NCBI RefSeq assembly: GCF_018698455.1
Contig: NZ_JABIOQ010000072.1
Span: 1-64,000 of the forward strand
Length of the DNA: 64,000 nt
Reading direction: 5' to 3'
Source of the DNA: Sulfurimonas sp.
Lineage (GTDB): Bacteria > Campylobacterota > Campylobacteria > Campylobacterales > Sulfurimonadaceae
Part shown: positions 1-64,000 of the stretch, piece by piece
Position numbering within the stretch: position 1 is the stretch's first letter
Layout of the letters: the number at the start of each line of letters is the position of its first letter
Made by a program: the position numbers and the translations under genes
Notes under the pieces: model-generated
Database searches by the model: none
Seen by the model: the letters and a program-made list of their open reading frames with translations, nothing else
Told to the model about the DNA's origin: nothing

Positions 1-226
1 CTGGATAAGCTATGCCCCCTATGATAGAATTCTTTTCTCTGCAACAGCAAAAGCAATACCCTCAAAACTTTTTGAACAGTTAGCCGATGGTGGCATTTTA
101 GTAGCTCCTATGGTAAAAGGCAATAAACAAGTTATAACAAGATTTATTAAGAATGGCGATATCATTGAAGAAGAAGAATTGGAAGATTGTGATTTTGTTC
201 CTGTTTTGGATGGTGTTCAAAAGTAA
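1..226 (+). CDS. pcm: Protein-L-isoaspartate O-methyltransferase, C-terminal part
   Basis: This open frame enters from the left edge (first whole codon at base 2) and ends at TAA 224-226, giving about 74 residues. The reading '[18 protein letters not shown]' followed by '[11 protein letters not shown]' matches the C-terminal part of PIMT, which repairs isoaspartyl residues in damaged proteins using S-adenosylmethionine in the cytoplasm. The stretch '[10 protein letters not shown]' fits the family's last beta strand. The start and the SAM-binding motif lie outside the window. The ORF track omits it because no start codon is present. Only the family call can be made; activity cannot be judged from this part. 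Confidence 0.85.
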
Positions 227-239
227 AAACTTGGATATA

Positions 240-904
240 AAATTAAAATTATGATGATCCTACAAAAGATCGTGATACTTATATGGCGAAGTAGAGTTTC
301 AAGTGAGTGTGAAGTATGACTTTTCTCTAAATCTTTTAGGTCTGGGAGAACTCTATACGGTGGCATACACTCAGCACTCAATGTGGTAATATTATGTAGG
401 TGATGCTTATTTTAGAGTAAGTGATTATACACCAGAGTTTTTTATAACGGTTCCCTTGAAGCAAGAGTATATTAAAGCAGTTCGCATGTCATTTGCACAT
501 ACTTCAAATGGATTGGGTGCTCCGCATGAAAGAGCTTGGAGCTACACTGCCATAATATAAGTCTGTTTTTTGGAGTTGGCTTTATGGGCTAAATTTCCTG
601 ATAATTGTGACTATAATCCAGAGCTAGTCGATACGATTAACCATGGACATGTTAAGTTTATACTTCCTTATGAAAAACATCTTTTAACGACACTCTTTAG
701 AAATAACTTTTAAAGTAAGGCCACAATAGATATACACTATAGTTACCCACTTTTTGAGAGAGTTTATTTCTTTATGTAAAAGCTTTTACAGGTTATGGTG
801 AGACTATGAGTTCTTATGCTGGAAATTCAGACAATGCTGGTCAAGCGCCACAAGAAGATGATTATGCAGAAAAAATTGGAATAGGATTTAGTTTATCGAG
901 GTAG
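240..904 (+). pseudogene. pldA: Decayed outer-membrane phospholipase A (PldA-like)
   Basis: No intact ORF covers this stretch, but pieces of one protein can be followed across frames. 'DDPTKDRDTYMA' comes first, then 'EVEFQVSVKYDF', 'YTQHSMW' with an in-frame TAA after it, 'DYTPEFFITVPL', 'MSFAHTSNGLGAPHERAW', and finally 'GYGETMSSYAGNSDNA' running to 'IGIGFSLSR' and TAG 902-904. Outer-membrane phospholipase A has the same order, including the H-x-S-N-G active-site motif and a final beta strand. Several stops and frameshifts interrupt it and there is no usable start, so it is a pseudogene rather than a single sequencing error. PldA normally hydrolyses phospholipids in the outer leaflet of the outer membrane. 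Confidence 0.8.
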
Positions 905-952
905 TTAAAGTTTGTTATAGTAAAATATATTTAATTTAAAATGGGGATTTCC

Positions 953-1792
953 ATGGAAGATGTGTACGGAATAGAATATAGCAAACCTGAGGTTGTGCTT
1001 CTTCAAGATACTGGAATAGGCGTTGCAGAGAGTGCTGCTCGTACTTGTTATGACTCTTTTACTAACAGTGAAAATAGTGTTATAAAAGATATAGAAAATA
1101 GCATGCCAACTGGTGCTATGTGCGATGAGATAAATGACATTGAAGATTCAGCACTTTTGGACGATCTCGCATGGACTTACTTTCATCACTCAATCCTTGA
1201 ACATGCAAACCTTAGTTTTTTAATCCGTGGAACTTCTCGTGGTGTTTTACAAGAGCATGCACGCCATCGTTTACAAGCCATAAGCGTTAGAAGCACGCGT
1301 TACACTATGAGTTCACTTATAAATGCATTTGTAGCTTCCAAGCATGGAGGGGATAGAGATTTTTTTATAGATAAAATTCTGCTATTAGATATGTTCGTTA
1401 CTTGTGATGAAGCTTATAATCGCGTGGAAATAGGCGGAATGTACGACAAGCTTGATTTCCAGTTTACTAAGGTTGAAGACTTTTACAGTATTTCTGTTGC
1501 AAAAAGTTCACTTCCTTTTTTAGAAGAGTTTTCTGATGATGCACAAAAACTTTATGATGCACTTCAATCAGGCAAGAAAAAACGTAATGTTGGAGATGCT
1601 TTTAAGCATATAATCTCGGATAATGTTAAGGTAGATATGGTTGTAACATTCAATCTCAGAAGTCTCAAAAATTACTTTACACTTCGTGATAGTGGGGCTG
1701 CATTTTTTCAAATTCGTTGGCTAGCACAGGAAATGATGAAAGTGACACCTCAAAAATATTTAGATTTAATTATGAAAAAAAAGCAGGATTAG
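953..1792 (+). CDS. thyX: Flavin-dependent thymidylate synthase ThyX
   Basis: ThyX makes dTMP from dUMP using methylenetetrahydrofolate, NADPH and FAD, and replaces ThyA in many Campylobacterota. The ThyX signature R-H-R-x7-S-x-R-Y is read as 'RHRLQAISVRSTRY' near residue 108-121 of the longest frame. The 'HHSILEHANLSF' segment and the late 'LRSLKNYFTLR' segment also fit. The track starts at 941, but no ribosome site precedes that ATG. The second ATG at 953 has GGGGAT just upstream, so 953 is preferred (279 residues). The gene follows the pldA remnant, with TATAGT at 916-921 as a possible -10. It is followed 3 bases later by a lipoprotein gene, so an operon is likely. Confidence 0.9.
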   Translation: MEDVYGIEYSKPEVVLLQDTGIGVAESAARTCYDSFTNSENSVIKDIENSMPTGAMCDEINDIEDSALLDDLAWTYFHHSILEHANLSFLIRGTSRGVLQEHARHRLQAISVRSTRYTMSSLINAFVASKHGGDRDFFIDKILLLDMFVTCDEAYNRVEIGGMYDKLDFQFTKVEDFYSISVAKSSLPFLEEFSDDAQKLYDALQSGKKKRNVGDAFKHIISDNVKVDMVVTFNLRSLKNYFTLRDSGAAFFQIRWLAQEMMKVTPQKYLDLIMKKKQD

Positions 1793-1795
1793 AAG

Positions 1796-2023
1796 ATGAT
1801 TAAAATTTTACTAACAATAGCAGTGGGTATTTTTCTAAGTGGATGTAGTAATTTCACTATAAATGCAACGATGTGTGATCAAATAGCTAGTGAGCCAAAT
1901 GCTATAATGCCTCAAGAATGTAGAGCTTACAATGAAGAAGAAGCGCAAAAAGCATTTGACAAAACAATAGAGAATAAAAAAGTAAGTAAAGAAGATATAG
2001 AATTTCATAAAAAGAGTAATTAA
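1796..2023 (+). CDS. Small lipoprotein, function unknown
   Basis: This 75-residue protein has a short hydrophobic leader ending in the lipobox 'LSGC', so it should be lipidated on Cys17 and held in a membrane facing the periplasm. The mature part is polar and mostly helical, with two more cysteines ('MCDQIA', 'QECRAY'). It lies 3 bases after thyX and 2 bases before the PhnA-family gene, so it is probably co-transcribed. The minus-strand ORF on top of it (1835-2059) is a shadow. I recognise no family. The gene is supported by the lipobox and the packing rather than by homology. Confidence 0.7.
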   Translation: MIKILLTIAVGIFLSGCSNFTINATMCDQIASEPNAIMPQECRAYNEEEAQKAFDKTIENKKVSKEDIEFHKKSN

Positions 2024-2025
2024 AA

Positions 2026-2556
2026 ATGAGTAGAAGTAGTATTTGTGAACTATGTGCAAGTGAAGATGGTGTAGAGGTTATAGAACTTCCTGTGAGTGAT
2101 GGAAGTGATGAGCAGTCAGTGTATGTGTGTGCAAATTGTAAGGGGCAGATAGAAAGCGGTGACTTAGATGAAGCACACTTTAACTGTCTAAATGATGCAA
2201 TGTGGAGTGAAACGCCGGCTGTAAAAGTTATGAGTTATATTCTCTGGAACACTCTAGGTCGTCAAGATATGGTAGATATGATGTACCTAGAAGAAGATGA
2301 ACGAAATTTAGCCGAACAAGCAGTAAACGCAGCGGCAAACAAGTTAGTATATAGAGACTCTAATGGAGTTGAACTTCATACTGGAGATTCTATAGTAATC
2401 CTTAAAGACCTAGAAGTAAAAGGTGCTGGCTTTACTGCTAAACGCGGTACTACAGTTACACGTATAGGCTTGGCTCCGGGCGATGCTGGTCATGTAGAAG
2501 GTCGTGTTAATGGTACTAAAATTTTTATAAAGACTGAGTTTATTAAAAAAGCATAA
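2026..2556 (+). CDS. PhnA/YjdM-family zinc-ribbon protein
   Basis: The 176-residue protein starts with a zinc-ribbon-like region ('ICELC' and 'VCANC', about residues 6-40). It ends with the PhnA domain ('DSNGVELHTGDSIVILKDLEVKG' region, about 110-176), an SH3-like fold. Despite the name, this family is not part of the phosphonate C-P lyase, and its cellular role is poorly defined. Some members have been linked to phosphonoacetate hydrolysis, but that activity cannot be assumed here. It lies between a lipoprotein and dgt with 2 and 11 base gaps, consistent with one transcript. Confidence 0.8.
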   Translation: MSRSSICELCASEDGVEVIELPVSDGSDEQSVYVCANCKGQIESGDLDEAHFNCLNDAMWSETPAVKVMSYILWNTLGRQDMVDMMYLEEDERNLAEQAVNAAANKLVYRDSNGVELHTGDSIVILKDLEVKGAGFTAKRGTTVTRIGLAPGDAGHVEGRVNGTKIFIKTEFIKKA

Positions 2557-2567
2557 GGCATTACTAT

Positions 2568-3635
2568 ATGAATCAAGAAGATCGTTTTTTCAAGATAGAT
2601 AAAGATTTTAGAAATCCTTATGCACGCGATAGAGATAGAATCATTCACTCGGGTTCTTTTAGAAAACTTGAGTATAAAACACAGGTATTTTTAAATAATG
2701 AAGGTGACTTCTTTCGTACTCGTCTTACCCACTCTATTGAAGTTTCACAAATTGCGCGTTCAATCACTTCTAATTTGGGTTTAAACGAGTCTCTCTCAGA
2801 AGCTATTGCTTTGGCTCATGATTTAGGTCATACACCGTTTGGACATGTTGGTGGAGATACTCTTGATGAATGTCTTAAAGCCGATGGTTTTAGTAATGGA
2901 TTTGAGCATAACTTTCAGAGCTTTCGTGTGGTCTCGCGTTTAGAGAAACGCTATAAAGACTTTGATGGACTTAATCTTACTTTTGCAACATTAGAGGGAA
3001 TCTTAAAACATTCATATCCTTACCATAAGTCATTTTTACCAGATTCGATTCATGAGCAGTTTAACTTAGATAAACATCCCTCTTTTGAGGCGATGATAGT
3101 CGACCGAGCAGACGAAATAGCTTACATGAGTCATGATATTGACGATGGTGTGAACTCTGGAATTATTAGTTTTGATGACTTAAAGACGAGTGAGTTAGCT
3201 GTTGAAGTTTTAGCAAAAGTAGCATTAGAAGGTGTTGGTGAAGAGAATGATGAGATGTTTCGTTATAGATTTAGTTCACATCTTATAAACCATCTTGTGT
3301 ATTCACTTCTAGAATACTCGGGTCCAAGAATCAAAGATATTAATAACGTAATGCCAATTGGTTTTGAGAAAGAACTTGAAACAAAGATAAAAAAGCTTAA
3401 AAAAATTCTGTTTACAAAAATGTACCAGCACAAGAAAATAGTTCGTAAAATGTATGCAGGAAGACAAGCGATAAAAGGACTTTATAAAGGTTTAATGGAA
3501 GAAGAAAAGATGCTTCCAGAGTTTTATCGTAAGCAGTTAGAGTATAGAAATAAACATAGAGTAATTGCTGATTATATAGCTTCGATGAGTGATCGATATG
3601 CACTCAATTTTTATAATGAGATGTACGGGAAGTAA
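2568..3635 (+). CDS. dgt: Deoxyguanosinetriphosphate triphosphohydrolase (dGTPase)
   Basis: dGTPases hydrolyse dGTP to deoxyguanosine and tripolyphosphate and help control dNTP pools. The HD-domain metal residues are visible in order: 'RLTHSIEVSQIAR' (about 50-62), 'ALAHDLGHTPFGH' (about 83-95, the HD pair), and a late aspartate in 'DRADEIAYMSHDIDDG' (about 178-193). At 355 residues it is shorter than the E. coli enzyme and resembles the shorter form seen in many other bacteria. A dNTP-related gene (thyX) lies three genes upstream, which suggests a nucleotide-metabolism grouping. The start at 2568 is an ATG 11 bases after the preceding stop. Confidence 0.9.
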   Translation: MNQEDRFFKIDKDFRNPYARDRDRIIHSGSFRKLEYKTQVFLNNEGDFFRTRLTHSIEVSQIARSITSNLGLNESLSEAIALAHDLGHTPFGHVGGDTLDECLKADGFSNGFEHNFQSFRVVSRLEKRYKDFDGLNLTFATLEGILKHSYPYHKSFLPDSIHEQFNLDKHPSFEAMIVDRADEIAYMSHDIDDGVNSGIISFDDLKTSELAVEVLAKVALEGVGEENDEMFRYRFSSHLINHLVYSLLEYSGPRIKDINNVMPIGFEKELETKIKKLKKILFTKMYQHKKIVRKMYAGRQAIKGLYKGLMEEEKMLPEFYRKQLEYRNKHRVIADYIASMSDRYALNFYNEMYGK

Positions 3636-3671
3636 TTTTGTGGTTGTTTGAGTGTGTTTTGTAGTGAAACG

Positions 3672-3691
3672 CAGTCCCGAGGGACTAACGC
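3672..3691 (-). terminator. Possible rpsU terminator hairpin
   Basis: Just past the rpsU stop on the minus strand lies the palindrome AGTCCCTCGGGACT (plus-strand 3673-3686), flanked by CG pairs. It would form a short GC-rich stem, followed on the minus strand by GCGTTTCAC. The T-run is weak, so intrinsic termination is plausible but not certain. It also lies downstream of dgt on the plus strand and could serve both directions. Confidence 0.4.
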
Positions 3692-3904
3692 TTACAGGCG
3701 TGATTCATAACGTCTCATCATATAAAGACGCTTAAGCATCTTTTTACGAGAAGCAATTTTGAACTTCTTACGTTTTTCAGTTTCCGTTTCGTGGAAACGG
3801 CGAGCACGAGCTTCAGTAACGATTAAGTTACGGTCAGTCTGCTTTTTGAAACGTCTATAAGAAGCGTCAAAGTTATCATCATGGCGTAGTACAATACCAG
3901 GCAT
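3692..3904 (-). CDS. rpsU: 30S ribosomal protein S21
   Basis: This is a complete 70-residue basic protein with the S21 pattern. It has an early '[22 protein letters not shown]' type start, then a long arginine- and lysine-rich helix ('EARARRFHE', '[18 protein letters not shown]'). S21 binds the 30S platform and helps initiation at Shine-Dalgarno sites. In E. coli rpsU precedes dnaG in one operon. Here dnaG lies about 1.6 kb away on the other strand, so that operon is absent. The gene appears to be a single-gene unit with its own extended -10 promoter. Overlapping plus- and minus-frame ORFs are shadows. Confidence 0.95.
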
Positions 3905-3946
3905 ATCACATCACCCACTTTCTTTGAAAAATTTTGTCGAGTTGCA

Positions 3947-3952
3947 ATTATA
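3947..3952 (-). promoter_or_regulatory. -10 element for rpsU
   Basis: On the minus strand the sequence reads TTGGTATAATTG, a perfect TATAAT preceded by TGG (extended -10 style), 43 bases upstream of the rpsU ATG. No clear -35 is visible, as is common for housekeeping promoters in Campylobacterota. A GTGGGTGAT ribosome site follows before the start. Confidence 0.6.
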
Positions 3953-4127
3953 CCAAAATAAGATATAAATATAAAGCCCGTAGTATAATCTCTTTTAAAG
4001 TAAAAATATATAACAATAATAATAGAAAAAAAGTTGTGACATGAAGAAGTGCTACAATAGTGAAAAGGGGTAGCAGATAGAATACTTAACACTTATATTT
4101 AATGCATTAATTGATCTTAGTAATGCG

Positions 4128-5198
4128 ATGGCTCCTTACATACTGTTTGGTCTAATCTTTGCTGGAATTTTACATGAACTCGTTCCAGATACCATAGTCT
4201 CAAAACACCTTGGACAAAGTTCAATACTGTCGGTAATAAAAGCAACAGTCTTCGGTATACCTCTTCCTGTTTGTTCTTGTGGAGTCGTACCTTTGGCGAC
4301 AAGTATTAAAAAAAGTGGAGCGAGTAATGGCTCAACTCTCGCATTTTTAATCTCAACACCCATAACCGGAGTAGATTCGATCTTAGCAACTTATGGAATG
4401 TTTGGGTGGGTTTTTACTATCTATAGAGTGATTACTTCTATGATAATCTCAATCATTGCCGGAGTACTTGCTAACTTTTATGGAGATAAAGAAGAAGCAC
4501 CAAAACCAAAGCCTACATTTAGTATGGCATCTCCAGTAAAACCTTCGATGGCTATGAACTTTTCAGCTTCAACAACAACTAGGAAGACAGATGAGCCTGT
4601 AAGTTGCTGCTCATCGGTAGCTTCTCTGCAAGAGAAAAAACCAAATATTTTTATTCGTGTGTTTAAATACTCTTTTGGAACTTTATTAAAAGATATATCT
4701 TCTCCTCTTCTTTTTGGACTTATATTAGGAGCACTCATAGCGGTAGCTATTCCACAAAATTTTACTGAAGTCCTTATGGAACATAGTTGGATATCATATA
4801 TTATAGTTATCGCAATAGCTGTTCCTATGTATGTATGTGCAACGGCATCTCTTCCAATAGCTGCAGGACTGATACTAGCAGGTGTCTCTCCTGGAGCGGC
4901 ATTCGTGTTTTTAAGTGCAGGGCCGGCGACAAACACTGTAACAATAGGTGTAGTAAAAAAAATGTTAGGTCTAAGAACTCTCTATGTTTATCTTGGAACT
5001 ATCATTATTGGTTCTGTTGCTTTTGGTTTTGGACTAGACTATATACTAAAAGATGTTTCAGTTTCAGAGATGGTGCATCTTCATGAAGAGACAAGTCTCG
5101 TGGCCTGGATATCGACAGTTATTTTGTGGATTTTTGTTTTTTATTATATATTAAAGCCTTATTTGATAATCAAAAAAAATAGCTTTAGCAGAAGATAG
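4128..5198 (+). CDS. SO_0444/DUF318-family metal efflux permease, probably damaged
   Basis: The protein has about eight hydrophobic helices and the family's cysteine-rich motif 'PLPVCSCGVVPL' (about residues 45-56). A later 'MYVCATASLPIAAGL' repeats the pattern after a polar linker with 'SCCSS'. This family (PF03773 permeases) is linked to copper, zinc or arsenic-type efflux at the inner membrane. Two things are odd. The frame runs upstream to 4074 and encodes a family-like N-terminus ('IEYLTLIFNALIDLSNA'), but the codon 6 bases after AGGGG is ATA (4077), not ATG; the first ATG is 4128. At the 3' end an A8 tract (about 5170-5177) moves the reading into 'KNSFSRR' and a stop, while the next frame continues with an acidic tail. 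It may be a pseudogene or carry sequencing errors. Confidence 0.65.
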   Translation: MAPYILFGLIFAGILHELVPDTIVSKHLGQSSILSVIKATVFGIPLPVCSCGVVPLATSIKKSGASNGSTLAFLISTPITGVDSILATYGMFGWVFTIYRVITSMIISIIAGVLANFYGDKEEAPKPKPTFSMASPVKPSMAMNFSASTTTRKTDEPVSCCSSVASLQEKKPNIFIRVFKYSFGTLLKDISSPLLFGLILGALIAVAIPQNFTEVLMEHSWISYIIVIAIAVPMYVCATASLPIAAGLILAGVSPGAAFVFLSAGPATNTVTIGVVKKMLGLRTLYVYLGTIIIGSVAFGFGLDYILKDVSVSEMVHLHEETSLVAWISTVILWIFVFYYILKPYLIIKKNSFSRR

Positions 5199-5405
5199 TG
5201 TAGATACTCAGGTAGAAGAGATAGAAAATGCTCCAGGACAAGAGAGTTCGTATTATGAATGAATTTAACAAGTAATTGCCAACTATGAACAATGAAGATT
5301 GTTCTCAAGCTATTCAAAAACTTCAAGCTTAAAACAAGAATGTAAGCAAGAGAAGAAGGTGCTGAGCCTACTAAACCTACCATCAGATGATGGTGCTAAA
5401 CTTTG
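5199..5405 (+). pseudogene. Out-of-frame permease tail and small gene remnant
   Basis: In the frame shifted by one base from the permease, the sequence reads 'ALAEDSVDTQVEEIENAPG' and ends 'ESSYYE' at TGA, about 5260. This looks like the true C-terminal tail lost at the A8 tract. A second short coding trace follows: 'MNNEDCSQAIQKLQ' in one frame and 'LKQECKQEKKVLSLLNLP' in another, ending 'KLCLSQ'. Joined with one frameshift these make a roughly 45-residue helical peptide of unknown family. The rest of the gap to dnaG holds only promoter-like sequence. Confidence 0.45.
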
Positions 5406-5484
5406 TCTATCTCAATAGAGATGGAGAAAAAAATGAAAGGACTTAGTATGTTGGTTCGACCTTTAGTTTAAACCTAGAAAATCA

Positions 5485-5515
5485 TATAATCTTTTAACCA
5501 GCATTGGAGTATAAT
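5485..5515 (+). promoter_or_regulatory. Two TATAAT boxes upstream of dnaG
   Basis: Perfect TATAAT hexamers lie at 5485-5490 and 5510-5515. The second ends only 7 bases before the dnaG ATG at 5523, so transcription from it would begin at or next to the start codon and give a leaderless message. The first would leave a leader of about 25 bases containing TTGGAG. Which one is used cannot be told from sequence. Confidence 0.5.
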
Positions 5516-5522
5516 CTTTACT

Positions 5523-7190
5523 ATGATTGCACAAGATTCCATAGAAGCCCTCAAAGCTCGACTTGATATTGTTGATGTTGTAGGGAACTATGTTGAGTTA
5601 AAAAAAGCAGGCGGGAACTATAAATCCCCTTGCCCTTTTCACGATGAAAAATCTCCCTCTTTCGTAGTAAGCCCCCAAAAACAGATATATCATTGTTTTG
5701 GCTGTGGTGCTGGTGGAGATAGTGTTAAGTTTGTTATGGAGTATGAGAAACTAAACTACCCAGAAGCACTCGAAAAACTCGCAGAAACTTATAACTTTAC
5801 ACTCACACATACAGATAACAAACATAACAAACCGCGTTCTCAAGTTATGGACAAAGTGAATGAATGGTACCAAACTCTTCTCACTCGAAATGCTACGGCA
5901 CTTGCTTATGTTAAAGAACGTGGGATTTATGAGAGTAGCGTTGAGAAGTTCGGAATAGGGTATGCTCCTGACTCAAACGCGACTATAAATTACATTCGTT
6001 CAGAGCAGTTTGCCATTAAAGAAGCAATCGATATGGGTGTAGTTGGGTATGAGCCATCGAGAAACCAGACATATGCGCGTTTCATAGAGAGGGTAACTTT
6101 CCCTATATACTCAGGAAATGGTAGTATCGTTGGTTTTGGTGGTCGTACTATTACTGGACATCAAGCAAAATATGTGAACTCTCCTGAAACAGCTTACTTT
6201 AATAAGTCGCGTTTACTTTATGCATATCATTTAGCAAAGCAATCACTCTATAAAAAAGCAGAAATTATCATAACAGAAGGTTATCTCGATGTTATTATGT
6301 TGCATCAAGCTGGTTTTGATAACGCGGTTGCAACCCTTGGTACAGCACTCACAGTTGAACACTTGCCACTGCTTCGCAAAGGAAGTCCTCGTGTTGTTAT
6401 GGCATACGATGGAGATAAGGCTGGTCGGGCCGCAGCACTTAAAGCAAGTAAACTCCTAAGCGCAAGTGGATTTAATGGTGGTGTTGCCGTTTTTGGCGGA
6501 GGCTTAGACCCTGCAGATATGGTAAAAGATGGTCGTGTTGAAGAGTTGGCAAATATGTTTAGGGATCCTAAGCCTTTTATAGAGTTTGTTTTAGACGAGA
6601 TACTTTCTCTTTATGATCTTCGCAATCCCAAAGAAAAAGAGTCTTGTATGGGAGAAGGAATTAGTTATCTTAAAACGCTTTCACCATTGCTTCAAGAAGA
6701 GTATAATACATACCTTGCATCGCGTTTAGGTGGGCTTGGAGTTTCTCCATCACTTGTAAGAATCACCTCAAACACGACAACAAATCAGAATATACCACTG
6801 ATGCAAAAAAACAGCCATAAAGATATGTGGGAACTTTCTTTAGTGAAAACGGTTTTAGAAAAACCACATTTTATAAACCAGATACTTGATGTTTTGGACC
6901 CTTCTCTCTTACTATTTCACTCAAGAGAATTTTCACTTGCAATAGCTTCTAAGTTTGACTCGCCTGAGCTCATGGCAATTAGTGTAGATGAAAGCATAGT
7001 AACTCTTAAAGATGAAGAAGCTCTTAATGCAGAGTTAATCACATTTTTAAGTAAACATTATGAGAGAGAACTTCGTAAAGTAAATCTTACTCAAAGCATT
7101 GGTTTTGAAGAGAAAGCCTTTTATATTCGTAAGTTTCGTGGTAAAATAGCTAAACTAAAACGCGGCGAATTAGTCGGTTTTGATGATTAA
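5523..7190 (+). CDS. dnaG: DNA primase DnaG
   Basis: DnaG makes the RNA primers for replication and works with the DnaB helicase. The N-terminal CHC2 zinc finger is clear ('CPFHDEKSPSF', 'HCFGCGAGGD', about residues 38-64). It is followed by the primase core with 'GFGGRTI' and the TOPRIM domain ('EGYLDVIMLHQAGF', 'AYDGDKAGRAA', about 240-310), including the acidic metal residues. The C-terminal part is less conserved and would hold the helicase-binding region. Length (555) is close to other epsilonproteobacterial primases. Two small secreted-protein genes follow within 20 bases and may share the transcript. Confidence 0.95.
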   Translation: MIAQDSIEALKARLDIVDVVGNYVELKKAGGNYKSPCPFHDEKSPSFVVSPQKQIYHCFGCGAGGDSVKFVMEYEKLNYPEALEKLAETYNFTLTHTDNKHNKPRSQVMDKVNEWYQTLLTRNATALAYVKERGIYESSVEKFGIGYAPDSNATINYIRSEQFAIKEAIDMGVVGYEPSRNQTYARFIERVTFPIYSGNGSIVGFGGRTITGHQAKYVNSPETAYFNKSRLLYAYHLAKQSLYKKAEIIITEGYLDVIMLHQAGFDNAVATLGTALTVEHLPLLRKGSPRVVMAYDGDKAGRAAALKASKLLSASGFNGGVAVFGGGLDPADMVKDGRVEELANMFRDPKPFIEFVLDEILSLYDLRNPKEKESCMGEGISYLKTLSPLLQEEYNTYLASRLGGLGVSPSLVRITSNTTTNQNIPLMQKNSHKDMWELSLVKTVLEKPHFINQILDVLDPSLLLFHSREFSLAIASKFDSPELMAISVDESIVTLKDEEALNAELITFLSKHYERELRKVNLTQSIGFEEKAFYIRKFRGKIAKLKRGELVGFDD

Positions 7191-7205
7191 ACTAGAGGAA
7201 GAAAA

Positions 7206-7640
7206 ATGAAATTTTTATTTATACTTATCACTTTTTATACACTTAGCTTTGCACAAACACCTTTTACTCTCACAAAGTTTAAGAGTCTCTACCCAATGGT
7301 TGAGATATACACAGATAAAGTACCAGATAGCTATAAGGTTAAAATAACTAAAATTCTAAAAGAGTATACAGATGAACTTGGTATAAATACCAAGGGTTAC
7401 TCTGACCGGCCTCTTGTGATTATGATATCTCGCATAGCAGTAGGAGATAAACTCACCCTTAAGATGGCTCTTATAATAGGTGAAGAAGTGAAGCGCCTTG
7501 ATGATGGAGCAGAGGTATTTGCCATTACATACCAAAAGGTTGATATTTTTGAAGTAGAGGATTTAGACGAGGATTTAATCGATACTGTTGAGTATCTTCT
7601 TGAGCTCTTTAAAGAACAATATATAGAGGATAATGAATAG
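7206..7640 (+). CDS. Secreted hypothetical protein
   Basis: The 144-residue protein begins with a signal peptide ('MKFLFILITFYTLSFA', likely cut after Ala-Gln). The rest alternates beta strands and helices, with an acidic end ('VEDLDEDLIDTVEYLLELF'). No cysteines or catalytic motifs are visible and I do not recognise the family. It lies 15 bases after dnaG and overlaps the following thioredoxin-like gene by one base, so the two secreted proteins are probably made together. A role in the periplasm is inferred from the leader only. Confidence 0.65.
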   Translation: MKFLFILITFYTLSFAQTPFTLTKFKSLYPMVEIYTDKVPDSYKVKITKILKEYTDELGINTKGYSDRPLVIMISRIAVGDKLTLKMALIIGEEVKRLDDGAEVFAITYQKVDIFEVEDLDEDLIDTVEYLLELFKEQYIEDNE

Positions 7641-8050
7641 TGAAAAAAATCACATACATAGTTATAATAATGTTAATGAGTACATTGGCATATGGACAAT
7701 CGTATAAAGAATTTGCAAAGAAGTTTAGTTATGAGCTTAGTTATGAACAAGCAATGAAAAGAGCTAAAGAAGAGAAGAAGGATGTGTTACTTATACAAGT
7801 TTCTAATTACTGTCCATGGTGTAGAAAGCTGGAAAAAAGAACACTTTCATCTGATAAAATAAACAAACTTATACAACAAAAATATATTCCTCTTATTGTA
7901 AACCGTCAAGAAGGAACACTGCATAAGCGTTTTGCAACACCTGTAGTACCTGTTTCTTATATTATAGACTATAGAGATGATACAAAATTTAAAAGTTTTC
8001 CAGGTTATCAAAGTAAAACAGATTTTTATTCTATTGTAAGTAAAGATTAG
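7640..8050 (+). CDS. Periplasmic thioredoxin-fold protein (CxxC)
   Basis: The 136-residue protein has a signal peptide ('YIVIIMLMSTLAYG'), then a thioredoxin-like domain. Its active site is read as 'SNYCPWCRKLEKRTL' (about residues 53-67), and the cis-proline position is in 'TPVVPVSYII'. This matches periplasmic thioredoxin-like proteins related to SoxW and DUF255, which move electrons or reduce disulfides. It starts with GTG overlapping the TAG of the preceding gene. Its target is unknown. A link to sulfur metabolism is possible in this organism, but the sox genes are 40 kb away. Confidence 0.75.
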   Translation: MKKITYIVIIMLMSTLAYGQSYKEFAKKFSYELSYEQAMKRAKEEKKDVLLIQVSNYCPWCRKLEKRTLSSDKINKLIQQKYIPLIVNRQEGTLHKRFATPVVPVSYIIDYRDDTKFKSFPGYQSKTDFYSIVSKD

Positions 8051-8111
8051 AATTTCCTATAATAGATTTTTTTTGTTATACTTAAGATAATTTTATTTTA
8101 AGAGGTATTTT

Positions 8112-8531
8112 ATGGCAGGGATTCATTTTTCGTTTGAAAATTTTAAAGAGTTGATGAGCTTAAATATGGGTATCTCTGAGAGACTTGATGAGAACCGGGC
8201 TGAGAGCTTTACTCTGTTGTATTGCGATTTTTCTGGGATAGATGAGAGCTTGATCAATGATGCTCTTGAAAATATTTTAAGAACTTCAGATTCTATTGTT
8301 AATGATGGAAAAGACTATTTCTTTGTACTTCCATATACTGATAAATATGGTGCAGATATAGTTAAAAAGATGTTCGATAAATTCTTTGTTAAATTTTTAA
8401 ATTCATTTTTACTTGCATACCCTGCAGACGGAGAGAAACCAGAAGAAATTCTCGGTAGTATGCAAGATAGCACAAGTGCATTTTTAAAAAAAGATTTACA
8501 CTGTCTTGACCGTTTTACTAGAAACTACTAG
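8112..8531 (+). CDS. Hypothetical protein with degenerate GGDEF-like fold
   Basis: The 139-residue protein reads like a worn GGDEF domain. It has a strand 'ESFTLLYCDFSGID', then 'LRTSDSIV' before 'DGKDYFFVLPYTDKYGAD', where an active diguanylate cyclase would have GGDEF. Later comes 'LLAYPADGEKPEEIL', which resembles the 'YPxDG' strand of that fold. Catalytic and inhibitory motifs are missing, so it should not make c-di-GMP and may instead bind a partner or ligand. It has no signal peptide. It precedes the fliK sigma-54 region but is separated from it by a convergent small gene. The similarity is by eye and moderate. Confidence 0.55.
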   Translation: MAGIHFSFENFKELMSLNMGISERLDENRAESFTLLYCDFSGIDESLINDALENILRTSDSIVNDGKDYFFVLPYTDKYGADIVKKMFDKFFVKFLNSFLLAYPADGEKPEEILGSMQDSTSAFLKKDLHCLDRFTRNY

Positions 8532-8749
8532 TCAGTAGACTTAGTAAACTTATAATATTTAGAATTTTTGTAAAAAGAGATAGCACTTGCTATCCTCTGT
8601 TCTTTATAGATTTTTTTATCACACACCAACCTACATTTTATTTTTTTATTTTCCATAGCTTTTTGATTTAGCTTCTTTGTCCGGGTATCATATATAGATT
8701 CTGCAAAAAGTAGAGTGTGCATTAGTATAAATATTGGAATTAATTTCAT
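8528..8749 (-). CDS. Small secreted protein
   Basis: This minus-strand ORF gives a 73-residue protein. Its signal peptide is 'MKLIPIFILMHTLLFAES', and the lysine-rich mature part has two cysteines close together ('CRLVCDKK'). The track begins two codons earlier at 8755, and neither ATG has a strong ribosome site; the second gives the cleaner leader. Its stop overlaps the last bases of the convergent upstream gene. The leader and non-random composition support it as real, but no family is recognised. Confidence 0.55.
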   Translation of the reverse strand: MKLIPIFILMHTLLFAESIYDTRTKKLNQKAMENKKIKCRLVCDKKIYKEQRIASAISFYKNSKYYKFTKSTD

Positions 8750-8788
8750 AATCATAAAATCGGCACAATTGAGATTTAATTAATAAGA

Positions 8789-8804
8789 TGGAACAAATAG
8801 TGCT
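8789..8804 (+). promoter_or_regulatory. Sigma-54-type promoter for fliK-flgD-flgE2
   Basis: TGGAACAAATAGTGCT has the GG-N10-GC spacing of -24/-12 promoters (consensus TGGCAC-N5-TTGC). It lies 51 bases upstream of the fliK ATG. A second copy with the same TGGAAC-N6-TGCT pattern lies upstream of flgE. In Campylobacter, hook and rod genes depend on RpoN with the FlgR regulator, so this fits known biology. Confidence 0.7.
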
Positions 8805-8854
8805 ATGTTTTCTTAAAATCCCTTCAATTATAGGGAAAGATATGGGAGAACAAG

Positions 8855-10579
8855 ATGATTTCAGTAGATACTTCAAAACAAACATCGGCTTCGTCCTCAC
8901 CTTTGAGTTTAGCAACTGATACAAAAGAAGAAGGGGGTTTTACTCTTTCTTTCTCAGAACTTCTAAAAGGTGTTAGCGGTAAAAAAGATGATAAAGAGAT
9001 ACAAAATGGTGCTCTTGTCTTATCTTTGACTGATACAAAGGATGTAAAAATATCTAAAGATGCCAAGGTAGGCACACTACTTTCTCTTCTCAAAGGAGAA
9101 GCATCTCTGGAGATAGAATTAGAACCTGTAGAGATAAATCCTAAGTTAACATCAGTCTTGAGTATAGATGAGCTCAAAGGACTGATAAAAGATGCTAAAG
9201 AGTATTTGAAGGATCAAATACTCCAGAGCGAAGGTTTCAAAAAATCAGAGATAGCTGCTCTTCCTAAAACATTAAAAGGATTAGCTGCTGTGGCAAAGAA
9301 GTTTGACATAGATATCTCTAAAATAACAATAGAAGAAGTTCAAGGTGATGTTAAAGTAGCTACAAAAGGTGAAAGAAAAATTTCAACCCCAGAAGCTAAA
9401 ATAGTAATAATAGCTAAAGAACAAGGTCCTGTAAAAGAAGATGTTAAAAGTACAAAAGGGGAACTTAGAGAGTTACTCAGAAAAGATTTTAAATCTAAAA
9501 AACATATAGAACAAAAGAGTGATATAAAAGAAGATAATAAATCAGTATCAGTAAAAAGAACTGAGATAAAAGAAGATAATAAATCAGTAGCAGTCAAAAG
9601 AACTGACATAACAGAAGAAAATAAGAAAGCCGTATCATCTAATAACGCTGTTAATCTAGATGAAACTGAAGTAGCTATTGATGATATTGATGTAAAAATT
9701 AAAGTAAAAAGCTCAAAACCTTCAATCTCTTCTAAACAAATACAAGATGTTCCAGATGATATAAAGCAATCAGAACAAATTAAAATAGAGCAAAGTAGAC
9801 AAGAAGTAATAAAAGAGTTACCAAAAGCTATAAAAAGTGAGCCACTATTTAAAGCACAAGCAAGTAAAGAGATAACAACAGAGCAACTTGTAAATACAAA
9901 AGCAGTGGCAATTGAGGTAAAGGCACCTAAGCAAAAAGCAGAAGAAACGCTAAAGATGCTTCTTCGCGGTGATAAAGCTGTCAAAAGCGAAGGGAATATA
10001 ACTGCAGATTTTTCTGTTGCCACGGCACGTGTTATAGCACCACAAGCAACAACCGAGGTGAGTAAATCTCTAGAATCACTTCTCAATAATGACCCAAGCG
10101 ATACCACTCAAAAAATAGATGGTGCAAATGTTTCAAAAGCTGATAGTTTTGAAGTAAAACTCAATGAAGCGAAACAGATGACTAAATATCTTTCTGTTGA
10201 TGTTAAAAATGCTATAGAGGATTATAAGTCTCCATTTACGAGAATAAAAGTACAACTTAACCCTCAAAGACTAGGAGAGGTTGATTTGACTATAGTTCAG
10301 CGTGGGAAAAATCTTCATATAAACCTGAGTTCAAACAATGCAGCGATCAATGCTTTATCTATGAATGTAAATGATTTAAAAGTCCAGTTAACTAGCAATG
10401 GAATAAATAATGCTTCATTAAACTTTAGTAATAACTCTGAAAGTGGTCAAAATTCACATGAGCAGCAGAACTCTCAACATCAGAGAGAGGCTAAAGAAGA
10501 GTATGACTATTTTGAGAACGAAGAAGAAAATGAAGAGGTACTAAGCTCTTTAGAAATTGTAGTCCCCGACTACGCATAA
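8855..10579 (+). CDS. fliK: Flagellar hook-length control protein FliK
   Basis: FliK is exported during hook growth and switches the secretion gate from hook to filament substrates when the hook reaches its set length. The conserved C-terminal hook-length domain is clear: 'PFTRIKVQLNPQRLGEVDLTI' (about residues 460-480), then 'LHINLSSNNAAINAL' and 'LNDLKVQL'-like strands. The first 400 residues are lysine- and glutamate-rich, low complexity and poorly conserved, as expected of the ruler part, and hold an internal tandem repeat. The tail is acidic and glutamine-rich. flgD and a flgE-like gene follow closely. A long antisense ORF (9340-10107) is a composition artefact. Confidence 0.9.
   Translation: MISVDTSKQTSASSSPLSLATDTKEEGGFTLSFSELLKGVSGKKDDKEIQNGALVLSLTDTKDVKISKDAKVGTLLSLLKGEASLEIELEPVEINPKLTSVLSIDELKGLIKDAKEYLKDQILQSEGFKKSEIAALPKTLKGLAAVAKKFDIDISKITIEEVQGDVKVATKGERKISTPEAKIVIIAKEQGPVKEDVKSTKGELRELLRKDFKSKKHIEQKSDIKEDNKSVSVKRTEIKEDNKSVAVKRTDITEENKKAVSSNNAVNLDETEVAIDDIDVKIKVKSSKPSISSKQIQDVPDDIKQSEQIKIEQSRQEVIKELPKAIKSEPLFKAQASKEITTEQLVNTKAVAIEVKAPKQKAEETLKMLLRGDKAVKSEGNITADFSVATARVIAPQATTEVSKSLESLLNNDPSDTTQKIDGANVSKADSFEVKLNEAKQMTKYLSVDVKNAIEDYKSPFTRIKVQLNPQRLGEVDLTIVQRGKNLHINLSSNNAAINALSMNVNDLKVQLTSNGINNASLNFSNNSESGQNSHEQQNSQHQREAKEEYDYFENEEENEEVLSSLEIVVPDYA
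9521..9634 (+). repeat. 42-bp tandem repeat inside fliK
   Basis: Two adjacent 42-base units (9521-9562 and 9563-9604) differ at about three or four positions. They are followed by a more diverged partial third copy to about 9634. They encode repeats of the form I-K-E-D-N-K-S-V-x-V-K-R-T-[DE], i.e. 14 residues each. A change in copy number would lengthen or shorten the FliK ruler region without breaking the frame. Confidence 0.8.
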
Positions 10580-10597
10580 AAATAGAAAGGATTTATT

Positions 10598-11263
10598 ATG
10601 GCAATCACATCAACAGGCTTAAATGCCGCACTTTCTGCAGAACCGACAACATCAAAAGTAGTGGAAGATAAAAGAGTATTGGGAAAAGATGACTTTATGA
10701 CTCTACTTTTAGTAGAACTTGAACATCAAGACCCTACGGAACCGATGGATTCTGAGAAAATTTTAACACAGACCTCTCAACTCGCAGGATTAGAATCATC
10801 AGAAAATACAAATAAAGCATTAGCTGACTTAGCTCTATCCTTAGGAACAGCAAATCAGTTCTCAACAATAGCAGCCATTGGAAAGACTGCCGACTTAGGG
10901 AGCAATGCTATAGTTAATGATGAGGGCTCAGTTAGCTCATTTGAAGTCTATTTCCCATCAGATATTGCACAGGGCACAGTAGAAGTAGTTAATAACGAAG
11001 GTGCTTTGATTAAAAGTATTGATGTGGGTACAAACCCTTCTGGTGTCTATCAATTTGATTGGGATGGTTCAGACAACGGAGGAAATCCAGCTGAAAGTGG
11101 TCTTTACTATGTCAACGCAAGCTACACGAATGCAGCAGGAAAGAACTTAGAAACAAGACTTGGAGCTTATCCGATAGAGTCTGTTAAATTTGATGCTGGA
11201 CAAACACTAGTGAAAGTTGGTTCTGCCTATGTACCACTTGAAAATATAAAAGAAGTGTATTAA
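10598..11263 (+). CDS. flgD: Flagellar hook capping/assembly protein FlgD
   Basis: FlgD caps the growing hook and is needed for FlgE to polymerise. The N-terminal signature is present ('VLGKDDFMTLLLVELEHQDPTEPMDSEKILTQ' region, about residues 25-58). It is followed by the Ig-like and tudor-like parts with 'YQFDWDGSDNGGNPAESGLYYV' (about 148-170), the usual G-x-D-N-x-G pattern. Length (221) is typical. It starts 19 bases after fliK with AAAGGA ahead of the ATG and is followed 12 bases later by the FlgE-like gene, so the three form one operon. Confidence 0.95.
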   Translation: MAITSTGLNAALSAEPTTSKVVEDKRVLGKDDFMTLLLVELEHQDPTEPMDSEKILTQTSQLAGLESSENTNKALADLALSLGTANQFSTIAAIGKTADLGSNAIVNDEGSVSSFEVYFPSDIAQGTVEVVNNEGALIKSIDVGTNPSGVYQFDWDGSDNGGNPAESGLYYVNASYTNAAGKNLETRLGAYPIESVKFDAGQTLVKVGSAYVPLENIKEVY

Positions 11264-11274
11264 AGGGGTCTATC

Positions 11275-12615
11275 ATGATGTCTCAAGCTTTTTATACAGG
11301 ACTTTCTGGACTCAGATCAAATGCTCAGGCTATTGATGTAGTAACTGATAATTTATCGAATGTTAGTACTGTCGGTTATCGTGGATACACAACAGAATTC
11401 TCAAGTATGTACCAAAAAGCTATAAATACTGATGCTAGTATTACCTCAGTAGCCAATGGGATAGGTGTTGGGTCAGAGGTTGGTGGGGTAGTTATGGATC
11501 AAGCTCAAGGAGTTTTTCAGTTAACTGATAGTGCTACTGACTTAGCAATACTTGGTGATGGCTGGTTTGGTGTTGAGGGAAATGGACAAACTATGTATAC
11601 TCGTGACGGTAGTTTTACTTTTGATGAGAATCGTGATTTAGTAACTCAAGATGGTTTTTTTGTACTCGGAACGATGGGAAATAACATTGCAAATAATGTG
11701 TTAACTGAACCATTAAGCGAGATAGCATTAGCCAATGTGTCAGAACAAGAAAAACTTTCATTTCCAACAGAATTGTATTTCCCACCAATAGCTTCAACAG
11801 AAGTAACCTTCTTAGGAAATCTAAGTTTGACTGAAGAGCAAATAAAACAAGATACCGCTGCATTAGCAGATATTGCGGCTAATGCACTTGACCCAAATCA
11901 TAAGATTACTTTACCAAGAGCTGCTCTTAGCGTTAGCTCTACTGTAATAAATGCAGATGGTGTAAAAAATAATCTCAGACTAGAATTTTCTAAAGTTGAT
12001 CCACAAGTCGCCCCTGGATCTCAATGGAATGTAAAAGCAACGGTTCAAAGTAGAGATGGGGCTGAAGTGTTTTCTACTGAAAATGGATTGGTTACTTTTG
12101 AAGAGCTTGGTGCCTTAACATCAAACAGTCTCAATACTATTGATAATCAAGGATCCCCTGTAGCTATAAATATGGGTGTAGGATTCGATGGCATAATTTC
12201 TATTGATACGGATAGCACTTTATCAAGTTCTTCTGATGGTGAAGAAGATGGAACACTAGTTGGGTATGAGATAGAGAAAAATGGCTCTGTGCTAGCTACT
12301 TTTACGAATGGTAAGCAGAGTGCTGTTGGTAGCATTGGTATCTTCCATTTTCAAAATGACCAAGGTCTAGAGAGAGTAAGTGGCTCTAAGTTTTCAGAAA
12401 GTGCAAATAGCGGAAAAGCAATATTTTTTCAAGATGAAAATGGTAATAACATAAATGGTACGGGTTTAGTAACTAGTAAGCTTGAGGGTTCTAATGTTAG
12501 AATGGAAGCTGGTTTAACCGATCTTATAATTTATCAAAGAGCTTATGACTCAAGTTCGAAGTTAATAACTACTGCAGATGAAATGCTTCAAAAAGCTCTT
12601 AGTATGGGTGCTTAA
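11275..12615 (+). CDS. FlgE-like flagellar hook/basal-body protein
   Basis: The protein has the rod/hook N-terminal signature 'FYTGLSGLRSNAQAIDVVTDNLSNVSTVGYRG' (about residues 6-37) and the matching C-terminal helix ('LEGSNVRMEAGLTDLIIYQRAYDSSSKLI'). The core holds a FlgE-type D2 region. At 446 residues it is shorter than the 714-residue FlgE that follows. In Campylobacter the gene after fliK and flgD is also a FlgE homologue distinct from the main hook subunit, so this is probably the minor one. It could form a hook-filament or rod-hook section. The start is one of two adjacent ATGs. Confidence 0.85.
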   Translation: MMSQAFYTGLSGLRSNAQAIDVVTDNLSNVSTVGYRGYTTEFSSMYQKAINTDASITSVANGIGVGSEVGGVVMDQAQGVFQLTDSATDLAILGDGWFGVEGNGQTMYTRDGSFTFDENRDLVTQDGFFVLGTMGNNIANNVLTEPLSEIALANVSEQEKLSFPTELYFPPIASTEVTFLGNLSLTEEQIKQDTAALADIAANALDPNHKITLPRAALSVSSTVINADGVKNNLRLEFSKVDPQVAPGSQWNVKATVQSRDGAEVFSTENGLVTFEELGALTSNSLNTIDNQGSPVAINMGVGFDGIISIDTDSTLSSSSDGEEDGTLVGYEIEKNGSVLATFTNGKQSAVGSIGIFHFQNDQGLERVSGSKFSESANSGKAIFFQDENGNNINGTGLVTSKLEGSNVRMEAGLTDLIIYQRAYDSSSKLITTADEMLQKALSMGA

Positions 12616-12630
12616 GAGAGTTTTTAAAAA

Positions 12631-12646
12631 TGGAACACTAAATGCT
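12631..12646 (+). promoter_or_regulatory. Sigma-54-type promoter for flgE
   Basis: TGGAACACTAAATGCT again shows GG-N10-GC spacing and matches the site upstream of fliK in its TGGAAC and TGCT halves. It lies 84 bases before the flgE ATG, in the 115-base gap after the flgE-like gene. This suggests that flgE has its own RpoN-dependent transcript. Confidence 0.7.
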
Positions 12647-12730
12647 TTATATCTTTAAGAATTAATAAACTATATGAAAAGTCTCTCTTTATCTAAGTGC
12701 CTTTTCTTGATAGATTAAAAAGGATATAAG

Positions 12731-14875
12731 ATGTTAAAATCACTATATGCCGGTGTTTCCGGACTACAATCGCACCAAATTGCGATGGATGTGGAATCAA
12801 ATAATATTGCAAATGTTAACACGACAGGTTTTAAATACTCTCGTGCAAATTTCTCAAACCTTTTAGCGCAAACAAAATCAATAGCTACAGCTCCGCAGGG
12901 AGATCTTGGTGGTAAAAATTCTGTTCAAGTTGGACTCGGATCAACTGTTGCATCTATGACAACAATCTATTCTCAAGGTTCTATTCAAAACTCTGACAAA
13001 AACACAGATGTTGCCATTCAAGGTGATGGATTTTTTATAGTTTCTCCTGATGCTGGGAATACTTATAAATATACTCGTGCTGGAGATTTCAAGTTTGATG
13101 CAAATGGAAATTTTGTAGACAATAATGGTTTTATTACTCAAGGCTGGTTAAGAGATTCAATTACTAAAAAAGTAGATTCTACTGCACCCATCACAAATAT
13201 AAATATTCCTCCAGGTCTAACAACACCTGCAAGTCCAACAGCTGAAGTTGTGCTAAAGGCGAATTTAAACTCTGGTCCATTAGTAGAGAGCTTTTCACCT
13301 GCTTATACATTAGGGTCTCTAGCATTAACAACAGAACCAGCGGCAAGAGATGCAAACTCAACTGAAGTTGATTCTGGTGATTTAGGTGTGATGTTTAATG
13401 AAGCTGGTAAGGCTTATTCTCTTCAAGAGAAGCAAGGTTTTTGGGCCTCATATAAAAACTCGACTGTACTAGCCCCAGCAGCTGCTACTACTACTGGTGT
13501 AGTTGGTGCACCAGGTCTAGATATTACATTAACAATTGATACAGAATTAGGGATAGGTACTACAGTAAACATAACAGCAGATGATACATCAACAGCAAGT
13601 GGAAATGCAAGTTCTTATGTAGCTGCTATTAATGCACAATCATCTATTACTGGTGTTACAGCCTCTGCTGATACATTCAATGTGATTACTCTAACAAATT
13701 CAAACTCTTCAGATTCAGCTTCTCATAATATAAATATAACCGTAGCTGGAGCTGATAATAGTGGGCTTGTTACTGATTCGGATGTAACGGCATTTAGATA
13801 TCAGTACAGTAGGTCAAGTGGAGTACCAAATACTCAGGGTGATGACACTTTTAGAACTATGGCAGAGCTAAGAAGTTTCATGCAAGAAGATGCACGATCT
13901 TTTGGGGCTATTCCGGCTAACAATAGTATTACTATAGAAGTTGACGAAGCTGGAAAATTTAAAATGAAAAATCTAGGTACTTCTCTGACTGACGATTATG
14001 ATATGAACTTTAAAGTTACATCGTATACTGACAGAAGAACAGGTCTTGTAGTTTCAGAAAATGCAACTTTTGCTACAACAATGAAAGCTATGAATTCAGT
14101 ACTTACTCGAGGTAGTGCAGGTACATCATTTTCACAAGGTATTAATGCTGCGACACACTCTAGTTCTATTGATGTTTTTGATTCACTTGGTTCTAAACAT
14201 ACTCTAAGAATGGAATTTAGAAAAGTTGAACTTGACACCAGTAATGGTAGTGCTTGGGATATGGTTATCTCTGTCCCTTCTCCAGCAACTATTGATACAG
14301 TTGCACCAACAAATGAAAAAAAAGGAATAATAAGCTTTAACAATGATGGATCAATATCAAGTTTAATCCCAGGAAACATATCGTTCTCTGGAAATAACGG
14401 TTCAGCACCAGAACAACAAGTAAAACTAGAATTTGGTACCATTAATGGCTTTGACGGAATGACATCTTTTGATTCTCGTTCATCTACATCTGGAATCTCT
14501 CAAGATGGATTTACTGGTGGAGATTTAGTTGGAATTAGAATTGACCAGTCTGGTACAATTGTTGGAAGTTTTTCAAATGGTCGTTCTTTTGGTTTAGCAC
14601 AAATCGGTATGGCTAAGTTTACAAACAATGAAGGTCTTACAACAGAAGGTGGTAGTATATTTGTACAAACTGCCAACTCTGGTGACCCTACTATTGGTAC
14701 AGCAGCTACATCAGGACGTGGATTTATCCAGTCTTCGGCACTTGAAGCTTCAAATGTTGACCTTTCTCGTTCACTCACACAACTGATAATTATTCAGCGT
14801 GGTTACCAAGCAAATGGTAAAACAATTACAACTTCAGATCAACTTCTACAGACATTAATCGGTCTGAAAAATTAA
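12731..14875 (+). CDS. flgE: Flagellar hook protein FlgE
   Basis: This is the main hook subunit, exported through the flagellar type III system and assembled under the FlgD cap. The N-terminus 'MLKSLYAGVSGLQSHQIAMDVESNNIANVNTTGFK' and the C-terminus 'ALEASNVDLSRSLTQLIIIQRGYQANGKTI' are the paired coiled-coil D0 regions. 'FKFDANGNFVDNNGFITQGW' is the conserved D1 turn. At 714 residues it is long, as in other epsilonproteobacteria, because of a threonine- and serine-rich insertion around 240-350 ('TGVTASADTFNVITLTN'). That surface-exposed domain usually varies between strains. A sigma-54 site precedes it. Confidence 0.93.
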   Translation: MLKSLYAGVSGLQSHQIAMDVESNNIANVNTTGFKYSRANFSNLLAQTKSIATAPQGDLGGKNSVQVGLGSTVASMTTIYSQGSIQNSDKNTDVAIQGDGFFIVSPDAGNTYKYTRAGDFKFDANGNFVDNNGFITQGWLRDSITKKVDSTAPITNINIPPGLTTPASPTAEVVLKANLNSGPLVESFSPAYTLGSLALTTEPAARDANSTEVDSGDLGVMFNEAGKAYSLQEKQGFWASYKNSTVLAPAAATTTGVVGAPGLDITLTIDTELGIGTTVNITADDTSTASGNASSYVAAINAQSSITGVTASADTFNVITLTNSNSSDSASHNINITVAGADNSGLVTDSDVTAFRYQYSRSSGVPNTQGDDTFRTMAELRSFMQEDARSFGAIPANNSITIEVDEAGKFKMKNLGTSLTDDYDMNFKVTSYTDRRTGLVVSENATFATTMKAMNSVLTRGSAGTSFSQGINAATHSSSIDVFDSLGSKHTLRMEFRKVELDTSNGSAWDMVISVPSPATIDTVAPTNEKKGIISFNNDGSISSLIPGNISFSGNNGSAPEQQVKLEFGTINGFDGMTSFDSRSSTSGISQDGFTGGDLVGIRIDQSGTIVGSFSNGRSFGLAQIGMAKFTNNEGLTTEGGSIFVQTANSGDPTIGTAATSGRGFIQSSALEASNVDLSRSLTQLIIIQRGYQANGKTITTSDQLLQTLIGLKN

Positions 14876-14903
14876 GGGATTTTTTCCTTTAATTTCTTTT
14901 CGA

Positions 14904-14933
14904 TATAATAATCCTAATATAATACATTAGGAT
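14904..14933 (+). promoter_or_regulatory. purT promoter with inverted repeat
   Basis: TATAAT at 14904-14909 is followed by ATCCTAAT (14911-14918), seven bases, then ATTAGGAT (14926-14933), a perfect 8-base inverted repeat. The loop contains a second TATAAT (14918-14923). The right arm contains AGGAT, part of the ribosome site for purT at 14942. The element could be an operator over the start site or an RNA hairpin that hides the ribosome site. Confidence 0.45.
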
Positions 14934-14941
14934 GAACCACC

Positions 14942-16108
14942 ATGCAATTCTCTGCTCCCCTTAAATCAAACTCAAAAAAAGTAATGCTATTAGGTTCCGG
15001 CGAACTTGGAAAAGAAGTGGCTATTGAAGCACAGCGTTTAGGACTTGAAGTTATAGCTGTTGACAGATACCAAAATGCACCAGCACATAATGTCGCACAC
15101 CGCTCATATGTAGTAGACATGCAAGACAAAGATGCCCTCCTTGAAATCATCTACCGTGAAAAACCTGACTATATTCTTCCAGAAATAGAAGCTATTAGTA
15201 TGGATGCACTTTTTGCAGCAGAAGATAAAGGTTATAATGTTATTCCAAATGCAAATGCGGTAAGTAAGACTATGAACCGTAAAAACATTCGTACTTATGC
15301 GGCAGAAGTTCTTGACCTAAAAACAGGTCCTTATGAGTTTGTCACTACTGAGGATGGACTCAGAGTTGCAAGTAAACGTATGGGGTATCCTTGTGTAATA
15401 AAGCCTGTTATGAGTTCATCAGGTCATGGACAGAGTATTTGTCGTAGTGAAGAAGATGTCCCTGCATCATGGGAAATAGCAAAAGAAGCTCGTGGCGATG
15501 CTAGTGAGTTGATAGTTGAAGCCTTTATAGATTTTGATTATGAGATTACGATGCTTACAGCTCGTAATGGAAAGGAAACTGTTTTTTGTGAGCCTATTGG
15601 CCATGAGCAACGCGATGGAGATTATGTATTTTCATGGCAACCTGCTCAGATGAGTGACGAGGCAAAAGAAAAAGCACAAAAGATGGCCAAAACTATTACT
15701 GATGGTTTAGGTGGTCGTGGTCTTTTTGGTGTTGAACTTTTTATCAAAGGAGATGAGGTTTACTTTTCAGAAGTTTCTCCTCGTCCACACGATACAGGAA
15801 TGGTTACTTTAATAACTCAGTCACAAAGTGAGTTTGCACTTCATTTACGTGCAGTTCTTGGTCTTCCTCTTGGCTTTACATTTTATGGTGATGGTGCTTC
15901 TGCGGCATATAAAACGCAGATGAAACATTCTAATGCACCTGTTATAAGTGTTGATGATTCACTCTTTAGTGAGAACTCTTTTGTACGAGTCTTCTCAAAA
16001 CCAGAAGCACATGCGGGCCGTCGTTTAGCAGTTGCTCTTGTTTTTGATGAAGTTGAATCTGCACTAGAGCAATCTCGTGAGTTAATTGAAAAAATAAAAG
16101 ACAACTAA
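14942..16108 (+). CDS. purT: Formate-dependent phosphoribosylglycinamide formyltransferase 2
   Basis: PurT makes formyl-GAR from GAR, formate and ATP in purine synthesis, with no need for formyl-folate. The N-terminal ATP-grasp preface '[21 protein letters not shown]' (about residues 13-33) is clear. The grasp core '[16 protein letters not shown]' (about 150-165), the metal-binding stretch '[31 protein letters not shown]' and the late 'RAVLGLP' are all present. Length (388) is normal. A hydroxyacid dehydrogenase gene starts on the next base after the stop. The upstream inverted repeat may control it. Confidence 0.93.
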
Positions 16109-17032
16109 ATGCAAATAGTTTTACTAGACACACTCACATTTGGAAATACAGACTTATCTGTATTTGATGATTTAGGTGAGGTTTCTCTTTATAAAACAAC
16201 TTCACCAGCACAGACACAAGAACGCATAGCAAATGCGAATGTTATAATAACCAATAAAGTTGTTATAACAAAAGAGTTTATGCTTTGCTCGAAAAGCTTG
16301 AAGCTCATTTGTATAGCAGCGACTGGTATGAATAACGTAGACCTTGACGCGGCAAAAGAGTTAAATGTAGAAGTGAAAAATGTAGCTGGGTATTCAACAG
16401 ATTCTGTTATTCAACATACTTTTTCAATGCTTTTTTATCTGCTCGGACACTCTCGTTATTATGATGAAGTTGTCAAAGATGGAAGCTACTCTCGTAGCCC
16501 CATCTTCACTGATGTGTCGCATCCTTTTTTCGAAGTTAAGGGTAAGAAATGGGGAATCATTGGACTTGGAAGTATAGGAAGAGGTGTTGCAAATATTGCC
16601 AAAGCATTTGGAGCAGAACTCTTTTACTACTCTACTAGTGGTGTGAACCGCACTGAAGATTTTCAAAGAACATCATTAGACGAGATGCTTAAGAGTTGTG
16701 ACATCATTACCATACATGCCCCATTAAATGAGAAAACTGATAATCTACTAGACTATAAAGAACTTGCTACATGTAAAGATGGGGTAACTATTTTAAACCT
16801 TGGACGTGGAGGAATCATTAATGAAGAAGCTGTAGCTAAAATCATTGATGAGAAAAATATTTTCTTTGGTTTAGATGTTCTTACAAAAGAGCCAATGAGA
16901 GAAAATCACCCTTTACTCAATGTTAAAAATAAAGAAAACCTCTATATATCTCCTCATATCGCTTGGACTTCAGTAGAAGCCAGAGAAAAACTCATAACAT
17001 CCGTCATAGAAAACATTAAGAGTAGTTTTTAG
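16109..17032 (+). CDS. D-2-hydroxyacid dehydrogenase (hydroxypyruvate reductase-like)
   Basis: The NAD-binding Rossmann motif is 'WGIIGLGSIGRGVANIAKAFG' (about residues 146-166). Family landmarks follow: 'IHAPLNEKTDNLLDYKEL', 'LNLGRGGIINEEAV' with the substrate arginine, and 'LYISPHIAWTS' with the catalytic histidine. These enzymes reduce 2-oxoacids such as hydroxypyruvate or glyoxylate to D-hydroxyacids. Substrate choice cannot be read from sequence. The length of 307 fits the glycerate dehydrogenase type. It begins directly after the purT stop and is followed 6 bases later by a membrane-protein gene, so the three are likely co-transcribed. Confidence 0.85.
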   Translation: MQIVLLDTLTFGNTDLSVFDDLGEVSLYKTTSPAQTQERIANANVIITNKVVITKEFMLCSKSLKLICIAATGMNNVDLDAAKELNVEVKNVAGYSTDSVIQHTFSMLFYLLGHSRYYDEVVKDGSYSRSPIFTDVSHPFFEVKGKKWGIIGLGSIGRGVANIAKAFGAELFYYSTSGVNRTEDFQRTSLDEMLKSCDIITIHAPLNEKTDNLLDYKELATCKDGVTILNLGRGGIINEEAVAKIIDEKNIFFGLDVLTKEPMRENHPLLNVKNKENLYISPHIAWTSVEAREKLITSVIENIKSSF

Positions 17033-17038
17033 AGCCTT

Positions 17039-17443
17039 ATGGCAGAACTCACTCTTTTTATCAGTGCTTTTCTAGCAGCAACCATTCTTCCTTTTTCTTC
17101 TGAAGCCACATTTTTATTTGCAATAACAAACGATATGCCAATTTTAAATGCAATGATTTTCGCTTCTTTTGGGAATGTATTAGCCATAATATTTAACTAC
17201 TACTTAGGGTTTTTTTTATATAAAAAAACAAAAGATAAATTACTCTCATCAAGAGTTGGTAAAAAATCTTATGAGTATGGAAATAGGTATGGTAATTGGG
17301 CACTACTGCTCTCATGGTTACCAATAATAGGCGATCCAATAACAATAGTTGCTGGTCTTTTTAGACTTAAATTTGTCTGGTTTATTATAATTGCAGGTTG
17401 CTTAAGGGTAGCAAGATATTATTTTTTAACTCAGTTATTTTAA
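17039..17443 (+). CDS. YqaA/DedA-related membrane protein
   Basis: The 134-residue protein has about four hydrophobic segments. It carries the family features 'FLAATILPFSSEATF' near the N-terminus, 'FGNVLAIIFNYYLGFF', and 'LLSWLPIIGDPITIVAGLFR'. This is the pattern of YqaA, the short branch of the DedA (VTT domain) family of inner-membrane proteins, some of which act as lipid scramblases or flippases. Its substrate is unknown. It ends where the convergent NHL lipoprotein gene ends (4-base overlap). Confidence 0.75.
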   Translation: MAELTLFISAFLAATILPFSSEATFLFAITNDMPILNAMIFASFGNVLAIIFNYYLGFFLYKKTKDKLLSSRVGKKSYEYGNRYGNWALLLSWLPIIGDPITIVAGLFRLKFVWFIIIAGCLRVARYYFLTQLF

Positions 17444-19533
17444 AAAGAGATAATGCGAATTAAATTATTGTCCGTATCACTAATGTACATCTTTTTTAAA
17501 TCTTTGTCGTAAAATAACGATTTTGGATGATTAATTCGAGCATTAGACTTATTACCATCAACCCATTCAGCACTATTGTCATTTAGTATACTGACAGCGG
17601 AGTTTGTCTCCAAATCAATTCCAAATATTTTATTTGTACCAATGTCAGAAACAAAGAGGATTTTATTGTTATGACTTATTGCAACTCCATATAAATTATT
17701 GAATGTTTCATTGTTAACGAGTTGAGTACTTACTGTTCCAGACAATGTGACTTTACGAATTTTATTATTACCATTGTCTACTACATATAAAGTATTTATT
17801 CCATCGTATGTAATTCCAGTTGGAGAAGAAAACTTTGAATTAGCTCCTTGTCCATCTATATCCCCTTGGGTGCTTCCAGCAAGAGTTGTGACTATGCCTT
17901 GTGAAGTGATTTTTCTAATACGATGATTATAAGTGTCCGTCACATAAAGATTTCCATTTCCATCCAGAATAGCTGCATATGGCTGGTTGAAAAGTGCTTG
18001 TGTTGAATTTCCATCTTTATATCCAGCAGAGCCATTACCCGCAAATAGGGTTGTAGTCGAGCCAATAGCTCTCTTGATGGAATGATTATAGCTATCGACG
18101 ATGTAAAAAGTTTGATTAGAGTCCCATAAACCTACGATGGATGTTGGATTGTGTAAAAGTGTTGTAGATAGAGTACCTACTGCATCTCCTTGGGATGTCC
18201 CAACGGTTTGTTGTCCAATAAAGGTTGCAGTGATGCTTTTGTTTGTAGAAGCTAAATCCAAATGCCTAATCTTTTGATTTTGAGTATCGCAAAAATAGAG
18301 GTTGCCTTGGGGACTAACGGTTAGACCTTCAGGTTTGAAAAACTCTTCGATTTTTTGATTGGCATCATCATCAGTAATGTCTTGTCCTGGTTCTCCACTT
18401 CCCATTACTGTTCGCACTATTTTTTCATTTTTAAGAATTTTCCTAATTTTATGATTGCCACGATCGACGATGTAAAGTTCATTTAGGGTTGAGTATAAGC
18501 CTATTGGTTCGTTAAACATAGCACTTGAGGTACTCGTTCCCTCTAAACTACCCCTGTTTTTGGTTGTATTTGTTCCATTATTGTCTCCAGCATAGCACGG
18601 TGTTGTGATTGGTGCATAAGTAGAATTGTAGTCAAGAATGGTATGGTCTTGAGTATTTGAAATATATAGTATATTTGTATTTACATCAAAGAGGATGCCT
18701 TCAGGAGCGTTTAATCCAATAATATTCGTATCAACCGCTCCAATTACATTATTTATCGGGACATCGTAAACTTTATTGCTTCCTTTTAAAAGAACGAGCA
18801 GATTAGTTCCATTACTTGTACTTGTCAGATCAATGGGCAGTGAATCTGAAGAAATTTGGCTAAAATCGATAAATGTTCCAACGTTATGAGCTGTTCCGCT
18901 TGTGATATTGATATCTCTAACAACGTTGTTTAGAGTGTCTGCTACATATAGAGTTGATCCAATGACCTCTAAACCATGAGGTTGATAAAAATGAGATAGT
19001 GAGCCATTTGCATCATCAGCGTAACCGCTTGATTTACTTCCTGCAATTTTAATGACGGTAATTTCGGATTCTTGAGGATTTCCGGTAATATTTGCATCTA
19101 ATATTTTATTATTACCAGTGTCCGCTATGTATAGGTGCGTATCAAGGGGATTGCTTGCATCGATTGCTAAACCGGTAGGACCTGAAAAAAGTGCAGTCGT
19201 TCCTTGTTGCTCAGTATCGGTATTATCTCCACCGGCTCCGGTAGTACTACCTATAACAGTCAATACTGTGCCGTCGGGAGCTATTCTCCTGATACAGTTA
19301 TTTGCGGCATCGCTAATGTAAATATATCCGTTGTCCATGACTAGATGTTCTGGTTTTTGAAATTTTGAGTAACTTTGAGCTTGTGTAATAGTTTTTATAA
19401 CTGGAGTAGTTATATTAAGGTCCGATTCTGCTTGTGCTGTATTTTGTAGAGAGCTTGTAATGTCCTTTTCACTACCACATCCTACAATAAATATAGAGAG
19501 GAACCCAATTACACATAGTGAATAAAATTTCAT
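17440..19533 (-). CDS. NHL-repeat lipoprotein (two beta-propellers)
   Basis: The 697-residue protein starts with a lipoprotein leader ('LSIFIVGCGSEKD', Cys19). It continues as a chain of NHL repeats, each ending in a motif like 'ISDAANNCIRRI', 'VADTLNNVVRDI', 'IVDRGNHKIRKI', 'VTDTYNHRIRKI' or 'ISDTDNNLIRII'. I count about twelve, one of them weak ('LLKGSNKVYDV'), which would make two six-bladed propellers. The last repeat closes at the stop codon. Propellers of this kind bind proteins, nucleic acids or sugars or act as hydrolases. No catalytic site is visible, so a periplasmic or surface binding scaffold is likely. It is monocistronic. Confidence 0.85.
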   Translation of the reverse strand: MKFYSLCVIGFLSIFIVGCGSEKDITSSLQNTAQAESDLNITTPVIKTITQAQSYSKFQKPEHLVMDNGYIYISDAANNCIRRIAPDGTVLTVIGSTTGAGGDNTDTEQQGTTALFSGPTGLAIDASNPLDTHLYIADTGNNKILDANITGNPQESEITVIKIAGSKSSGYADDANGSLSHFYQPHGLEVIGSTLYVADTLNNVVRDINITSGTAHNVGTFIDFSQISSDSLPIDLTSTSNGTNLLVLLKGSNKVYDVPINNVIGAVDTNIIGLNAPEGILFDVNTNILYISNTQDHTILDYNSTYAPITTPCYAGDNNGTNTTKNRGSLEGTSTSSAMFNEPIGLYSTLNELYIVDRGNHKIRKILKNEKIVRTVMGSGEPGQDITDDDANQKIEEFFKPEGLTVSPQGNLYFCDTQNQKIRHLDLASTNKSITATFIGQQTVGTSQGDAVGTLSTTLLHNPTSIVGLWDSNQTFYIVDSYNHSIKRAIGSTTTLFAGNGSAGYKDGNSTQALFNQPYAAILDGNGNLYVTDTYNHRIRKITSQGIVTTLAGSTQGDIDGQGANSKFSSPTGITYDGINTLYVVDNGNNKIRKVTLSGTVSTQLVNNETFNNLYGVAISHNNKILFVSDIGTNKIFGIDLETNSAVSILNDNSAEWVDGNKSNARINHPKSLFYDKDLKKMYISDTDNNLIRIISF

Positions 19534-19611
19534 GACTAGCCTTTTTTGAAAGAAGTTTGTTTTGGATTTATAATAGCAAAATGATTAGCATAAGTCAATT
19601 GTCGACTCTTG

Positions 19612-19620
19612 TGGTATAAT
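19612..19620 (+). promoter_or_regulatory. Extended -10 for the fumarate reductase-like pair
   Basis: TGGTATAAT carries an extended -10 (TGN-TATAAT) and lies 45 bases upstream of the flavoprotein ATG at 19665. An AGAAGAG ribosome site follows. The same TGGTATAAT string appears in the rpsU promoter, which supports it as a strong housekeeping -10 in this genome. Confidence 0.55.
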
Positions 19621-19664
19621 AATTTTAATATAAAAATATCAATACAGAGTCAGAAGAGAAATAA

Positions 19665-21179
19665 ATGAATTATAAAAGTGATGTTTTAGTTATAGGAGCA
19701 GGTGGAGCAGGGCTTACAGCAGCTTTACATGCTAAAGAGAGTGGAGCTAGAGTTATAGTTATTACAAAAGAGTATCCAACACGAAGTCAAACATGTATGG
19801 CTCAGGGTGGTATAAATGCAGCCCTTGGAAATGTAGAAGAAGATAGTGTTGAATCTCATATTGCAAACACACTAAAGTCAGCTCATGGTGAAGCAGATGA
19901 AGCAGCTGTTCGTTTTATGTGTAGTGAGGCTATCAATGCAGTAGAGTGGCTAGATAGTATAGGCGTTTGTTTCTCTCGTGCAAAAGATGCAAAAATAGCA
20001 CAGAGAGCTCTCGGAGGAGCTTCTGCTGCTCGCGCTTGTTATGCACAAGACTATACTGGGTTAAAAATACTTCACACTATATATGATAGATGTTTGCAAG
20101 AGAACATAGAAATGAAAAATGAGAAATATCTCTTAGAGCTTCTCAAAGATGAAGAAGGTAGAGTGAAGGGTGCGAAAGTATTAGACATTCGAAGTGGAGA
20201 AGTAGAAGTTTATGAAGCAAATGCAGTCATAATGGCGAGCGGTGGTTATAGTCGTATTTACGATAAAAACTCTACTAATTCCACTGCTTCAACAGGTGAT
20301 GGGATTGCGGTAGCTCTTAGAGCAGGTGCGAAGCTTATAGACATGGAGTTTATTCAGTTCCATCCAACTGGACTTAAAGGCTCATCCATTCTCATAAGTG
20401 AATCAGCTCGTGGAGAGGGTGGCCATATTGTGAACTCCAAGGGTGTGCGTTTTACTAACGAGCTAGCCCCTCGTGATGAACTCTCTCGTGCCATAAACGC
20501 AGAGATAGCAAAGGGTGAGCAAGTTTTTTTAGACATACGACATCTTGGAGAAGAACTGATAAACGAGGGTTTACCTCAAGAGAGGAAACTAGCAAAACTG
20601 TATGAAAATGTAGACCCGGTTCATGAGATCATACCTATTCGTCCAGTTGCACATTACACTATGGGTGGGATTGAAGTAGATCATAAGTCTCAAACTTCAC
20701 TGAGTGGTCTATATGCTTGTGGAGAATGTGCAAACCATAGAGTGCATGGTGCAAATCGTCTGGGTGGAAACTCTCTTTTAGAAATCGTAGTTTTTGGAAA
20801 AGAAGCAGGATTAAACGCAGCAAAATTTGCACTTTCTCAAAATACTGAAAGTTCTTATATTGAGCAACCTGATGTAATGAATGATATAAAAGCAGGTAAG
20901 AATGAGATAGATTTTTATTCGTTTCGTCAGCACATCGGTGATATGTTTTATAAAGATGTAGGAATAGTAAGAACAAGAGAGCAGTTAGAATCAGCTCTAA
21001 AAGAGATTTTAGAGATTAAAGAAAAACTTCCTTTGATGGGTGTAAAAGACACTTCGAAGGTATACAATACAAACCTTGTGGAGTTTATAGAGTTTAGAAA
21101 TGTGTTAGCCGTTTGTGAGCAGGTTGTTTCATCAGCACTTAAACGCGAGGTGAGCTGTGGTGCTCACTATATAGTTTAG
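19665..21179 (+). CDS. Fumarate reductase/succinate dehydrogenase-type flavoprotein, short form
   Basis: The fold and active site of FrdA/SdhA are present: FAD motif 'GAGGAGLTAALHAKESGA', substrate residues in 'QFHPTG', 'ARGEGG', 'APRDELSRAI', 'AHYTMGGIEV' and 'GANRLGGNSL'. Two features differ from the membrane enzymes. The histidine that covalently holds FAD ('RSHT' in E. coli FrdA) is replaced ('RSQTCMAQGG'), so FAD should be non-covalent. The chain also stops at 'SCGAHYIV', about 70-100 residues short of the usual C-terminal domain. There is no Tat signal, so it should be cytoplasmic. An iron-sulfur subunit follows but no anchor subunit. L-aspartate oxidase also lacks the His, but the paired FeS gene argues for a reductase. 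Confidence 0.85.
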   Translation: MNYKSDVLVIGAGGAGLTAALHAKESGARVIVITKEYPTRSQTCMAQGGINAALGNVEEDSVESHIANTLKSAHGEADEAAVRFMCSEAINAVEWLDSIGVCFSRAKDAKIAQRALGGASAARACYAQDYTGLKILHTIYDRCLQENIEMKNEKYLLELLKDEEGRVKGAKVLDIRSGEVEVYEANAVIMASGGYSRIYDKNSTNSTASTGDGIAVALRAGAKLIDMEFIQFHPTGLKGSSILISESARGEGGHIVNSKGVRFTNELAPRDELSRAINAEIAKGEQVFLDIRHLGEELINEGLPQERKLAKLYENVDPVHEIIPIRPVAHYTMGGIEVDHKSQTSLSGLYACGECANHRVHGANRLGGNSLLEIVVFGKEAGLNAAKFALSQNTESSYIEQPDVMNDIKAGKNEIDFYSFRQHIGDMFYKDVGIVRTREQLESALKEILEIKEKLPLMGVKDTSKVYNTNLVEFIEFRNVLAVCEQVVSSALKREVSCGAHYIV

Positions 21180-21195
21180 TAAAGAGTTGGAAATT

Positions 21196-21891
21196 ATGAT
21201 AAATATAAATATTAAACGTGAAAATGAATTTGTAGAATATGGTGTTGATTTAGAAGACGTAACACTTCTTGAAGTACTTATAGAGATTAAAACAAAACAA
21301 GATGTAAGTCTAGCATTTAGTAGTGGTTGTCGGAGCAGCGTTTGTGGTTCTTGTTCAATGCGAGTAAATGAAAGAGAGGTCTTGGCTTGTTCTTATAAGG
21401 TACAAGATGGAGATACAATTGAACCACTTAAAAATGTAGAGGTTATACGAGACTTAGTTACTGATATGGATGCTTCTTATACTTTTAATGCAAGAGCAAA
21501 AGCATGGCTACAAGAAGGTCTTGGTATTTCACTTACTCAGGACGATGCGAAGATAAATGAAGTACAGAGCGACTGTATACTTTGTGGATCATGTTACTCC
21601 GCTTGTCCTGTTTATAGTGTTAACAAAGACTTTTTAGGACCTTTCGCATTGACTAGAGTTTGGAAGTATGTAAGCGATAAACGCGAGGGTGAACCTAAAA
21701 CAAAAATAGATAATGTCCAGCTTAATGGTGTGTGGGATTGTACACTTTGCAATGAATGTACAATAGTTTGTCCTCAAAATATTTCAAGTAAAACAGATAT
21801 AGAGAAACTACGTTTTAAATCTGCACAGTATGGATATATGGATCCTAACTTTGGTGGATTTGGTAGTTTTGATGGAAGTCCTAGTTTCTAA
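21196..21891 (+). CDS. Fumarate reductase/succinate dehydrogenase-type iron-sulfur subunit
   Basis: The N-terminal ferredoxin-like part has the [2Fe-2S] ligands in 'GCRSSVCGSCSMRV' plus a later 'VLAC' (about residues 43-65). The C-terminal half has 'CILCGSCYSACPVY' and 'CTLCNECTIVCPQN'. In E. coli the third site is a [3Fe-4S] cluster because one cysteine is missing. Here that site has a full CxxCxxC plus the later CP, so it may hold a [4Fe-4S] cluster, as in the archaeal class-E enzymes. The track start is a TTG at 21187; the ATG at 21196 has AAAGAG nine bases upstream and is preferred. No SdhC, SdhD or CCG-domain SdhE gene is adjacent. Confidence 0.87.
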   Translation: MININIKRENEFVEYGVDLEDVTLLEVLIEIKTKQDVSLAFSSGCRSSVCGSCSMRVNEREVLACSYKVQDGDTIEPLKNVEVIRDLVTDMDASYTFNARAKAWLQEGLGISLTQDDAKINEVQSDCILCGSCYSACPVYSVNKDFLGPFALTRVWKYVSDKREGEPKTKIDNVQLNGVWDCTLCNECTIVCPQNISSKTDIEKLRFKSAQYGYMDPNFGGFGSFDGSPSF

Positions 21892-21941
21892 AGCTAACAA
21901 ACAAACATGTTATAATAATTTAAAATATAAAAGGTAAAACA

Positions 21942-22439
21942 ATGGCAAAAGAATACTCATTTGATATAACAGCAAAAGTAGATATGCAAGACTTTAAAAA
22001 TGCAATAAATTTAGTAGATAGAGAAGTTTCAAACCGTTATGACTTTAAGGGAACAACTTTTGAAGTTACTTACAGTGAAAAAGCAAAGACATTAGTCCTT
22101 ATAGCTTCTTCTGATAATAAAGTCGATGCACTTAAAGACATAGTAATCGCAAAGTTTTTAAAACAGGGACTTTCTTCAAAAGTTTTAGAAGAGTTAAAAG
22201 TAGAAGACTCTTCAGGTGGAAATAGAAAAATGACTTTTAAAGTTGTTGATTATATAGAGAGTAAAGAAGCAAAGAAGATAACAGCAGAAATAAAAAAGAT
22301 GAAACTAAAAGTAAATGCTCAGATAGAGGGCGATAGCATCCGTGTAAAAGGTGCTAAACTTGATGAGCTACAAAAGGTTATAGCAATGGTTAAAGAGGCT
22401 GAATGGGATGCTCCTTTAGTTTTTGAGAACATGAGATAA
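21942..22439 (+). CDS. YajQ-family nucleotide-binding protein
   Basis: The 165-residue protein shows the YajQ pattern from end to end: 'MAKEYSFDITAKVDMQDFKNA', 'EVSNRYDFKGT' (about residues 28-38), 'AKFLKQGLSSKVL', and the C-terminal 'KLDELQKVIAMVKEAEWDAPLVFENMR'. YajQ proteins have two tandem RNA-recognition-like folds. In Xanthomonas the family binds cyclic di-GMP and acts with a transcription factor; in other species its role is less clear. Its neighbour is a helix-turn-helix protein gene 10 bases downstream, a suggestive pairing though not proof of one. Confidence 0.92.
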   Translation: MAKEYSFDITAKVDMQDFKNAINLVDREVSNRYDFKGTTFEVTYSEKAKTLVLIASSDNKVDALKDIVIAKFLKQGLSSKVLEELKVEDSSGGNRKMTFKVVDYIESKEAKKITAEIKKMKLKVNAQIEGDSIRVKGAKLDELQKVIAMVKEAEWDAPLVFENMR

Positions 22440-22449
22440 AGGGAAAGTT

Positions 22450-23091
22450 ATGAAAACAAAGATGAGTGTTAATGAGGCAGCAGGATTTTTAAATATTTCT
22501 AAAGAAGCTATTCATAATCGTATTCGCAGAGGTTCTATAGAAGTCCTTGTCGAGAATGGGGTTAAGATGGTTGTATTAGACTCTAAAGACACATCAGCTA
22601 AGCCAAGACAGAGTACTGTTAAAGTGAATAATAACAACGATAAATATAATAAACTTTTAGAAGAACAAAATGCTAAACTTCAAGAGAGGATTACACTTTT
22701 AGAAAATGAGACTCGAAGTCTGCGAGATCAAAAAGAGTTAATGCTCATTGCTGAGAGAGAGAAAATAGAGCAGATTTATATAGATAAAGATGAACAGCTA
22801 AAAAACATACTAGCAACTCTTTCTTCACAGTTACAGATATCAGCTCCAACTGAAGATGTAGAGACGATAGACACACATGTTGAAGAAGAAATAACTGAAG
22901 AAATTGATGATAAAAGTTCTCTTATATCTTTAAAGAAACATCTGAAAAATTTGGATATATCTGATAAAAAGATTAAAAAGATTCAGTCACGTTTTCTTAA
23001 AAAATCTTTGAAAGATGAGAGAATTATAAGTATAGGAAAAAAGTACTATTTAGACACAAGTAAGTATGACTATAGTGATTTAATAAAATAG
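22450..23091 (+). CDS. Helix-turn-helix protein with coiled coil
   Basis: The first 45 residues form a MerR/excisionase-like DNA-binding unit ('SVNEAAGFLNISKEAIHNRIRRGSIEVL'). A polar linker is followed by a strong coiled coil ('EEQNAKLQERITLLENETRSLRDQKELM', about residues 70-115). A charged C-terminal region ends 'KYDYSDLIK'. This is the shape of a small regulator that dimerises through the coil. Its target is unknown. It lies 10 bases after the YajQ gene. The pair ends at a perfect hairpin that also serves the convergent DUF1538 gene. Confidence 0.75.
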   Translation: MKTKMSVNEAAGFLNISKEAIHNRIRRGSIEVLVENGVKMVVLDSKDTSAKPRQSTVKVNNNNDKYNKLLEEQNAKLQERITLLENETRSLRDQKELMLIAEREKIEQIYIDKDEQLKNILATLSSQLQISAPTEDVETIDTHVEEEITEEIDDKSSLISLKKHLKNLDISDKKIKKIQSRFLKKSLKDERIISIGKKYYLDTSKYDYSDLIK

Positions 23092-23109
23092 AGAAAGAGT
23101 CTCTATTTT
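23085..23109. terminator. Bidirectional hairpin terminator
   Basis: AAAATAGAGA, five bases, then TCTCTATTTT form a perfect 10-bp stem with an A-rich entry and a T-rich exit on both strands. It lies exactly between the convergent helix-turn-helix and DUF1538 genes and overlaps both stops. Confidence 0.8.
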
Positions 23110-25042
23110 ATAAGTCAGCTTTATTTAAAGTAAGACCCTTAAGATTTGAGATAGGGTAAGAGTAAGTAAGACCTTTTCCATCCCCTGTTATATCCAATTC
23201 ATCGATAACAGACTTGATAATAGGTTCGACATTTTTTGTTTGTGTTATAAATAATAGGTCTGAATTAATATTTTCCGTATGGAGTCTATTGTAAATACTT
23301 TCTAGTTTTTCAAGTCCCATCCCATGGGCTTCTGTTATTGTCACTCCTCTCGCTCCAGCACTCTTAGCGGCACAGAGAGCTCTTTCTTCGCCTTCTTTTG
23401 GAACTATAACATGTACAGCAGAAAAGGACATTTCATATGAGTGACGCTGTCCTGTTCCTTGAATGTTAACCGTAGTAAGACCCATATTATGGGCATCTTC
23501 AATGGCATGTCTAAACTCATCGCGTTTAATAGCATCTTCCTCATGCTTACCTTTTATACCCATATTCTCTGTGATAATTCCATAAAGCATAACAGTTATC
23601 ATAGGAAAAAGTGAAGCAAACGCGATAAGACCAAAACCATCTATAAGTGGATCGCGTCCTGGTATGTTTGTAGCAAGACCAAGACCAAGTGCTGCAACAA
23701 GTGGTACAGTAACTGTAGACGTTGTAACCCCACCACTATCATAAGCTATGGGAATGATGTACTTTGGTGCTATAAACGTAAGGGCAATTACAATCATGTA
23801 TCCAGCCATGATGTAGTAAACTATTTCTCCACCTACGACAATGCGATAAGCACCTAAAGAGATACCAATCGCTACACCAAGAGCAACGAAAAGACGTAGA
23901 ACAAAGTCATTTATCTTGCCATCACTTATCTCTTTAGCTTTTCTTGCAATAGCTGTCAAAGAAGGTTCTGCCATAGTTGTTGAGAAACCTATGAGAAAAC
24001 CAAATGAGTAAACTATAACATTGCTATCGTATTGTGTTAGCTCGAAAGCCATAGTCTCACCAACAGAAAAAAGACCCATCTCTAAACCAACAATAAAAGC
24101 ATCTAAACCTAGGATTACAAGCCCAAATCCAATGATGACATTTTTAAGATTATCTATAGGTTTTTTTAGAATTGCATATTGAAAAAACAGGATGATTGCT
24201 AAAATAGGCACAACATCTATAATGACTCCACCAATTCCTTTGAGTATGTTTAAAAAGGAAAAGTCAAAGTTTACAGCATTATTTGCTACTGCATCAGCTA
24301 TGGGAAGAATATGAGGAACTTGCTCAACAGCATCTATAAACTCATAAACAAAAATACCATAGAACTGAACAAAAATCATAGGTGTTAAAGAAGCAAATGC
24401 AATAAGACCAAAACCATCTAAAACAGGATTTCTCCCCTTTATAGTAGAAGCTAAACCAATGCCAAGAGCTGCTACAAGAGGTACTGTCACGGTAGATGTT
24501 GTTACTCCACCGAGGTCATACGCAAGACCTACAATCTCTTTAGGAGCAAAAATAGTAGCCGAGACAACCATAACATATCCACTAATGATATAGTAGTGGA
24601 TGGGGTGCCCTTTAATAATTCTGTAAACACCAATAACTATGGCAAGTCCAACTGAAAATGCAACTACTAAACGCAGGGTGGTAGCATCGATTCGACCTGA
24701 ACTGATAGAGGCTGCTTTTTGAGCGATAACGATGAGGGCAGGTTCGGCGATAGTTGTACCAAAACCAATCATAAAGGCAAAAATAACAATGAGTATAGTA
24801 GAGTCTTTACGAGCAAATTCAGTCGCTAGACCTTCTCCAACGGGAAAAATACCAACTTCAAGACCAAGTAAAAAGATAGCAAGACCGACACCAACTATGG
24901 CAAGACCAATAGTCGTACTCAACCAGTTATCAGGAACACTCTGAATAATAGCGAGTTGAAAAAACATAATAACAAGAATGATAGGCAAGAGGTCACGAAA
25001 AGACTCTTTTAGAAGTTGGAGAAAGGATGCAAAACTTAACAT
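23108..25042 (-). CDS. DUF1538 membrane protein (duplicated) with PII-like C-terminal domain
   Basis: The 644-residue protein contains two copies of the DUF1538 membrane unit. Each has '[11 protein letters not shown]' or '[11 protein letters not shown]', then '[24 protein letters not shown]' or '[24 protein letters not shown]', then '[14 protein letters not shown]' or '[14 protein letters not shown]'. After the second copy comes a soluble stretch from about residue 505 ('[33 protein letters not shown]'), which looks like a PII/GlnB-type sensor fold. The family has been reported to include cation/proton antiporters (UmpAB), from memory. Ligand control of transport by the PII-like tail is an inference. 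It is a single-gene unit on the minus strand. Confidence 0.82.
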
Positions 25043-25141
25043 GGTAAACCTTGAATTTATTTGTATCTAATAATAGCTAAAGTATTCTATACTTAGCTTA
25101 GAATAAGGGTCTGCTTTCAAGTACATCTAAAGCAAATAAGC

Positions 25142-25147
25142 TATAAT
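25142..25147 (+). promoter_or_regulatory. -10 element for tRNA-Ser
   Basis: TATAAT at 25142-25147 lies 16 bases before the mature 5' end of the tRNA. No matching -35 is clear. Confidence 0.5.
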
Positions 25148-25163
25148 CATGCTCTTCTTTAAT

Positions 25164-25251
25164 GGTTTCGTGTCCGAGTGGCCGATGGTGCAACCTTGGA
25201 AAGGTTGTGTAGAGCAATCTACCGAGAGTTCGAATCTCTCCGAAACCACCA
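25164..25251 (+). tRNA. tRNA-Ser (anticodon GGA)
   Basis: The acceptor stem GGTTTCG pairs with CGAAACC, and the 3' CCA is encoded (25249-25251). The anticodon stem CAACC/GGTTG encloses TTGGAAA, giving anticodon GGA. A long variable arm (GTAGA/TCTAC) and a T arm GAGAG-TTCGAAT-CTCTC mark it as a serine class II tRNA. It reads UCC and UCU codons. The discriminator base is A rather than the more usual G, by this folding. An antisense ORF (25098-25520) covers it and is not credible here. Confidence 0.95.
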
Positions 25252-25520
25252 CCTTTATCTCCCTGTTCTAGTCTATTTTTGAGATATTGATTTTTTAGTT
25301 CATCAATAATTTTGATTTGGACACTCTTCATATATCTTGACACAGTGTTTGTTTCAAGAACAGAAAGATGAAGTTGAAAATGATATATGTCATTTTTAAT
25401 ATTATATGCTGAGATAGACATAAGTTTGGCTTGAATTATAGCATTATTTATACCTAAAAGCTCTTTTAAATTTATATGATAGTCTATCGCTTTACTCGTG
25501 TTTAGCATAAGGATGTCCAT
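25252..25520 (-). pseudogene. Possible gene fragment beside tRNA-Ser
   Basis: The track ORF 25098-25520 on the minus strand has a protein-like first part ('MLNTSKAIDYHINLKELLGINNAI', then 'HFQLHLSVLETNTVSRYMKSVQIKII'). It then runs antisense through the tRNA gene. Only the part outside the tRNA could be a coding remnant. No family is recognised. Its ending inside the tRNA is typical of debris left where a mobile element joined at a tRNA 3' end, but there is no repeat or integrase here to confirm this. Confidence 0.3.
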
Positions 25521-25612
25521 TTATCCATTTCCCTTGATTAATATTATCTTGTATTATAGATGAATTTTCGGAATTAATGCTTTAAAGTAAGTCCCAAATA
25601 AATTCATAATAA

Positions 25613-25888
25613 AAATTATATCGCCCTCTTTTAAAAAATACACAATTTAAATATAAGAAATATGATGTAATCCTTATGGATGAAAATATGCCTAAAATGA
25701 ATGGTATAAAAGCTACACAAGAGATTATTAGATTAGAGAAAGAGCAAAACCTAAAACATACAAGAATCATTGCATTAACAGCGAATGCAATTAAAGGGGA
25801 TAGGGAAAGATTTCTAGAAGCTGGCATGGATGACTATCTCGCCAAACTATTTGATCAAGCCAAGTTGGTTGAATCCTTATCCAGATAA
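25613..25888 (+). pseudogene. Truncated response-regulator receiver domain
   Basis: The open frame reads 'YDVILMDENMPKMNGIKATQEI', then 'RIIALTANAIKGDRERFLEAGMDDYLAK'. This is the second half of a receiver (REC) domain of the kind at the end of hybrid histidine kinases. The phospho-acceptor Asp ('LMDENMP') and the late Lys ('YLAK') are kept. The first strands with the acidic pair are missing, and the frame upstream is only about 20 unrelated codons. The track's ATG start at 25676 is therefore internal to the old domain. It is probably a fragment that is not functional, left between tRNA-Ser and the lap genes. Confidence 0.75.
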
Positions 25889-25890
25889 AA

Positions 25891-27819
25891 TTAACCTGCG
25901 ATAAGTTTATCTGTTATGGGCCCTTGAACCTTATGTATATGCATAGTCGAGAGTTTATCTAGATCTTCTTCATCTTTTACAAATGTTGCAATGATATCTA
26001 TTCCTAAGGAGTCTGTTACAATTTGAAGGGAACTCATCGAATCACTTGACTGGTCGAGCAAGAATGAAATATCAGCTTTTATAAACGCAGGGTTCAGTAG
26101 TTTGAGGTAGGCAAAACTATTTGATTCCCCAGTAAAAGAATTTATGCCAAATCCAAATCCATATTTATTAAAGAGATAGACAAAACTTTTTACTATCTGT
26201 GTATTATTAATCGCAAAACTATCTGAAACTTCAAAAGAGAGTTTAAAGTTTATGTTTTTTGCATGAGTCTCAAAAAGTAGAGATAGCTCTTCAAAAGTAG
26301 AAGGGTCTTTTAGAACTTCGTTAGACAAACGGATAGAGCAGATAGTGTTATCTACCTCTGCGTGAGACTTCGTGATAAGGTCTTTAAGAGCTACTAGGTA
26401 CATTTTACTAACAAGACCAAGGTTGATCGCTGGAGCAATAAAGTCACCATAGTAATAGCGTTTACCTTCTCCTCCATCAATAATAAAGGTCATAACCTTG
26501 TGGTTAGTCTCTTTTGTAGGGGCATTTACAGTTGGCCAGAACTTCAGAGCAAAGAGTTTTTCTTCTATAGCCTCTTCGATGATAGCTCTCCACTGCTCTT
26601 TACCCATGGCATTATCATCATCTTTTTCTTCATAGAGGTGAATATTTTTGGAGTCACTTGCTTTTGCCTGTGAAAGAGCATTGTCAGCACGTGTAAGAAG
26701 TTCACCGACACTAACACTAGGCTTAAATCTATAAATACCCATATCTACATAAGCAACATTTGCATCAAGTTTATAATGAGTCACTAGAGAGTCAAATTTA
26801 TCATTTATTGTGTGGGCTATTGTATTTACATCTTTGGCTTCACAGCCGGGAAGCATAAGGGTAAATTCAGTTGAATTAACACGGGCTATAACACTCTCTT
26901 CATTTTCATGACAAATTTGTGTAAATCCATTTGCTAGTTCAAGAAAGAAGTCATCAGTACTTCGCCTTCCAATAGACTTTATAATAGCCTCCTCACTACT
27001 TAAAGCAACAAAGAGGACTGCTCCTCCATTGATTCTATTTTCTTGTTTTATGAGGCTCGAGAGCTTCAACATAAGGTAACGTCTATTAAAGAGTTTGCTT
27101 ACAGGATCGTTATAGAGGAGCTCTTTATTTCTCTGTGCTGCTTCATTTCCTTTTTCAAAGATATCTTCTACTTTTTTAACCATAGTGTTCATCCCCTTGA
27201 CAACATCTTTAAACTCTGTTGTGTAAGGTTCTCCTTCTTGTATGACAAACTCATTTTTTAGAATTGCTTCTGCTTGGTCTTGTATGCGTTTAAGAGGCTT
27301 TAAAACAAAATGCAGAAGGATACTTAATGTAATAAGAGCGAGTGACACAGAGATAAAAAAGATATAAATGAGCTTGATAAACATTTTATAAAGAGCTTTA
27401 TACACAACAGTTGTATCTCCCTCTACATTAACCTCTCCAGTGATTTCCCAGCCAAGAGTAACATCGGCTCTAACCGTTTGTAGTTTAACATTTGCAAATT
27501 TTACAAACCAAAGAGGAACACCATCAATAGGATAAGCATCCTCTTGTTTATATGTAAATTTTTCATCTGCCGAGGTGTATTCTATTAGTCTAAAGTAACC
27601 ACTATCAAACTCTGAATCTATAGTAGTAATCAAGAATGCTTCTTCATCACCAGCCTGTGCTAGGTTACTAGAAAGTGTTGATATATTGTTAACGGTTGTC
27701 TCATAAAGACTTGTAATCATATCTTTCTTAGCTGACACATAGTTGATGTACATTACAGCACCGAGCATAATGACAATAATAGTCGATACAGCGATTGCTA
27801 CTTGTTTAAAGAGAGTCAT
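25891..27819 (-). CDS. lapD: LapD-type c-di-GMP receptor (degenerate GGDEF-EAL)
   Basis: LapD is an inner-membrane receptor. When bound to c-di-GMP it holds the protease LapG and so keeps a large adhesin on the cell surface. The order here is a first helix ('QVAIAVSTIIVIMLGAVMY'), a periplasmic LapD_MoxY-like domain (about residues 30-140), a second helix ('LIYIFFISVSLALITLSILLHFVL'), a HAMP region, a GGDEF-like domain with 'RRSTDDFF' in place of GGDEF, and an EAL-like domain with 'FALKFWPT' in place of EAL. Both are therefore catalytically dead, as in LapD. The start used is the ATG overlapping the lapG stop (ATGA) with AGGA upstream; the track's 27858 start lies inside lapG. Confidence 0.87.
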   Translation of the reverse strand: MTLFKQVAIAVSTIIVIMLGAVMYINYVSAKKDMITSLYETTVNNISTLSSNLAQAGDEEAFLITTIDSEFDSGYFRLIEYTSADEKFTYKQEDAYPIDGVPLWFVKFANVKLQTVRADVTLGWEITGEVNVEGDTTVVYKALYKMFIKLIYIFFISVSLALITLSILLHFVLKPLKRIQDQAEAILKNEFVIQEGEPYTTEFKDVVKGMNTMVKKVEDIFEKGNEAAQRNKELLYNDPVSKLFNRRYLMLKLSSLIKQENRINGGAVLFVALSSEEAIIKSIGRRSTDDFFLELANGFTQICHENEESVIARVNSTEFTLMLPGCEAKDVNTIAHTINDKFDSLVTHYKLDANVAYVDMGIYRFKPSVSVGELLTRADNALSQAKASDSKNIHLYEEKDDDNAMGKEQWRAIIEEAIEEKLFALKFWPTVNAPTKETNHKVMTFIIDGGEGKRYYYGDFIAPAINLGLVSKMYLVALKDLITKSHAEVDNTICSIRLSNEVLKDPSTFEELSLLFETHAKNINFKLSFEVSDSFAINNTQIVKSFVYLFNKYGFGFGINSFTGESNSFAYLKLLNPAFIKADISFLLDQSSDSMSSLQIVTDSLGIDIIATFVKDEEDLDKLSTMHIHKVQGPITDKLIAG

Positions 27820-28439
27820 AGTTTTTTCCTTTTCATATTGGCTTCGAGTTTTTTCCATTTTTTAGATTTTGGACCCGTGTCACCGTTTATCATTTTTACA
27901 ACTTTAACTATATCCTTGCGTTGTGAAGCAGGAAGGATAAGACGGTTATTGTTGTCTAAGATGAGTATGTCTTTTGTGGTTTTTGGTTTTGGTACTTTAA
28001 GGTATGAAAGTACCATATGAGAGATTTTTTTACCACTTCTGCTCTTATAGATAATATAGGTGAACTTTAGTCTTCTTGGATTAATTCCAAGTTCTTTTAA
28101 GATGTAGTACTTTGCTATGGTATAGTCTTCACAGTCACCAGCATCTTTTCCTATAAACTCATAAAGTGTAGCCCAGTAATCACTCTGTGAATAAACCTTT
28201 TTATCACTTTTGTACTTTATGAAATTAATCCAAGTATTTACGACATTGAGTTTTTTCATGTCGCTTGCATCTTTGAGTTCTAAGAGTAGTTTTGTTTTTA
28301 TTGCCATAAATCTATTTTTAGCAAACTTACCATATTTTTTCTCAGCACTCTCTTCTATCTCTCTTGTGATGAGCTCAGAGCTAAACACCGGAGAATATAA
28401 AAATACCAACAATAAAAAAAAGTGAACTACAGTTTTCAT
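27816..28439 (-). CDS. lapG: LapG-type periplasmic cysteine protease
   Basis: LapG is a transglutaminase-like cysteine protease that clips a giant adhesin off the outer membrane when c-di-GMP is low. The protein has a signal peptide ('MKTVVHFFLLLVFLYSPVFS'). The catalytic Cys is in 'GKDAGDCEDYTIAKY' (about residues 95-110), the His in 'ISHMVLSYL', and the Asp in 'ILILDNNNRL', the order expected for the Cys-His-Asp triad. It overlaps lapD by four bases (ATGA), so the enzyme and its inhibitor-receptor are made together. The substrate adhesin and its secretion genes are not in this window. Confidence 0.88.
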   Translation of the reverse strand: MKTVVHFFLLLVFLYSPVFSSELITREIEESAEKKYGKFAKNRFMAIKTKLLLELKDASDMKKLNVVNTWINFIKYKSDKKVYSQSDYWATLYEFIGKDAGDCEDYTIAKYYILKELGINPRRLKFTYIIYKSRSGKKISHMVLSYLKVPKPKTTKDILILDNNNRLILPASQRKDIVKVVKMINGDTGPKSKKWKKLEANMKRKKL

Positions 28440-28457
28440 TCTTCAATTATACTTGTT

Positions 28458-29954
28458 TTAATTTTGTCTTTTATTAAAGCCAGCAGTTCCGGCCTTAGCT
28501 TGAGAGGTGAATTCATCGCTATATGGTTTAAGATAAGGAGGAATTGCCCGTCCTTTGAGCTTCATCATGTCTAAAAGCATGCTGTCGGCAACTTCCTGCG
28601 CATTCTCTTTTTTTACTTCTGTAAGGTAGGTAAAAAGAAGTTCTCCTAGTCGTTGTAGTGAAATCTTCCAAGTAGAGTCAGTCTCTCCATAGATCCATAA
28701 ACCAAAAGCATAAAACTCTTCATACACACTTTTATTTTCGAATAAAAAAGACATAGTATGTTTGAAGTTTCCACTGTTGTAAGTCAAGTCCCAAAATCGT
28801 GCAAAACGTTTCATGATTTGTATATCATTAAAAGAGAGTTCTGAGTTTTTGAGTATGTCATAAGGAGGAATGTTACTATAAACCATTTGAAACTCTTCAT
28901 CATGGCGTTTGATGTAAGTTCCTGAGAGTTTTTTAAGAATTCCAAGTTGTATTTCACAAGAACTCATACTAACAAGTTTGTCTAAGTTAGCTCCAAAACT
29001 TTTAAGTGATTCGCCGGGTAGCCCGATGATAAGGTCGAGGTGAATATGTGCCGTTGTTTCACGCTCTAAGAAATGAACGTTATCTTGTATTTTATCTAGT
29101 TTGAGTTGTCTTGAAACATTGTTAGCAATTTCAAGATTAAGTGTTTGTATTCCTATCTCGAGTTGTAATGCACCATTGGGGAAAGCTTTTATCTTATCTC
29201 TAAGTGATACTGGAAAATGGTCAGGGATAACTTCAAAGTGAGCAAAATAAGGAGGTTCTTTGGAGAGAAAAAAGTCTAAGATTCTATTTGATGATTTGAT
29301 ATTGAGGTTAAAGGTTCTGTCTACAAACTTAAAGTTCCTCGCTCCTCTTTGCCAAAGTTTTTCAAACTCTTCTAAAACATTATCAAGATTAAATGCACGT
29401 ACTTTCTCATCCATGGAGGAGAGACAAAACTCACATTCAAAAGGACAACCACGAGAGACTTCAACATATATATATCTGTTTTGAATGTCATGGTCTGTAT
29501 AGTACTCATAAGGAAGTTGTAGTTCTCGCAGTTTAGGAAGAGTCATTTTAATAATTCGTTCATTAGCAGAGTTATTGCCTATAGCTACACAAAGTTCATA
29601 AAACGCGAGGTCGCCTTCCCCTTGGATGATATAGTCAGCATCATCTAAGTCTACACGAAAAGGTGTGTAACTTACCTCTGGACCACCTAAAACGATTTTT
29701 ATATTGGGGGAAACTTTTTTTATTATATGGATAAGTTCAGCAACTTCTGAGACATTCCAAATATACACACCAATTCCGATGATATCAGGTGAATTCATAA
29801 GAAGTTTTTCTGCCACACTTTGCATGGCATCGTTGATACTAAATTCTAGTATTTGTGTGTCTTTTTGAAGGGAGTGCATATTTGCATAAAGGTAACGAAG
29901 CCCAATAGCACTATGGGTAAACCTTGCGTTCAAAGTTGTTAGTATGATTTTCAT
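28458..29954 (-). CDS. B12-binding-domain radical SAM protein
   Basis: The N-terminal 150 residues resemble a cobalamin-binding fold ('DIIGIGVYIWNVSEV', 'KIVLGGPEVSYTP'). The radical SAM cluster motif follows: 'EVSRGCPFECEFCLSS' (CxxxCxxC, about residues 170-185). Later barrel strands are 'LQLEIGIQTLN' and 'HLDLIIGLPGESL'. A C-terminal DUF4080-type region completes it. Such enzymes perform radical methylations or rearrangements; the substrate is unknown. The gene lies 18 bases from lapG on the same strand and may lead that transcript, though no functional link to biofilm control is obvious. Confidence 0.85.
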   Translation of the reverse strand: MKIILTTLNARFTHSAIGLRYLYANMHSLQKDTQILEFSINDAMQSVAEKLLMNSPDIIGIGVYIWNVSEVAELIHIIKKVSPNIKIVLGGPEVSYTPFRVDLDDADYIIQGEGDLAFYELCVAIGNNSANERIIKMTLPKLRELQLPYEYYTDHDIQNRYIYVEVSRGCPFECEFCLSSMDEKVRAFNLDNVLEEFEKLWQRGARNFKFVDRTFNLNIKSSNRILDFFLSKEPPYFAHFEVIPDHFPVSLRDKIKAFPNGALQLEIGIQTLNLEIANNVSRQLKLDKIQDNVHFLERETTAHIHLDLIIGLPGESLKSFGANLDKLVSMSSCEIQLGILKKLSGTYIKRHDEEFQMVYSNIPPYDILKNSELSFNDIQIMKRFARFWDLTYNSGNFKHTMSFLFENKSVYEEFYAFGLWIYGETDSTWKISLQRLGELLFTYLTEVKKENAQEVADSMLLDMMKLKGRAIPPYLKPYSDEFTSQAKAGTAGFNKRQN

Positions 29955-29973
29955 AAGGGAATTTTATCATAAA

Positions 29974-30008
29974 TACACTCAAGCTAAAAGGGGGAAGACT
30001 TGAGTGTA
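29974..30008. repeat. Perfect 10-bp inverted repeat (hairpin)
   Basis: TACACTCAAG (29974-29983) and CTTGAGTGTA (29999-30008) are exact reverse complements around a 15-base purine-rich loop with GGGGG. It lies between two divergent genes. No T-run follows, so it is not a standard terminator. It could be an operator or an RNA element in the leader of one of the flanking genes. Confidence 0.6.
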
Positions 30009-30067
30009 GAAAATTGTTAAGAGTATATTTAATATCTCATGTTATGAAAGGGTAAAACATAATCGAG

Positions 30068-30092
30068 ACTTATAATTATAATAATTATAAGT
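30068..30092. promoter_or_regulatory. Perfect 25-base palindrome, candidate operator
   Basis: ACTTATAATTAT, a central A, then ATAATTATAAGT is exactly symmetric over 12 bases on each side. It lies 35-60 bases upstream of the MFS gene ATG, just before a TATAAT (30116-30121), where a repressor or activator dimer would act. No regulator gene is adjacent. Confidence 0.55.
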
Positions 30093-30127
30093 AAACAGTA
30101 GGTTAATAGTTTAGATATAATTCCATT

Positions 30128-31231
30128 ATGGCAATTTTATTATCAATATTTTACTTTTTTTACTTTTCTATTGTTGGTGTTTACATCATTTTTTTACCAA
30201 AGGTTATCTCAGACTTTGGTTACAGTGCTCTTGAAATAGGCATTATCTTCGCATCGGGTCCTTTGGTGCGTTTTATACTCCCATTTTTGTTTATACATGG
30301 TTTGGAGTTAAACAACAGAGTCTTTAATGTAGCCCTTCTTGTTATGGCACTGAGTAGTATTGCATTTTACTTCTCTATAGATAACTTTTATAAATTACTC
30401 ACATCAAACATATTTTTAAGTCTCGGACTAGGGCTTATTCTACCCTATGTTGAAGTTATATCTTTAGATACTTTAGGCAAAGAAAGATATGGAAAGATAC
30501 GACTTTTTGGTTCTATAGGTTTTGTCCTTGTTGCCCTTGTCTTAGTTAAAATACTTGATTCGCATACTATTGCATTGAATTTTTTACTCACACTAACATT
30601 TGTAACAGCAGCGGTAGCATTTGTTATCTCACAAGTTTCGAGTAAAGATAAAGAACATGAGCCAAAACATGAAAAAAATGATATAAATCTTTTTGCAGAT
30701 TACAAACTGTGGGTTGGACTTATTTTGATGCAGATGAGTTTTGGAGCCTATTATAACTTCTTTACCATCTATGCTACAGATAATGGAATTACATTAGATA
30801 TGACTATATACCTTTGGAGTTTTGGAGTTTTCACAGAGATTATTATGCTCTATTTTCAAGGACGATTTCTGAGAAAAGGATTACTTCGTATCTTAGAATT
30901 CACAACTTTGATGACAGCTCTTCGATGGTTTTTACTCTTTGCCTTTGCTCAAAACATCTTTGTTCAGTTTTTGGCACAGAGTATTCATGCCCTGAGTTTT
31001 GCACTCTTTCATTCAGCAGCCATTAGTTATCTCTATGTACTATACAAACATAAGTCTTTAGCACAACAGTTTTTTTCTGGAATTACTTATGGATTTGGAG
31101 GACTCAGCGGAGCTTTAATAGCAGGGTATATTTATGAGTACTATGCAGAGTATCTCTTCTTAAGTTCGGCTGTAATGGCGTTTGGAGCTTTTGTGTTTTT
31201 AAATTTATGGGGGAAAGAGGTAAAGCCTTAA
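30128..31231 (+). CDS. MFS transporter
   Basis: The 367-residue protein is hydrophobic throughout, with about eleven to twelve membrane helices. It starts 'ILLSIFYFFYFSIVGVYIIFLPKVISDFG' and has a charged central loop ('SSKDKEHEPKHEKNDINLF', about residues 177-196) between two six-helix halves. 'LGKERYGKIRLFGSIGF' resembles the MFS_1-like/nucleoside symporter branch. Substrate cannot be assigned. The start has no clear ribosome site and TATAAT ends 6 bases before it, so the message may be leaderless. A perfect palindrome upstream suggests regulation by an unlinked factor. Confidence 0.8.
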   Translation: MAILLSIFYFFYFSIVGVYIIFLPKVISDFGYSALEIGIIFASGPLVRFILPFLFIHGLELNNRVFNVALLVMALSSIAFYFSIDNFYKLLTSNIFLSLGLGLILPYVEVISLDTLGKERYGKIRLFGSIGFVLVALVLVKILDSHTIALNFLLTLTFVTAAVAFVISQVSSKDKEHEPKHEKNDINLFADYKLWVGLILMQMSFGAYYNFFTIYATDNGITLDMTIYLWSFGVFTEIIMLYFQGRFLRKGLLRILEFTTLMTALRWFLLFAFAQNIFVQFLAQSIHALSFALFHSAAISYLYVLYKHKSLAQQFFSGITYGFGGLSGALIAGYIYEYYAEYLFLSSAVMAFGAFVFLNLWGKEVKP

Positions 31232-31554
31232 ATCTTTTTTGCATTTCTTAAATTTTCAATATGTCTAGCAAGAGCATGATACTCGTTCAAGTAAGGTGAT
31301 GAAATTTTATAAAGCAAAGGTCTATACTTTAGGTATGTTAACCATGCTATTTTACTCGGTTTTTCACGTCCCAGTTTAACAAGCTCGAAACTTACAGCTG
31401 CGTTTATAAAACCTTTGAGTAGTAACATCTCTGTATTTTTCTCAAAACGACGTGGAAACCATATCTCTTCAAGTGCTTCGTGAGCATCGTAATAACGTTT
31501 TTCATCTATACATAATCTATACTCTTTTATGAGTCTATCGTGTTGGCTGTACAT
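31228..31554 (-). CDS. DUF309 family protein
   Basis: The 108-residue helical protein carries the DUF309 signature 'YYDAHEALEEIWFPRR' (about residues 21-36) and 'LLLKGFINAAVSF'. The family is widespread, small and of unknown role, possibly metal-binding through the conserved H and E residues. It overlaps the upstream minus-strand gene by one base and converges with the MFS gene end. Confidence 0.82.
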   Translation of the reverse strand: MYSQHDRLIKEYRLCIDEKRYYDAHEALEEIWFPRRFEKNTEMLLLKGFINAAVSFELVKLGREKPSKIAWLTYLKYRPLLYKISSPYLNEYHALARHIENLRNAKKI

Positions 31555-31871
31555 TATTCTTCCTCGTCTATGAGCATCATATTTTTTCTCCAGTAGCCAC
31601 GTCCACCCTTGAGTGAGATGCAGTGCATTGTTGGAAATCTATCTTTATATTCTTGTAGTCTATCTAGAGTTGCTTTTCCGCTATCACAGTAAAAAACAAA
31701 AACACTGCCATCAGGATACACTTTAAGTTCATGAGGATTAAAAACAGTTGTTAATGCTTTTTCTATAGGAGAAAGTATAGTATCTATGAGTACAACTGCT
31801 ATTTTCTCTTTAGCAAGGTCACGTTTAGCTTCTAAGAACTCTTTTTGAGTCCATTGATCTGGATAATTCAT
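31554..31871 (-). CDS. Hypothetical protein
   Basis: The 105-residue soluble protein has no signal peptide. It has an alternating strand/helix pattern ('KIAVVLIDTILSPIEKALT', 'VYPDGSVFVFYCDSG', 'MHCISLKGGRGYWRK') and two cysteines. I do not recognise a family. It shares its end with the start of the DUF309 gene, so the two are an operon. It faces the helicase gene across a 45-base gap that must hold promoters for both. Confidence 0.6.
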   Translation of the reverse strand: MNYPDQWTQKEFLEAKRDLAKEKIAVVLIDTILSPIEKALTTVFNPHELKVYPDGSVFVFYCDSGKATLDRLQEYKDRFPTMHCISLKGGRGYWRKNMMLIDEEE

Positions 31872-31916
31872 AAACTAATTATATAGTAATAATATTTATT
31901 TAGGATAAAATGTCAC

Positions 31917-34721
31917 ATGTCTAATAAGAATAAAAAAAACTCTAAGATAAACCAGAGAATACGAAAATATTTTGATGATGAACCTTTTGATGTTGGAATT
32001 GAAAGTGTAAGTTCGGAGACCTTAAGTGAACTCTTCGCAGCACTTGGTATCTATGATATCTCACACAATAAAAAATTACTTTTAAAAACTATACGAATGA
32101 TGTGGAGTGAAGCAGAACATTCTGTTCGCCAAAATATCCTCGATTTTTTCCAAAATAATGGAGAAATTTATAAATCAAACCTCCCAAAAAGCACAACTCC
32201 CGATGCTGTTTTAGATAGAGATGACAAGATAGAAATGTTACTCGGAGAACTTGATGTAAGCCATGAAGAGGCAGTACAGTTATATGATGCTTTCTCAACT
32301 ATGCGAAGTAAAAAGATTACCATTGAAAAGATGGAATCAAAACTAACACATATCCGTCATGAACATAAACGCTCCCTCTTAGAAAAAGAGCTAGAGGGAA
32401 ACTTTGACACAGATGATTCTTTTGAGTTTAATGCTTCCATTCTTTATGAGGTTTATGGACAGAGTTTTCACAAAATTGTGACTCTTAACACAAAACCATA
32501 TAGTTTTGAATTTTTAGATAACAACTCATTCGAAGAGATAGTACAAAAAATAGGTGATGATAAACTTCTCGCTACAAAAACTAAACAAGAAAATACTCAA
32601 AAATTTACAGAGCAGCTACATTCACCACATGCTTACCTCACAACAAAACAAATAATAGATGCCCTGCGGTCAAGTCCTCCAAAGTCGCGATTTTCTCATC
32701 CTAGAATAGGAGAGAAAGTTCTTAAAGAGATAGTAATGGCAAAGTTAGAAGTGTCGCGTTTAGAACTTCATGAGGAAGAACTTTTACTTATTGTTGATGA
32801 ATCTATAACTCTTCCATACTCAGAGCAAAAGCTTCCTTATAATTTGGAATTACACATAGAATTAGAAGGACTTCTGGAAGAGATTTGGAATGCTGAGCGT
32901 TTTAACTTTGACACTGTATTAGCAGAGCTAAAAGCAGAAGAAGAAAAAGAGTTCTTGCGCTCTTTGGAATCTTTAATAGAGGACTGTACTAAGTATACGG
33001 CACTCTTATATTTAAGTGATGAGGAGCTACATGTCAGAGTCTATGAGTTTTTACTTGACCTTATGCCTCATGGACTCTCCCTAACTCCTAAGATGCATAA
33101 AAAGATTACCAGAAGATTTGTGTATTCCATTTCTGAACTACTTATAAAAAAACAACGCCAAGAATTACTTGCTCGAACTATTCGTGACTTTAAAAACCTC
33201 TTTCCAATGGCTAGAGAGATGCGAAGAAAACTTACTCTTCACATAGGACCAACTAACAGTGGTAAAACATATACGGCGATGAAGAAGTTAGAAGAAGCAG
33301 ATACTGGTTACTATCTTGCACCTCTTCGTTTACTCGCACTTGAAGGCTATGAGACACTCAAAGCAAAGGGCATCGAGAGTTCACTTATAACAGGTGAAGA
33401 ACAAATACTCGATGACGAGGCTACACATATTAGCTCGACCATAGAGATGCTAAACTTTGAAGTCGATGTTGATGTTTGTGTTATAGATGAAGTACAGATG
33501 ATAGATGACCGTGATAGAGGTTGGGCTTGGGCAAACGCCATCATAGGAACACCTGCTAAAGAGATTATTATGACGGGGTCTATTAATTCAAAAGAGGCCA
33601 TTATAGCATTAGCTGAGTACCTTGGTGAAGAGTTAGAAATAATAGAATTTGAACGTAAAAATCCACTTACACTTTTAGAAGAACCAACAAAAGCCTCAGA
33701 GGTAAAACCGGGAACCGCCATCATCGCGTTTAGTAGAAAAGACGTACTAAGGCTCAAACAAAACTTTTCATCTAACTTTAGTGTGAGTGTTGTTTATGGA
33801 AATCTTTCTCCAGAAGTGAGACGTGAAGAAGCACGGCGTTTTCGTGAGGGTGAAACCGAAATACTTATAGCTACAGATGCTATTGCTATGGGAATGAACC
33901 TACCTATAAAAACCATACTCTTTTCTAAGGCTGAAAAGTTTGACGGTATAACACAAAGAAGCCTTATGCCATCAGAAGTACATCAAATTGCTGGTCGTGC
34001 TGGACGGTATGGACTAAGCGAAGAGGGATATGTAGGTGCATTAAATGAAGAAGCCCTCAAAATAGTCAAGAAAAACTTTTATAAAGAAGCAAAAACAATA
34101 ACTATTCCCTTTAAGGTGATGGCAAATTTAGAACATATAAAACTTGTGAGTAAAATACTTGAAGAGAACTCTCTTGAGGTAATTCTAAGTTTCTTTGTAG
34201 AAAACATGGAATTTAATGGTCCTTTTTATGCCTCAGGTTTAAGTGATATGCTGGAGGCTTCAAGGATTGTTGATACTTATGATTTAGACATAGCAACTAA
34301 GTATCATCTTGCTTGTGCTCCGTTGACACTGAAATCCCCTTATATTGTAGAGGCTTATGAGAGTTATATTTTTTCCCTGCAAAAGCAAGAGAATGTTTAC
34401 TATAATCCCCCTGTGCTTAATAGTGATCATGCAAGAACTACAGATGAACTCTTAAAAGCTGAGGACATGGTAAAAGAGATATCTTTATACCTGTGGCTTA
34501 CTTATAGGTTTGGTGAGAACTTTGTAGATGAGAATAAAGCTCGAGAATATAGAAGTATTTTAAACAAATACATAGGAAGAACACTGCATCAGGCACAACT
34601 TTCTCAGATGTGTAAACTCTGCAGGGCACCTTTGCCATTAAACACAAAGTATGCGATTTGTCAGAACTGTTTTAGAAAGAACTATACACATGGACGAGGA
34701 AGAGGACATTCCTCAAGATAG
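31917..34721 (+). CDS. Suv3-like DExH RNA helicase with zinc-binding tail
   Basis: The helicase core begins near residue 440 with Walker A 'LHIGPTNSGKTYTAMKKL'. It continues with 'YLAPLRLLALEGYE', the DExH-type box 'VCVIDEVQMIDD', 'IIMTGSI', 'VVYGNLSPEVR', 'LIATDAIAMGMNLPI' and 'HQIAGRAGRYG'. This order and the wording of the motifs match the SUPV3L1/Suv3 helicases, best known from mitochondrial RNA degradosomes. An unusual N-terminal region of over 400 mostly helical residues precedes it. The C-terminus ends with a zinc ribbon ('CKLCRAPL', 'CQNCFRK') and a basic RG-rich tail, likely for RNA binding. It is a single-gene unit. Confidence 0.85.
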   Translation: MSNKNKKNSKINQRIRKYFDDEPFDVGIESVSSETLSELFAALGIYDISHNKKLLLKTIRMMWSEAEHSVRQNILDFFQNNGEIYKSNLPKSTTPDAVLDRDDKIEMLLGELDVSHEEAVQLYDAFSTMRSKKITIEKMESKLTHIRHEHKRSLLEKELEGNFDTDDSFEFNASILYEVYGQSFHKIVTLNTKPYSFEFLDNNSFEEIVQKIGDDKLLATKTKQENTQKFTEQLHSPHAYLTTKQIIDALRSSPPKSRFSHPRIGEKVLKEIVMAKLEVSRLELHEEELLLIVDESITLPYSEQKLPYNLELHIELEGLLEEIWNAERFNFDTVLAELKAEEEKEFLRSLESLIEDCTKYTALLYLSDEELHVRVYEFLLDLMPHGLSLTPKMHKKITRRFVYSISELLIKKQRQELLARTIRDFKNLFPMAREMRRKLTLHIGPTNSGKTYTAMKKLEEADTGYYLAPLRLLALEGYETLKAKGIESSLITGEEQILDDEATHISSTIEMLNFEVDVDVCVIDEVQMIDDRDRGWAWANAIIGTPAKEIIMTGSINSKEAIIALAEYLGEELEIIEFERKNPLTLLEEPTKASEVKPGTAIIAFSRKDVLRLKQNFSSNFSVSVVYGNLSPEVRREEARRFREGETEILIATDAIAMGMNLPIKTILFSKAEKFDGITQRSLMPSEVHQIAGRAGRYGLSEEGYVGALNEEALKIVKKNFYKEAKTITIPFKVMANLEHIKLVSKILEENSLEVILSFFVENMEFNGPFYASGLSDMLEASRIVDTYDLDIATKYHLACAPLTLKSPYIVEAYESYIFSLQKQENVYYNPPVLNSDHARTTDELLKAEDMVKEISLYLWLTYRFGENFVDENKAREYRSILNKYIGRTLHQAQLSQMCKLCRAPLPLNTKYAICQNCFRKNYTHGRGRGHSSR

Positions 34722-34731
34722 AGTGCTTCTT

Positions 34732-35460
34732 TTAAGCCATATAAACTATAAGTTCTAGGGCATCTAAAAGTTCTTGGTTCGTTATGGAATCTCTCGAAGC
34801 TATAGCCAAGGAAGCACCTGTCCCATTTCTATCTCTTAGCCCATGATGAGATTCTTTTACACTTTGTATATCTGCACCACTTAAGTCAAAATCTGTATAG
34901 AGTGCCTTTGGATGGTAACTTAGTTTAGCAAGTATAGTTTTTAGGGCTATACTTTTTGCTGAGTAAGATGTTGTAGCTAACGTTATGTTATCACTCTTTA
35001 TGCGCATGAGAACTTCTTCTCTTAGATTGTCTGCTATGAGCAGGACTATTGCCATTTCCTCTGCACCACTTAAGACTATATGAAACCTTCTCGATGCTTC
35101 GAGAATAAAACCAGCATAAAAGATAAGTTCTTTATATTTGAAATTGTCTAATTCATTAAAGTTGCTTGTAGACTCATCGTCTTGTGTTTGCAAAGAGATA
35201 CTAAGTGCAACAAATGTGCCTTTTAGCTCATATGACATTCCAAGATCCATCCCTTTACGCAATATAGTCTTCGAATCTAAGCCATTAAGAATTTCAGGTT
35301 TAAAGAGCTCTATATGGCTAAAAGGATTTAAGCTGTGGAGTGCCTGAGTTATAAGCCCAGAGGTGTTTACTGTGGAGTTATCAAAAGTGTCGGTAATGAG
35401 GTCACAATTACCAGAGATAAGTGAATCTTCTTCAGAAGTGAAGAGATTATAACTTGTCAT
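34732..35460 (-). CDS. CobT-like protein, shortened and probably inactive
   Basis: Parts of this 242-residue protein align by eye with the TIGR00303 CobT homologues. 'SKTILRKGMDLGMSYELKGTFVAL' fits the segment before the active site, 'RFHIVLSGAEEMAIVLLIADNL' fits the 'VILAGGTQMSAVLAV' strand, and the end ('DFDLSGADIQSVKESHHGLRDRNGTGASLAI') fits 'KGSVKEGVGAGG'. The glycine/threonine-rich 'PGGTTTALG' section and the glycine-rich loop are missing or changed, so phosphoribosyltransferase activity is doubtful. CobT activates the lower ligand of cobamides. It overlaps the ribbon-helix-helix gene by four bases at the end of a TonB-receptor operon, which suggests a cobamide-related binding or regulatory role. 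Confidence 0.5.
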   Translation of the reverse strand: MTSYNLFTSEEDSLISGNCDLITDTFDNSTVNTSGLITQALHSLNPFSHIELFKPEILNGLDSKTILRKGMDLGMSYELKGTFVALSISLQTQDDESTSNFNELDNFKYKELIFYAGFILEASRRFHIVLSGAEEMAIVLLIADNLREEVLMRIKSDNITLATTSYSAKSIALKTILAKLSYHPKALYTDFDLSGADIQSVKESHHGLRDRNGTGASLAIASRDSITNQELLDALELIVYMA

Positions 35461-35663
35461 ATCTCTATATCATCCCAAAACTCATTAAAGTCTAAGTTTG
35501 TCATCGCATTTTCATCATTAGTACCTTTTTGGCTTAACTCTTCTTGGACTTTTATAAAGTAGAGTTCGAGTGCTGCGTTTATCATAGTAGATTCATCTTT
35601 GTTTAAAATCTCTTTGAACTCGGCTAGTCTTTCATAATTATTTTGATTAATTGTTATATTCAT
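35457..35663 (-). CDS. Ribbon-helix-helix-type small protein
   Basis: The reading 'MNITINQNNYERLAEFKEILNKDESTMINAALELYFIKVQEEL' has one beta strand then two helices, as in Arc/CopG ribbon-helix-helix DNA-binding proteins. An acidic tail ('LDFNEFWDDIEI') follows. The track begins at 35765 inside the preceding gene; the ATG at 35663, four bases after that gene's stop, is preferred, with 35690 as an alternative. Its end overlaps the CobT-like gene start by four bases. It could regulate the operon or act as an antitoxin-like partner, but no toxin is present. Confidence 0.6.
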   Translation of the reverse strand: MNITINQNNYERLAEFKEILNKDESTMINAALELYFIKVQEELSQKGTNDENAMTNLDFNEFWDDIEI

Positions 35664-35667
35664 AGTG

Positions 35668-36051
35668 TTATTGTACCGTTTTTTTGACATAGGACTTGTT
35701 ATGTGGGATAGTGCAGTCTGTACAGTCTTGATGGATTTTCTTCTCATGTGTAAACTGACCACCATGACCTAAAGAACATTCACTGAAAATAGTGAAACCA
35801 TCTTTTTCATATAAGCCTTCTTCTTTAAAGATGAAGTGAGGACAGGCACAGTGAAAACAGTTGAGGTATTCTACATTATGGCACTTTTTCTTTTCTGCAT
35901 AGAGGAGGCAGAAATTCGGCTCCGTCTCAACCATATTTTCAAAAACAAAGTAATCTATTATTTGCTCTTTAGTGTAGTTCTGTTCTTGGAGTTTAGTAAG
36001 TATGTTGTTATGTTTTTTTTCATGCTCTTTTAGCCAAAAAGTATAAGTCAT
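35668..36051 (-). CDS. Cysteine-rich zinc-binding-like protein (PF04071 type)
   Basis: The 127-residue protein has nine cysteines, most in the middle and end: 'NFCLLYAEKKKCHN', 'LNCFHCACPHFIF', 'SECSLGHGG', and 'HQDCTDCTIPHNKSYV'. The last part matches the 'K-D-C-x-x-C-x-x-P-H' close of the cysteine-rich small domain (PF04071), a presumed metal-binding unit. I recall, without checking, that this domain is found near cobalamin genes. It overlaps the upstream membrane-protein gene by four bases and precedes the ribbon-helix-helix gene, so it belongs to the TonB-receptor operon. A metal- or cofactor-binding role is inferred. Confidence 0.6.
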   Translation of the reverse strand: MTYTFWLKEHEKKHNNILTKLQEQNYTKEQIIDYFVFENMVETEPNFCLLYAEKKKCHNVEYLNCFHCACPHFIFKEEGLYEKDGFTIFSECSLGHGGQFTHEKKIHQDCTDCTIPHNKSYVKKTVQ

Positions 36052-36623
36052 GAGATTCTCTTAAATGATTTTAGAAGATAGTATATAATAGATACTTGAG
36101 ATAAAAGAAGTAAAAAGTGTATAACATATACCTGCGTTTGTTTGTTAGTTATACCAAAGTAGTACTCCAGTAGTTGATAAAAAACATAAGAGATAAGCAT
36201 ACCTAGAAGATACCCTTTTTGTTTAGCCACATCGACTAGCTCTAAAGGTTTAGAGTATTTTAAAAAGAGTGTTTCAGCACGAATGAGAAAAGAGCCAAAA
36301 GTGAAAGTAATTTGATACCCAATATAGATGATAAACGCGGTGCTATATGAGTACGAAAAAAGTAAAAAGTAACTAATAGCCAAGAGTAAAACTATCTCTA
36401 TAAAAAGAGAAATCTTGAAAAAATAATCAATGTTTAAAATCTTATAGTAAAACTTTGCAACAACAAGCATAGCCAGTGCGAGAAAAATCCCACCTAGACT
36501 ATAAACTGATGGTTCTAGTGGAGCATATAATATAAATATACTCCCAACACTTATTCCGAGAAAAAGAGAGTTTAGAAGTTTATACTTTATAAACTCTCTT
36601 ATGTTTAGTTTCATTTTTTTCAT
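36048..36623 (-). CDS. Six-helix membrane protein
   Basis: The 191-residue protein has about six hydrophobic helices ('LLNSLFLGISVGSIFILY', 'GGIFLALAMLVVAKFY', 'ISLFIEIVLLLAISYFLLF', 'YLLGMLISYVFYQLLEYYF', 'YVIHFLLLLSQVSIIYYLL') and short basic loops. This is half the size of an MFS transporter, so it may work as a dimer or as a partner for another component. It sits 7 bases after the TonB-receptor gene and overlaps the cysteine-rich gene by four bases. An inner-membrane step in uptake of the receptor's ligand is the natural guess. No family is recognised. Confidence 0.6.
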   Translation of the reverse strand: MKKMKLNIREFIKYKLLNSLFLGISVGSIFILYAPLEPSVYSLGGIFLALAMLVVAKFYYKILNIDYFFKISLFIEIVLLLAISYFLLFSYSYSTAFIIYIGYQITFTFGSFLIRAETLFLKYSKPLELVDVAKQKGYLLGMLISYVFYQLLEYYFGITNKQTQVYVIHFLLLLSQVSIIYYLLKSFKRIS

Positions 36624-36630
36624 ATACCTT

Positions 36631-38589
36631 CTAGTATTTGAGTTTTAACCCAGCGATGTATGTAGTTGTATAACTAACAGGATAAATTGCATTATCGCGT
36701 ACCCATAAAGCATTTTGTTGGTTAAACAGATTATTTATTTTAGTAAATATTTCCCAATTTTTCTTTTTATAAGTTGCAGATATATCTGTAGAATTAAAAG
36801 CATCTTGTTTTTGAGAAAAATTATTATTAAAGTCCTCTGCTGCAAAAGCTTCTGAACGATAAACTTGTGTTAAAGACAAAGTGGAATTTTTATTTGGTAG
36901 ATAATTTACGATTACTTTTACATTATGATCTGATACACCAGGAAGAGTGTTTCCACTGTAGTCATCACCATTTTCTATTTCCTTATCTATAATTGCTTGA
37001 ACATAATTATAATTTAATACCATATTGAGCTGATTGTTAAGTATATAATTATCATATATATCAAGTCCATATTTATGAGATTTATCAATATTAGTATTTC
37101 TAGAGTTAGTCCAACCCGGATCTGAGTAGTAATAAATTTCATTTTCCATATCAATATAAAAAGTAGAAATTTTAAATTTATTTGTTGCTACAATATGGTT
37201 ATATCCTAAAGTATAGTTATTCGCTTTTGATGGTAGTACATAACCCATGTATCCAGTTGTAGGATTTGTATAGCTAAATAATCTATCTAGTTGTGCTGTT
37301 TGGTAACTACGTGAAAAATTAGTAAATACTGAACTATTCTTATTTAGTTTGTAATTTACTCCAAGTTCAATACCACTAAGATCTTCACTTTCACTGTCAC
37401 CATTAGATTCATTGAATTTCATAATTTCATATCTCAATCCAGCTTTTAGCGTAAATTTATTTTTAGAGTATTCAGACATCAAGTAGATAGCTTGATTATC
37501 TTTCTCCATATTTAGATCTACGTTGGAGCTATTTTCATACTTTAAATCTGCATAAAATCCATCAATACCTACTTTGATAGATAAGTTGTTTGTTGTATAG
37601 TCAAGATATGTATTAAAAGATACATAGTTATAATCACTATGACCAGTGGAACTCCAAGCTGGTAGATCGTAATCAGAATTTTTTATTTCATTTGCAACTT
37701 GAGCACTAAGTGAGATATCATCATTTATAGAGTACTTTACAGAAGAACGTAGAACAGTTGAATCAAACCTTTGAGTAGAATAAGAACTAGCGAAACCACT
37801 GCTAGTTCCCTGTTGTCTAGGATTGTCCTTGTACTCATCTTCTGTCATTGTCCCTGCATAAGTTACATCAGTTGCTGTATTTGTTGCACCTATATTTAAT
37901 GTTAAATCATCTGATAGAGAATATTCTAGATCTATAGATGCAGTAGTAAATTTATTTTCGTCTTTATTCCTATCTGTATCAATTTCTCTTATTCCATCAT
38001 TCTTTTGAGTCTCTCCACTTACACTAACTGATAGCTTTTCCCATTTATGCCCAGCATAAAATGAAGCATCCCTTGTGCCATATGAACCAGCATATAATGA
38101 AACTTCTTTTGTATTGTTTTGTTTAGTAGTTATATTAATGACACCTGCATTGGCACCATCACCTCCGACTACGATTCCGCTAGATTTGATAATTTCTATT
38201 TTTTTGATTGAACTAGGCGATATAGATGCTAATAGTTGAGAAACCATATCTACATTGTTCATCTTTCTCCCATTGATAGTAACAACTATGTTTTGGTATC
38301 CATCAGCAACTCCAAACCCATGTATATCCATTTTTTGTAAAAAAGGATTTCCATATGCTGATGTTGCAAAAACAGAAGTACTTTTATTCAAAAATTCATA
38401 TACATTTTGAACATGAGCTTTCTCTATGTCTTCTTGCGTATAAACTTCTACAGCATCTGTAGAGCTTAATTCATCAGTTTTTATGGCTGTTGAAGTAATG
38501 GCAATTGGAGCAAGTGTTATAGACTGAGTTGCATGTAGTTGGCTTAAAAAAGCACCTAGGAGTAATGATAATTGTATTATTTTTGACAT
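36631..38589 (-). CDS. TonB-dependent outer-membrane receptor
   Basis: The 652-residue protein has a signal peptide ('IQLSLLLGAFLSQLHA') and then a plug domain ('VEVYTQEDIEKAHVQNVYEFLNK', 'VTINGRKMNNVDMVSQLL', 'IEIIKSSGIVVGGDGANAGVINI', about residues 45-155). A 22-strand-type barrel follows, rich in aromatic and polar strands, closing with 'YTTTYIAGLKLKY'. These receptors import scarce ligands such as siderophores, cobamides or metals using energy from TonB. The ligand cannot be read from sequence. The four downstream genes, including a CobT-like one, point towards cobamides. A ribosome site AAGGA precedes the ATG. Confidence 0.88.
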   Translation of the reverse strand: MSKIIQLSLLLGAFLSQLHATQSITLAPIAITSTAIKTDELSSTDAVEVYTQEDIEKAHVQNVYEFLNKSTSVFATSAYGNPFLQKMDIHGFGVADGYQNIVVTINGRKMNNVDMVSQLLASISPSSIKKIEIIKSSGIVVGGDGANAGVINITTKQNNTKEVSLYAGSYGTRDASFYAGHKWEKLSVSVSGETQKNDGIREIDTDRNKDENKFTTASIDLEYSLSDDLTLNIGATNTATDVTYAGTMTEDEYKDNPRQQGTSSGFASSYSTQRFDSTVLRSSVKYSINDDISLSAQVANEIKNSDYDLPAWSSTGHSDYNYVSFNTYLDYTTNNLSIKVGIDGFYADLKYENSSNVDLNMEKDNQAIYLMSEYSKNKFTLKAGLRYEIMKFNESNGDSESEDLSGIELGVNYKLNKNSSVFTNFSRSYQTAQLDRLFSYTNPTTGYMGYVLPSKANNYTLGYNHIVATNKFKISTFYIDMENEIYYYSDPGWTNSRNTNIDKSHKYGLDIYDNYILNNQLNMVLNYNYVQAIIDKEIENGDDYSGNTLPGVSDHNVKVIVNYLPNKNSTLSLTQVYRSEAFAAEDFNNNFSQKQDAFNSTDISATYKKKNWEIFTKINNLFNQQNALWVRDNAIYPVSYTTTYIAGLKLKY

Positions 38590-38634
38590 AGTAGTCCTTA
38601 ATATATTTATGTTTTTTATATGAGTTTAAATATT

Positions 38635-38790
38635 TTAAGAAGAGGGTGGAGAAGCTATTTTAATTGTGAGAGGTTTACCATCTAATGTGTATACAGAACA
38701 ACCCTGTGCAATTATCTTAGTTAAAGATATATAGGCTTGTATCGCTGCTAGGGAAAAGTAGTTTTTTCCAAAACCTTTAGGTATATGCAC
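38635..38790 (-). CDS. Small ORF upstream of the TonB receptor
   Basis: A GTG-initiated frame of 51 residues, too short for the track, reads 'HIPKGFGKNYFSLAAIQAYISLTKIIAQGCSVYTLDGKPLTIKIASPPSS' in parts, with protein-like composition and a single Cys. It ends 46 bases before the receptor ATG on the same strand, and the frame closes upstream at 38817. It may be a real small gene leading the operon or the tail of a lost gene. No family is recognised. Confidence 0.35.
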   Translation of the reverse strand: MHIPKGFGKNYFSLAAIQAYISLTKIIAQGCSVYTLDGKPLTIKIASPPSS

Positions 38791-38845
38791 GAGTTCTCTT
38801 TTGTTTTTTTCGAATTATAACCAAAATAGATGTTAAAATACTTTT

Positions 38846-40174
38846 ATGAAACTTTCCCACTTAAAACAAATAGTAAACTACTTACAAGATTTTAAAAAAA
38901 TATCGGCTGTTCATAGAGTTAGCGATACCATTATCAAAATAGTGTTTGACAAAATCGATGCTATTTACTTCAATATGACTCGTTCAAACTCTAGTATGTT
39001 TAAGTGCGAAGAGTATCCGCGTTCAAAGCTTTATAATGCTCCTTTTGATGTCATTATGGCAAAACGCTTTAATCGTGCAAATATCTTAAATATAGAACTT
39101 TTAAATGGCGATAAAATTATTCGTCTTAAGACTTCAATGACATCGGTATATAAAGAAGAGACAACTTACCTACAAATAGAATTTACAGGTAAATATACAA
39201 ATATCATCATACTAGATGAGGAAAATGTAGTTCTTGAGGCACTCCGTCATGTAGACCTTTTCTCTTCTTTTCGTGAGGTTAGAGTAGGGCAAGCTCTTCT
39301 TGACGTACCCCAAGCTCCTTTTGTTGCTAAAGAGTATCCACTTGATAATGTAGAAGTATTTTTGTATGAGGCATATTCTCGTGAACAAGATGCAAAACTG
39401 AGTAATCTTAAAACCCAAAAAACAGTACTTTTAAATAAAAAACTAAAAAAACTAAAAAAACTCTATGAGCAACTAGATTCCCAAGCTGACTTGGAAAAGA
39501 TGGCTAAAGAACAAGAGCATTATGGAAATCTAGTTTTATCCAATGCGAACACTATTAAACCTTATGCAAAGATACTAAAGCTATATGATTATGTAGAAGA
39601 AAAAGAGATAGAACTCACTATAGAAAAACCATGTCCAACAGCTTTTATGATAAGTAATATGCTCTTCTCTAAGAGTAAAAAAGCAAAACAAAGAGCGAAA
39701 CATCTTCATATTGAAGAAGAATCGCTACTCTCAAAAATAGAGCATCTAAAGTTATTTATAAGTACGGTTGAAATGGCTCAAGATGTTGCTAAAATAGAAC
39801 TGCTTTTCCCTAAAAAAGTACAAGCGAAAAAGATTAAAGTAAATGATTCTGTAGAAGTTTTCTGGATTGAGGGCTATAAAGTACAGCTTGGTAAGAATGA
39901 AAAAGGAAATATTGAGCTACTTCAAAATGCAAGAGCTAAGGATATTTGGATTCATTTAAAAGATAGACCATCCGCTCACGTTATCATTACAACAGATAAG
40001 CAAAACCTCCCTATGAATGTGATGCAAAGTGCCGCAAGACTCTGTGTGGATTTTACTACAACTACAAAAGATCGCTATTTGGTCGATTATACTCCACGAA
40101 GAGAAGTAACTATTCAAAATGGTGCAAATGTACTGTATAATAAGTATAAGACCATAGAGATAGATACTCGCTAA
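38846..40174 (+). CDS. NFACT family protein (RqcH/fibronectin-binding-like)
   Basis: The N-terminal NFACT-N part has 'FDKIDAIYFNMTRSNSSMF' and 'SLFREV'-like 'LFSSFREVRVGQALLDVP'. A central coiled coil runs about residues 185-220 ('NLKTQKTVLLNKKLKKLKKLYEQL'). The C-terminal NFACT-R part has 'DIWIHLKDRPSAHVII' and 'LCVDFTTTTKDRYLVDYTPRREV'. RqcH members bind the large ribosomal subunit and add alanine tails to stalled nascent chains. Length (442) is shorter than Bacillus RqcH (about 570), as in other Campylobacterota, so full activity is uncertain. A small acidic protein gene follows by 19 bases. Confidence 0.82.
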   Translation: MKLSHLKQIVNYLQDFKKISAVHRVSDTIIKIVFDKIDAIYFNMTRSNSSMFKCEEYPRSKLYNAPFDVIMAKRFNRANILNIELLNGDKIIRLKTSMTSVYKEETTYLQIEFTGKYTNIIILDEENVVLEALRHVDLFSSFREVRVGQALLDVPQAPFVAKEYPLDNVEVFLYEAYSREQDAKLSNLKTQKTVLLNKKLKKLKKLYEQLDSQADLEKMAKEQEHYGNLVLSNANTIKPYAKILKLYDYVEEKEIELTIEKPCPTAFMISNMLFSKSKKAKQRAKHLHIEEESLLSKIEHLKLFISTVEMAQDVAKIELLFPKKVQAKKIKVNDSVEVFWIEGYKVQLGKNEKGNIELLQNARAKDIWIHLKDRPSAHVIITTDKQNLPMNVMQSAARLCVDFTTTTKDRYLVDYTPRREVTIQNGANVLYNKYKTIEIDTR

Positions 40175-40193
40175 ATGATAAAAGGAGTTAGTT

Positions 40194-40499
40194 ATGGCTA
40201 TTAGTCCACTAGGAAGTGTAATATTTACAAACCAGATGACTCCAGCGGTTTCTTCTGTTCAAAATGCACATCAAAATCGTGTAGACTTTCAAAACATGGT
40301 AGCACAGGCTACTGTCAACGAGAAAGATGAAAAAGTTTTAGAAGTCCGTCCAACAGAAGAGAATCAAGAAGTTGATGAAGATAGAGAACATACACGTGAT
40401 GAGGCAGACAGAGAAACAGAGAGAAGCGAGAAACATGAAGAGGAAGAGGCTGAAGAAGTCGAAGCCGAACCTATTCATATGCTAGATATTAAAGTTTAA
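40194..40499 (+). CDS. Small acidic hypothetical protein
   Basis: The 101-residue protein has a neutral first half ('MAISPLGSVIFTNQMTPAVSSVQNAHQNRVDFQNMV') and a very acidic, glutamate-rich second half ('EREHTRDEADRETERSEKHEEEEAEEVE'-like), probably helical or disordered. GGAG lies upstream of the ATG. Similar N-termini occur in small uncharacterised proteins of related bacteria, from memory. No function can be given. It ends overlapping the decayed ArsR fragment on the other strand. Confidence 0.6.
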   Translation: MAISPLGSVIFTNQMTPAVSSVQNAHQNRVDFQNMVAQATVNEKDEKVLEVRPTEENQEVDEDREHTRDEADRETERSEKHEEEEAEEVEAEPIHMLDIKV

Positions 40500-41019
40500 G
40501 AGAATACTACATCCCCAAAGAATAGTTCACGATTTTTTTCAAAATTTTCTGTTAAAGTAGTGAAGCAACCACCTAGTTCTCGCACTATTTCGATATTTGG
40601 TTCTATATAGATTTTATTTCCTTTTTTTTCCATTGTAATTATTTTGGCTTCTCTGAGCTCTTTGAGATGTTTAGAAATTGTGGGAAGGGAAAATTCGAAG
40701 TGCTCGGCTATGGTACTTACACAAGTGGTCATTGGAGTAAATACTCCAGCCTCTGGGTATTTCTTCTGTTAAATCTTTGTGGTAAACAACTAAAAGATTG
40801 AACACTTTAAAATCAGTCTGTTGAAACTGCTTTTGAAAAGGTCCATTCATGGCTGAATTTATAGCAACTGAAAAACCATTTGTAACTAAAGCTTTTTCTA
40901 TTAGTGCGGGAGTTATTGTTTCGTTTTTGTTGTCTACGCTAAGTAAGTGTAAATCACCTTTTGCTTGTAGAGATATTGCACAGCATAATACTAGTACAAG
41001 TGTAATGATTTTTTTTCAT
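40496..41019 (-). pseudogene. DUF302 gene fused to an ArsR-type regulator fragment
   Basis: On the minus strand an ATG (41019) with AGGA upstream starts a signal peptide, but an A8 tract shifts the frame. The next frame reads 'IITLVLVLCCAISLQA', then 'LLSVDNKNETITPALIEKALVTNGFSV' and 'FKVFNLLVVYHKDLT', a secreted DUF302 protein. One base later the frame shifts again to 'PEAGVFTPMT', still DUF302-like. It then passes directly into 'CVSTIAEHFEFSLPTISKHLKELREAKII', the recognition helix of an ArsR regulator, and ends at 40496. A deletion seems to have joined two genes. The track ORF 40496-40732 is only the last part. DUF302 proteins are common in sulfur oxidisers. Confidence 0.7.
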
Positions 41020-41027
41020 TTGATTTC

Positions 41028-41462
41028 CTAAGGGTTTATGTAAGTCCAGTCGTTTTTTATACTCTCTATAAGTTCAACTACTCCAGCAGTTACAATTACA
41101 GAGCCTTCAACTAGGTCTTCTTCTTTTATTTTTAATGTTCGCATAGTGTTCCCACAAGCAACAAATTCTACTTCATACTGAATGAGTGCATCGACACGTA
41201 CTGCAGTAACAGGGTTGTTTTTGTTTAAAAGTTTCATTCCCTGTGAATATGCAACTATTTTCATCATCACATTCTCAGGTCCATAAAATTTCAAAACATT
41301 ATTCGCAACACTAAGTAAATGGTCTAGTGAGTGTGGTGTGCCATCTGAAATTCCAAAAACAATCTTTCGAGGGTTGTCAAACGATGGTTTTGGCTCAGCG
41401 AACTCGGTTTCCCCAAATGCAATAATACAAAAAGAGAGTAAAATTAGTGTAAACTTTATCAT
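41028..41462 (-). CDS. Secreted DsrE-family protein
   Basis: The 144-residue protein has a signal peptide ('MIKFTLILLSFCIIAFG') and then the DsrE/DsrF-like fold ('RKIVFGISDGTPHSLDHLLSVANNVLKFYGPENVMMKIVAYSQGMKLL', 'YEVEFVACGNTMRTLKI'). A single cysteine sits in 'FVACGNTM', the place where DsrE-type proteins carry their sulfur-binding Cys. Family members carry or transfer sulfur; secreted forms are common in Campylobacterota. It lies at the end of the sox operon direction, 64 bases after the metallohydrolase gene, and may share its transcript. Confidence 0.8.
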   Translation of the reverse strand: MIKFTLILLSFCIIAFGETEFAEPKPSFDNPRKIVFGISDGTPHSLDHLLSVANNVLKFYGPENVMMKIVAYSQGMKLLNKNNPVTAVRVDALIQYEVEFVACGNTMRTLKIKEEDLVEGSVIVTAGVVELIESIKNDWTYINP

Positions 41463-41526
41463 TTTTTATCCTTAGTTATGTTTTTTGTTAAATTTTTTTG
41501 TAGACAAGACTAAAGAGATTTCAATT

Positions 41527-42435
41527 CTACTCACTGTCCCATTCTAACATTCTGTAAGCTATTTCTACATTTTGTCTATGTATTGAATCGTAAAAATTCA
41601 TATTTTTATATTCTTGCATTGTAACAATGTCAAGGACATCTGTTATATTTTCTCCATCTTCAATTAGAGTAGAAATCTGTTGGAGTAAACCTTTGATGTA
41701 GTTATATGTAAAATTTACAGAGTCAGGAGTGATTATCTTTCCATGTCCACCTATTATGTAGTCTACATCAAGATTTCTAATCTCATCAAGACCTTTGAGC
41801 CAACCTCTTAAGTTTCCCTCACGTATAGAGGGGAGTCTATCGTTAAACACCATGTCTCCTACAAAGACTATTTTTTTAGATGGTATGTAAACGTAAAGAT
41901 CACTATCTGTATGAGCTTTTTGATTCACATGTTTTATGGAAACTTTTATACTGTTGATTTTTAAATTTTTTTCTTTTTCCACTAGTAGTGAAGGGTAGGT
42001 TTGTGTTGTTTTAAGGTAAGCCTCTTTGGTAATTCTTTTTTGCATTCTAGTCATTTCTTCTTTTGGAAGATCTGTAAACGCGGCAGAACCTATGATTTTT
42101 GCACCTATACTTTCGTAGTAGCCATTGCCTAACCAGTGGTCATCATGTAAGTGGGTGTTAACAACATAAGATATAGGAAGATTTTTGATTTTTTTCATTT
42201 GAGAGTATGCTTGAGAAGCATAAGAAAAGGAGGGACCACTATCTATTACAAGATAGCTAGTCCCCATGTTAACAAAACAGGAATTAGAAATATTTCCATT
42301 GTTATGCTCGTCCATCACTTCTGAGAGCCCAAAAAAACAGTGAGTTGCTGCTGCACTGATTTTTATAGGCTGAAGTTTATAGTCAAAGGAGAGGAGAGAA
42401 TGAAATAATACAAAACTCAACATAAGTGACTTCAA
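41527..42435 (-). CDS. SoxH-like periplasmic metallo-beta-lactamase-fold hydrolase
   Basis: The 302-residue protein has a signal peptide ('MLSFVLFHSLLSF') and the metallo-beta-lactamase motif 'VVNTHLHDDHWLGNGYY' (H-x-H-x-D-H, about residues 92-108). Later metal ligands are in 'HVNQKAHTDSDLYVYIPSKKIVFVGDMVF' and 'IIGGHGKIITPDS'. This matches the SoxH/quinoprotein-relay branch of hydrolases often found beside sox genes, whose substrate is unknown. It lies 10 bases after the porin gene and continues the sox operon. Confidence 0.82.
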   Translation of the reverse strand: MKSLMLSFVLFHSLLSFDYKLQPIKISAAATHCFFGLSEVMDEHNNGNISNSCFVNMGTSYLVIDSGPSFSYASQAYSQMKKIKNLPISYVVNTHLHDDHWLGNGYYESIGAKIIGSAAFTDLPKEEMTRMQKRITKEAYLKTTQTYPSLLVEKEKNLKINSIKVSIKHVNQKAHTDSDLYVYIPSKKIVFVGDMVFNDRLPSIREGNLRGWLKGLDEIRNLDVDYIIGGHGKIITPDSVNFTYNYIKGLLQQISTLIEDGENITDVLDIVTMQEYKNMNFYDSIHRQNVEIAYRMLEWDSE

Positions 42436-42445
42436 AGCATAATCC

Positions 42446-43960
42446 TTAAAATAAGTAGTTTAATTCAACACGGTATTCGTTGTATGAATCTTTATCGCCA
42501 TCACCAGCTTTTTCGCGGTCGTTAGCACTTGCTAAACCAACACGAATTTTCGCATATAAGTTTGGTGTAATAGTTTCACGGAAATCCATATGGAGGATGT
42601 TACTATCAGCCTGTACACCAGCCGCTTGTTTTGCTTCATCAAAGTCTTGCATTGCATAACGAGCAAGTGCACTAAATCCAGGAACTAAACCAGCCTTACC
42701 AAAGTCATAATTTACTTCAGCACAAACAGTTTGAGTGTTTGCATACCAGTTATACTGAGCCATTGCACGAGTATATCCACCAGTTGGGAAACCTCTCCAT
42801 GGAGCTACGATATCCGCTTCGTCGCCAACCGCAGAGTAACCAACTTGAGCCTTAAGAGGACCCTTTTTAAGACTTAAACGTGCCATTACAAGTGAACTAT
42901 CTAAAGTATATCTTTCTTTATAGCCTAAGTTACTTGTTGGAGTTGCATCAGTCGCAAGTGTACCTTTAAGTGTTGCCCCACCGATAGCACCACCCCCATT
43001 GTCCATTTGCTGCATATAGCGAACACCTGGAGTTAGAGAGTAACCATCGCCAAGAGTAATTTTATAGTTTAATTCACCCGTTAGTGATGAAACAACGTCA
43101 GGTACAGAACCATAAGTTATATCTACTTTAAGCCCTTTAACAGACTTGTTGCTAGCATCAACTACAATTAACTCATGTTGAGTATCTGCATTAGCAGCTG
43201 TAAAATTAGCAAAAGATAAACCTTGGTGTACTGCAGAGTCATCATTGTTACCCCAGCTATCTTCTGCAGAATCTTTAAATGTAATTACATCATGAAATGT
43301 AGTATGGTCACGTAATTTTTGGGCTGTGAAGTATGCTCCACGAATTTTTGTGTCAGGAATATCTTTCGTTTCAAGAACGAAACCTTCAAAAGTATTTGGA
43401 ATCATTTTTGTATCATTTGATTTTGTAAGGAATGATTCAAAAATCTGACGACCTGTAATAACTTTTGTTTTTGAGTATTCGTACTGAAGATTAGCTTCAG
43501 CAAGAACAGCCATACTATAGTTTCCATTCTCTTTAACTTGATAACGACTAACAGTGTCTTTACCAGCTTTTACTGTACCGATGTTATCTGGACTCACACG
43601 TAGTGCTTCAAATGGACTGTCAGAGTAGTAAAGTCCAGCCATTGCACTTACACCTTGGTATGATGCAGTTTTATAACGAAAGCTACCACCAAGACCAAAT
43701 GCATGACTATCATCTCTTTTGTTTAACTCATCAGCATCATCATTTGCCCAGTCCCACTTAAAAGCGTTCATTCTAAGTCTTCCATAAATCATTCCCTCAG
43801 AAAACATTTCACTAATGCTATCAACACTTCCTGGTGCTTGGTTTGTAACAAGCATCATATTGTTTTTAAATTCACGTTTTGGTTTTGCCTCATCAGCACT
43901 TATAGATGTAGTAAGTAAACATGCCGCAGCAGTTACTAAGCTTATGCGTAATTTTTTCAT
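42446..43960 (-). CDS. OprD-like outer-membrane porin
   Basis: The 504-residue protein has a signal peptide ('LRISLVTAAACLLTTSISA') and a barrel-type sequence. It includes 'SEMFSEGMIYGRLRMNAFKWDW', 'VITGRQIFESFLTKSNDTKMIPNTFEGFVLET' and a C-terminal strand ending 'NEYRVELNYLF', the aromatic close of outer-membrane barrels. The order matches the OprD/Campylobacter-type porins. Sitting 8 bases after soxB, it could admit thiosulfate or release sulfate, but that is inference from position. Confidence 0.8.
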   Translation of the reverse strand: MKKLRISLVTAAACLLTTSISADEAKPKREFKNNMMLVTNQAPGSVDSISEMFSEGMIYGRLRMNAFKWDWANDDADELNKRDDSHAFGLGGSFRYKTASYQGVSAMAGLYYSDSPFEALRVSPDNIGTVKAGKDTVSRYQVKENGNYSMAVLAEANLQYEYSKTKVITGRQIFESFLTKSNDTKMIPNTFEGFVLETKDIPDTKIRGAYFTAQKLRDHTTFHDVITFKDSAEDSWGNNDDSAVHQGLSFANFTAANADTQHELIVVDASNKSVKGLKVDITYGSVPDVVSSLTGELNYKITLGDGYSLTPGVRYMQQMDNGGGAIGGATLKGTLATDATPTSNLGYKERYTLDSSLVMARLSLKKGPLKAQVGYSAVGDEADIVAPWRGFPTGGYTRAMAQYNWYANTQTVCAEVNYDFGKAGLVPGFSALARYAMQDFDEAKQAAGVQADSNILHMDFRETITPNLYAKIRVGLASANDREKAGDGDKDSYNEYRVELNYLF

Positions 43961-43968
43961 TTTTCCCC

Positions 43969-45729
43969 TTAACAGCTTCTAGAACCTTTAACCGGACACC
44001 CACAATCATAATCAACTAAAGTAACATTCCCCTCATTACTTACATCAACTATTTTTTCTCTTTTTATATAGTCTCTCGTAACATCATAGACAGCTCTTAT
44101 TTTGTTTTCTTGAAGGTTGCTTCCTGCGTTTTGCAAGTTACCACCCCATGATGAAACAACATAAGTTTTGTCTAAATCTATTAGTTTTCCACCAATCATT
44201 AGTTTAGAGATTCTTTCTCCAGCTTTATTAGCAACGGCGATACTGTATGTAACACCACCGAGACGACTCATGTCTCCTCCTTGCTGATAAAGTGGATTCG
44301 CATTGAAAACATTATCTGCTATATCTTCTAAGAGAGTAGCAATTTGTTTCCCTTTTAAGTCAAATGTATATACGTTCGGGTAAGTTATACCACACATCTC
44401 ATATACATTATCCATTAAAATGTTATCACCTGCAAGTACAGTAGTTCCCCATCTGTAGCCTGGTGTAAATGACATGTCACATTTCATTTCATCCATGATA
44501 GCATCATTGATAAGCTGATCAAAAGTTGAAAAGAATGTATCGCGTTTGTAAAGAATGTTCTTAGTTTGACCAAGTACTTCACCAAACTCTTTATCAAATG
44601 GTGCATATAGCTCATTTACAAGTTTTACACCCGCTGGATCTGCTGGAATAATATTTGAAGCTATTGGTACAAGTTTGTACTCGTAGTCAATTACTTTTCC
44701 ATCTTTAGCATCTATATCTAAACGCCCGATAAACTTACCATGACTTCCAGCAATTACAATTACTGTTCCATCAATAGTGATAGGTTGAGGAGAAGGGTCA
44801 TGTGTATGTCCACTAAGTATAAAATCTATACCATGAACTTGACGCGCAACTTCTTGATCAACACTAAAACCATCATGAGAAAGAACAACAACACAATCAA
44901 CTTTATGCTCATCTCTTAACTCGTTTACATATTCCTGAAGTGTATCTAGTCTAAGACCAAAACTCCAACCTTCAGTAAACTCTTTAGGATTCGCAGTAGA
45001 TGTAAATGGAAAAGATTGACCAATAATACCAATCTTAGCACCACCTTTTTCTTCAATCGTATATGGTTCGAAAATAAGTTCTTCATACTCATCTGCAAAA
45101 GGATCGTTACCTATAACATTTTGAGTAACAAACTTAGCGTCTAGCATTTCTATAAGCTCTTTAACTCTCTCTTTACCGTAAGTAAATTCCCAGTGGCCAA
45201 CCATTACATCAACACCAAGATAATTCTGTGCTTTAACAATAGCTTCACCACGAGTCTTAAGAGCAACTCCTGTTCCTTGCCATGTATCACCCGAATCTAA
45301 AAACAGTACATTTTCATTACCGCGTTCAGTTCTTACACGCTCAAGATAAGTTTTAATATGAGCAATACCACCCATTTTTCCAAACTTCTTAGCTAACTCT
45401 TCAAAATCAACATGAGTATCAAAGTAAGCATCTAGTGAACTTGGTTCCAAACCATAATGTTTTGCAAACGCATCACCACATAAAAATCCTGGTGTACCTA
45501 CAAGGTTTGGAGCAGAGATCAATGTTGATGGCTCCCTCCAATACAATGGCTTTATATGAGCATGAATATCACACATATGTAAAAGTGTAAAATTACCAGT
45601 TGCCTTAAAGTTATATATATCATTTATAGATATTTGAGCGGGTGTTTTTGGAGAGACACAGCCAGTTGCGGCTGCACCAATTCCAAAAACAGCTGCAATA
45701 TGCATAAAGTCTCTTCTAGAAATATCCAT
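43969..45729 (-). CDS. soxB: Thiosulfohydrolase SoxB
   Basis: SoxB is a di-manganese periplasmic hydrolase that releases sulfate from the SoxYZ-bound thiosulfonate. A Tat leader is present ('SRRDFMHIAAVFGIGAAATGC'). The metallophosphatase motifs follow: 'LLHMCDIHAHIKP' (about residues 49-61), 'VLFLDSGDTWQG', 'VGHWEFTYG', 'VVLSHDGFSVD', and 'IDFILSGHTHDPSPQP'. These are the metal ligands of the family. Length (586) is typical. It follows soxA by 9 bases. The gene order soxXYZAB, without soxCD nearby, is the arrangement of Sulfurimonas cluster one. Confidence 0.96.
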   Translation of the reverse strand: MDISRRDFMHIAAVFGIGAAATGCVSPKTPAQISINDIYNFKATGNFTLLHMCDIHAHIKPLYWREPSTLISAPNLVGTPGFLCGDAFAKHYGLEPSSLDAYFDTHVDFEELAKKFGKMGGIAHIKTYLERVRTERGNENVLFLDSGDTWQGTGVALKTRGEAIVKAQNYLGVDVMVGHWEFTYGKERVKELIEMLDAKFVTQNVIGNDPFADEYEELIFEPYTIEEKGGAKIGIIGQSFPFTSTANPKEFTEGWSFGLRLDTLQEYVNELRDEHKVDCVVVLSHDGFSVDQEVARQVHGIDFILSGHTHDPSPQPITIDGTVIVIAGSHGKFIGRLDIDAKDGKVIDYEYKLVPIASNIIPADPAGVKLVNELYAPFDKEFGEVLGQTKNILYKRDTFFSTFDQLINDAIMDEMKCDMSFTPGYRWGTTVLAGDNILMDNVYEMCGITYPNVYTFDLKGKQIATLLEDIADNVFNANPLYQQGGDMSRLGGVTYSIAVANKAGERISKLMIGGKLIDLDKTYVVSSWGGNLQNAGSNLQENKIRAVYDVTRDYIKREKIVDVSNEGNVTLVDYDCGCPVKGSRSC

Positions 45730-45738
45730 TATTCAGTC

Positions 45739-46512
45739 CTATCTCTTAAGGCCAGGAATTGCAACTTCCGTGCCCTTAGCTTCATGTGTAAGATATACTT
45801 CAAGTGCAACCATTTCAGGAGAACCTAGAGGAATAACTTTTAGTAGTGCATTTTTCATACAGCCTTGAAAACGACGAGGTAGTGTTCTTAAAGAAGACTT
45901 AGTCATTCTATATGCTGGCCAAGTAGCTGCAACTGCAACACCTTTTGAAGTTAAATCCGGTAAAGGTTGAGTTCTAAGAACTGCACCAACGATATCGGCA
46001 GAGTGACATGAGTTACAAGATAAACCTCTTCCACCACGAGCAGTCATATAAGTTTTTTCTCCAAGCACAAACGCTTCTTTAATATACTTATCTGCATTAA
46101 CATCAATATTACTTTTCTCACCATTAGCAAGAGTTTTTACATAAGCACTCATGTCAAACATATCAGAACTTTTAAGCTTAAATGGTTTATGAGTATTTTT
46201 ACTCATAAGTCCTTGAAGAGCTTGACTAACTGTAACAACTTGCTTAAATTCTTTTAAGTAACGAGGAAAACCTGCTATATATGCTGGTAGATCATCTTCA
46301 CTGATGTTAAAAAATGCAGCAACACCAGCATCTCCACCACAATATTCTTCCAGTAACTCTTCACCATTAGATATCATTAAGTCTGCTGGATTATTTTCTA
46401 GCATATCCGTATACATAGCACGGTCTGAATCACTCATAGCAAACTGTTCACCAGCAAACGATAATGATGAAAGAAGTGTAATAGATAAAGCTATTTTAAT
46501 TCCTGTTTTCAT
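45739..46512 (-). CDS. soxA: Sulfur oxidation c-type cytochrome SoxA (mono-haem type)
   Basis: SoxA joins SoxX to form the cytochrome that oxidatively couples thiosulfate to the SoxY cysteine. The protein has a signal peptide ('IALSITLLSSLSFA') and one haem site, 'GLSCNSCHSADIVGA' (about residues 171-185). The key later cysteine is in 'RRFQGCMKNALL' (about 216), which carries the persulfide and ligates the active haem. The N-terminal haem found in di-haem SoxA is absent; only an isolated Cys remains in 'EEYCGGDAG'. It sits between soxZ (3 bases) and soxB (9 bases). Confidence 0.93.
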   Translation of the reverse strand: MKTGIKIALSITLLSSLSFAGEQFAMSDSDRAMYTDMLENNPADLMISNGEELLEEYCGGDAGVAAFFNISEDDLPAYIAGFPRYLKEFKQVVTVSQALQGLMSKNTHKPFKLKSSDMFDMSAYVKTLANGEKSNIDVNADKYIKEAFVLGEKTYMTARGGRGLSCNSCHSADIVGAVLRTQPLPDLTSKGVAVAATWPAYRMTKSSLRTLPRRFQGCMKNALLKVIPLGSPEMVALEVYLTHEAKGTEVAIPGLKR

Positions 46513-46515
46513 TGA

Positions 46516-46851
46516 TTATCCTTTTGGTTTAATCTTTTTACTTTTTTCATTTACTTCACCAGTATTATCTGTGTAAGTAACTTTTAATGTGCCTTTACCA
46601 TCTACTTTCATATATGTTGTAAAAACAGGGTTAGTAGATAAAGATTCCCACACTGTCATATTTGTGATGTCTTTTCCATTGTAGTTAAACTTTACATTAT
46701 TTATAAATTTGGCTGGTATCAACTCTTTTGTCTCTTTGTGTTTCTGTGTACCAGTATCCATTGGGTGCATAACCATAAAACTAACTTTTACAATTTCACC
46801 ATCTTTAAACTTTTTTGGCTTGATTTTAATCAGTGACTTTCTTTTTTGCAT
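46516..46851 (-). CDS. soxZ: Thiosulfate oxidation carrier complex protein SoxZ
   Basis: SoxZ pairs with SoxY to form the carrier on which sulfur compounds are processed. The 111-residue Ig-like protein shows 'DGEIVKVSFMVMHPMDTG' (about residues 17-34), 'IPAKFINNVKFNYNGKDI', and 'VWESLSTNPVFTTYMKVDGKGTLKVTYTDNTGE', the family pattern. It has no signal peptide, as expected, because it crosses the membrane with SoxY by the Tat route. A ribosome site AGGAAG lies 8 bases upstream. The 72-base gap to soxY contains an unusual AT repeat. Confidence 0.95.
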   Translation of the reverse strand: MQKRKSLIKIKPKKFKDGEIVKVSFMVMHPMDTGTQKHKETKELIPAKFINNVKFNYNGKDITNMTVWESLSTNPVFTTYMKVDGKGTLKVTYTDNTGEVNEKSKKIKPKG

Positions 46852-46867
46852 TTTAATCTTCCTATAA

Positions 46868-46910
46868 TTTATATATATATATATATATTTATTTAATTAA
46901 TTAATTAACT
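46868..46910. repeat. AT microsatellite between soxY and soxZ
   Basis: A run of about 9.5 TA units (46870-46888) is followed by four TTAA units (46893-46908), all inside the 72-base gap between soxY and soxZ. Such tracts slip easily during replication. A change in length here would alter spacing or mRNA structure ahead of soxZ, not its frame. Confidence 0.85.
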
Positions 46911-46923
46911 AGTTTGGTTAAAA

Positions 46924-47391
46924 TCAACCACACCCACCGATAGTTACTTTTACGTTTTGAGATGCACTAATGAAGTCACCATTACTTAATTCTACTAAAG
47001 CAGTAACATCTTGAGTTCCACCAAGTTTAATACGAGTTGAGAACATTGCTTTTCCATTAGCTGGAGTTAAATACACATCTATAGAACGTGCATTGAAATT
47101 ATGAGAAGCTAAAATATGAATAGCTTTTACATAGTTATTCTCTGTCATAGGAGAGTCAATGTTAACTGTTACTGGAACAACGGCACCGTTTTCAGCAATT
47201 TCTGGAACTTTAAGTTTTATCTTTGATGATACTGTAACTGTTTTGCCTCCAGTGATAGCATCAACAGCTGTTTGGTAAGACATTGTATTTTTACTTACAA
47301 CTTTTGTTTCGCTTGCAAAACTTATTGCCGGTGTTAGTGCACTAGCAGCAGCAACTAAACCTAGTTTTTTAAAAAAATCTCTTCTTTGCAT
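46924..47391 (-). CDS. soxY: Thiosulfate oxidation carrier protein SoxY
   Basis: SoxY carries the substrate sulfur on a cysteine at its mobile C-terminus. The protein has a Tat leader ('MQRRDFFKKLGLVAAASALTPAISFA') and then the Ig-like domain with 'VKAIHILASHNFNARSIDVYLTP'. It ends in 'KVTIGGCG', the conserved swinging-arm motif with the active Cys as the second-last residue. Length (155) is normal. It is preceded by soxX by 14 bases and shares its transcript. Confidence 0.96.
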   Translation of the reverse strand: MQRRDFFKKLGLVAAASALTPAISFASETKVVSKNTMSYQTAVDAITGGKTVTVSSKIKLKVPEIAENGAVVPVTVNIDSPMTENNYVKAIHILASHNFNARSIDVYLTPANGKAMFSTRIKLGGTQDVTALVELSNGDFISASQNVKVTIGGCG

Positions 47392-47405
47392 AATTTAATT
47401 TCCTT

Positions 47406-47930
47406 TTATCTTTCAGATACGATATATGAAGTCATATCACATATTTCTTGTTCATTGAACAACTTAGTTGTTAAGTTAACTGTCATGTGAGTGTTAGCAT
47501 TTTCAACGCGAGGATCGGCAATTTTTTGATAAACAAATTGATTATCTCTTACTCCACTATCAACAAAAATAGCTTTGTATCCAGTTAAATCCGGACCAAT
47601 ATTTCCAGCACCTACGGCACCTTCTATATTATGACAAGCAACACAGTTTCCGTATTGTTTTGACTTTCCATTAGCATTTTTCTTCGCTAAGCCTTTAGGT
47701 AACTTACCTTTTACTTTTCCACCATTTAAGTTGTGAAATATAAAAGCACCTCTAGCAATTGAATCTTTGTCATTAGTTACACAATTACTAGGCATAGTAA
47801 ATACTTTAGCCGGTGGCAATAAATCTTTTTGAATCAGTTCACTTGCATTAGGCTTTTCTATTACACTACTATAATCAGCAGCAAATAACGAAGTACTTAC
47901 AAGCAACGATATCATAATGGTTTTCTTCAT
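47406..47930 (-). CDS. soxX: Sulfur oxidation c-type cytochrome SoxX
   Basis: SoxX is the haem partner of SoxA. The protein has a signal peptide ('MKKTIMISLLVSTSLFA') and one haem motif, 'GNCVACHNIEGAVGAGNIGPDLTGY' (about residues 96-120 from this start). A late methionine in 'NTHMTVNL' is the likely second ligand. The track frame opens 60 bases earlier at 47990, where 20 codons ('MKILLLEDEYSLRISIVEFL') read exactly like the start of an OmpR-type response regulator. The soxX start chosen here is the ATG before the signal peptide, with GGAA eight bases upstream. The upstream codons are probably a remnant of a lost regulator gene. Confidence 0.9.
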   Translation of the reverse strand: MKKTIMISLLVSTSLFAADYSSVIEKPNASELIQKDLLPPAKVFTMPSNCVTNDKDSIARGAFIFHNLNGGKVKGKLPKGLAKKNANGKSKQYGNCVACHNIEGAVGAGNIGPDLTGYKAIFVDSGVRDNQFVYQKIADPRVENANTHMTVNLTTKLFNEQEICDMTSYIVSER

Positions 47931-47990
47931 TAAAAATTCCACAATACTTATTCTTAACGAGTACTCATCTTCAAGTAATAATATTTTCAT
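47931..47990 (-). pseudogene. N-terminal remnant of a response-regulator gene fused to soxX
   Basis: Twenty codons 'MKILLLEDEYSLRISIVEFL' match the first strand and acidic pair (E-D) of OmpR-type receivers. They start at an ATG overlapping the stop of the upstream sensor gene by four bases, the usual coupling of sensor and regulator genes. The frame then runs without a break into the SoxX signal peptide. A deletion that removed the rest of the regulator is the simplest reading. Confidence 0.65.
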
Positions 47991-49084
47991 TTTATTTTCC
48001 CATCTATTTTTTTTACTATTTTTCTATTTAACATTATTTGTATAAGTTCATCTTTTGAGTACTGGTCAAACTTCTCGTATGCTTCGTCAAAAAAGAGTTT
48101 TCTATCTTCTTTGTCAATTATATCCTGTAGATAGACTAAAGAGTTAGCGGAATAATCAGCATAAATATTGTTTGCATACTTTTCTTTTTTAAGTATATCA
48201 TAGAGACCACTTTTTGTAATGTTGATAAAAAAGGAGATATCATCGTCTTGGTCTCTAAAATAATCTAAATATTTTTTTGGTAATACAAAAACAAAACCAC
48301 CAATGATTTTTCCATTTCCATCTTGCATGCTGTCATAAAAAATATACTTATTATCTTTATCTAATAACCCAGTTAGTTTTAGCTCCTTAAAATCAACCGT
48401 CTTTAAAGTTTGTATATGAGAATAGTTATAGTTTCTGTTTGCGAGAATATAATCGGAGATAGCTAAATTTTGCATCATTAATACTGCAGTATCAATGTAC
48501 TGTACATCTAGTAGAACATATAAATCAATGCCGATACTACTAAAAAATTCTGTAATCGATTTAAAAAATGAGATGACTTCCACAAAACCGAGTCTTGTTC
48601 CATCTTTGGCATAAATGGGAACAGTCGCCTTGGTTCCCACTCGTCGTCCAATTTCAATAGAAGCCCTAGGATTTGTATGTGTGTCGAAGTACTTGAGGTC
48701 TAGCCTGTAGTCTCCAATGGGCATTCCCGTATAAACATTATCCCAACTCCGGGCAAATATATTTAATTCTTCTGTTAGAATTTGTGCTCTGATATGAAGG
48801 CTAGTCTCTTTTTCTATACTATTTAGCGCATCGGTTAGTAATTCATATCCTAAATCTTCGTCATCATTTTCAAGTGCATTGACGAGAGCTTCATTCTTTG
48901 ATAACAAAATAGCGACTTTTAAATCATCCATCTGATGAGTTTTGAGTTGTGCGGCAATCGTCAATCTCATTTGATCCACAATATTGTTTAGTTTTTGCTC
49001 ATTCACTTCATTATTAAAATAAAAAAAAATGGAAATAGTAATGGCAGTAAGTAGAACAAAAATTATAATTATTTTTTGTAACAT
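47987..49084 (-). CDS. Periplasmic Cache-type sensor without kinase domain
   Basis: The 365-residue protein has one N-terminal helix ('IIIIFVLLTAITISIFFYF'). A long extracellular region follows that looks like a double Cache sensor: 'LKVAILLSKNEALVNALENDD', 'NIFARSWDNVYTGMPIGDYR', 'RRVGTKATVPIYAKDGTRLGFVEVISFFKSITEFFSSIGIDLYVLLD'. No second membrane helix, HAMP or histidine kinase domain follows; the protein ends 'KKIDGKIK'. It could sense a ligand and act through a partner kinase elsewhere. Its stop overlaps the response-regulator remnant, so it was once part of a two-component set placed ahead of the sox operon. Confidence 0.7.
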   Translation of the reverse strand: MLQKIIIIFVLLTAITISIFFYFNNEVNEQKLNNIVDQMRLTIAAQLKTHQMDDLKVAILLSKNEALVNALENDDEDLGYELLTDALNSIEKETSLHIRAQILTEELNIFARSWDNVYTGMPIGDYRLDLKYFDTHTNPRASIEIGRRVGTKATVPIYAKDGTRLGFVEVISFFKSITEFFSSIGIDLYVLLDVQYIDTAVLMMQNLAISDYILANRNYNYSHIQTLKTVDFKELKLTGLLDKDNKYIFYDSMQDGNGKIIGGFVFVLPKKYLDYFRDQDDDISFFINITKSGLYDILKKEKYANNIYADYSANSLVYLQDIIDKEDRKLFFDEAYEKFDQYSKDELIQIMLNRKIVKKIDGKIK

Positions 49085-49174
49085 AATTGTCCAGTGAGCT
49101 TAAAGTAGATACAATTTTACACTAAATTTACAAAAAAGCAATACAAAATAAAAAATATGGAGGTATAAAAGAAA

Positions 49175-49645
49175 ATGAAGAAAATTATAATTTACCTATT
49201 AGTGTGTTCTTTTGCAGTAATTCAAGCAGATGAGGAAGTGCATAAAGTTGTTTACGATCTTACAACAAGTAAGTTAGAAACATTTGAAAAAGTTGTGTTA
49301 AGTGCAATTGCAATGAATAAAACACATTATGAAAATAAGTTTGAGGAGTTAGAAGTATCTGTGGTTATTCATGGTGGAGCATACAGGTTTTTTGTAAAAG
49401 ATCTTGTAAATACTATATATAAAGATGACCTGAGACTACTTAAAAAACAGGAGAGCATCAAAAAACATATCGAATTAATGTCTGATACATATGATGTTGA
49501 GTTTTTAATGTGTAGAGTTGGAATGCTGAAAAATAAACTTGATGTAAATAATATAATGGATTTTGTTAAAATAGTTCCAAATTCAACTATTGGCTTGATA
49601 GATAAACAAAATGATGGATTTGCATATCTGCCAGTTGGAGATTAA
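49175..49645 (+). CDS. Secreted DsrE-like protein
   Basis: The 156-residue protein has a signal peptide ('MKKIIIYLLVCSFAVIQA'). The DsrE-type fold follows ('HKVVYDLTTSKLETFEKVVLSAIAMNKTHYENKFEELEVSVVIHGGAYRFFVKD', 'VEFLMCRVGMLKNKL'), with a single mature cysteine in 'FLMCRVGM'. It faces away from the sensor gene at the head of the sox operon across a 90-base gap. Together with the DsrE-like gene at the other end, the sox region is bracketed by two such proteins. Sulfur transfer is the likely theme. Confidence 0.72.
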   Translation: MKKIIIYLLVCSFAVIQADEEVHKVVYDLTTSKLETFEKVVLSAIAMNKTHYENKFEELEVSVVIHGGAYRFFVKDLVNTIYKDDLRLLKKQESIKKHIELMSDTYDVEFLMCRVGMLKNKLDVNNIMDFVKIVPNSTIGLIDKQNDGFAYLPVGD

Positions 49646-49707
49646 ACAATAGATTAAAGTCTGATTCGATATAATCTATTAATTAATTATTTAAAATAGG
49701 AACGTAT

Positions 49708-50463
49708 ATGGACATTTTTGAAGCACATAAAGAGAGAATAATTACGGGGATTGCTCTTTTAGCAGCAGTACTTATAGTAGGTTTAATAGACAACTTTTTC
49801 GTAATGTGGTTAGTCTTTGGTGGTGTCTATCTTCTTGCATTTAAAGAAGCAGAGAAACTCTTTGGAGTTGAGAAAGATCATCTTTTCCCTTTTGCTTTAG
49901 GTACTTGGTTACTTGCAGGAGTCTATCCTTATGGAGATGATCTTTTTGTTTTAGCTGGTGTTGTTTATGCGAGTGCAGTGGCGTTTAACAAAGAACTTTT
50001 ATGGAAAGACTTTTTACCTTTTATCTACCCAACAGCAGGTATGCTTTTCATGCTTACAATGTACCAAGAGTATGGAATACTTTCTCTTCTATGGTTACTT
50101 GCAGTAGTAGCACTGAGTGATATTGGTGCTTATGTAGTAGGTAAAAGCATAGGTAAAACAAAATTTTGTGAGACAAGTCCAAATAAAACGATGGAAGGAG
50201 TAGTTGGCGGGGTAGCTGTTGCTACTATCGGAGGTCTCTTTTTTGGACTTCCTATTGTTGATTTTAGTATTGCCTTTGTTATCTCTTTTATGGTTGCTGT
50301 GAGTTCTATATTTGGAGATTTATTTGAATCTTCACTCAAACGCAGTGCTGGAGTAAAGGATAGTGGTGATTTACTTCCAGGTCATGGCGGTGTTCTTGAC
50401 CGTATTGATGGATACCTTTTTGGTGGAATCATTATGCTTGTTCTCTTGAGAGGACTTGTCTAG
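49708..50463 (+). CDS. cdsA: Phosphatidate cytidylyltransferase
   Basis: CdsA makes CDP-diacylglycerol from phosphatidate and CTP at the inner membrane, the branch point of phospholipid synthesis. The protein has about seven membrane helices. The C-terminal signature reads 'SSIFGDLFESSLKRSAGVKDSGDLLPGHGGVLDRIDGYLF' in parts (about residues 198-240), with the metal-binding Asp residues. 'LSDIGAYVVGKSIGKTKF' precedes it. Length (251) is typical. It is translationally coupled to dxr, whose start lies right after its stop. Confidence 0.93.
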   Translation: MDIFEAHKERIITGIALLAAVLIVGLIDNFFVMWLVFGGVYLLAFKEAEKLFGVEKDHLFPFALGTWLLAGVYPYGDDLFVLAGVVYASAVAFNKELLWKDFLPFIYPTAGMLFMLTMYQEYGILSLLWLLAVVALSDIGAYVVGKSIGKTKFCETSPNKTMEGVVGGVAVATIGGLFFGLPIVDFSIAFVISFMVAVSSIFGDLFESSLKRSAGVKDSGDLLPGHGGVLDRIDGYLFGGIIMLVLLRGLV

Positions 50464-50464
50464 T

Positions 50465-51535
50465 TTGATTCTCCTTGGTTCTACTGGCTCAATAGGTGTA
50501 AATACACTCCTAGTCGCTAAAAAATTCGGTATTAATGTTGAGGTTTTAGTTGCTGGTAAAAATATCAAACTCTTAAATGAGCAGATAAAAGAGCATAAAC
50601 CAAAAGTTGTAGTTATCTCAGATTCTCAAGATATATGGAGTGTAAATCATAGCTGCGTTTACTCAGGTGAAGAAGCTATTCTTGATGTTATTGCTGATGC
50701 TTCAAGCTCTTTAGTTGTGAATGCCTTAGTCGGTTTTCTCGGTCTTCGTCCAACACTCAAAGCACTCGAGTGTAACAAAAAAGTAGCACTAGCAAATAAA
50801 GAATCTTTAGTTGCTTGTGGTGCTTTTATAGATGTAAGTAAAATTCAACCCATTGATAGTGAGCACTTTGGACTCTGGTACTTAATGCAAGACAGACCCG
50901 TTAAAAAGATGATTATCACTGCGAGTGGTGGAGCATTTCGAGATTGGGATATCAAAAAAATTCAAAATGCAACATTAGCAGATACTCAGAACCATCCAAA
51001 CTGGTCTATGGGTCAAAAGATAACTATAGACTCTGCAACTATGGTGAACAAGATGTTTGAACTTCTTGAGGCTAGATGGCTTTTTGGTGAGGGTGAGTAT
51101 GATGCAATTATTGAGACACAGTCACTTATCCATGCACTTATAGATTTTAAAGACGGCTCAACTACTGCACATTTTGCTCATGCTTCCATGCAACTTCCCA
51201 TTGCTTATGCACTTGATGAGAAGATGAATGAGAACATTTTAGAGCATGTTGATCTTCTTAAAATAGGAAGTTTAGAATTTAGAGAAATAGAGACTAGTCG
51301 CTATCCTATTTGGAATATCAAAGAAGAATTACTTAAAAATCCGATTCGTGGTCTTGTTGTAAACGCAGCAAATGAAATAGCAATCGAGAAGTTTATAAAC
51401 AAAGAAATAAATTTTATGGATATCAGTAGTAACATTATGAATGCATTTGACAAGTTTACAGATATACCAAATAATGTTGATGATGTTTTTAGTCTTGATG
51501 CAGAAGTTCGTGAGTTTGTGAGAAAAATAAAATGA
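50465..51535 (+). CDS. dxr: 1-deoxy-D-xylulose 5-phosphate reductoisomerase
   Basis: Dxr makes 2-C-methylerythritol 4-phosphate in the MEP isoprenoid pathway. The NADPH motif 'LLGSTGSIGVNTL' sits at the N-terminus. The active-site and metal residues follow: 'NKESLVACG', 'IDSEHFGLWYLM', 'ITASGGAFRDW' and 'QNHPNWSMGQKITIDSATMVNKMFELLEARWLF'. The track starts at a TTG at 50456 inside cdsA. A later TTG at 50465 with GAGAGGA ten bases upstream gives 'MILLGSTGS', the usual epsilonproteobacterial start, and is preferred (356 residues). The final ATGA overlaps the methyltransferase gene. Confidence 0.93.
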   Translation: MILLGSTGSIGVNTLLVAKKFGINVEVLVAGKNIKLLNEQIKEHKPKVVVISDSQDIWSVNHSCVYSGEEAILDVIADASSSLVVNALVGFLGLRPTLKALECNKKVALANKESLVACGAFIDVSKIQPIDSEHFGLWYLMQDRPVKKMIITASGGAFRDWDIKKIQNATLADTQNHPNWSMGQKITIDSATMVNKMFELLEARWLFGEGEYDAIIETQSLIHALIDFKDGSTTAHFAHASMQLPIAYALDEKMNENILEHVDLLKIGSLEFREIETSRYPIWNIKEELLKNPIRGLVVNAANEIAIEKFINKEINFMDISSNIMNAFDKFTDIPNNVDDVFSLDAEVREFVRKIK

Positions 51536-52578
51536 TACAAGGTGTTTCCCTCTTTGCAAATGTAGGTATAGCAGAGACCTACATAAAAAACCACAAAATT
51601 AACATTGCAGTAGCGAATGAACTTCTAGATAACCGTGCTCGGTTTCATCAAGAGATGCATCCTAAATGTAAGATGATTCAGGGTGATATCACAAGTGATG
51701 AAACTTTTACTAAAGTACTAAAAGCATCGAAAAAATCAAAATGTGATTTTTTAATAGCAACACCTCCTTGTCAAGGAATGAGTTTAGCTGGAAAAATGCA
51801 TGAAAACGATCCAAGAAATTCACTTATAAAATATGTAATAAAACTAGCACAAGAGTTACAACCTACAAATATTTTAATAGAAAATGTTCCAAAGGTTTTA
51901 AATACTTACCTTTCTCATAAAGGTGAAAAGTTAAAGATAACTGACTTTATAAAACAAGAGTTAGAACCACTAGGTTATATAGTGAATCCAGTTGTTGTTG
52001 ATGCATCGGACTATGGAACGCCGCAGAGTCGTAAACGTGCGATTTATCTTATATCTAAACTCCAAAAATGGGAACTTCCAAGTAAAAAAGAGAAGATTAC
52101 AGTTCGTGAGATGATAGAGTATTTACCAACTTTAGAAAGTGAACAAAGTTCTGATATAAAGTACCACAACGCAAAAAAACATAACGATAGACACATCGCT
52201 TTTTTAAAGAAAACGCCAACTGGAAAAACAGCTCTTCATAACAAGGTGCACTATCCTAAAAAAGTAGATGGTACACGGATTAAAGGCTATGACACTACTT
52301 ACAAACGAATAGAATGGGATAAACCGTCTCCAACTATTACAATGGCAAATGGTTCAATCTCCTCACAAAACAATGTTCATCCTGGGCGTTTACTTGCAGA
52401 TGGAACATATAGTGATGCTCGTGTTTTAACTCTTAAAGAGATATTTATATTAACAGGTTTACCTGATGACTGGACTCCTCCTGAGTGGGCAAGTGAAAAT
52501 CTTATTAGACAGGTTATAGGAGAAGGTGTTCCTCCTATGCTAATAGACTCACTTCTTGGGGTAATGCCTCAAAAATAA
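51532..52578 (+). CDS. DNA (cytosine-5) methyltransferase
   Basis: The C5 methyltransferase motifs appear in order. 'GVSLFANVGIAETYI' is an altered motif I lacking the usual F-x-G-x-G. 'FLIATPPCQGMSLAG' carries the catalytic Cys (about residues 76-90). Then come 'ILIENVPKVLN', 'DYGTPQSRKRAIYLISK', a target-recognition stretch, and late 'LLADGTYSDARVLTLKEIFILTGLP'. It methylates one cytosine in a recognition sequence that cannot be read from the protein. It begins inside the last codons of dxr (ATGA) and ends on the first base of the HNH endonuclease gene, so the pair is a type II restriction-modification system inserted in a housekeeping operon. Confidence 0.88.
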   Translation: MIQGVSLFANVGIAETYIKNHKINIAVANELLDNRARFHQEMHPKCKMIQGDITSDETFTKVLKASKKSKCDFLIATPPCQGMSLAGKMHENDPRNSLIKYVIKLAQELQPTNILIENVPKVLNTYLSHKGEKLKITDFIKQELEPLGYIVNPVVVDASDYGTPQSRKRAIYLISKLQKWELPSKKEKITVREMIEYLPTLESEQSSDIKYHNAKKHNDRHIAFLKKTPTGKTALHNKVHYPKKVDGTRIKGYDTTYKRIEWDKPSPTITMANGSISSQNNVHPGRLLADGTYSDARVLTLKEIFILTGLPDDWTPPEWASENLIRQVIGEGVPPMLIDSLLGVMPQK

Positions 52579-53672
52579 TGGCTAATGTTTACAGATGGCA
52601 GGCTCCTGGGAATGGCAAGATATTTGACAAGCCTTTAGGTGAAGTTAGTTATATGAACAGTCGAACTATTGCTGTTTTAAAGTTTGTTTTAGAAAAAGTA
52701 AAAGTTTCACAAGCCGAGTTTGAGCGAGAGATAAAAGCTTACTTGGAAGAAAATACAGACTATGAAGAGAACAATTCCACTCCGGCACATTTTTTTAGAC
52801 CACTTCTTTTTTTAGGTTTTTTAAAAATAAGTAGCTCAAAGGTTTTGGAACTAACCCTTGAGGGTGATAAGTTTTTATACTTTTATGAAAGACAAGAGTA
52901 TAAAAAATGTAAAAAGTACATTTTGAATCAGCTCGATAACTCTAAGTACCCGAGTATAGCGACTAAAGAAATTAAACTACAACTTTTTCCTTTTAGGATT
53001 TTATTTAAACTTTTACTCAGTGAACTGGAAAGGGGTTTAAGTAAAGAGTTTATAAAAGAACAACTCATTTATCTGAAAAGTTATGATGATTTGGTACTGT
53101 ATGAAAAGAGTGGGAATCTAGAAAAAATAGCAAAAGAGCAAGAGTATGATAAGTTTTATACTTGGGTGGTCAACTCTCTTGTAAACATAGAAATTCTTAA
53201 AAAAAAGAATGGAAATTATTTTATAGCTGATGATATTTATGCTGATGTAGAGACACTTTATAAGAATCTTTCATTTGAGTCTCTTTTTTTTGGTGATGAG
53301 ACCTTGTTTTGTCAGCTTGATGGAAAAACGGCGAATGAGAGATATAAACGCGATGCAAGACTTATTCAAGATGCTAAAGTAAGAGATAATTTCACATGCC
53401 AAATAGATAAGACACATGAAACATTTATCTCAAAGGGTGTAAATTATGTTGAAGGACATCATGTCGTGCCAATGTTTCAACAAAAAAATTACACATTAAA
53501 TCTTGATGATGTAGATAATATACTTTCTTTATGTCCAACCTGCCATCGTGAGATACATTCAGGTGATAATAAAGGTGATATTTTAAGTAAAATATATAAA
53601 ATACAGTTGGCATTTATGTCACAAAATAGTATTTCATCAGAAGACTTACAAAAAATGTACTACTGTGCATAA
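52578..53672 (+). CDS. HNH restriction endonuclease
   Basis: The 364-residue protein ends in an HNH nuclease unit: 'VRDNFTCQIDKTHETF', then 'NYVEGHHVVPMFQQKNY' and 'DDVDNILSLCPTCHREIHSG' (about residues 270-330), with the paired cysteines that hold the structural zinc. The N-terminal 250 residues are helical, with no known motif; they should recognise the DNA sequence. Start and stop overlap with the methyltransferase gene (TAATG) suggest coupled translation, methyltransferase first. tsaD starts 13 bases after it. AT content matches the surroundings, so recent transfer is not obvious from composition. Confidence 0.85.
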   Translation: MANVYRWQAPGNGKIFDKPLGEVSYMNSRTIAVLKFVLEKVKVSQAEFEREIKAYLEENTDYEENNSTPAHFFRPLLFLGFLKISSSKVLELTLEGDKFLYFYERQEYKKCKKYILNQLDNSKYPSIATKEIKLQLFPFRILFKLLLSELERGLSKEFIKEQLIYLKSYDDLVLYEKSGNLEKIAKEQEYDKFYTWVVNSLVNIEILKKKNGNYFIADDIYADVETLYKNLSFESLFFGDETLFCQLDGKTANERYKRDARLIQDAKVRDNFTCQIDKTHETFISKGVNYVEGHHVVPMFQQKNYTLNLDDVDNILSLCPTCHREIHSGDNKGDILSKIYKIQLAFMSQNSISSEDLQKMYYCA

Positions 53673-53685
53673 AAGGAAAATATAG

Positions 53686-54672
53686 ATGATTTTAGCAATA
53701 GAGAGTTCATGCGATGACAGTGCAATATCTATCACGGATATAAAAACAAAAAAACTTCTTTTTCATAAAAAAATTTCTCAAGAGTTAGAGCATAGTGTTT
53801 ACGGTGGAGTAGTTCCAGAACTTGCAGCCCGTCTTCATGCAGAAGCTCTTCCTAAAATTTTAGAAGAGTGTGAGCCCTACTTTAAAGACTTAAAGGCTGT
53901 AGCGGTTACTTCAACTCCTGGTCTTGCTGTGACTTTAGTTGAGGGTGTAACTATGGCAAAAGCTATTGCAGTAGCCTTAGACATACCCATCATCGGAGTT
54001 AATCATCTCATCGGACATATTTATTCGCTTTTTATAGAAAAAGAGACCCAGTTCCCTTTGACCTGTCTACTAGTTTCAGGTGGTCACACACAAGTCATGG
54101 AAGTAACAAGTCTTACAGAGATAGAGACAGTTGCTAAGAGTATGGACGATAGTTTTGGAGAGAGTTTTGATAAGGTGGCAAAAATGATGGGTCTTGGATA
54201 TCCTGGTGGTCCAGTCATTGAAAAACTAGCACTTAACGGTGATAGACTTGCGCATAACTTCACAGTTCCTCTGCATCAGTCACCTCTTATCGCGTTTAGC
54301 TACTCAGGACTTAAAAATGCAGTAAGACTTGCTGTTTTGGAAGAAGAGAAAAAAGAAAAACCAGATTTTAGTGATATAGCCGCTTCTTTTGAGCATATAG
54401 CGACGAAACATTTGACAATGAAACTTAAAAAGTATTTGAAAACTATAAAGCCTACTACATTTGCTATTGTTGGTGGTGCGAGTGCAAATCTTTATCTTCG
54501 TGGACAAATACAAGAACTGTTAAAACCTCATAATGCTGAGTTAATCCTCAGTGAACTAAAGTACTGCTCAGACAATGCAGCAATGATAGGACGAGTAGCA
54601 ATTGAGATGTATGAGAAAAAACTGTTTAGCAGATTAGAAGATTTGGACATTAGTCCACGGAGTAATCTTTAG
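53686..54672 (+). CDS. tsaD: tRNA N6-adenosine threonylcarbamoyltransferase TsaD
   Basis: TsaD completes the t6A modification at position 37 of ANN-decoding tRNAs with TsaB, TsaE and TsaC. The N-terminal '[15 protein letters not shown]' (about residues 2-16), the metal-binding H-x-x-x-H in '[11 protein letters not shown]', 'VSGGHTQVM', and '[17 protein letters not shown]' are the ASKHA-fold landmarks. '[13 protein letters not shown]' and '[14 protein letters not shown]' follow near the C-terminus. Length (328) is normal. It probably continues the cdsA-dxr operon through the inserted restriction-modification genes. Confidence 0.95.
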
Positions 54673-54775
54673 TATTAGTATTAAAATCTACTGAACATAA
54701 CGGAAGTTTCTTGAATTTAAGAGTAAAATTATCAGATTCAATTATACTTACGAAAATTAAACTCAAGGAGCCACA

Positions 54776-55279
54776 ATGGCAACTACAAAATTCAAAGGTA
54801 CAGACGTAGAACTAATAGGAAATGAAGTAAATGTTGGAGACAAAGCACCAGCAATTACTGTTGTAAATTCTGAAGGTTTAGGTGACGTTGTTGTTGGTGG
54901 AGCTACTGGTAAAAAGCAACTTATTATAGTTGTTCCTTCTTTAGACACAGGTGTATGTGCTACTGAAACTCGTAACTTTAACTCTAAAGCTGCTTCACTT
55001 GGTGATGTAACTGCAACTATCGTTTCTCTTGACCTTCCATTTGCTGCTGGACGTTTTTGTCAATCTGAGGGAATCAATGACTTAACTGTATGTTCTGACT
55101 TTAGAAACAAAGACTTCGCTAATGCTTACGGTGTACTACTTGGTGGTTCTGTTTTAGCTGGTGTTACTTGTAGAGCAATCTTCGTAGTAAACGAAGAAGG
55201 TGTTGTTACTTACAAAGAGATCGTTCCAGAAATTACTGAAGAGCCTAACTACGATGCTGCTATCGCTGCAGTAAGCTAA
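54776..55279 (+). CDS. tpx: Thiol peroxidase Tpx
   Basis: Tpx reduces hydrogen and alkyl peroxides using thioredoxin. The peroxidatic Cys is in 'PSLDTGVCATETRNFNSKA' (about residues 55-73) and the resolving Cys in 'GINDLTVCSDFRN' (about 92-104), the spacing of atypical two-Cys Tpx. The N-terminal 'KGTDVELIG' and the late 'AIFVVNEEGVVTYKEIVPEITEEPNYDAAI' fit the family. Length (167) is normal. AAGGAG lies ahead of the ATG, and a strong hairpin follows the stop, so it is a single-gene unit. Confidence 0.95.
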   Translation: MATTKFKGTDVELIGNEVNVGDKAPAITVVNSEGLGDVVVGGATGKKQLIIVVPSLDTGVCATETRNFNSKAASLGDVTATIVSLDLPFAAGRFCQSEGINDLTVCSDFRNKDFANAYGVLLGGSVLAGVTCRAIFVVNEEGVVTYKEIVPEITEEPNYDAAIAAVS

Positions 55280-55302
55280 GCCTTTAGGTTTTATTATCTT
55301 TC

Positions 55303-55320
55303 GCCACTCATTCGAGTGGC
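55303..55320 (+). terminator. tpx terminator hairpin
   Basis: GCCACTC, four bases, then GAGTGGC form a perfect 7-bp GC-rich stem 24 bases past the tpx stop. It is followed by ATTCTTCTTGTTACTTTT, a T-rich but interrupted tail. Confidence 0.7.
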
Positions 55321-55448
55321 ATTCTTCTTGTTACTTTTCAAACTTAAACTTTTCAAATCTATTTTTTATCAAAACTTTACATATGACTTTAATATATTAG
55401 ACAAAGATTATTTGCTATAATCTTTTAAATTATAAAAAGGTGTGAAAT

Positions 55449-56207
55449 ATGAAAAAAGTATTAAGTTTATTGGCATTTGGACTAATGTTAACAACGACCC
55501 TCAGTGCAGATTTTTTAAGAGCTGAAGTTGGAGCAGGAGTTTGGGCGCATACACCAACAGGTGGTCTTGAATCAAGTCAAAGTGGAGCAACTGGTTCAGA
55601 TGTTTCATCAGAGACTCAGCAAGCTGGCGGTTATGCTTGGTTACTTGTAAAACATTTTGTTCCGGTGATCCCTAACTTGCGTTTAGAATATGCAAATGTT
55701 ACAAGTGAGGGTGAAGCAATTGGTACCTTTGCTGGCTTTAGTGCAAGTGCAGGAAAGTCTACATTAGAGATGACACAGTACGATATTATTCCTTATTACA
55801 ATATTTTGGATAACACTTTTTGGCTGACTCTTGATTTAGGTATTGACTTAAAAATGGTAAATGTTGATTATAGCGTTGCTGGTGTAACACTAGATAATGC
55901 AGTATCTGGTACAGAGTATGATAAAGTTCAAATGCTACCAATTCCTATGGTATATGTTAGAACTAGACTTGAAATCCCAATGAGTGATTTAGCAGCTGAA
56001 GCAGACGTAAAGTATATCTCTTACGACTCTACGACTATCTATGATGCAAGAGTAAAAGTTGATTATACTATTGATATTACACCTCTTATTCAACCGGCTA
56101 TTGAGGTTGGATATAGAGTTCAAAAATTTGAAACGGGCGAAGCTCAAGATGTTGATTTTAAACTTGACTTTGCAGGAATCTATGCAGGTTTAATACTGCG
56201 TTTCTAA
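55449..56207 (+). CDS. TIGR04219-type outer-membrane beta-barrel protein
   Basis: The 252-residue protein has a signal peptide ('VLSLLAFGLMLTTTLSA') and alternating barrel strands. These include 'AEVGAGVWAHTPTGGL', 'GYAWLLVKHFVPVIPNLRLEYANV', 'MTQYDIIPYYNILDNTFWLTLDLGIDLK', and the closing strand 'KLDFAGIYAGLILRF' with terminal Phe. This fits the small TIGR04219 outer-membrane family, whose function is unknown. TATAAT at about 55415-55420 and AAAGGTG serve as promoter and ribosome site. It ends on the stop of murB, which runs the other way. Confidence 0.8.
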   Translation: MKKVLSLLAFGLMLTTTLSADFLRAEVGAGVWAHTPTGGLESSQSGATGSDVSSETQQAGGYAWLLVKHFVPVIPNLRLEYANVTSEGEAIGTFAGFSASAGKSTLEMTQYDIIPYYNILDNTFWLTLDLGIDLKMVNVDYSVAGVTLDNAVSGTEYDKVQMLPIPMVYVRTRLEIPMSDLAAEADVKYISYDSTTIYDARVKVDYTIDITPLIQPAIEVGYRVQKFETGEAQDVDFKLDFAGIYAGLILRF

Positions 56208-57025
56208 GTCTTCTTTATGAGTGGCGAATTGCTACTCATACAGTCTACATCTAAAACTACAATTTCACATTCAAGCCAAATACTAAACTTTTCATAAACT
56301 CTTCTTTGAGCCTCTTTTATTAAGTATAGTGCATCTTCAAAAATTCCATTTCCATTGTTAACAAGAAAGTTTGCATGCTCTAGAGAAAAGCACATATCTC
56401 CTTTAAGTGCTCCTTTAAGTCCGACAGCTTCTATAAGTCTCCCCGCATAGTCACCCTCAGGGTTTTTAAAACAACTTCCAGCACTTGGAGTTGAAGGTTG
56501 GTTTGAGCGCATTTTTTTAAACATTGCGACTTTGTCGATGTCAAAACCATATTGGATTTTAAAGCTAGCTTCTAAAATCGGTTTATCTATATTTGTAAAT
56601 CTATAGCCATGCTCAATTTCACTTCTCTTTTGAATGCCATTAGTCGTTTTAATCGAGATAAGATTGTTAAAGATTTCATACTCTTTGAGTCCCGCATTCA
56701 TATACACTAGGCCACCAAGTTTACCGGGAAGATGAGAAACAAATTCAAAGTTTGCAATATTATTCTTTTTGCAGAATGAAGCGACCTTTCCTGATGGCAT
56801 TGCCCCTCCTATTTTTAAGACATCATTTTCTATTTTTATGTAGTCATACATTTTGGAAAGGGTCATTAAAGGAGGTGGATTTGGACTAACTAGAGTGTTG
56901 TTACAAGAACCTATTAGATAACAGTTCTCGATGTTAGAAAAATCTTCTTCTAAGATAGAAACATCAAAACTTCCTCCTATTTTAAAAGAGGAATACTTTT
57001 TAAAGTTTATAAGTTTTGTAGTCAT
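56204..57025 (-). CDS. murB: UDP-N-acetylenolpyruvoylglucosamine reductase
   Basis: MurB reduces UDP-GlcNAc-enolpyruvate to UDP-MurNAc in peptidoglycan synthesis, with bound FAD. Recognised pieces are 'FKKYSSFKIGG' at the start, 'YDYIKIENDVLKIGGAMPSGKVASF', 'EFVSHLPGKLGGLVYMNAG', 'RSNQPSTPSAGSCFKNPEGDYAGRLIEAVGLKG' with the catalytic Ser, and 'HANFLVNNGNG'. This is the short MurB type of Campylobacterota (273 residues). It overlaps the fliQ stop by one base, an arrangement also seen in related genomes. Confidence 0.93.
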   Translation of the reverse strand: MTTKLINFKKYSSFKIGGSFDVSILEEDFSNIENCYLIGSCNNTLVSPNPPPLMTLSKMYDYIKIENDVLKIGGAMPSGKVASFCKKNNIANFEFVSHLPGKLGGLVYMNAGLKEYEIFNNLISIKTTNGIQKRSEIEHGYRFTNIDKPILEASFKIQYGFDIDKVAMFKKMRSNQPSTPSAGSCFKNPEGDYAGRLIEAVGLKGALKGDMCFSLEHANFLVNNGNGIFEDALYLIKEAQRRVYEKFSIWLECEIVVLDVDCMSSNSPLIKKT

Positions 57026-57291
57026 TACTCAACAAAAGTAGGCATTAATTCAAACACATGTGTTGTAAAATCGATCATCTCGTTGAGCATCCATGGCATA
57101 GTCAAAACTATGACAACTACAACACCAATAATTTTAGGAATAAAAGAAAGTGTCATCTCGTTTATCTGAGTAGTCGCTTGAAATATGGAAACAGCAAGAC
57201 CTATAAACATACCAGTAAGTAGACCAGGTAGTGCTAACATAAGTGCTATTTTAAATGTTTCAACACCAAGTGCTATCAGTTTTGCTTCCAT
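57025..57291 (-). CDS. fliQ: Flagellar export protein FliQ
   Basis: FliQ is a small two-helix subunit of the flagellar type III export gate with FliP and FliR. The 88 residues read 'FKIALMLALPGLLTGMFIGLAVSIFQATTQINEMTLSFIPKIIGVVVVIVL' in parts, the family pattern, with two hydrophobic helices joined by the 'Q-A-T-T-Q-I-N-E' turn. It is flanked by mqnD (1-base gap) and murB (1-base overlap), away from the main flagellar genes at 9-15 kb. Confidence 0.95.
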   Translation of the reverse strand: MEAKLIALGVETFKIALMLALPGLLTGMFIGLAVSIFQATTQINEMTLSFIPKIIGVVVVIVLTMPWMLNEMIDFTTHVFELMPTFVE

Positions 57292-57292
57292 T

Positions 57293-58156
57293 TTATGAGT
57301 TCCGTAGCTCGGTGTACTCAGTTGGAATTAAATAATCTTTTACATTGACAGGAGTTTCATAAAAACCATGTTCATAGCCTAGCTCAAAAAGTCTATCAAT
57401 AGCTCTGTATTGGATGTCACTGAGGGTGATTGATTCGTCATTTGCATAAAGCTCAAGATACTTATCTAATGTTGTTGCATCAATTCGCACTAGGTTACGT
57501 TCGATGAGCATTGTAGAGAGTCTATCTTTATGGTCACGAGCAACTTTTACAGCTTTTGTAAGAGTCTCTTCGTAAGCTATAGATTTGTGCAGAGGAAGTG
57601 AACGACGAATAGCCATACCACCAAGAGGAAGAGGAAGGTCTTCTCCTGCCAGTTCTTGCCATATATCCCATATTTCTCTTTCAACTTCTAGTTTGTCATC
57701 ATAAGTTAAAATAGATTCATGAATGAGAACTCCAGCATGAACATCACCATCTAAAACAGCTTGCTCAATCTCCAAAAAATCCATGTAAACAACACGAGCA
57801 TCAGGGTATGCAATACGAAAAAGCATCGCATTTGTAGTATTCTTTCCGCTGAGTGCAACTTTAAAGTTGCGTTTGAGTTTTTCACCCTTACGTTTAATGA
57901 GTTTTGGGCCATAACCTTCTCCAAAACTAACAGCTGTACGCAGAGGAGCATATTCACTTTTTATGTGAGGGTATAAGGCAAAACTAATAGCAACTATGTC
58001 ATAAACACCGTTGAGTGCATCTTCATTAAGTGTTTGAATATCTTTAGCAATATTATCAAAAACAGTATCTTTCATATCTACCCAGCCAAATTTAATGGCA
58101 TAGTACATAAAAATATCATCGGCATCAGGTGAGTGCGCTATTAAGGTTTTTTTCAT
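57293..58156 (-). CDS. mqnD: 1,4-dihydroxy-6-naphthoate synthase (MqnD)
   Basis: MqnD works in the futalosine route of menaquinone synthesis, making 1,4-dihydroxy-6-naphthoate from cyclic dehypoxanthine futalosine. The N-terminal 'LIAHSPDADDIFMYYAIKFGWVD' (about residues 4-26), 'DIVAISFALYPHIKSEYAPLRTAVSFGEGYGPKLI', 'VLIHESILTY', and 'DLPLPLGGMAIRR' are the periplasmic-binding-protein-like family pattern. Length (287) is typical. This route is the one used by Campylobacterota, which fits the organism call. It leads a three-gene operon with fliQ and murB. Confidence 0.92.
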   Translation of the reverse strand: MKKTLIAHSPDADDIFMYYAIKFGWVDMKDTVFDNIAKDIQTLNEDALNGVYDIVAISFALYPHIKSEYAPLRTAVSFGEGYGPKLIKRKGEKLKRNFKVALSGKNTTNAMLFRIAYPDARVVYMDFLEIEQAVLDGDVHAGVLIHESILTYDDKLEVEREIWDIWQELAGEDLPLPLGGMAIRRSLPLHKSIAYEETLTKAVKVARDHKDRLSTMLIERNLVRIDATTLDKYLELYANDESITLSDIQYRAIDRLFELGYEHGFYETPVNVKDYLIPTEYTELRNS

Positions 58157-58180
58157 AAAATCATTTTATCCATAAAAGCA

Positions 58181-59254
58181 TTAAAATCTGATAATTGTAC
58201 CAATATTCATATATCCATAAGGATGGTCAAAAGAGGTTTGCGAGTATTGCGTATATAGATAATGGATTTCACCGTTAAACTGGTTGGACATTACTTTCCC
58301 ACCAAGGTAGATTACAAAACCATCGTTAAAGCCATAAAGTAAATTCATATCTAAAATATGATTAGAGTCTATGGCTAATAGCCCCGAAATTCTTAGTATT
58401 TTGTTGTACTTGTAGTTTACTTCGCCGGACAAAGAGCCCAGTAAGTATCTAAATCCAAATCCAGAAAATATCATTCCATCTTGGCGTTCTTGCGTGACAC
58501 TCGCTTTATCTCCTATCTCATTTTGAAGAGATGTTTCGTGAGCTAAAGAGCTATCGATGGCATAGTTGACTTTAATCTGTTTGTATCCCGCAAACACGTC
58601 AAATAAAATGTTTTTACTTTTTAATGAAGCGACAAATCTATAATAGAAACTTTCATCATACGTATCCAGTAGCGCTAGATAAGGTTTTATGCTTAATGGT
58701 GCAGTCTGTTCCAAACCATCTTCTTGTTTGTAAGTTATGTCGCTTCCATCTTCTGAAATTTTAATGTCTTTATCTGGCGCCACTTTTCTAATGTTGCTGT
58801 TGATAACGTCTATGTCGTACAAATGTACGTCTTCCGCTCTGTTCGTCTCAAAACCACCATCGATTGCAAAAGCAAAACTATCATTTTGGTAAGCTTGATA
58901 TCTAACGTATAAATCTACGTTGTTATTAACGAGAGTCGAACCTGAGTATTCTAAATATTTTTTATTAAAATCAGAATGAAGATACAAATGATTGTTTGCG
59001 GCATAAGACGCCTCAAGATCAAGAGATTTCATGTCTCCTAATGAGTCTATGTTTTGTCCCGTACCACCAAATTCTTGTTCTTTGATCTTCAAAACATCGA
59101 TGGTGGAGTTCATCATTTCCATCCCAATTCCTAAACTGATTTCACCATTTTTTGGCAAGAAAGCGTGAATGCTATTTTTTGAATAAGAAATAGTTTCTGT
59201 CCCGAAAGATAGCTGATAGCAGAGTATGAGTAGTATTAATTTTATTTTATTCAT
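58181..59254 (-). CDS. Putative outer-membrane barrel protein
   Basis: The 357-residue protein has a signal peptide ('IKLILLILCYQLSFG') and a barrel-like sequence with alternating strands ('NNHLYLHSDFNKKYLEYSG', 'VDLYVRYQAYQNDSFAFAIDGGFE', 'NILFDVFAGYKQIKVNY', 'GMIFSGFGFRYLLGSLSGEVNYKY'). It closes in 'YMNIGTIIRF'. It overlaps the upstream lipoprotein gene by four bases, so the two are made together and may act as a pair at the outer membrane. No known family is recognised. Confidence 0.7.
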   Translation of the reverse strand: MNKIKLILLILCYQLSFGTETISYSKNSIHAFLPKNGEISLGIGMEMMNSTIDVLKIKEQEFGGTGQNIDSLGDMKSLDLEASYAANNHLYLHSDFNKKYLEYSGSTLVNNNVDLYVRYQAYQNDSFAFAIDGGFETNRAEDVHLYDIDVINSNIRKVAPDKDIKISEDGSDITYKQEDGLEQTAPLSIKPYLALLDTYDESFYYRFVASLKSKNILFDVFAGYKQIKVNYAIDSSLAHETSLQNEIGDKASVTQERQDGMIFSGFGFRYLLGSLSGEVNYKYNKILRISGLLAIDSNHILDMNLLYGFNDGFVIYLGGKVMSNQFNGEIHYLYTQYSQTSFDHPYGYMNIGTIIRF

Positions 59255-60507
59255 TGAATTTCTAAGGTACCATTAATTTCTTGAGATCCTATGTCAAAAT
59301 AGTAATAACTGTTCTTTCCAGTTTGTATTGACCCCACATTTGTAGTAACTGAAGCATTGACATCAACTTTGTTTACATATATTTTTACAGTGTAATTCGC
59401 AGGATCTGTAAACTTAGAAGAAGCGACTATTGTTTGGTTGTTAATTATGTAGCCTAGGTTAAACAAGAGTTTGTTTTGAATCAAAAAGAGTGAATTTTTT
59501 GTTATTTCATGTTGTGCGGAGTACGGTCTTCTTGATGTGTATGTCCCTTGTTTACCGAAGAAAGTGAGTGAAGATATTTGAGTGATATTATTGTCTTTTA
59601 GACATACACCTTTGGCGATTATGTTTCCAATAGTTCCAGTAGACTTTAGTATATGTACAGCTATATCAAAGTTATCTATTGTTTGGTTTGCCTGAATATT
59701 TAGAGCCATATTCCAAATATCGGATATATTGTCATCTTTTGTCTTAACTCTTATAAAAGAGGAGTTATTTAAATCTAGAGCATCTACATAGAATTTACTA
59801 CTAAGTAGAGTATCATTATCTGAAAAATCACTATTATTTAACGGTGCAATTCCTAAATCTGTCATAAGTTGAGTTTCTAACTCTACTGATAATTCTTTTA
59901 AATCCGTAATATGTGTAAAGCTTTGTTCATAAGAAGTGTTTATGTCGATAATACTTTGATTAAAGTCACTAGAAGCAAATACGAAACTAGATCTCAAAGA
60001 TTTATAAATTGCATTAGACAAAATAATTACATCTTTTGAAGTTTTAGAGGGTACAAGGTCAAAAATTTGGCTTTTGTTTATCTCGTAATTATTAATAAGA
60101 TGGTTATATATAGTAGAATTATTATCAATGTTTCCAACCAATGTGGTTATGGGAGAGACTATATTTGAATAAGAACTCATGTTTATATCTAGTTTAGTAT
60201 CGTTTTCATCAAGTATTGAATTATTATTGATATCAATATAGCCCCCACTAACACTAATCGGAGCTTTTGGGGTAGCATTAAATTCATAAATATTTGACAT
60301 TCCAAATTTACTATTTAACGCCACTAAACCATTTGCATCCTTAACTGTTGCCATAAACACTGGACCCCTTTCCACTGTTATAGTGGTTAGATTGGCATCA
60401 AGATTTATGCTAATATTGTTTGATGAGTCTATGCTTAAATCACCACTTGGGCCACAACCATAGAACAAAGTAATAAAGAGAAAAGATATGTATTTCATTA
60501 AATTCAT
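59251..60507 (-). CDS. Large lipoprotein
   Basis: The 418-residue protein has a lipoprotein leader ('YISFLFITLFYGCGPSGD', Cys17). Early on it has 'VSGGYIDINNNSILDENDTKLDINMSSYSNIVSPITTLV', where the D-x-N-x-N-x-x-x-D-x-N-D pattern looks like a calcium-binding loop. The same order (Asp-rich loop, then a strand, then S-P-x-T-T-L-V or S-Q-x-T-T-L-V) occurs in the divergent lipoprotein at 60614, so the two are probably related. The rest is beta-rich with no motif. It is coupled to the barrel gene downstream. Confidence 0.7.
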   Translation of the reverse strand: MNLMKYISFLFITLFYGCGPSGDLSIDSSNNISINLDANLTTITVERGPVFMATVKDANGLVALNSKFGMSNIYEFNATPKAPISVSGGYIDINNNSILDENDTKLDINMSSYSNIVSPITTLVGNIDNNSTIYNHLINNYEINKSQIFDLVPSKTSKDVIILSNAIYKSLRSSFVFASSDFNQSIIDINTSYEQSFTHITDLKELSVELETQLMTDLGIAPLNNSDFSDNDTLLSSKFYVDALDLNNSSFIRVKTKDDNISDIWNMALNIQANQTIDNFDIAVHILKSTGTIGNIIAKGVCLKDNNITQISSLTFFGKQGTYTSRRPYSAQHEITKNSLFLIQNKLLFNLGYIINNQTIVASSKFTDPANYTVKIYVNKVDVNASVTTNVGSIQTGKNSYYYFDIGSQEINGTLEIQ

Positions 60508-60541
60508 AACTAAGATTATACTAAAAAAGCATTAATTTAAG

Positions 60542-60561
60542 TTAAAAGTATTTAAAAGTAT
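60542..60561. promoter_or_regulatory. Perfect 10-bp tandem repeat in divergent promoter region
   Basis: TTAAAAGTAT occurs twice in a row (60542-60551, 60552-60561), one helical turn apart. It lies in the 106-base gap between the two divergent lipoprotein genes. Direct repeats at this spacing are typical of response-regulator dimer sites, so shared control of both genes is possible. Confidence 0.45.
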
Positions 60562-60613
60562 GATACTATATCGGTTGATATTACACTTTAATTAGCTAAA
60601 AAAAAGGAATAAA

Positions 60614-62182
60614 ATGAAAAATAAAATAACTTTAGGTCTAGTGGCTGCATCTTTTACAGCTCTAACTATGTTTTCTGGATGTAGTGCTGATGGTACTGAA
60701 GATTCAGCAGATTCAAGCTCAAGCTCAAGTTCATTTTCAATGATTGCGGCAGATGGATATATTGTAAAAATAAATACTGCTGCGACAATGACTTGTGGAA
60801 ACATGGTGTATTCAACGGATACTAACGTAATGACAAACAATGGTGTTTTGGTTTTTAATGGACTAAGTAGTGCTACTGGGTGTAGTATCAGTGTACCACG
60901 TGATGCAATTGTTGATACTAATGGAGATAATGTTTACACTTCAGCCGATGAAAATAATACCTTAAACTATGAAATGAGGGCTGATGGTGAGGACACTATT
61001 ATTTCTCAGTTCACAACTCTCGTTCAAGATTTTATTACTCAGGGTAAATCTGCTGAAGCAACTGCTTTAAGAGCGGTTGTGAAAGATTTCAATCCAGTTG
61101 CGAGCATTATCGGCGCTGCTAGTGACAATAATGCTACAAGAGCTAAGAGTATACAGTTAATGGTTCTTGGTGAAGCTATCAAGGTTATCAAAAAAACGGG
61201 TGCATCATCAGCTGCTACAACTGAGCTTAATGCAACGTCTACTCTTAGTTTGATAGAAAATAACTCGACTGTACCAAATATAGCTGCTATCACAGCTTCT
61301 GTAACGACTCCAAGTGTGCAAACGGCAATTGACTCAAAATGTGAAATCATTGCTACCGTTGTTGACGCTTTAAAAGACATAGTAGATTCAACTCCAAATC
61401 AGACTACCGATATTACACAAGTTATAATCGCGATAAGTGATGGTGGTGCTACTGCTACGGATGCTCTAAATTCGGCGACAACTGATGCTGACGGAGATCC
61501 AGTTGTTTTTGACGCAACTGGTACGGATTTAAATACAACTACACTAGACGCTAATATCTCTGCAGCTGTAACTGAACTTGAAACAGCTGTTACAAGTACA
61601 CCGGCTCTTTTAACTTTAGGTTCAACACTTAAGCTTGGAAACCTTAGCATAGGTTTATCGTCAACTGGAACTTTTACTTCAGATGTTGATGTTAGTAGTA
61701 CTAGCACTCTTGCTGATTTTAGTAGTATTGTTCTTCCAGGTGCAACAATTACAAAATCTTTTGTAGATCAAAATATAACTTTATCAGCTCATATTGTTAA
61801 CGCTGCTGATTCGAGCGATGAAGTTAATGCTACTTTTGGTGATAATCTTAATTATTTAGTCTTGATAGCAGGAGATAATGATGTTAGTGCTAAAGTAAGA
61901 ATTCCTGGTTCAGCACCAATTATTTTAACTGATACAATTAATGGTGCTGAACCTTCAGAGTATACTGGTACGTTTGGAACAACTCAAACCAATGAAGATC
62001 TTTCGTTTGATGCTTGTACTGCGATTAACGGTTGTACTGGTAATGATGCAGTTACAGCAATGAACGATCACCTTAAAGTGGCTGGTAAAACATACAATGT
62101 GACTATTAGTATCTCAGGTATTAATCCAGCAGAGTTAGCAACGAACTATACAACGATTACTGGTACTATTACAACAAAATAA
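60614..62182 (+). CDS. Large serine/threonine-rich lipoprotein
   Basis: The 522-residue protein has a lipoprotein leader ending 'LTMFSGCSADG' (Cys23) and then a serine run ('SADSSSSSSSF'). A 'VPRDAIVDTNGDNVYTSADENNTL' segment follows that looks like a calcium-binding loop, then 'IISQFTTLVQDFI'. A long alanine-, threonine- and aspartate-rich part follows (about residues 200-500), beta-rich and of low complexity, with three cysteines near the end. It resembles the divergent lipoprotein in its first third. Antisense ORFs over it are composition artefacts. A surface-exposed binding or adhesive role is plausible but not shown. Confidence 0.75.
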   Translation: MKNKITLGLVAASFTALTMFSGCSADGTEDSADSSSSSSSFSMIAADGYIVKINTAATMTCGNMVYSTDTNVMTNNGVLVFNGLSSATGCSISVPRDAIVDTNGDNVYTSADENNTLNYEMRADGEDTIISQFTTLVQDFITQGKSAEATALRAVVKDFNPVASIIGAASDNNATRAKSIQLMVLGEAIKVIKKTGASSAATTELNATSTLSLIENNSTVPNIAAITASVTTPSVQTAIDSKCEIIATVVDALKDIVDSTPNQTTDITQVIIAISDGGATATDALNSATTDADGDPVVFDATGTDLNTTTLDANISAAVTELETAVTSTPALLTLGSTLKLGNLSIGLSSTGTFTSDVDVSSTSTLADFSSIVLPGATITKSFVDQNITLSAHIVNAADSSDEVNATFGDNLNYLVLIAGDNDVSAKVRIPGSAPIILTDTINGAEPSEYTGTFGTTQTNEDLSFDACTAINGCTGNDAVTAMNDHLKVAGKTYNVTISISGINPAELATNYTTITGTITTK

Positions 62183-62191
62183 TGCCTTTGT

Positions 62192-62217
62192 AAAAAAGAG
62201 AGGAAACTCTCTTTTTT
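62192..62217 (+). terminator. Intrinsic terminator of the lipoprotein gene
   Basis: AAAAAAGAGAG, a GAAA loop, then CTCTCTTTTTT form a perfect 11-bp stem ending in a T-run, 10 bases past the stop at 62182. The GAAA tetraloop and the run of six T make this a standard Rho-independent terminator. Confidence 0.9.
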
Positions 62218-62345
62218 ATTTCTCCCTCCAAGATATTTAGATTCTTCAAATTTTATTCCATAAAAAATATAACAAATTGACATATTTTTAATATAATAAT
62301 CAAAAATTACATATAATTATAAAAATTAAAACAAGTGAGCCCAAG

Positions 62346-63407
62346 ATGGATGCAAATAAACAAAAATCATTAGACTTAGCGATGAAACAAATAGATAAAG
62401 CTTTTGGAAAAGGTGCATTAATGCGTCTTGGCGACAAGGACATCCAACCGATGAAATCAATAAGTACAGGTTCAATTGGACTTGACTTAGCACTTGGCAT
62501 AGGTGGTATTCCTCAAGGGCGTGTTATAGAAATATATGGTCCTGAGAGTTCTGGAAAAACAACTTTAGCACTTCAAATTACAGCTGAGTGCCAAAAGAAT
62601 GATGGTGTATGCGCATTTATTGATGCTGAGCATGCACTTGATGTTTTATATGCTAAAAACCTTGGGGTAGATGTAGAGAATCTTCTAGTTTCTCAACCAG
62701 ACTATGGAGAACAAGCTCTTGATATTGTTGAAACTATTGCAAGAAGTGGAGCAGTTGATTTAATAGTTGTCGATTCTGTTGCAGCACTTACTCCAAAGGT
62801 TGAACTTGAAGGTGAAATGACAGACCAGCAAGTAGGTGTCCAAGCTCGTCTAATGTCAAAAGCACTTCGTAAACTTACGGGTGTTCTTAGTAAAATGAGC
62901 TGTACAGTTATATTTATCAATCAACTTCGTATGAAAATTGGAATGATGGGTTATGGTTCACCTGAGACTACTACCGGAGGTAATGCACTTAAGTTTTATG
63001 CATCTGTTCGTATTGACGTGAGAAGAATTGCAGCACTTAAGCAAGGTGAAAATAACATTGGTAACCGTGTTAAAGCAAAAGTTATTAAAAATAAAGTTGC
63101 ACCTCCATTCCGTCAAGCAGAGTTCGACATTATGTTTGGAGAAGGAATTTCTAAAGAGGGTGAGCTAGTTGACTACGGTGTGAAACTTGATGTTATCGAT
63201 AAAGCTGGAGCATGGTTTGCATATGAAGATAAAAAACTTGGTCAAGGTCGTGAAAATGTTAAACAAAAGTTTAAAGATGAACCAGCACTAGCCGCGGAAA
63301 TAGAAGAAAAAATCAAAGTTGCAATGGGAATTAGTGATGTAATGGTTATGGATGTATCAGAAATAAATGATTCTGATGCTGACTCTGATGCAGATAGCGA
63401 TGCTTAA
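62346..63407 (+). CDS. recA: Recombinase RecA
   Basis: RecA forms filaments on single-stranded DNA for homologous repair and SOS induction. Walker A '[17 protein letters not shown]' (about residues 62-78), Walker B '[15 protein letters not shown]' (about 138-152), the L1 and L2 loop regions ('[22 protein letters not shown]', '[25 protein letters not shown]') and the C-terminal domain are complete. The tail is a short acidic repeat of Asp, Ser and Ala ('[12 protein letters not shown]'). Length (353) is normal. The AT-rich 5' region has TATAAT boxes at 62292 and 62312 but no matched -35. Enolase lies 110 bases downstream. Confidence 0.97.
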
Positions 63408-63408
63408 G

Positions 63409-63436
63409 TAGATATCTTTATTATACTAGATATCTA
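63409..63436. repeat. Inverted repeat after recA
   Basis: TAGATATCT (63409-63417) and AGATATCTA (63428-63436) are exact reverse complements with a 10-base AT loop, two bases past the recA stop. There is no T-run, so it is a weak terminator or an mRNA end-protecting hairpin. Confidence 0.5.
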
Positions 63437-63517
63437 AGATTTAATATTATTTAGATAAAATTACACTAATTAATAATATTTTATACCATTTTAGGTATTT
63501 GAAAATAAGGGTAATAG

Positions 63518-64000
63518 ATGTACATAGAAAATGTAAGTGCGATAGAAGTAATGGATTCACGTGGTAATCCAACAGTTAAGGCAACAGTAGAGTTAAGTGA
63601 TGGAACGATCGAAAGTGCAATAGTACCAAGTGGCGCAAGTACTGGTAAACGCGAAGCATTAGAACTTCGTGATGGTGATGAGCGTTATATGGGTAAAGGC
63701 GTTTTAAAAGCGGTTTCTCATGTTAATAACGAGCTTTCTGATGCTCTTATCGGTCAATCTCCATTTAATCAAGCTGTTGTTGATGCTATCATGAAAGAAG
63801 TTGATGGAACTGTGAACTATGGAAACCTTGGGGCTAACGCAGTTCTTGGTGTTTCTATGGCAGTTGCAAGATGTGCTGCTAAAAGTCTTGGCATGCCACT
63901 TTACCGTTACCTTGGTGGTGCAAACGCAATGACAATTCCTACACCAATGTTAAACATCATTAATGGTGGAAGCCATGCTGATAACTCTGTTGATTTTCAA
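63518..64000 (+). CDS. eno: Enolase, N-terminal part
   Basis: The open frame starts at ATG 63518 with AAGGG eight bases upstream and runs off the right edge (161 codons), which is why the track omits it. Enolase converts 2-phosphoglycerate to phosphoenolpyruvate. '[24 protein letters not shown]' (about residues 3-26), '[18 protein letters not shown]', '[19 protein letters not shown]' and '[16 protein letters not shown]' are the family landmarks. The catalytic lysine and metal sites lie past the window. Confidence 0.96.

Follow-up and report, generated by a model that had tools for sequence, protein, structure and literature searches.

Among the major primary producers of vents and redoxclines are the Campylobacterota, which fix CO2 by the reductive TCA (rTCA) cycle. 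In Sulfurimonas denitrificans and a relative, a two-subunit copy of fumarate reductase without a membrane anchor has been suggested to be cytoplasmic and to act in this cycle (Sievert 2008, quoted in PMC4674564; PMC2628731). The passages on this copy in PMC4674564 and PMC2628731 hold no flavin, cluster or phylogenetic analysis. More broadly, homologues with non-covalently bound FAD, among them soluble fumarate reductases and aspartate oxidase, reduce fumarate and cannot oxidise succinate, according to a review (PMC9557727). Here we describe a comparable gene pair, A and B, in a Sulfurimonas sp. (Table 1); the window is the whole stretch of DNA that was analysed, 64,000 nucleotides in length. 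Like the copy in those passages, the pair consists of FrdA and FrdB genes only, has no anchor and occurs in the same lineages, and on gene content and lineage the two are probably orthologous. The existence of such a pair and its rTCA role had already been proposed. New are the FAD site, which is predicted to be non-covalent, the deep position of A in the phylogeny, the four-cysteine correlation described below and the frequent linkage to a D-2-hydroxyacid dehydrogenase gene. On balance, we favour reading A/B from its sequence as a cytoplasmic, anchorless, reduction-only fumarate reductase fed by a putative soluble electron donor and used mainly for the rTCA cycle.

Table 1. Features of the A/B locus, in window positions
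Feature	Position	Strand	Basis
A: SdhA/FrdA-type flavoprotein, 504 aa, no FAD-linking His	19665..21179	+	ORF, domain and model matches, alignment, AlphaFold
Q42 codon, at the FAD-linking His position	19788..19790	+	alignments
A substrate/catalytic residues H233 (20361), E246 (20400), R270 (20472), H330 (20652), R365 (20757)	20361..20759	+	
B: SdhB/FrdB-type iron-sulfur subunit, 231 aa	21196..21891	+	ORF, domain and model matches
B second-cluster motif CILCGSCYSACP (C127-C137)	21574..21606	+	alignment
B third-cluster motif CTLCNECTIVCP (C182, C185, C188, C192); extra Cys is C185	21739..21771	+	
B C-terminal tail, conserved, Gly/Phe-rich, end predicted disordered	21817..21888	+	alignment, pLDDT
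D-2-hydroxyacid dehydrogenase (PRK08410), upstream of A; possible functional neighbour	16109..17032	+	

The two genes are adjacent on the same strand, 16 bases apart. The flavoprotein carries PF00890 and PF02910 domains and scores 557.5 bits against the SdhA/FrdA model TIGR01812, just under the cut-off of 567.3. An AlphaFold model of A built from 16 orthologues has a mean pLDDT of 87.9, and its best PDB match is E. coli FrdA (TM-score 0.92-0.93 over the query). The initial annotation had reported a Gln in place of the FAD-linking His. Indeed, alignments place Q42, within 'TRSQT', where the SdhA and FrdA of both E. coli and the Sulfurimonas genome itself have His. Wherever the site is readable in an A orthologue, no His turned up there after all: the residue is mostly Gln, and in a few cases Asn, Ala or Gly. 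Archaeal TfrA, fetched separately, has Cys at this position, and the readable matches outside Campylobacterota among those listed, a sample rather than a census, carry His. The FAD of A is predicted to be non-covalent. The C-terminus is shorter than that of E. coli SdhA by about 48 residues, of E. coli FrdA by 68 and of Wolinella FrdA by about 110. An earlier description of A as lacking the C-terminal domain was nevertheless overstated: the last segment is absent, but the helical part is present (PF02910, residues 421-502). Most A orthologues have some 25-30 more C-terminal residues than the window's A, so the very short end is a trait of the Sulfurimonas group.

The substrate-binding and catalytic residues of A, initially described as kept, proved invariant across 16 orthologues (H233, E246, R270, H330 and R365), and the alignment gives A counterparts for NadB H244, E260, R290, H351 and R386. 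At the position of the NadB-specific E121 (E. coli numbering), A has Leu, its relatives Leu or Phe, and SdhA/FrdA Phe. With the active-site counterparts kept and E121 replaced, fumarate or succinate is expected as the substrate rather than aspartate. A is short and His-less, as NadB is, yet an L-aspartate oxidase-like enzyme for NAD synthesis is extremely improbable, given the Leu or Phe at E121, the separate NadB clade and the presence of a separate NadB in this genome and nearly all other pair carriers. A replacement of NadB by A is rejected, a separate NadB being present. Superfamily membership and a complete active site would also suit a succinate dehydrogenase running in the oxidative direction. 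We consider this very unlikely, because A lacks the FAD-linking His, its non-covalent-FAD relatives are reported to be unable to oxidise succinate (PMC9557727), and a class-E SdhABE that does carry the His is encoded separately in the genome. For a fumarate reductase of the kind we favour, only the reductive direction would be expected, since non-covalent FAD has a lower potential.

The iron-sulfur subunit B combines a 2Fe-2S domain with two more cluster motifs, as members of its superfamily do, and scores 180.4 bits against the TIGR00384 dhsB model (cut-off 88). ATG at 21196 is the better start, and TTG at 21187 is possible too. Alignment bears out the earlier observation that the third-cluster site has four cysteines (CTLCNECTIVCP) where E. 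coli has three (CTFVGYCSEVCP in FrdB). This four-Cys site is found in all B orthologues examined and, within the set compared, in the B subunits of class-E, Mfr and Tfr enzymes, which have CCG partners, and in one further protein (L133). The anchored enzymes of the set, with SdhB and FrdB of E. coli and the FrdB of Campylobacterota, have three cysteines. The third cluster of B is probably [4Fe-4S], and the pattern fits an electron partner that is soluble or of the CCG type, not an anchor that binds quinone. The likeness to class-E enzymes drawn in the initial annotation holds for the four-Cys third site and for nothing beyond it, a clade of A with class-E SdhA having been rejected. A domain search of the 231 aa of B gave no CCG match. 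Its C-terminal tail follows the pattern GY.DPNF ... F, with G213, P217 and F222 invariant and pLDDT below 50 at residues 221-231, and is a possible docking peptide.

The Sulfurimonas assembly (2.23 Mb, 98% complete) encodes four flavoproteins of the SdhA/FrdA/NadB family, A included. The others are a class-E SdhA with SdhB and SdhE (contig C39), which has the FAD-linking His, a Wolinella-type FrdA with FrdC and FrdB (C13), and the separate NadB (C28). There is no SdhC, SdhD or SdhE gene near the pair in the window, as had been claimed. A search of the whole genome for a CCG subunit or an anchor did find SdhE and FrdC, each encoded in a separate complete operon and not with A/B. Neither is therefore a partner left over for A/B, although either could be shared. 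CCG domains occur in only two proteins of this genome, SdhE and an orphan GlcF/GlpC-like protein on contig C40 (L234:4063-5346). The latter has two 4Fe-4S and two CCG motifs and adjoins an lgt-like gene, with no GlcD neighbour; CCG proteins of similar size are present in nearly all genomes checked. That A/B borrow SdhE or this orphan protein, and so reach the quinone pool, would accord with the four-Cys third site common to class E and Tfr, with an orphan CCG protein that has no adjoining GlcD, and with CCG proteins in 33 of the 33 genomes tested. We nonetheless find it unlikely, since genomes without the pair have CCG proteins too, A does not group with class-E SdhA, and several pair-bearing Arcobacteraceae-type genomes (G165, G261 and G070) have no class-E SdhA. 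SdhE as an obligatory partner is likewise improbable, several pair carriers lacking class-E SdhA.

The surroundings of the pair also argue for an enzyme that works without a dedicated membrane subunit. Across some 29 pair neighbourhoods there is no conserved anchor, membrane or CCG gene, so that an anchor co-transcribed with these subunits elsewhere, named in the initial annotation as a refutation, did not turn up. A VTT membrane protein at 17039-17443 was considered as a hidden anchor and rejected, because it occurs in Sulfurimonas and close kin only; elsewhere its slot holds an unrelated ORF, lipoprotein-like or non-membrane. Another membrane protein of the window is a duplicated DUF1538 protein that ends in a C-terminal P-II-like domain (23108-25042, minus strand).

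The D-2-hydroxyacid dehydrogenase gene lies close upstream of A in about 17 of 29 loci, in several families, and abuts A in one, while other neighbours vary. This linkage raises the prospect that A/B have a different dicarboxylate as their substrate and form a short pathway together with the dehydrogenase next to them. Such a role is improbable: all the fumarate-type active-site residues are kept in A, and of the 28 pair-less genomes 22 have the dehydrogenase, whereas several pair carriers lack it, a distribution that gives no support to a pair-specific partner. The different substrate raised in the initial annotation found no positive evidence, as A has retained all dicarboxylate and catalytic residues and does not have the Glu that makes NadB specific for aspartate. 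The linkage does, however, count against the favoured reading to the extent that a fumarate reductase role leaves it unexplained.

Orthologues of B (best E < 1e-45) are present in 139 of 299 genomes of the order, from many families, and the named records with A orthologues, among the matches listed, come from Sulfurimonadaceae (Sulfuricurvum), Sulfurovum, an Arcobacteraceae bacterium and other Campylobacterota. The Suden locus tags gave no match in the open literature. The pair is real, conserved and largely unstudied. ATP-citrate lyase is encoded in 43 of 52 genomes with the pair, compared with 13 of 28 without it (Fisher p 0.0017, uncorrected for kinship). Nine pair-bearing genomes lack the lyase, seven of family f9, which holds Arcobacteraceae-like pair carriers, and two of f20; conversely, the 13 pair-less genomes have the lyase without the pair. 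The nine exceptions show that the pair has uses besides the rTCA cycle, and for the same reason we reject the pair as a strict rTCA marker. They favour instead a general cytoplasmic, reduction-only fumarate reductase for which the rTCA cycle is the main use. Against this stands the membrane FrdCAB of the same genome, which could carry out the same reaction.

The fumarate reductase reading is based on sequence features, conservation, phylogeny, context and co-occurrence, from which we infer the solubility, flavin state, cluster type, direction, donor and role of A/B. We propose that electrons would enter B from a soluble low-potential donor, with ferredoxin, flavodoxin or a CCG protein as candidates, cross the three Fe-S clusters of B to the non-covalent FAD in A, and there reduce fumarate to succinate. 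In autotrophs, A/B would supply the fumarate-to-succinate step of the rTCA cycle independently of the quinone pool. In some relatives without the cycle, the pair may perhaps provide anabolic succinate or an electron sink. If the step is indeed carried out by a soluble, reduction-only enzyme and not by a membrane quinol enzyme, its energetics change.

The phylogeny of A was reconstructed from 74 sequences, with Aquificota FrdA left out and the tree rooted on NadB by assumption. A and its orthologues group in a single clade (bootstrap 100, SH-aLRT 99), separate from the families of FrdAB, SdhABE, MfrAB and NadB against which a check had been proposed; NadB is a clade of its own. TfrA branches first, followed by A together with another His-less Campylobacterota family (84/87, not strong), and then by all His-bearing SdhA/FrdA/MfrA (81/79, or 99/98 without MfrA). 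In the best tree, the His-bearing SdhA/FrdA thus all group to the exclusion of A. The AU test rejects a grouping of A with class-E SdhA (p-AU 0.0012), and with it an origin of A from class-E SdhA by loss of the His. Placement of A inside the non-Mfr His-bearing enzymes is disfavoured (p-AU 0.022). The same test does not reject A and TfrA as one clade (p-AU 0.19); in the best tree, TfrA is separate. The second His-less family comprises SdhA-type flavoproteins of about 550 aa with RSNS at the FAD site and no adjacent iron-sulfur subunit; it is absent from the window's genome. Its members (L103:7237-10010, L105, L108, L109, L110 and L132) adjoin an aldo/keto reductase gene, which the related L106 and L107 do not have next to them.

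Since A lies outside the His-bearing enzymes, its Gln more plausibly marks a lineage in which the covalent link was never present, or disappeared very early, than a recent decay. This suggests that the A lineage split off before the covalent flavin link evolved, and the position of A is relevant to the question of how complex II acquired its covalent flavin, and at what time. We tentatively entertain a further reading, though we rate it as rather unlikely: A/B may belong to a distinct clade of complex II relatives whose divergence predates covalent FAD. The two subunits would work on their own as a fumarate reductase onto which a soluble donor docks directly, and would represent an intermediate without anchor, placed between enzymes of the NadB/TfrA type and the respiratory ones. 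Ferredoxin or flavodoxin would then bind B near the four-Cys third cluster, possibly via the Gly/Phe-rich tail.

Compared with known systems, the pair has the features of the SdhA/FrdA and SdhB/FrdB superfamilies, the hydrophilic part of complex II. Respiratory complex II and quinol:fumarate reductase possess a FAD-linking His and an encoded anchor, and the pair has neither. Class-E SdhABE and MfrABE share the four-Cys third site, but have His at the FAD site where it is readable and B subunits of 320-330 aa; in addition, the class-E SdhABE of this genome has the CCG subunit SdhE, and none is encoded with A/B. NadB resembles A as a flavoprotein of about 500 aa without the FAD-linking His, and differs in its Glu at 121, in having no iron-sulfur partner and in forming a separate clade. 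The NADH-dependent soluble fumarate reductase of Aquificales (Hydrogenobacter) is likewise a fumarate reductase of rTCA autotrophs. By its description, the Aquificales enzyme is set apart from the two-subunit pair by having five subunits, which in Aquifex aeolicus are FrdA-E, one of them annotated as nox (PMC10052474). Against the TfrA model, A scores 398.1 bits, under the cut-off of 718. A TfrA-like flavoprotein of Desulfoscipio (L202) also scores below that cut-off, at 577.8 bits, and its partner B is short (241 aa) and without the CCG half of TfrB. The second half of TfrB carries CCG domains by family definition, and TfrB is 460-550 aa long, in contrast to the 231 aa of B, which has no such half. 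TfrAB of methanogens is like the pair in several features: it has no His at the FAD site (Cys in TfrA), a four-Cys third site and no membrane anchor gene.

Follow-up and report, generated by a model that had tools for sequence, protein, structure and literature searches.

A predicted cobamide import operon of Campylobacterota with a six-helix candidate inner-membrane importer and a degenerate CobT homologue

The window analyzed here, a 64,000-nucleotide stretch of a Sulfurimonas sp. contig, contains a run of six open reading frames on the minus strand. Read 5' to 3' on that strand, these encode a 51-aa candidate leader peptide or small protein with a GTG start (38635..38790), a TonB-dependent outer-membrane receptor (36631..38589), a 191-aa six-helix membrane protein designated TM6 (36048..36623), a Cys-rich protein (35668..36051), a 68-aa ribbon-helix-helix (RHH)-like protein (35457..35663) and a shortened homologue of archaeal-type CobT, designated CobT-short (34732..35460). 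A recheck of the coordinates bore out the tight packing of the small ORF and five genes described in the initial annotation: a 45-nt gap separates the small ORF from the receptor gene and a 7-nt gap the receptor gene from TM6, the TM6 and Cys-rich genes overlap by 4 nt, a 4-nt gap precedes the RHH-like gene, and the latter overlaps the CobT-like gene by 4 nt. A TATAAT sequence on the same strand (38814..38819), read as a putative -10 element of the operon, lies between the small ORF and a divergent NFACT-like gene; it scores under the cut-off of a simple promoter scan, and several relatives carry a TATAAT-like sequence at the matching site. Control by a cobalamin riboswitch was rejected, as Rfam searches upstream of the operon in the window and two relatives returned no match at the gathering threshold or at an E-value of 5. 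The gene set is kept in relatives: one genome (G177, locus L032) presents the same order of small ORF, receptor, TM6, Cys-rich protein and CobT-short without the RHH gene, and another (G153, L082) that of small ORF, receptor, TM6, Cys-rich and RHH-like proteins. This recurrence indicates that the arrangement is not due to chance.

The small ORF presents a conserved N-terminus, PKGFGKNYFSLAAIQA, and a C-terminal SPP that is found in 43 of 44 copies, and a copy of its motif precedes the receptor gene in nearly all the receptor loci of the family that were examined. Differences between relatives in the N-terminal part fall mostly at third codon positions, and in other families the same N-terminus forms the beginning of the receptor itself, fused in frame. 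On the strength of these two observations, an RNA element was rejected as the main cause of the conservation.

The identity of the TonB receptor was upheld by Pfam matches to the barrel (PF00593, 1.1e-30) and plug (PF07715, 8.2e-14) domains. Its match to the TonB-B12 model TIGR01779 (8.6e-15) attains 54.3 bits, well under the cut-off of 599.7 bits; the PQQ-receptor model, PqqU, scores slightly higher (1.3e-17) and likewise falls far short of its own cut-off, and the nearest solved receptor structure is PqqU/YncD. Relatives of the receptor head a BtuF-CobT-CobU-CobS-CobC locus. The window receptor shares with BtuB its barrel and plug and its setting in a cobamide locus, but differs from it in its distance from the TIGR01779 threshold. 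It is probably a BtuB-like cobamide receptor.

The resemblance of the Cys-rich protein to PF04071 was recovered below threshold, both in the window copy (E 0.08, 13.3 bits) and in four of the five relatives tested (3e-4 to 5e-3, up to 21 bits), but the 27-bit cut-off was not attained. The gene adjoins TM6 in some loci and full cobamide clusters in others, and its product is a constant companion of cobamide loci. For the RHH-like gene, a longer ORF starting at 35765 overlaps the Cys-rich gene, and relatives favor the ATG at 35663. The protein is kept in four relatives with 53-57% identity and a C-terminal ENAMTNLDFDEFW, in cobamide loci. Its proposed RHH identity is read from the sequence pattern, and no CopG/RHH profile or structure match was found; the protein may be a regulator.

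The initial annotation passed over TM6, the most interesting gene of the operon. Its AlphaFold2 model (pLDDT 92) resembles half an MFS fold (Foldseek probability 1.00, TM 0.62, with a weak E-value of 0.024). No Pfam family was found among the 42 members searched, and Pfam MFS models gave nothing beyond one weak, chance-level match in a single member. MFS carriers have 12 helices within one chain; the TM6 model matches one six-helix half of carriers such as LmrP (6t1z), NorC and FLVCR2, and the protein is half as long. A small transporter, BtuM, brings B12 across the inner membrane in alpha-, beta- and gammaproteobacteria (PMC6072759). It resembles TM6 in its size of about 22 kDa, its six helices, and its association with a BtuB-like receptor in B12 auxotrophs lacking BtuCDF. 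Identity with BtuM was nonetheless rejected by fold and by the missing cysteine: BtuM has an ECF S-component fold and does not appear among the best 50 PDB matches of the TM6 model, those listed being MFS-type carriers, and the invariant cysteine with which BtuM ligates cobalt has no counterpart among 42 aligned TM6 proteins, the window copy having no cysteine at all. Residues E76, R115 and D131 of TM6, on the other hand, are invariant. Compared with BtuCDF, TM6 has the same presumed role and the same gene position after the receptor, but an unrelated fold, and its system has no ATPase and no binding protein. Literature searches on half-size MFS proteins, B12 auxotrophy in Sulfurimonas and alternative transporters for B12 found nothing on TM6.

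TM6 is present across the Campylobacterota, in 24 of 58 genera, and directly follows the receptor gene in most loci, with intervening genes in a few (e.g. L085 and L092). Several loci carry MetH- and/or BtuR-like genes near TM6 (L143, L144, L151, L153 and L159), and the domain content was checked for a BtuR in L143 and a MetH in L144. Among 200 genomes of the family, which include some incomplete MAGs and many complete genomes in agreement with them, TM6 was found in 54, orthologous BtuC in 104, both in none and neither in 42 (Fisher 1e-22 for TM6 against BtuC, ignoring shared ancestry). TM6 did not co-occur in any of the 200 with CobS (Fisher 4e-24) or with CbiB (1e-13), both values again ignoring shared ancestry. 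The mutual exclusion of TM6 and BtuC holds within three individual genera (19 vs 60 genomes in g1, 22 vs 17 in g14 and 4 vs 3 in g16) and outside the family, where 61 genomes with intact TM6 and 19 with BtuC show no overlap (p 0.009). It is not absolute, since four Arcobacter-like genomes (G250, G389, G417 and G429) combine TM6 with a separate cobamide cluster that has its own distant BtuC. A replacement is seen between two congeners: G443 carries TonB-TM6-Cys at the very site where G403 carries TonB-BtuFDC-CobT-CobU-CobD-CobQ-CbiB-CobS-CobC-Cys, and the flanking genes are 98, 82, 76 and 80% identical. A 43-residue TM6 match in G403 could not be reproduced there with tblastn and may be due to chance. 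An association of TM6 with CobS loss was rejected as a general rule, as several genomes outside the family hold both genes. Furthermore, in G352 TM6 occurs together with all of the assembly genes, while the region examined contains no BtuFDC, which indicates that TM6 tracks the loss of BtuFDC and not that of CobS. The genome of the window encodes MetH; no CobS (PF02654), CbiB or CobQ was found in it, nor a BtuC-like protein at 1e-10. The PF02572 adenosyltransferase was found in only one of 28 genomes and is missing from CobS-positive genomes too, making it uninformative as a marker.

The CobT match of the last gene, initially made by eye, proved genuine: the protein matches NF003372 (1.5e-9) and, below cut-off, TIGR00303 (9.6e-4), and its model aligns with MjCobT (PDB 6pt8; Foldseek 2.2e-10). 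CobT-short is homologous to this archaeal/cyanobacterial type of CobT and shares its fold, which is predicted with confidence, but it falls about 110 residues short of its full-length relatives and its active site is gone. The alignment confirms that the glycine/threonine-rich block noted as missing is indeed absent. The segment corresponding to full-length residues 31-60, with the base pocket and the general base Asp52 (Mj numbering) that is kept in all aligned full-length relatives, has been deleted; E150 is replaced by I; the GTTTA block with the G154 and T156 ribose-phosphate contacts is missing; and GGTQM, with the T240 and Q241 carboxylate contacts, has become GAEEM. The protein has thus lost its general base, the block that binds phosphate and the contacts to NaMN, in keeping with the degeneracy first proposed. 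Full-length residues 211-270, in contrast, retain 73% identity. CobT-short adjoins a gene for a SUV3-like helicase; in several relatives the full-length CobT gene lies close to this helicase gene, and full-length CobT is found in relatives in a locus with the receptor, BtuFDC and CobU-CobS-CobC. CobT-short was seen only in genomes without CobS, BtuC and CbiB.

Two readings of CobT-short depart from a folded non-enzyme under relaxed selection. The operon may import cobamide while CobT-short decays without function, a reading to which we give somewhat less than an even chance. Tree tests indicate that CobT was shortened on no fewer than two occasions and probably on more: a single clade of all short forms is rejected (AU p 6e-42), while one uniting the four short forms of genus g1 is compatible with the data (p 0.33). 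In G083 the protein is full length with its motifs lost, many TM6-bearing relatives have no CobT gene, and the dN/dS of CobT-short (0.32-0.42) is about four times the full-length value. Against decay, this dN/dS remains significantly below 1 after shortening (p 4e-4 to 2e-6), the frame is open in both the window and G177 whereas in simulations of equal neutral drift not one of 800 frames stayed open, and the central segment and predicted fold are preserved. On this sequence evidence, CobT-short appears to be a remnant without catalytic activity on which purifying selection has been relaxed. The initial proposal that CobT-short is a sensor or carrier for a cobamide or its lower ligand, here extended to base, ribotide or corrinoid, would agree with its retention in an uptake operon, its predicted fold and its conserved central segment, but we regard it as very improbable. 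To our knowledge, no CobT binds corrinoids, and CobT-short is missing from most TM6 loci. The ligands of CobT enzymes are NaMN and a free base rather than cobamides, and the MjCobT base pocket, phosphate contacts around E150 and T156, and NaMN contacts at T240 and Q241 (PMC9561151) are deleted or replaced.

Other readings concern the transport function. TM6 might be a receptor accessory or move another substrate, such as cobalt, with a different protein importing B12: its function is assigned from context, it is only half as large as an MFS carrier, and 42 genomes of the family have neither system. We consider this unlikely, given that TM6 occupies the place of BtuFDC at the G443/G403 site, excludes BtuC in three genera, and resides in the window's genome with no BtuC-like protein detected at 1e-10. 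That the receptor and TM6 import some other nutrient (PQQ, a siderophore or haem), the B12 genes being nearby through history only, could draw on the PqqU/YncD resemblance and on the higher score of the PqqU model; it is the least probable of these readings, as relatives of the receptor precede BtuF-CobT-CobU-CobS loci and, in other families, have MetH and BtuR in their vicinity.

Taken together, the data make it probable that the operon serves the import of cobamide (vitamin B12) in a B12-auxotrophic member of the Campylobacterota, with TM6 performing the inner-membrane step. The cobamide-linked uptake first suggested for this locus is supported. The TonB receptor would carry cobamide across the outer membrane, and we infer that TM6, half-size, MFS-like and probably a homodimer, would move it across the inner membrane instead of BtuFDC, to serve MetH; the Cys-rich protein would be a conserved partner. 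The ancestor of CobT-short would be the full-length CobT of a receptor-BtuF-CobT-CobU-CobS-CobC-BtuDC locus, nucleotide-loop assembly having presumably been lost first and the CobT active site afterwards, with CobT-short persisting as a folded non-enzyme under relaxed yet detectable selection. More tentatively, TM6 might define an undescribed family of half-size MFS-like homodimeric cobamide importers, standard in much of the Campylobacterota, with the KGFxxxYFSLxAIxA...SPP small ORF acting as a leader peptide that replaces a riboswitch; we see this combined proposal as possible rather than likely.

Only about half of B12 auxotrophs are predicted to have BtuCDF (PMC6072759), and the inner-membrane B12 transporter is still missing for many B12-dependent bacteria. 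For one phylum, TM6 is now a specific candidate that comparative genomics strongly backs, and the intact, motif-dead, shortened and lost CobT genes of related genomes represent stages of pathway loss.

The operon on the minus strand of the window (34732-38790) encodes a 51-aa small ORF, a TonB receptor, TM6 (a 191-aa six-helix membrane protein), a Cys-rich protein, an RHH-like protein and CobT-short (a 242-aa CobT-like protein), and is flanked by a SUV3-like helicase gene (31917-34721) and an NFACT-like gene (38846-40174), both recurrent synteny anchors across the family. The six ORFs lie where the initial annotation had placed them. Within the five-gene block, neighbours overlap by 4 nt or are spaced by fewer than 10 nt, and a 45-nt gap sets the small ORF apart. 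The identity of the TonB receptor is certain, and the CobT match, made by eye, proved correct by profile (NF003372, 1.5e-9; TIGR00303, 9.6e-4) and by Foldseek of the AlphaFold model. The assignment of the Cys-rich protein to PF04071 holds as a distant resemblance with a sub-threshold score, and that of the RHH-like protein as a sequence pattern only.

The small ORF (38635-38790) occupies the same position in related loci. Its N-terminus, PKGFGKNYFSLAAIQA, is conserved throughout the family, and the changes within it fall mostly at third positions; copies span from ~50 to 125 aa with a variable middle, and SPP is present in 43 of 44, usually close to the end. In other families, this peptide is fused to the N-terminus of the receptor, starting the receptor protein itself. 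A riboswitch search returned none, and we hypothesize that the small ORF is a candidate leader peptide.

A full cobamide locus of this family (L038, genome G099) runs small ORF, TonB receptor, BtuF, CobT, CobU, CobS, CobC, BtuD, BtuC, BluB, kinase-like, CobD and CobQ, with CbiB slightly beyond; Cys-rich and RHH-like genes are also present in loci of this kind. The window genome encodes MetH, and searches of it recovered neither CobS, CbiB and CobQ nor a BtuC-like protein at 1e-10, a gene complement from which the organism appears to need cobamides and to lack the means of completing their synthesis. A gene for cobyric acid synthase (CobQ, TIGR00313) persists in L083, L084, L096, L099, L107, L034 and other loci, often as part of a TonB-TM6-Cys operon. 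The genomes concerned have neither CbiB nor CobS, and the CobQ product should be of no use to them. The PF02572 BtuR/CobO adenosyltransferase occurs in 1 of 28 family genomes, a sample including CobS-positive ones, so another adenosyltransferase type serves or none is required.

CobT homologues are common among the 200 family genomes and nearly all are ~350 aa long, CobT-short being a shortened version. Its AlphaFold model (pLDDT 91.5, pTM 0.90) best matches MjCobT and P. horikoshii CobT in the PDB (2e-10 to 1e-6). CobT-short adjoins the SUV3-like helicase gene, and several relatives have full-length CobT close to that gene, so the window copy is most likely the inherited one in its old place. 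With the active-site contacts of MjCobT as reference (PMC9561151), the segment holding the general base Asp52 is deleted, E150 is substituted, the GTTTA block that includes G154/T156 is absent and T240/Q241 have become E/E, bearing out the earlier suggestion of a CobT-like protein without catalysis; D52, E150, T156, T240 and Q241 are kept in full-length relatives outside the TM6 group. Judged by these positions, CobT-short is a predicted non-enzyme. Shortened forms occur in the window genome and G177, in G183, in G141 and in genus g10. A single clade for all of them was rejected, the g10 forms having arisen separately, and the four g1 forms are compatible with either single or separate origin; the G083 protein is intermediate, full length with its motifs gone. 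All eight genomes with a short CobT have TM6, and all eight lack CobS, BtuC and CbiB. Other TM6-positive genomes without these three genes carry full-length CobT (L082, L083, L084 and L095, in G153, G125, G136 and G152, respectively), with an intact active site at the tested positions in G125, G152 and G153.

In g10, short CobT has a dN/dS of 0.32-0.42, under 1 (p 4e-4 to 2e-6) and above the values of the receptor (0.08-0.15), TM6 (0.11) and pairs of full-length CobT (0.09); by these ratios, selection on CobT-short is relaxed, yet not absent. The window and G177 copies share a derived GAE[ED]M motif at a dN of 0.5, and both frames are open, an outcome that neutral simulation practically excludes. 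Identity is 73% over full-length residues 211-270 and falls to roughly a third elsewhere. We read CobT-short as a folded non-enzyme, either being lost or kept for some minor role.

TM6 occurs in 54 of the 200 family genomes and in 70 of 298 phylum genomes (24 of 58 genera), directly behind the TonB receptor in most loci. MetH-like and/or BtuR-like genes adjoin it in several loci of other families, where domain checks identified one BtuR (L143) and one MetH (L144). With BtuC orthologues separated from FecC-type paralogues by a wide bit-score gap, no family genome combines TM6 (54) and BtuC (104; Fisher 1e-22), and beyond the family 61 intact TM6 and 19 BtuC likewise occur in separate genomes (p 0.009), p-values that overstate independence because the genomes share kinship. 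The sounder argument is that the exclusion also holds within each of three genera containing both states, together with a locus swap. Arcobacter-like genomes such as G250 have TM6 and, separately, a full cobamide cluster whose BtuC is distant, so the exclusion rule concerns inherited BtuC; the additional, divergent biosynthesis cluster of G250 (L163) has its own BtuC, BtuD and BtuF-like genes.

The swap involves two genomes of the same genus, G443 and G403, which share a flanking 397-aa gene at 98% identity and, downstream, two genes at 76% and 80%. At this site, G443 carries TonB-TM6-Cys, and the G403 locus reads TonB-BtuF-BtuD-BtuC-CobT-CobU-CobD-CobQ-CbiB-kinase-CobS-CobC-Cys; identity is 82% between the Cys proteins and 42% between the receptors. 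In G352, TonB-TM6 and Cys adjoin a complete assembly set, and BtuFDC is absent from the 16 kb examined. Thus, TM6 appears to replace BtuFDC specifically. A 569-aa ORF of G403 (L166:7586-9295) has a BluB-like N-terminal and a CobT C-terminal part, likely a BluB-CobT fusion.

No Pfam family applies to TM6, and a literature search, thin in subscription journals, found no paper describing it. Its confident AlphaFold model (pLDDT 92) matches one half of the MFS carriers LmrP, NorC, VMAT and FLVCR2 (Foldseek probability 1.00, E 0.024; TM 0.62 to LmrP, the first match), unlike BtuM, which has an S-component fold. Among the invariant residues are E76 (helix 3) and, around the helix 4-5 turn, R115, E117 and D131. 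A TM6 homodimer would form a 12-helix carrier, possibly driven by an ion gradient.

Seen as an operon for B12 uptake whose CobT has decayed, the window operon is ordinary. Its interest rests on TM6, a candidate for cobamide import across the inner membrane in much of a phylum, a step whose transporter has in most cases not been identified (PMC6072759).
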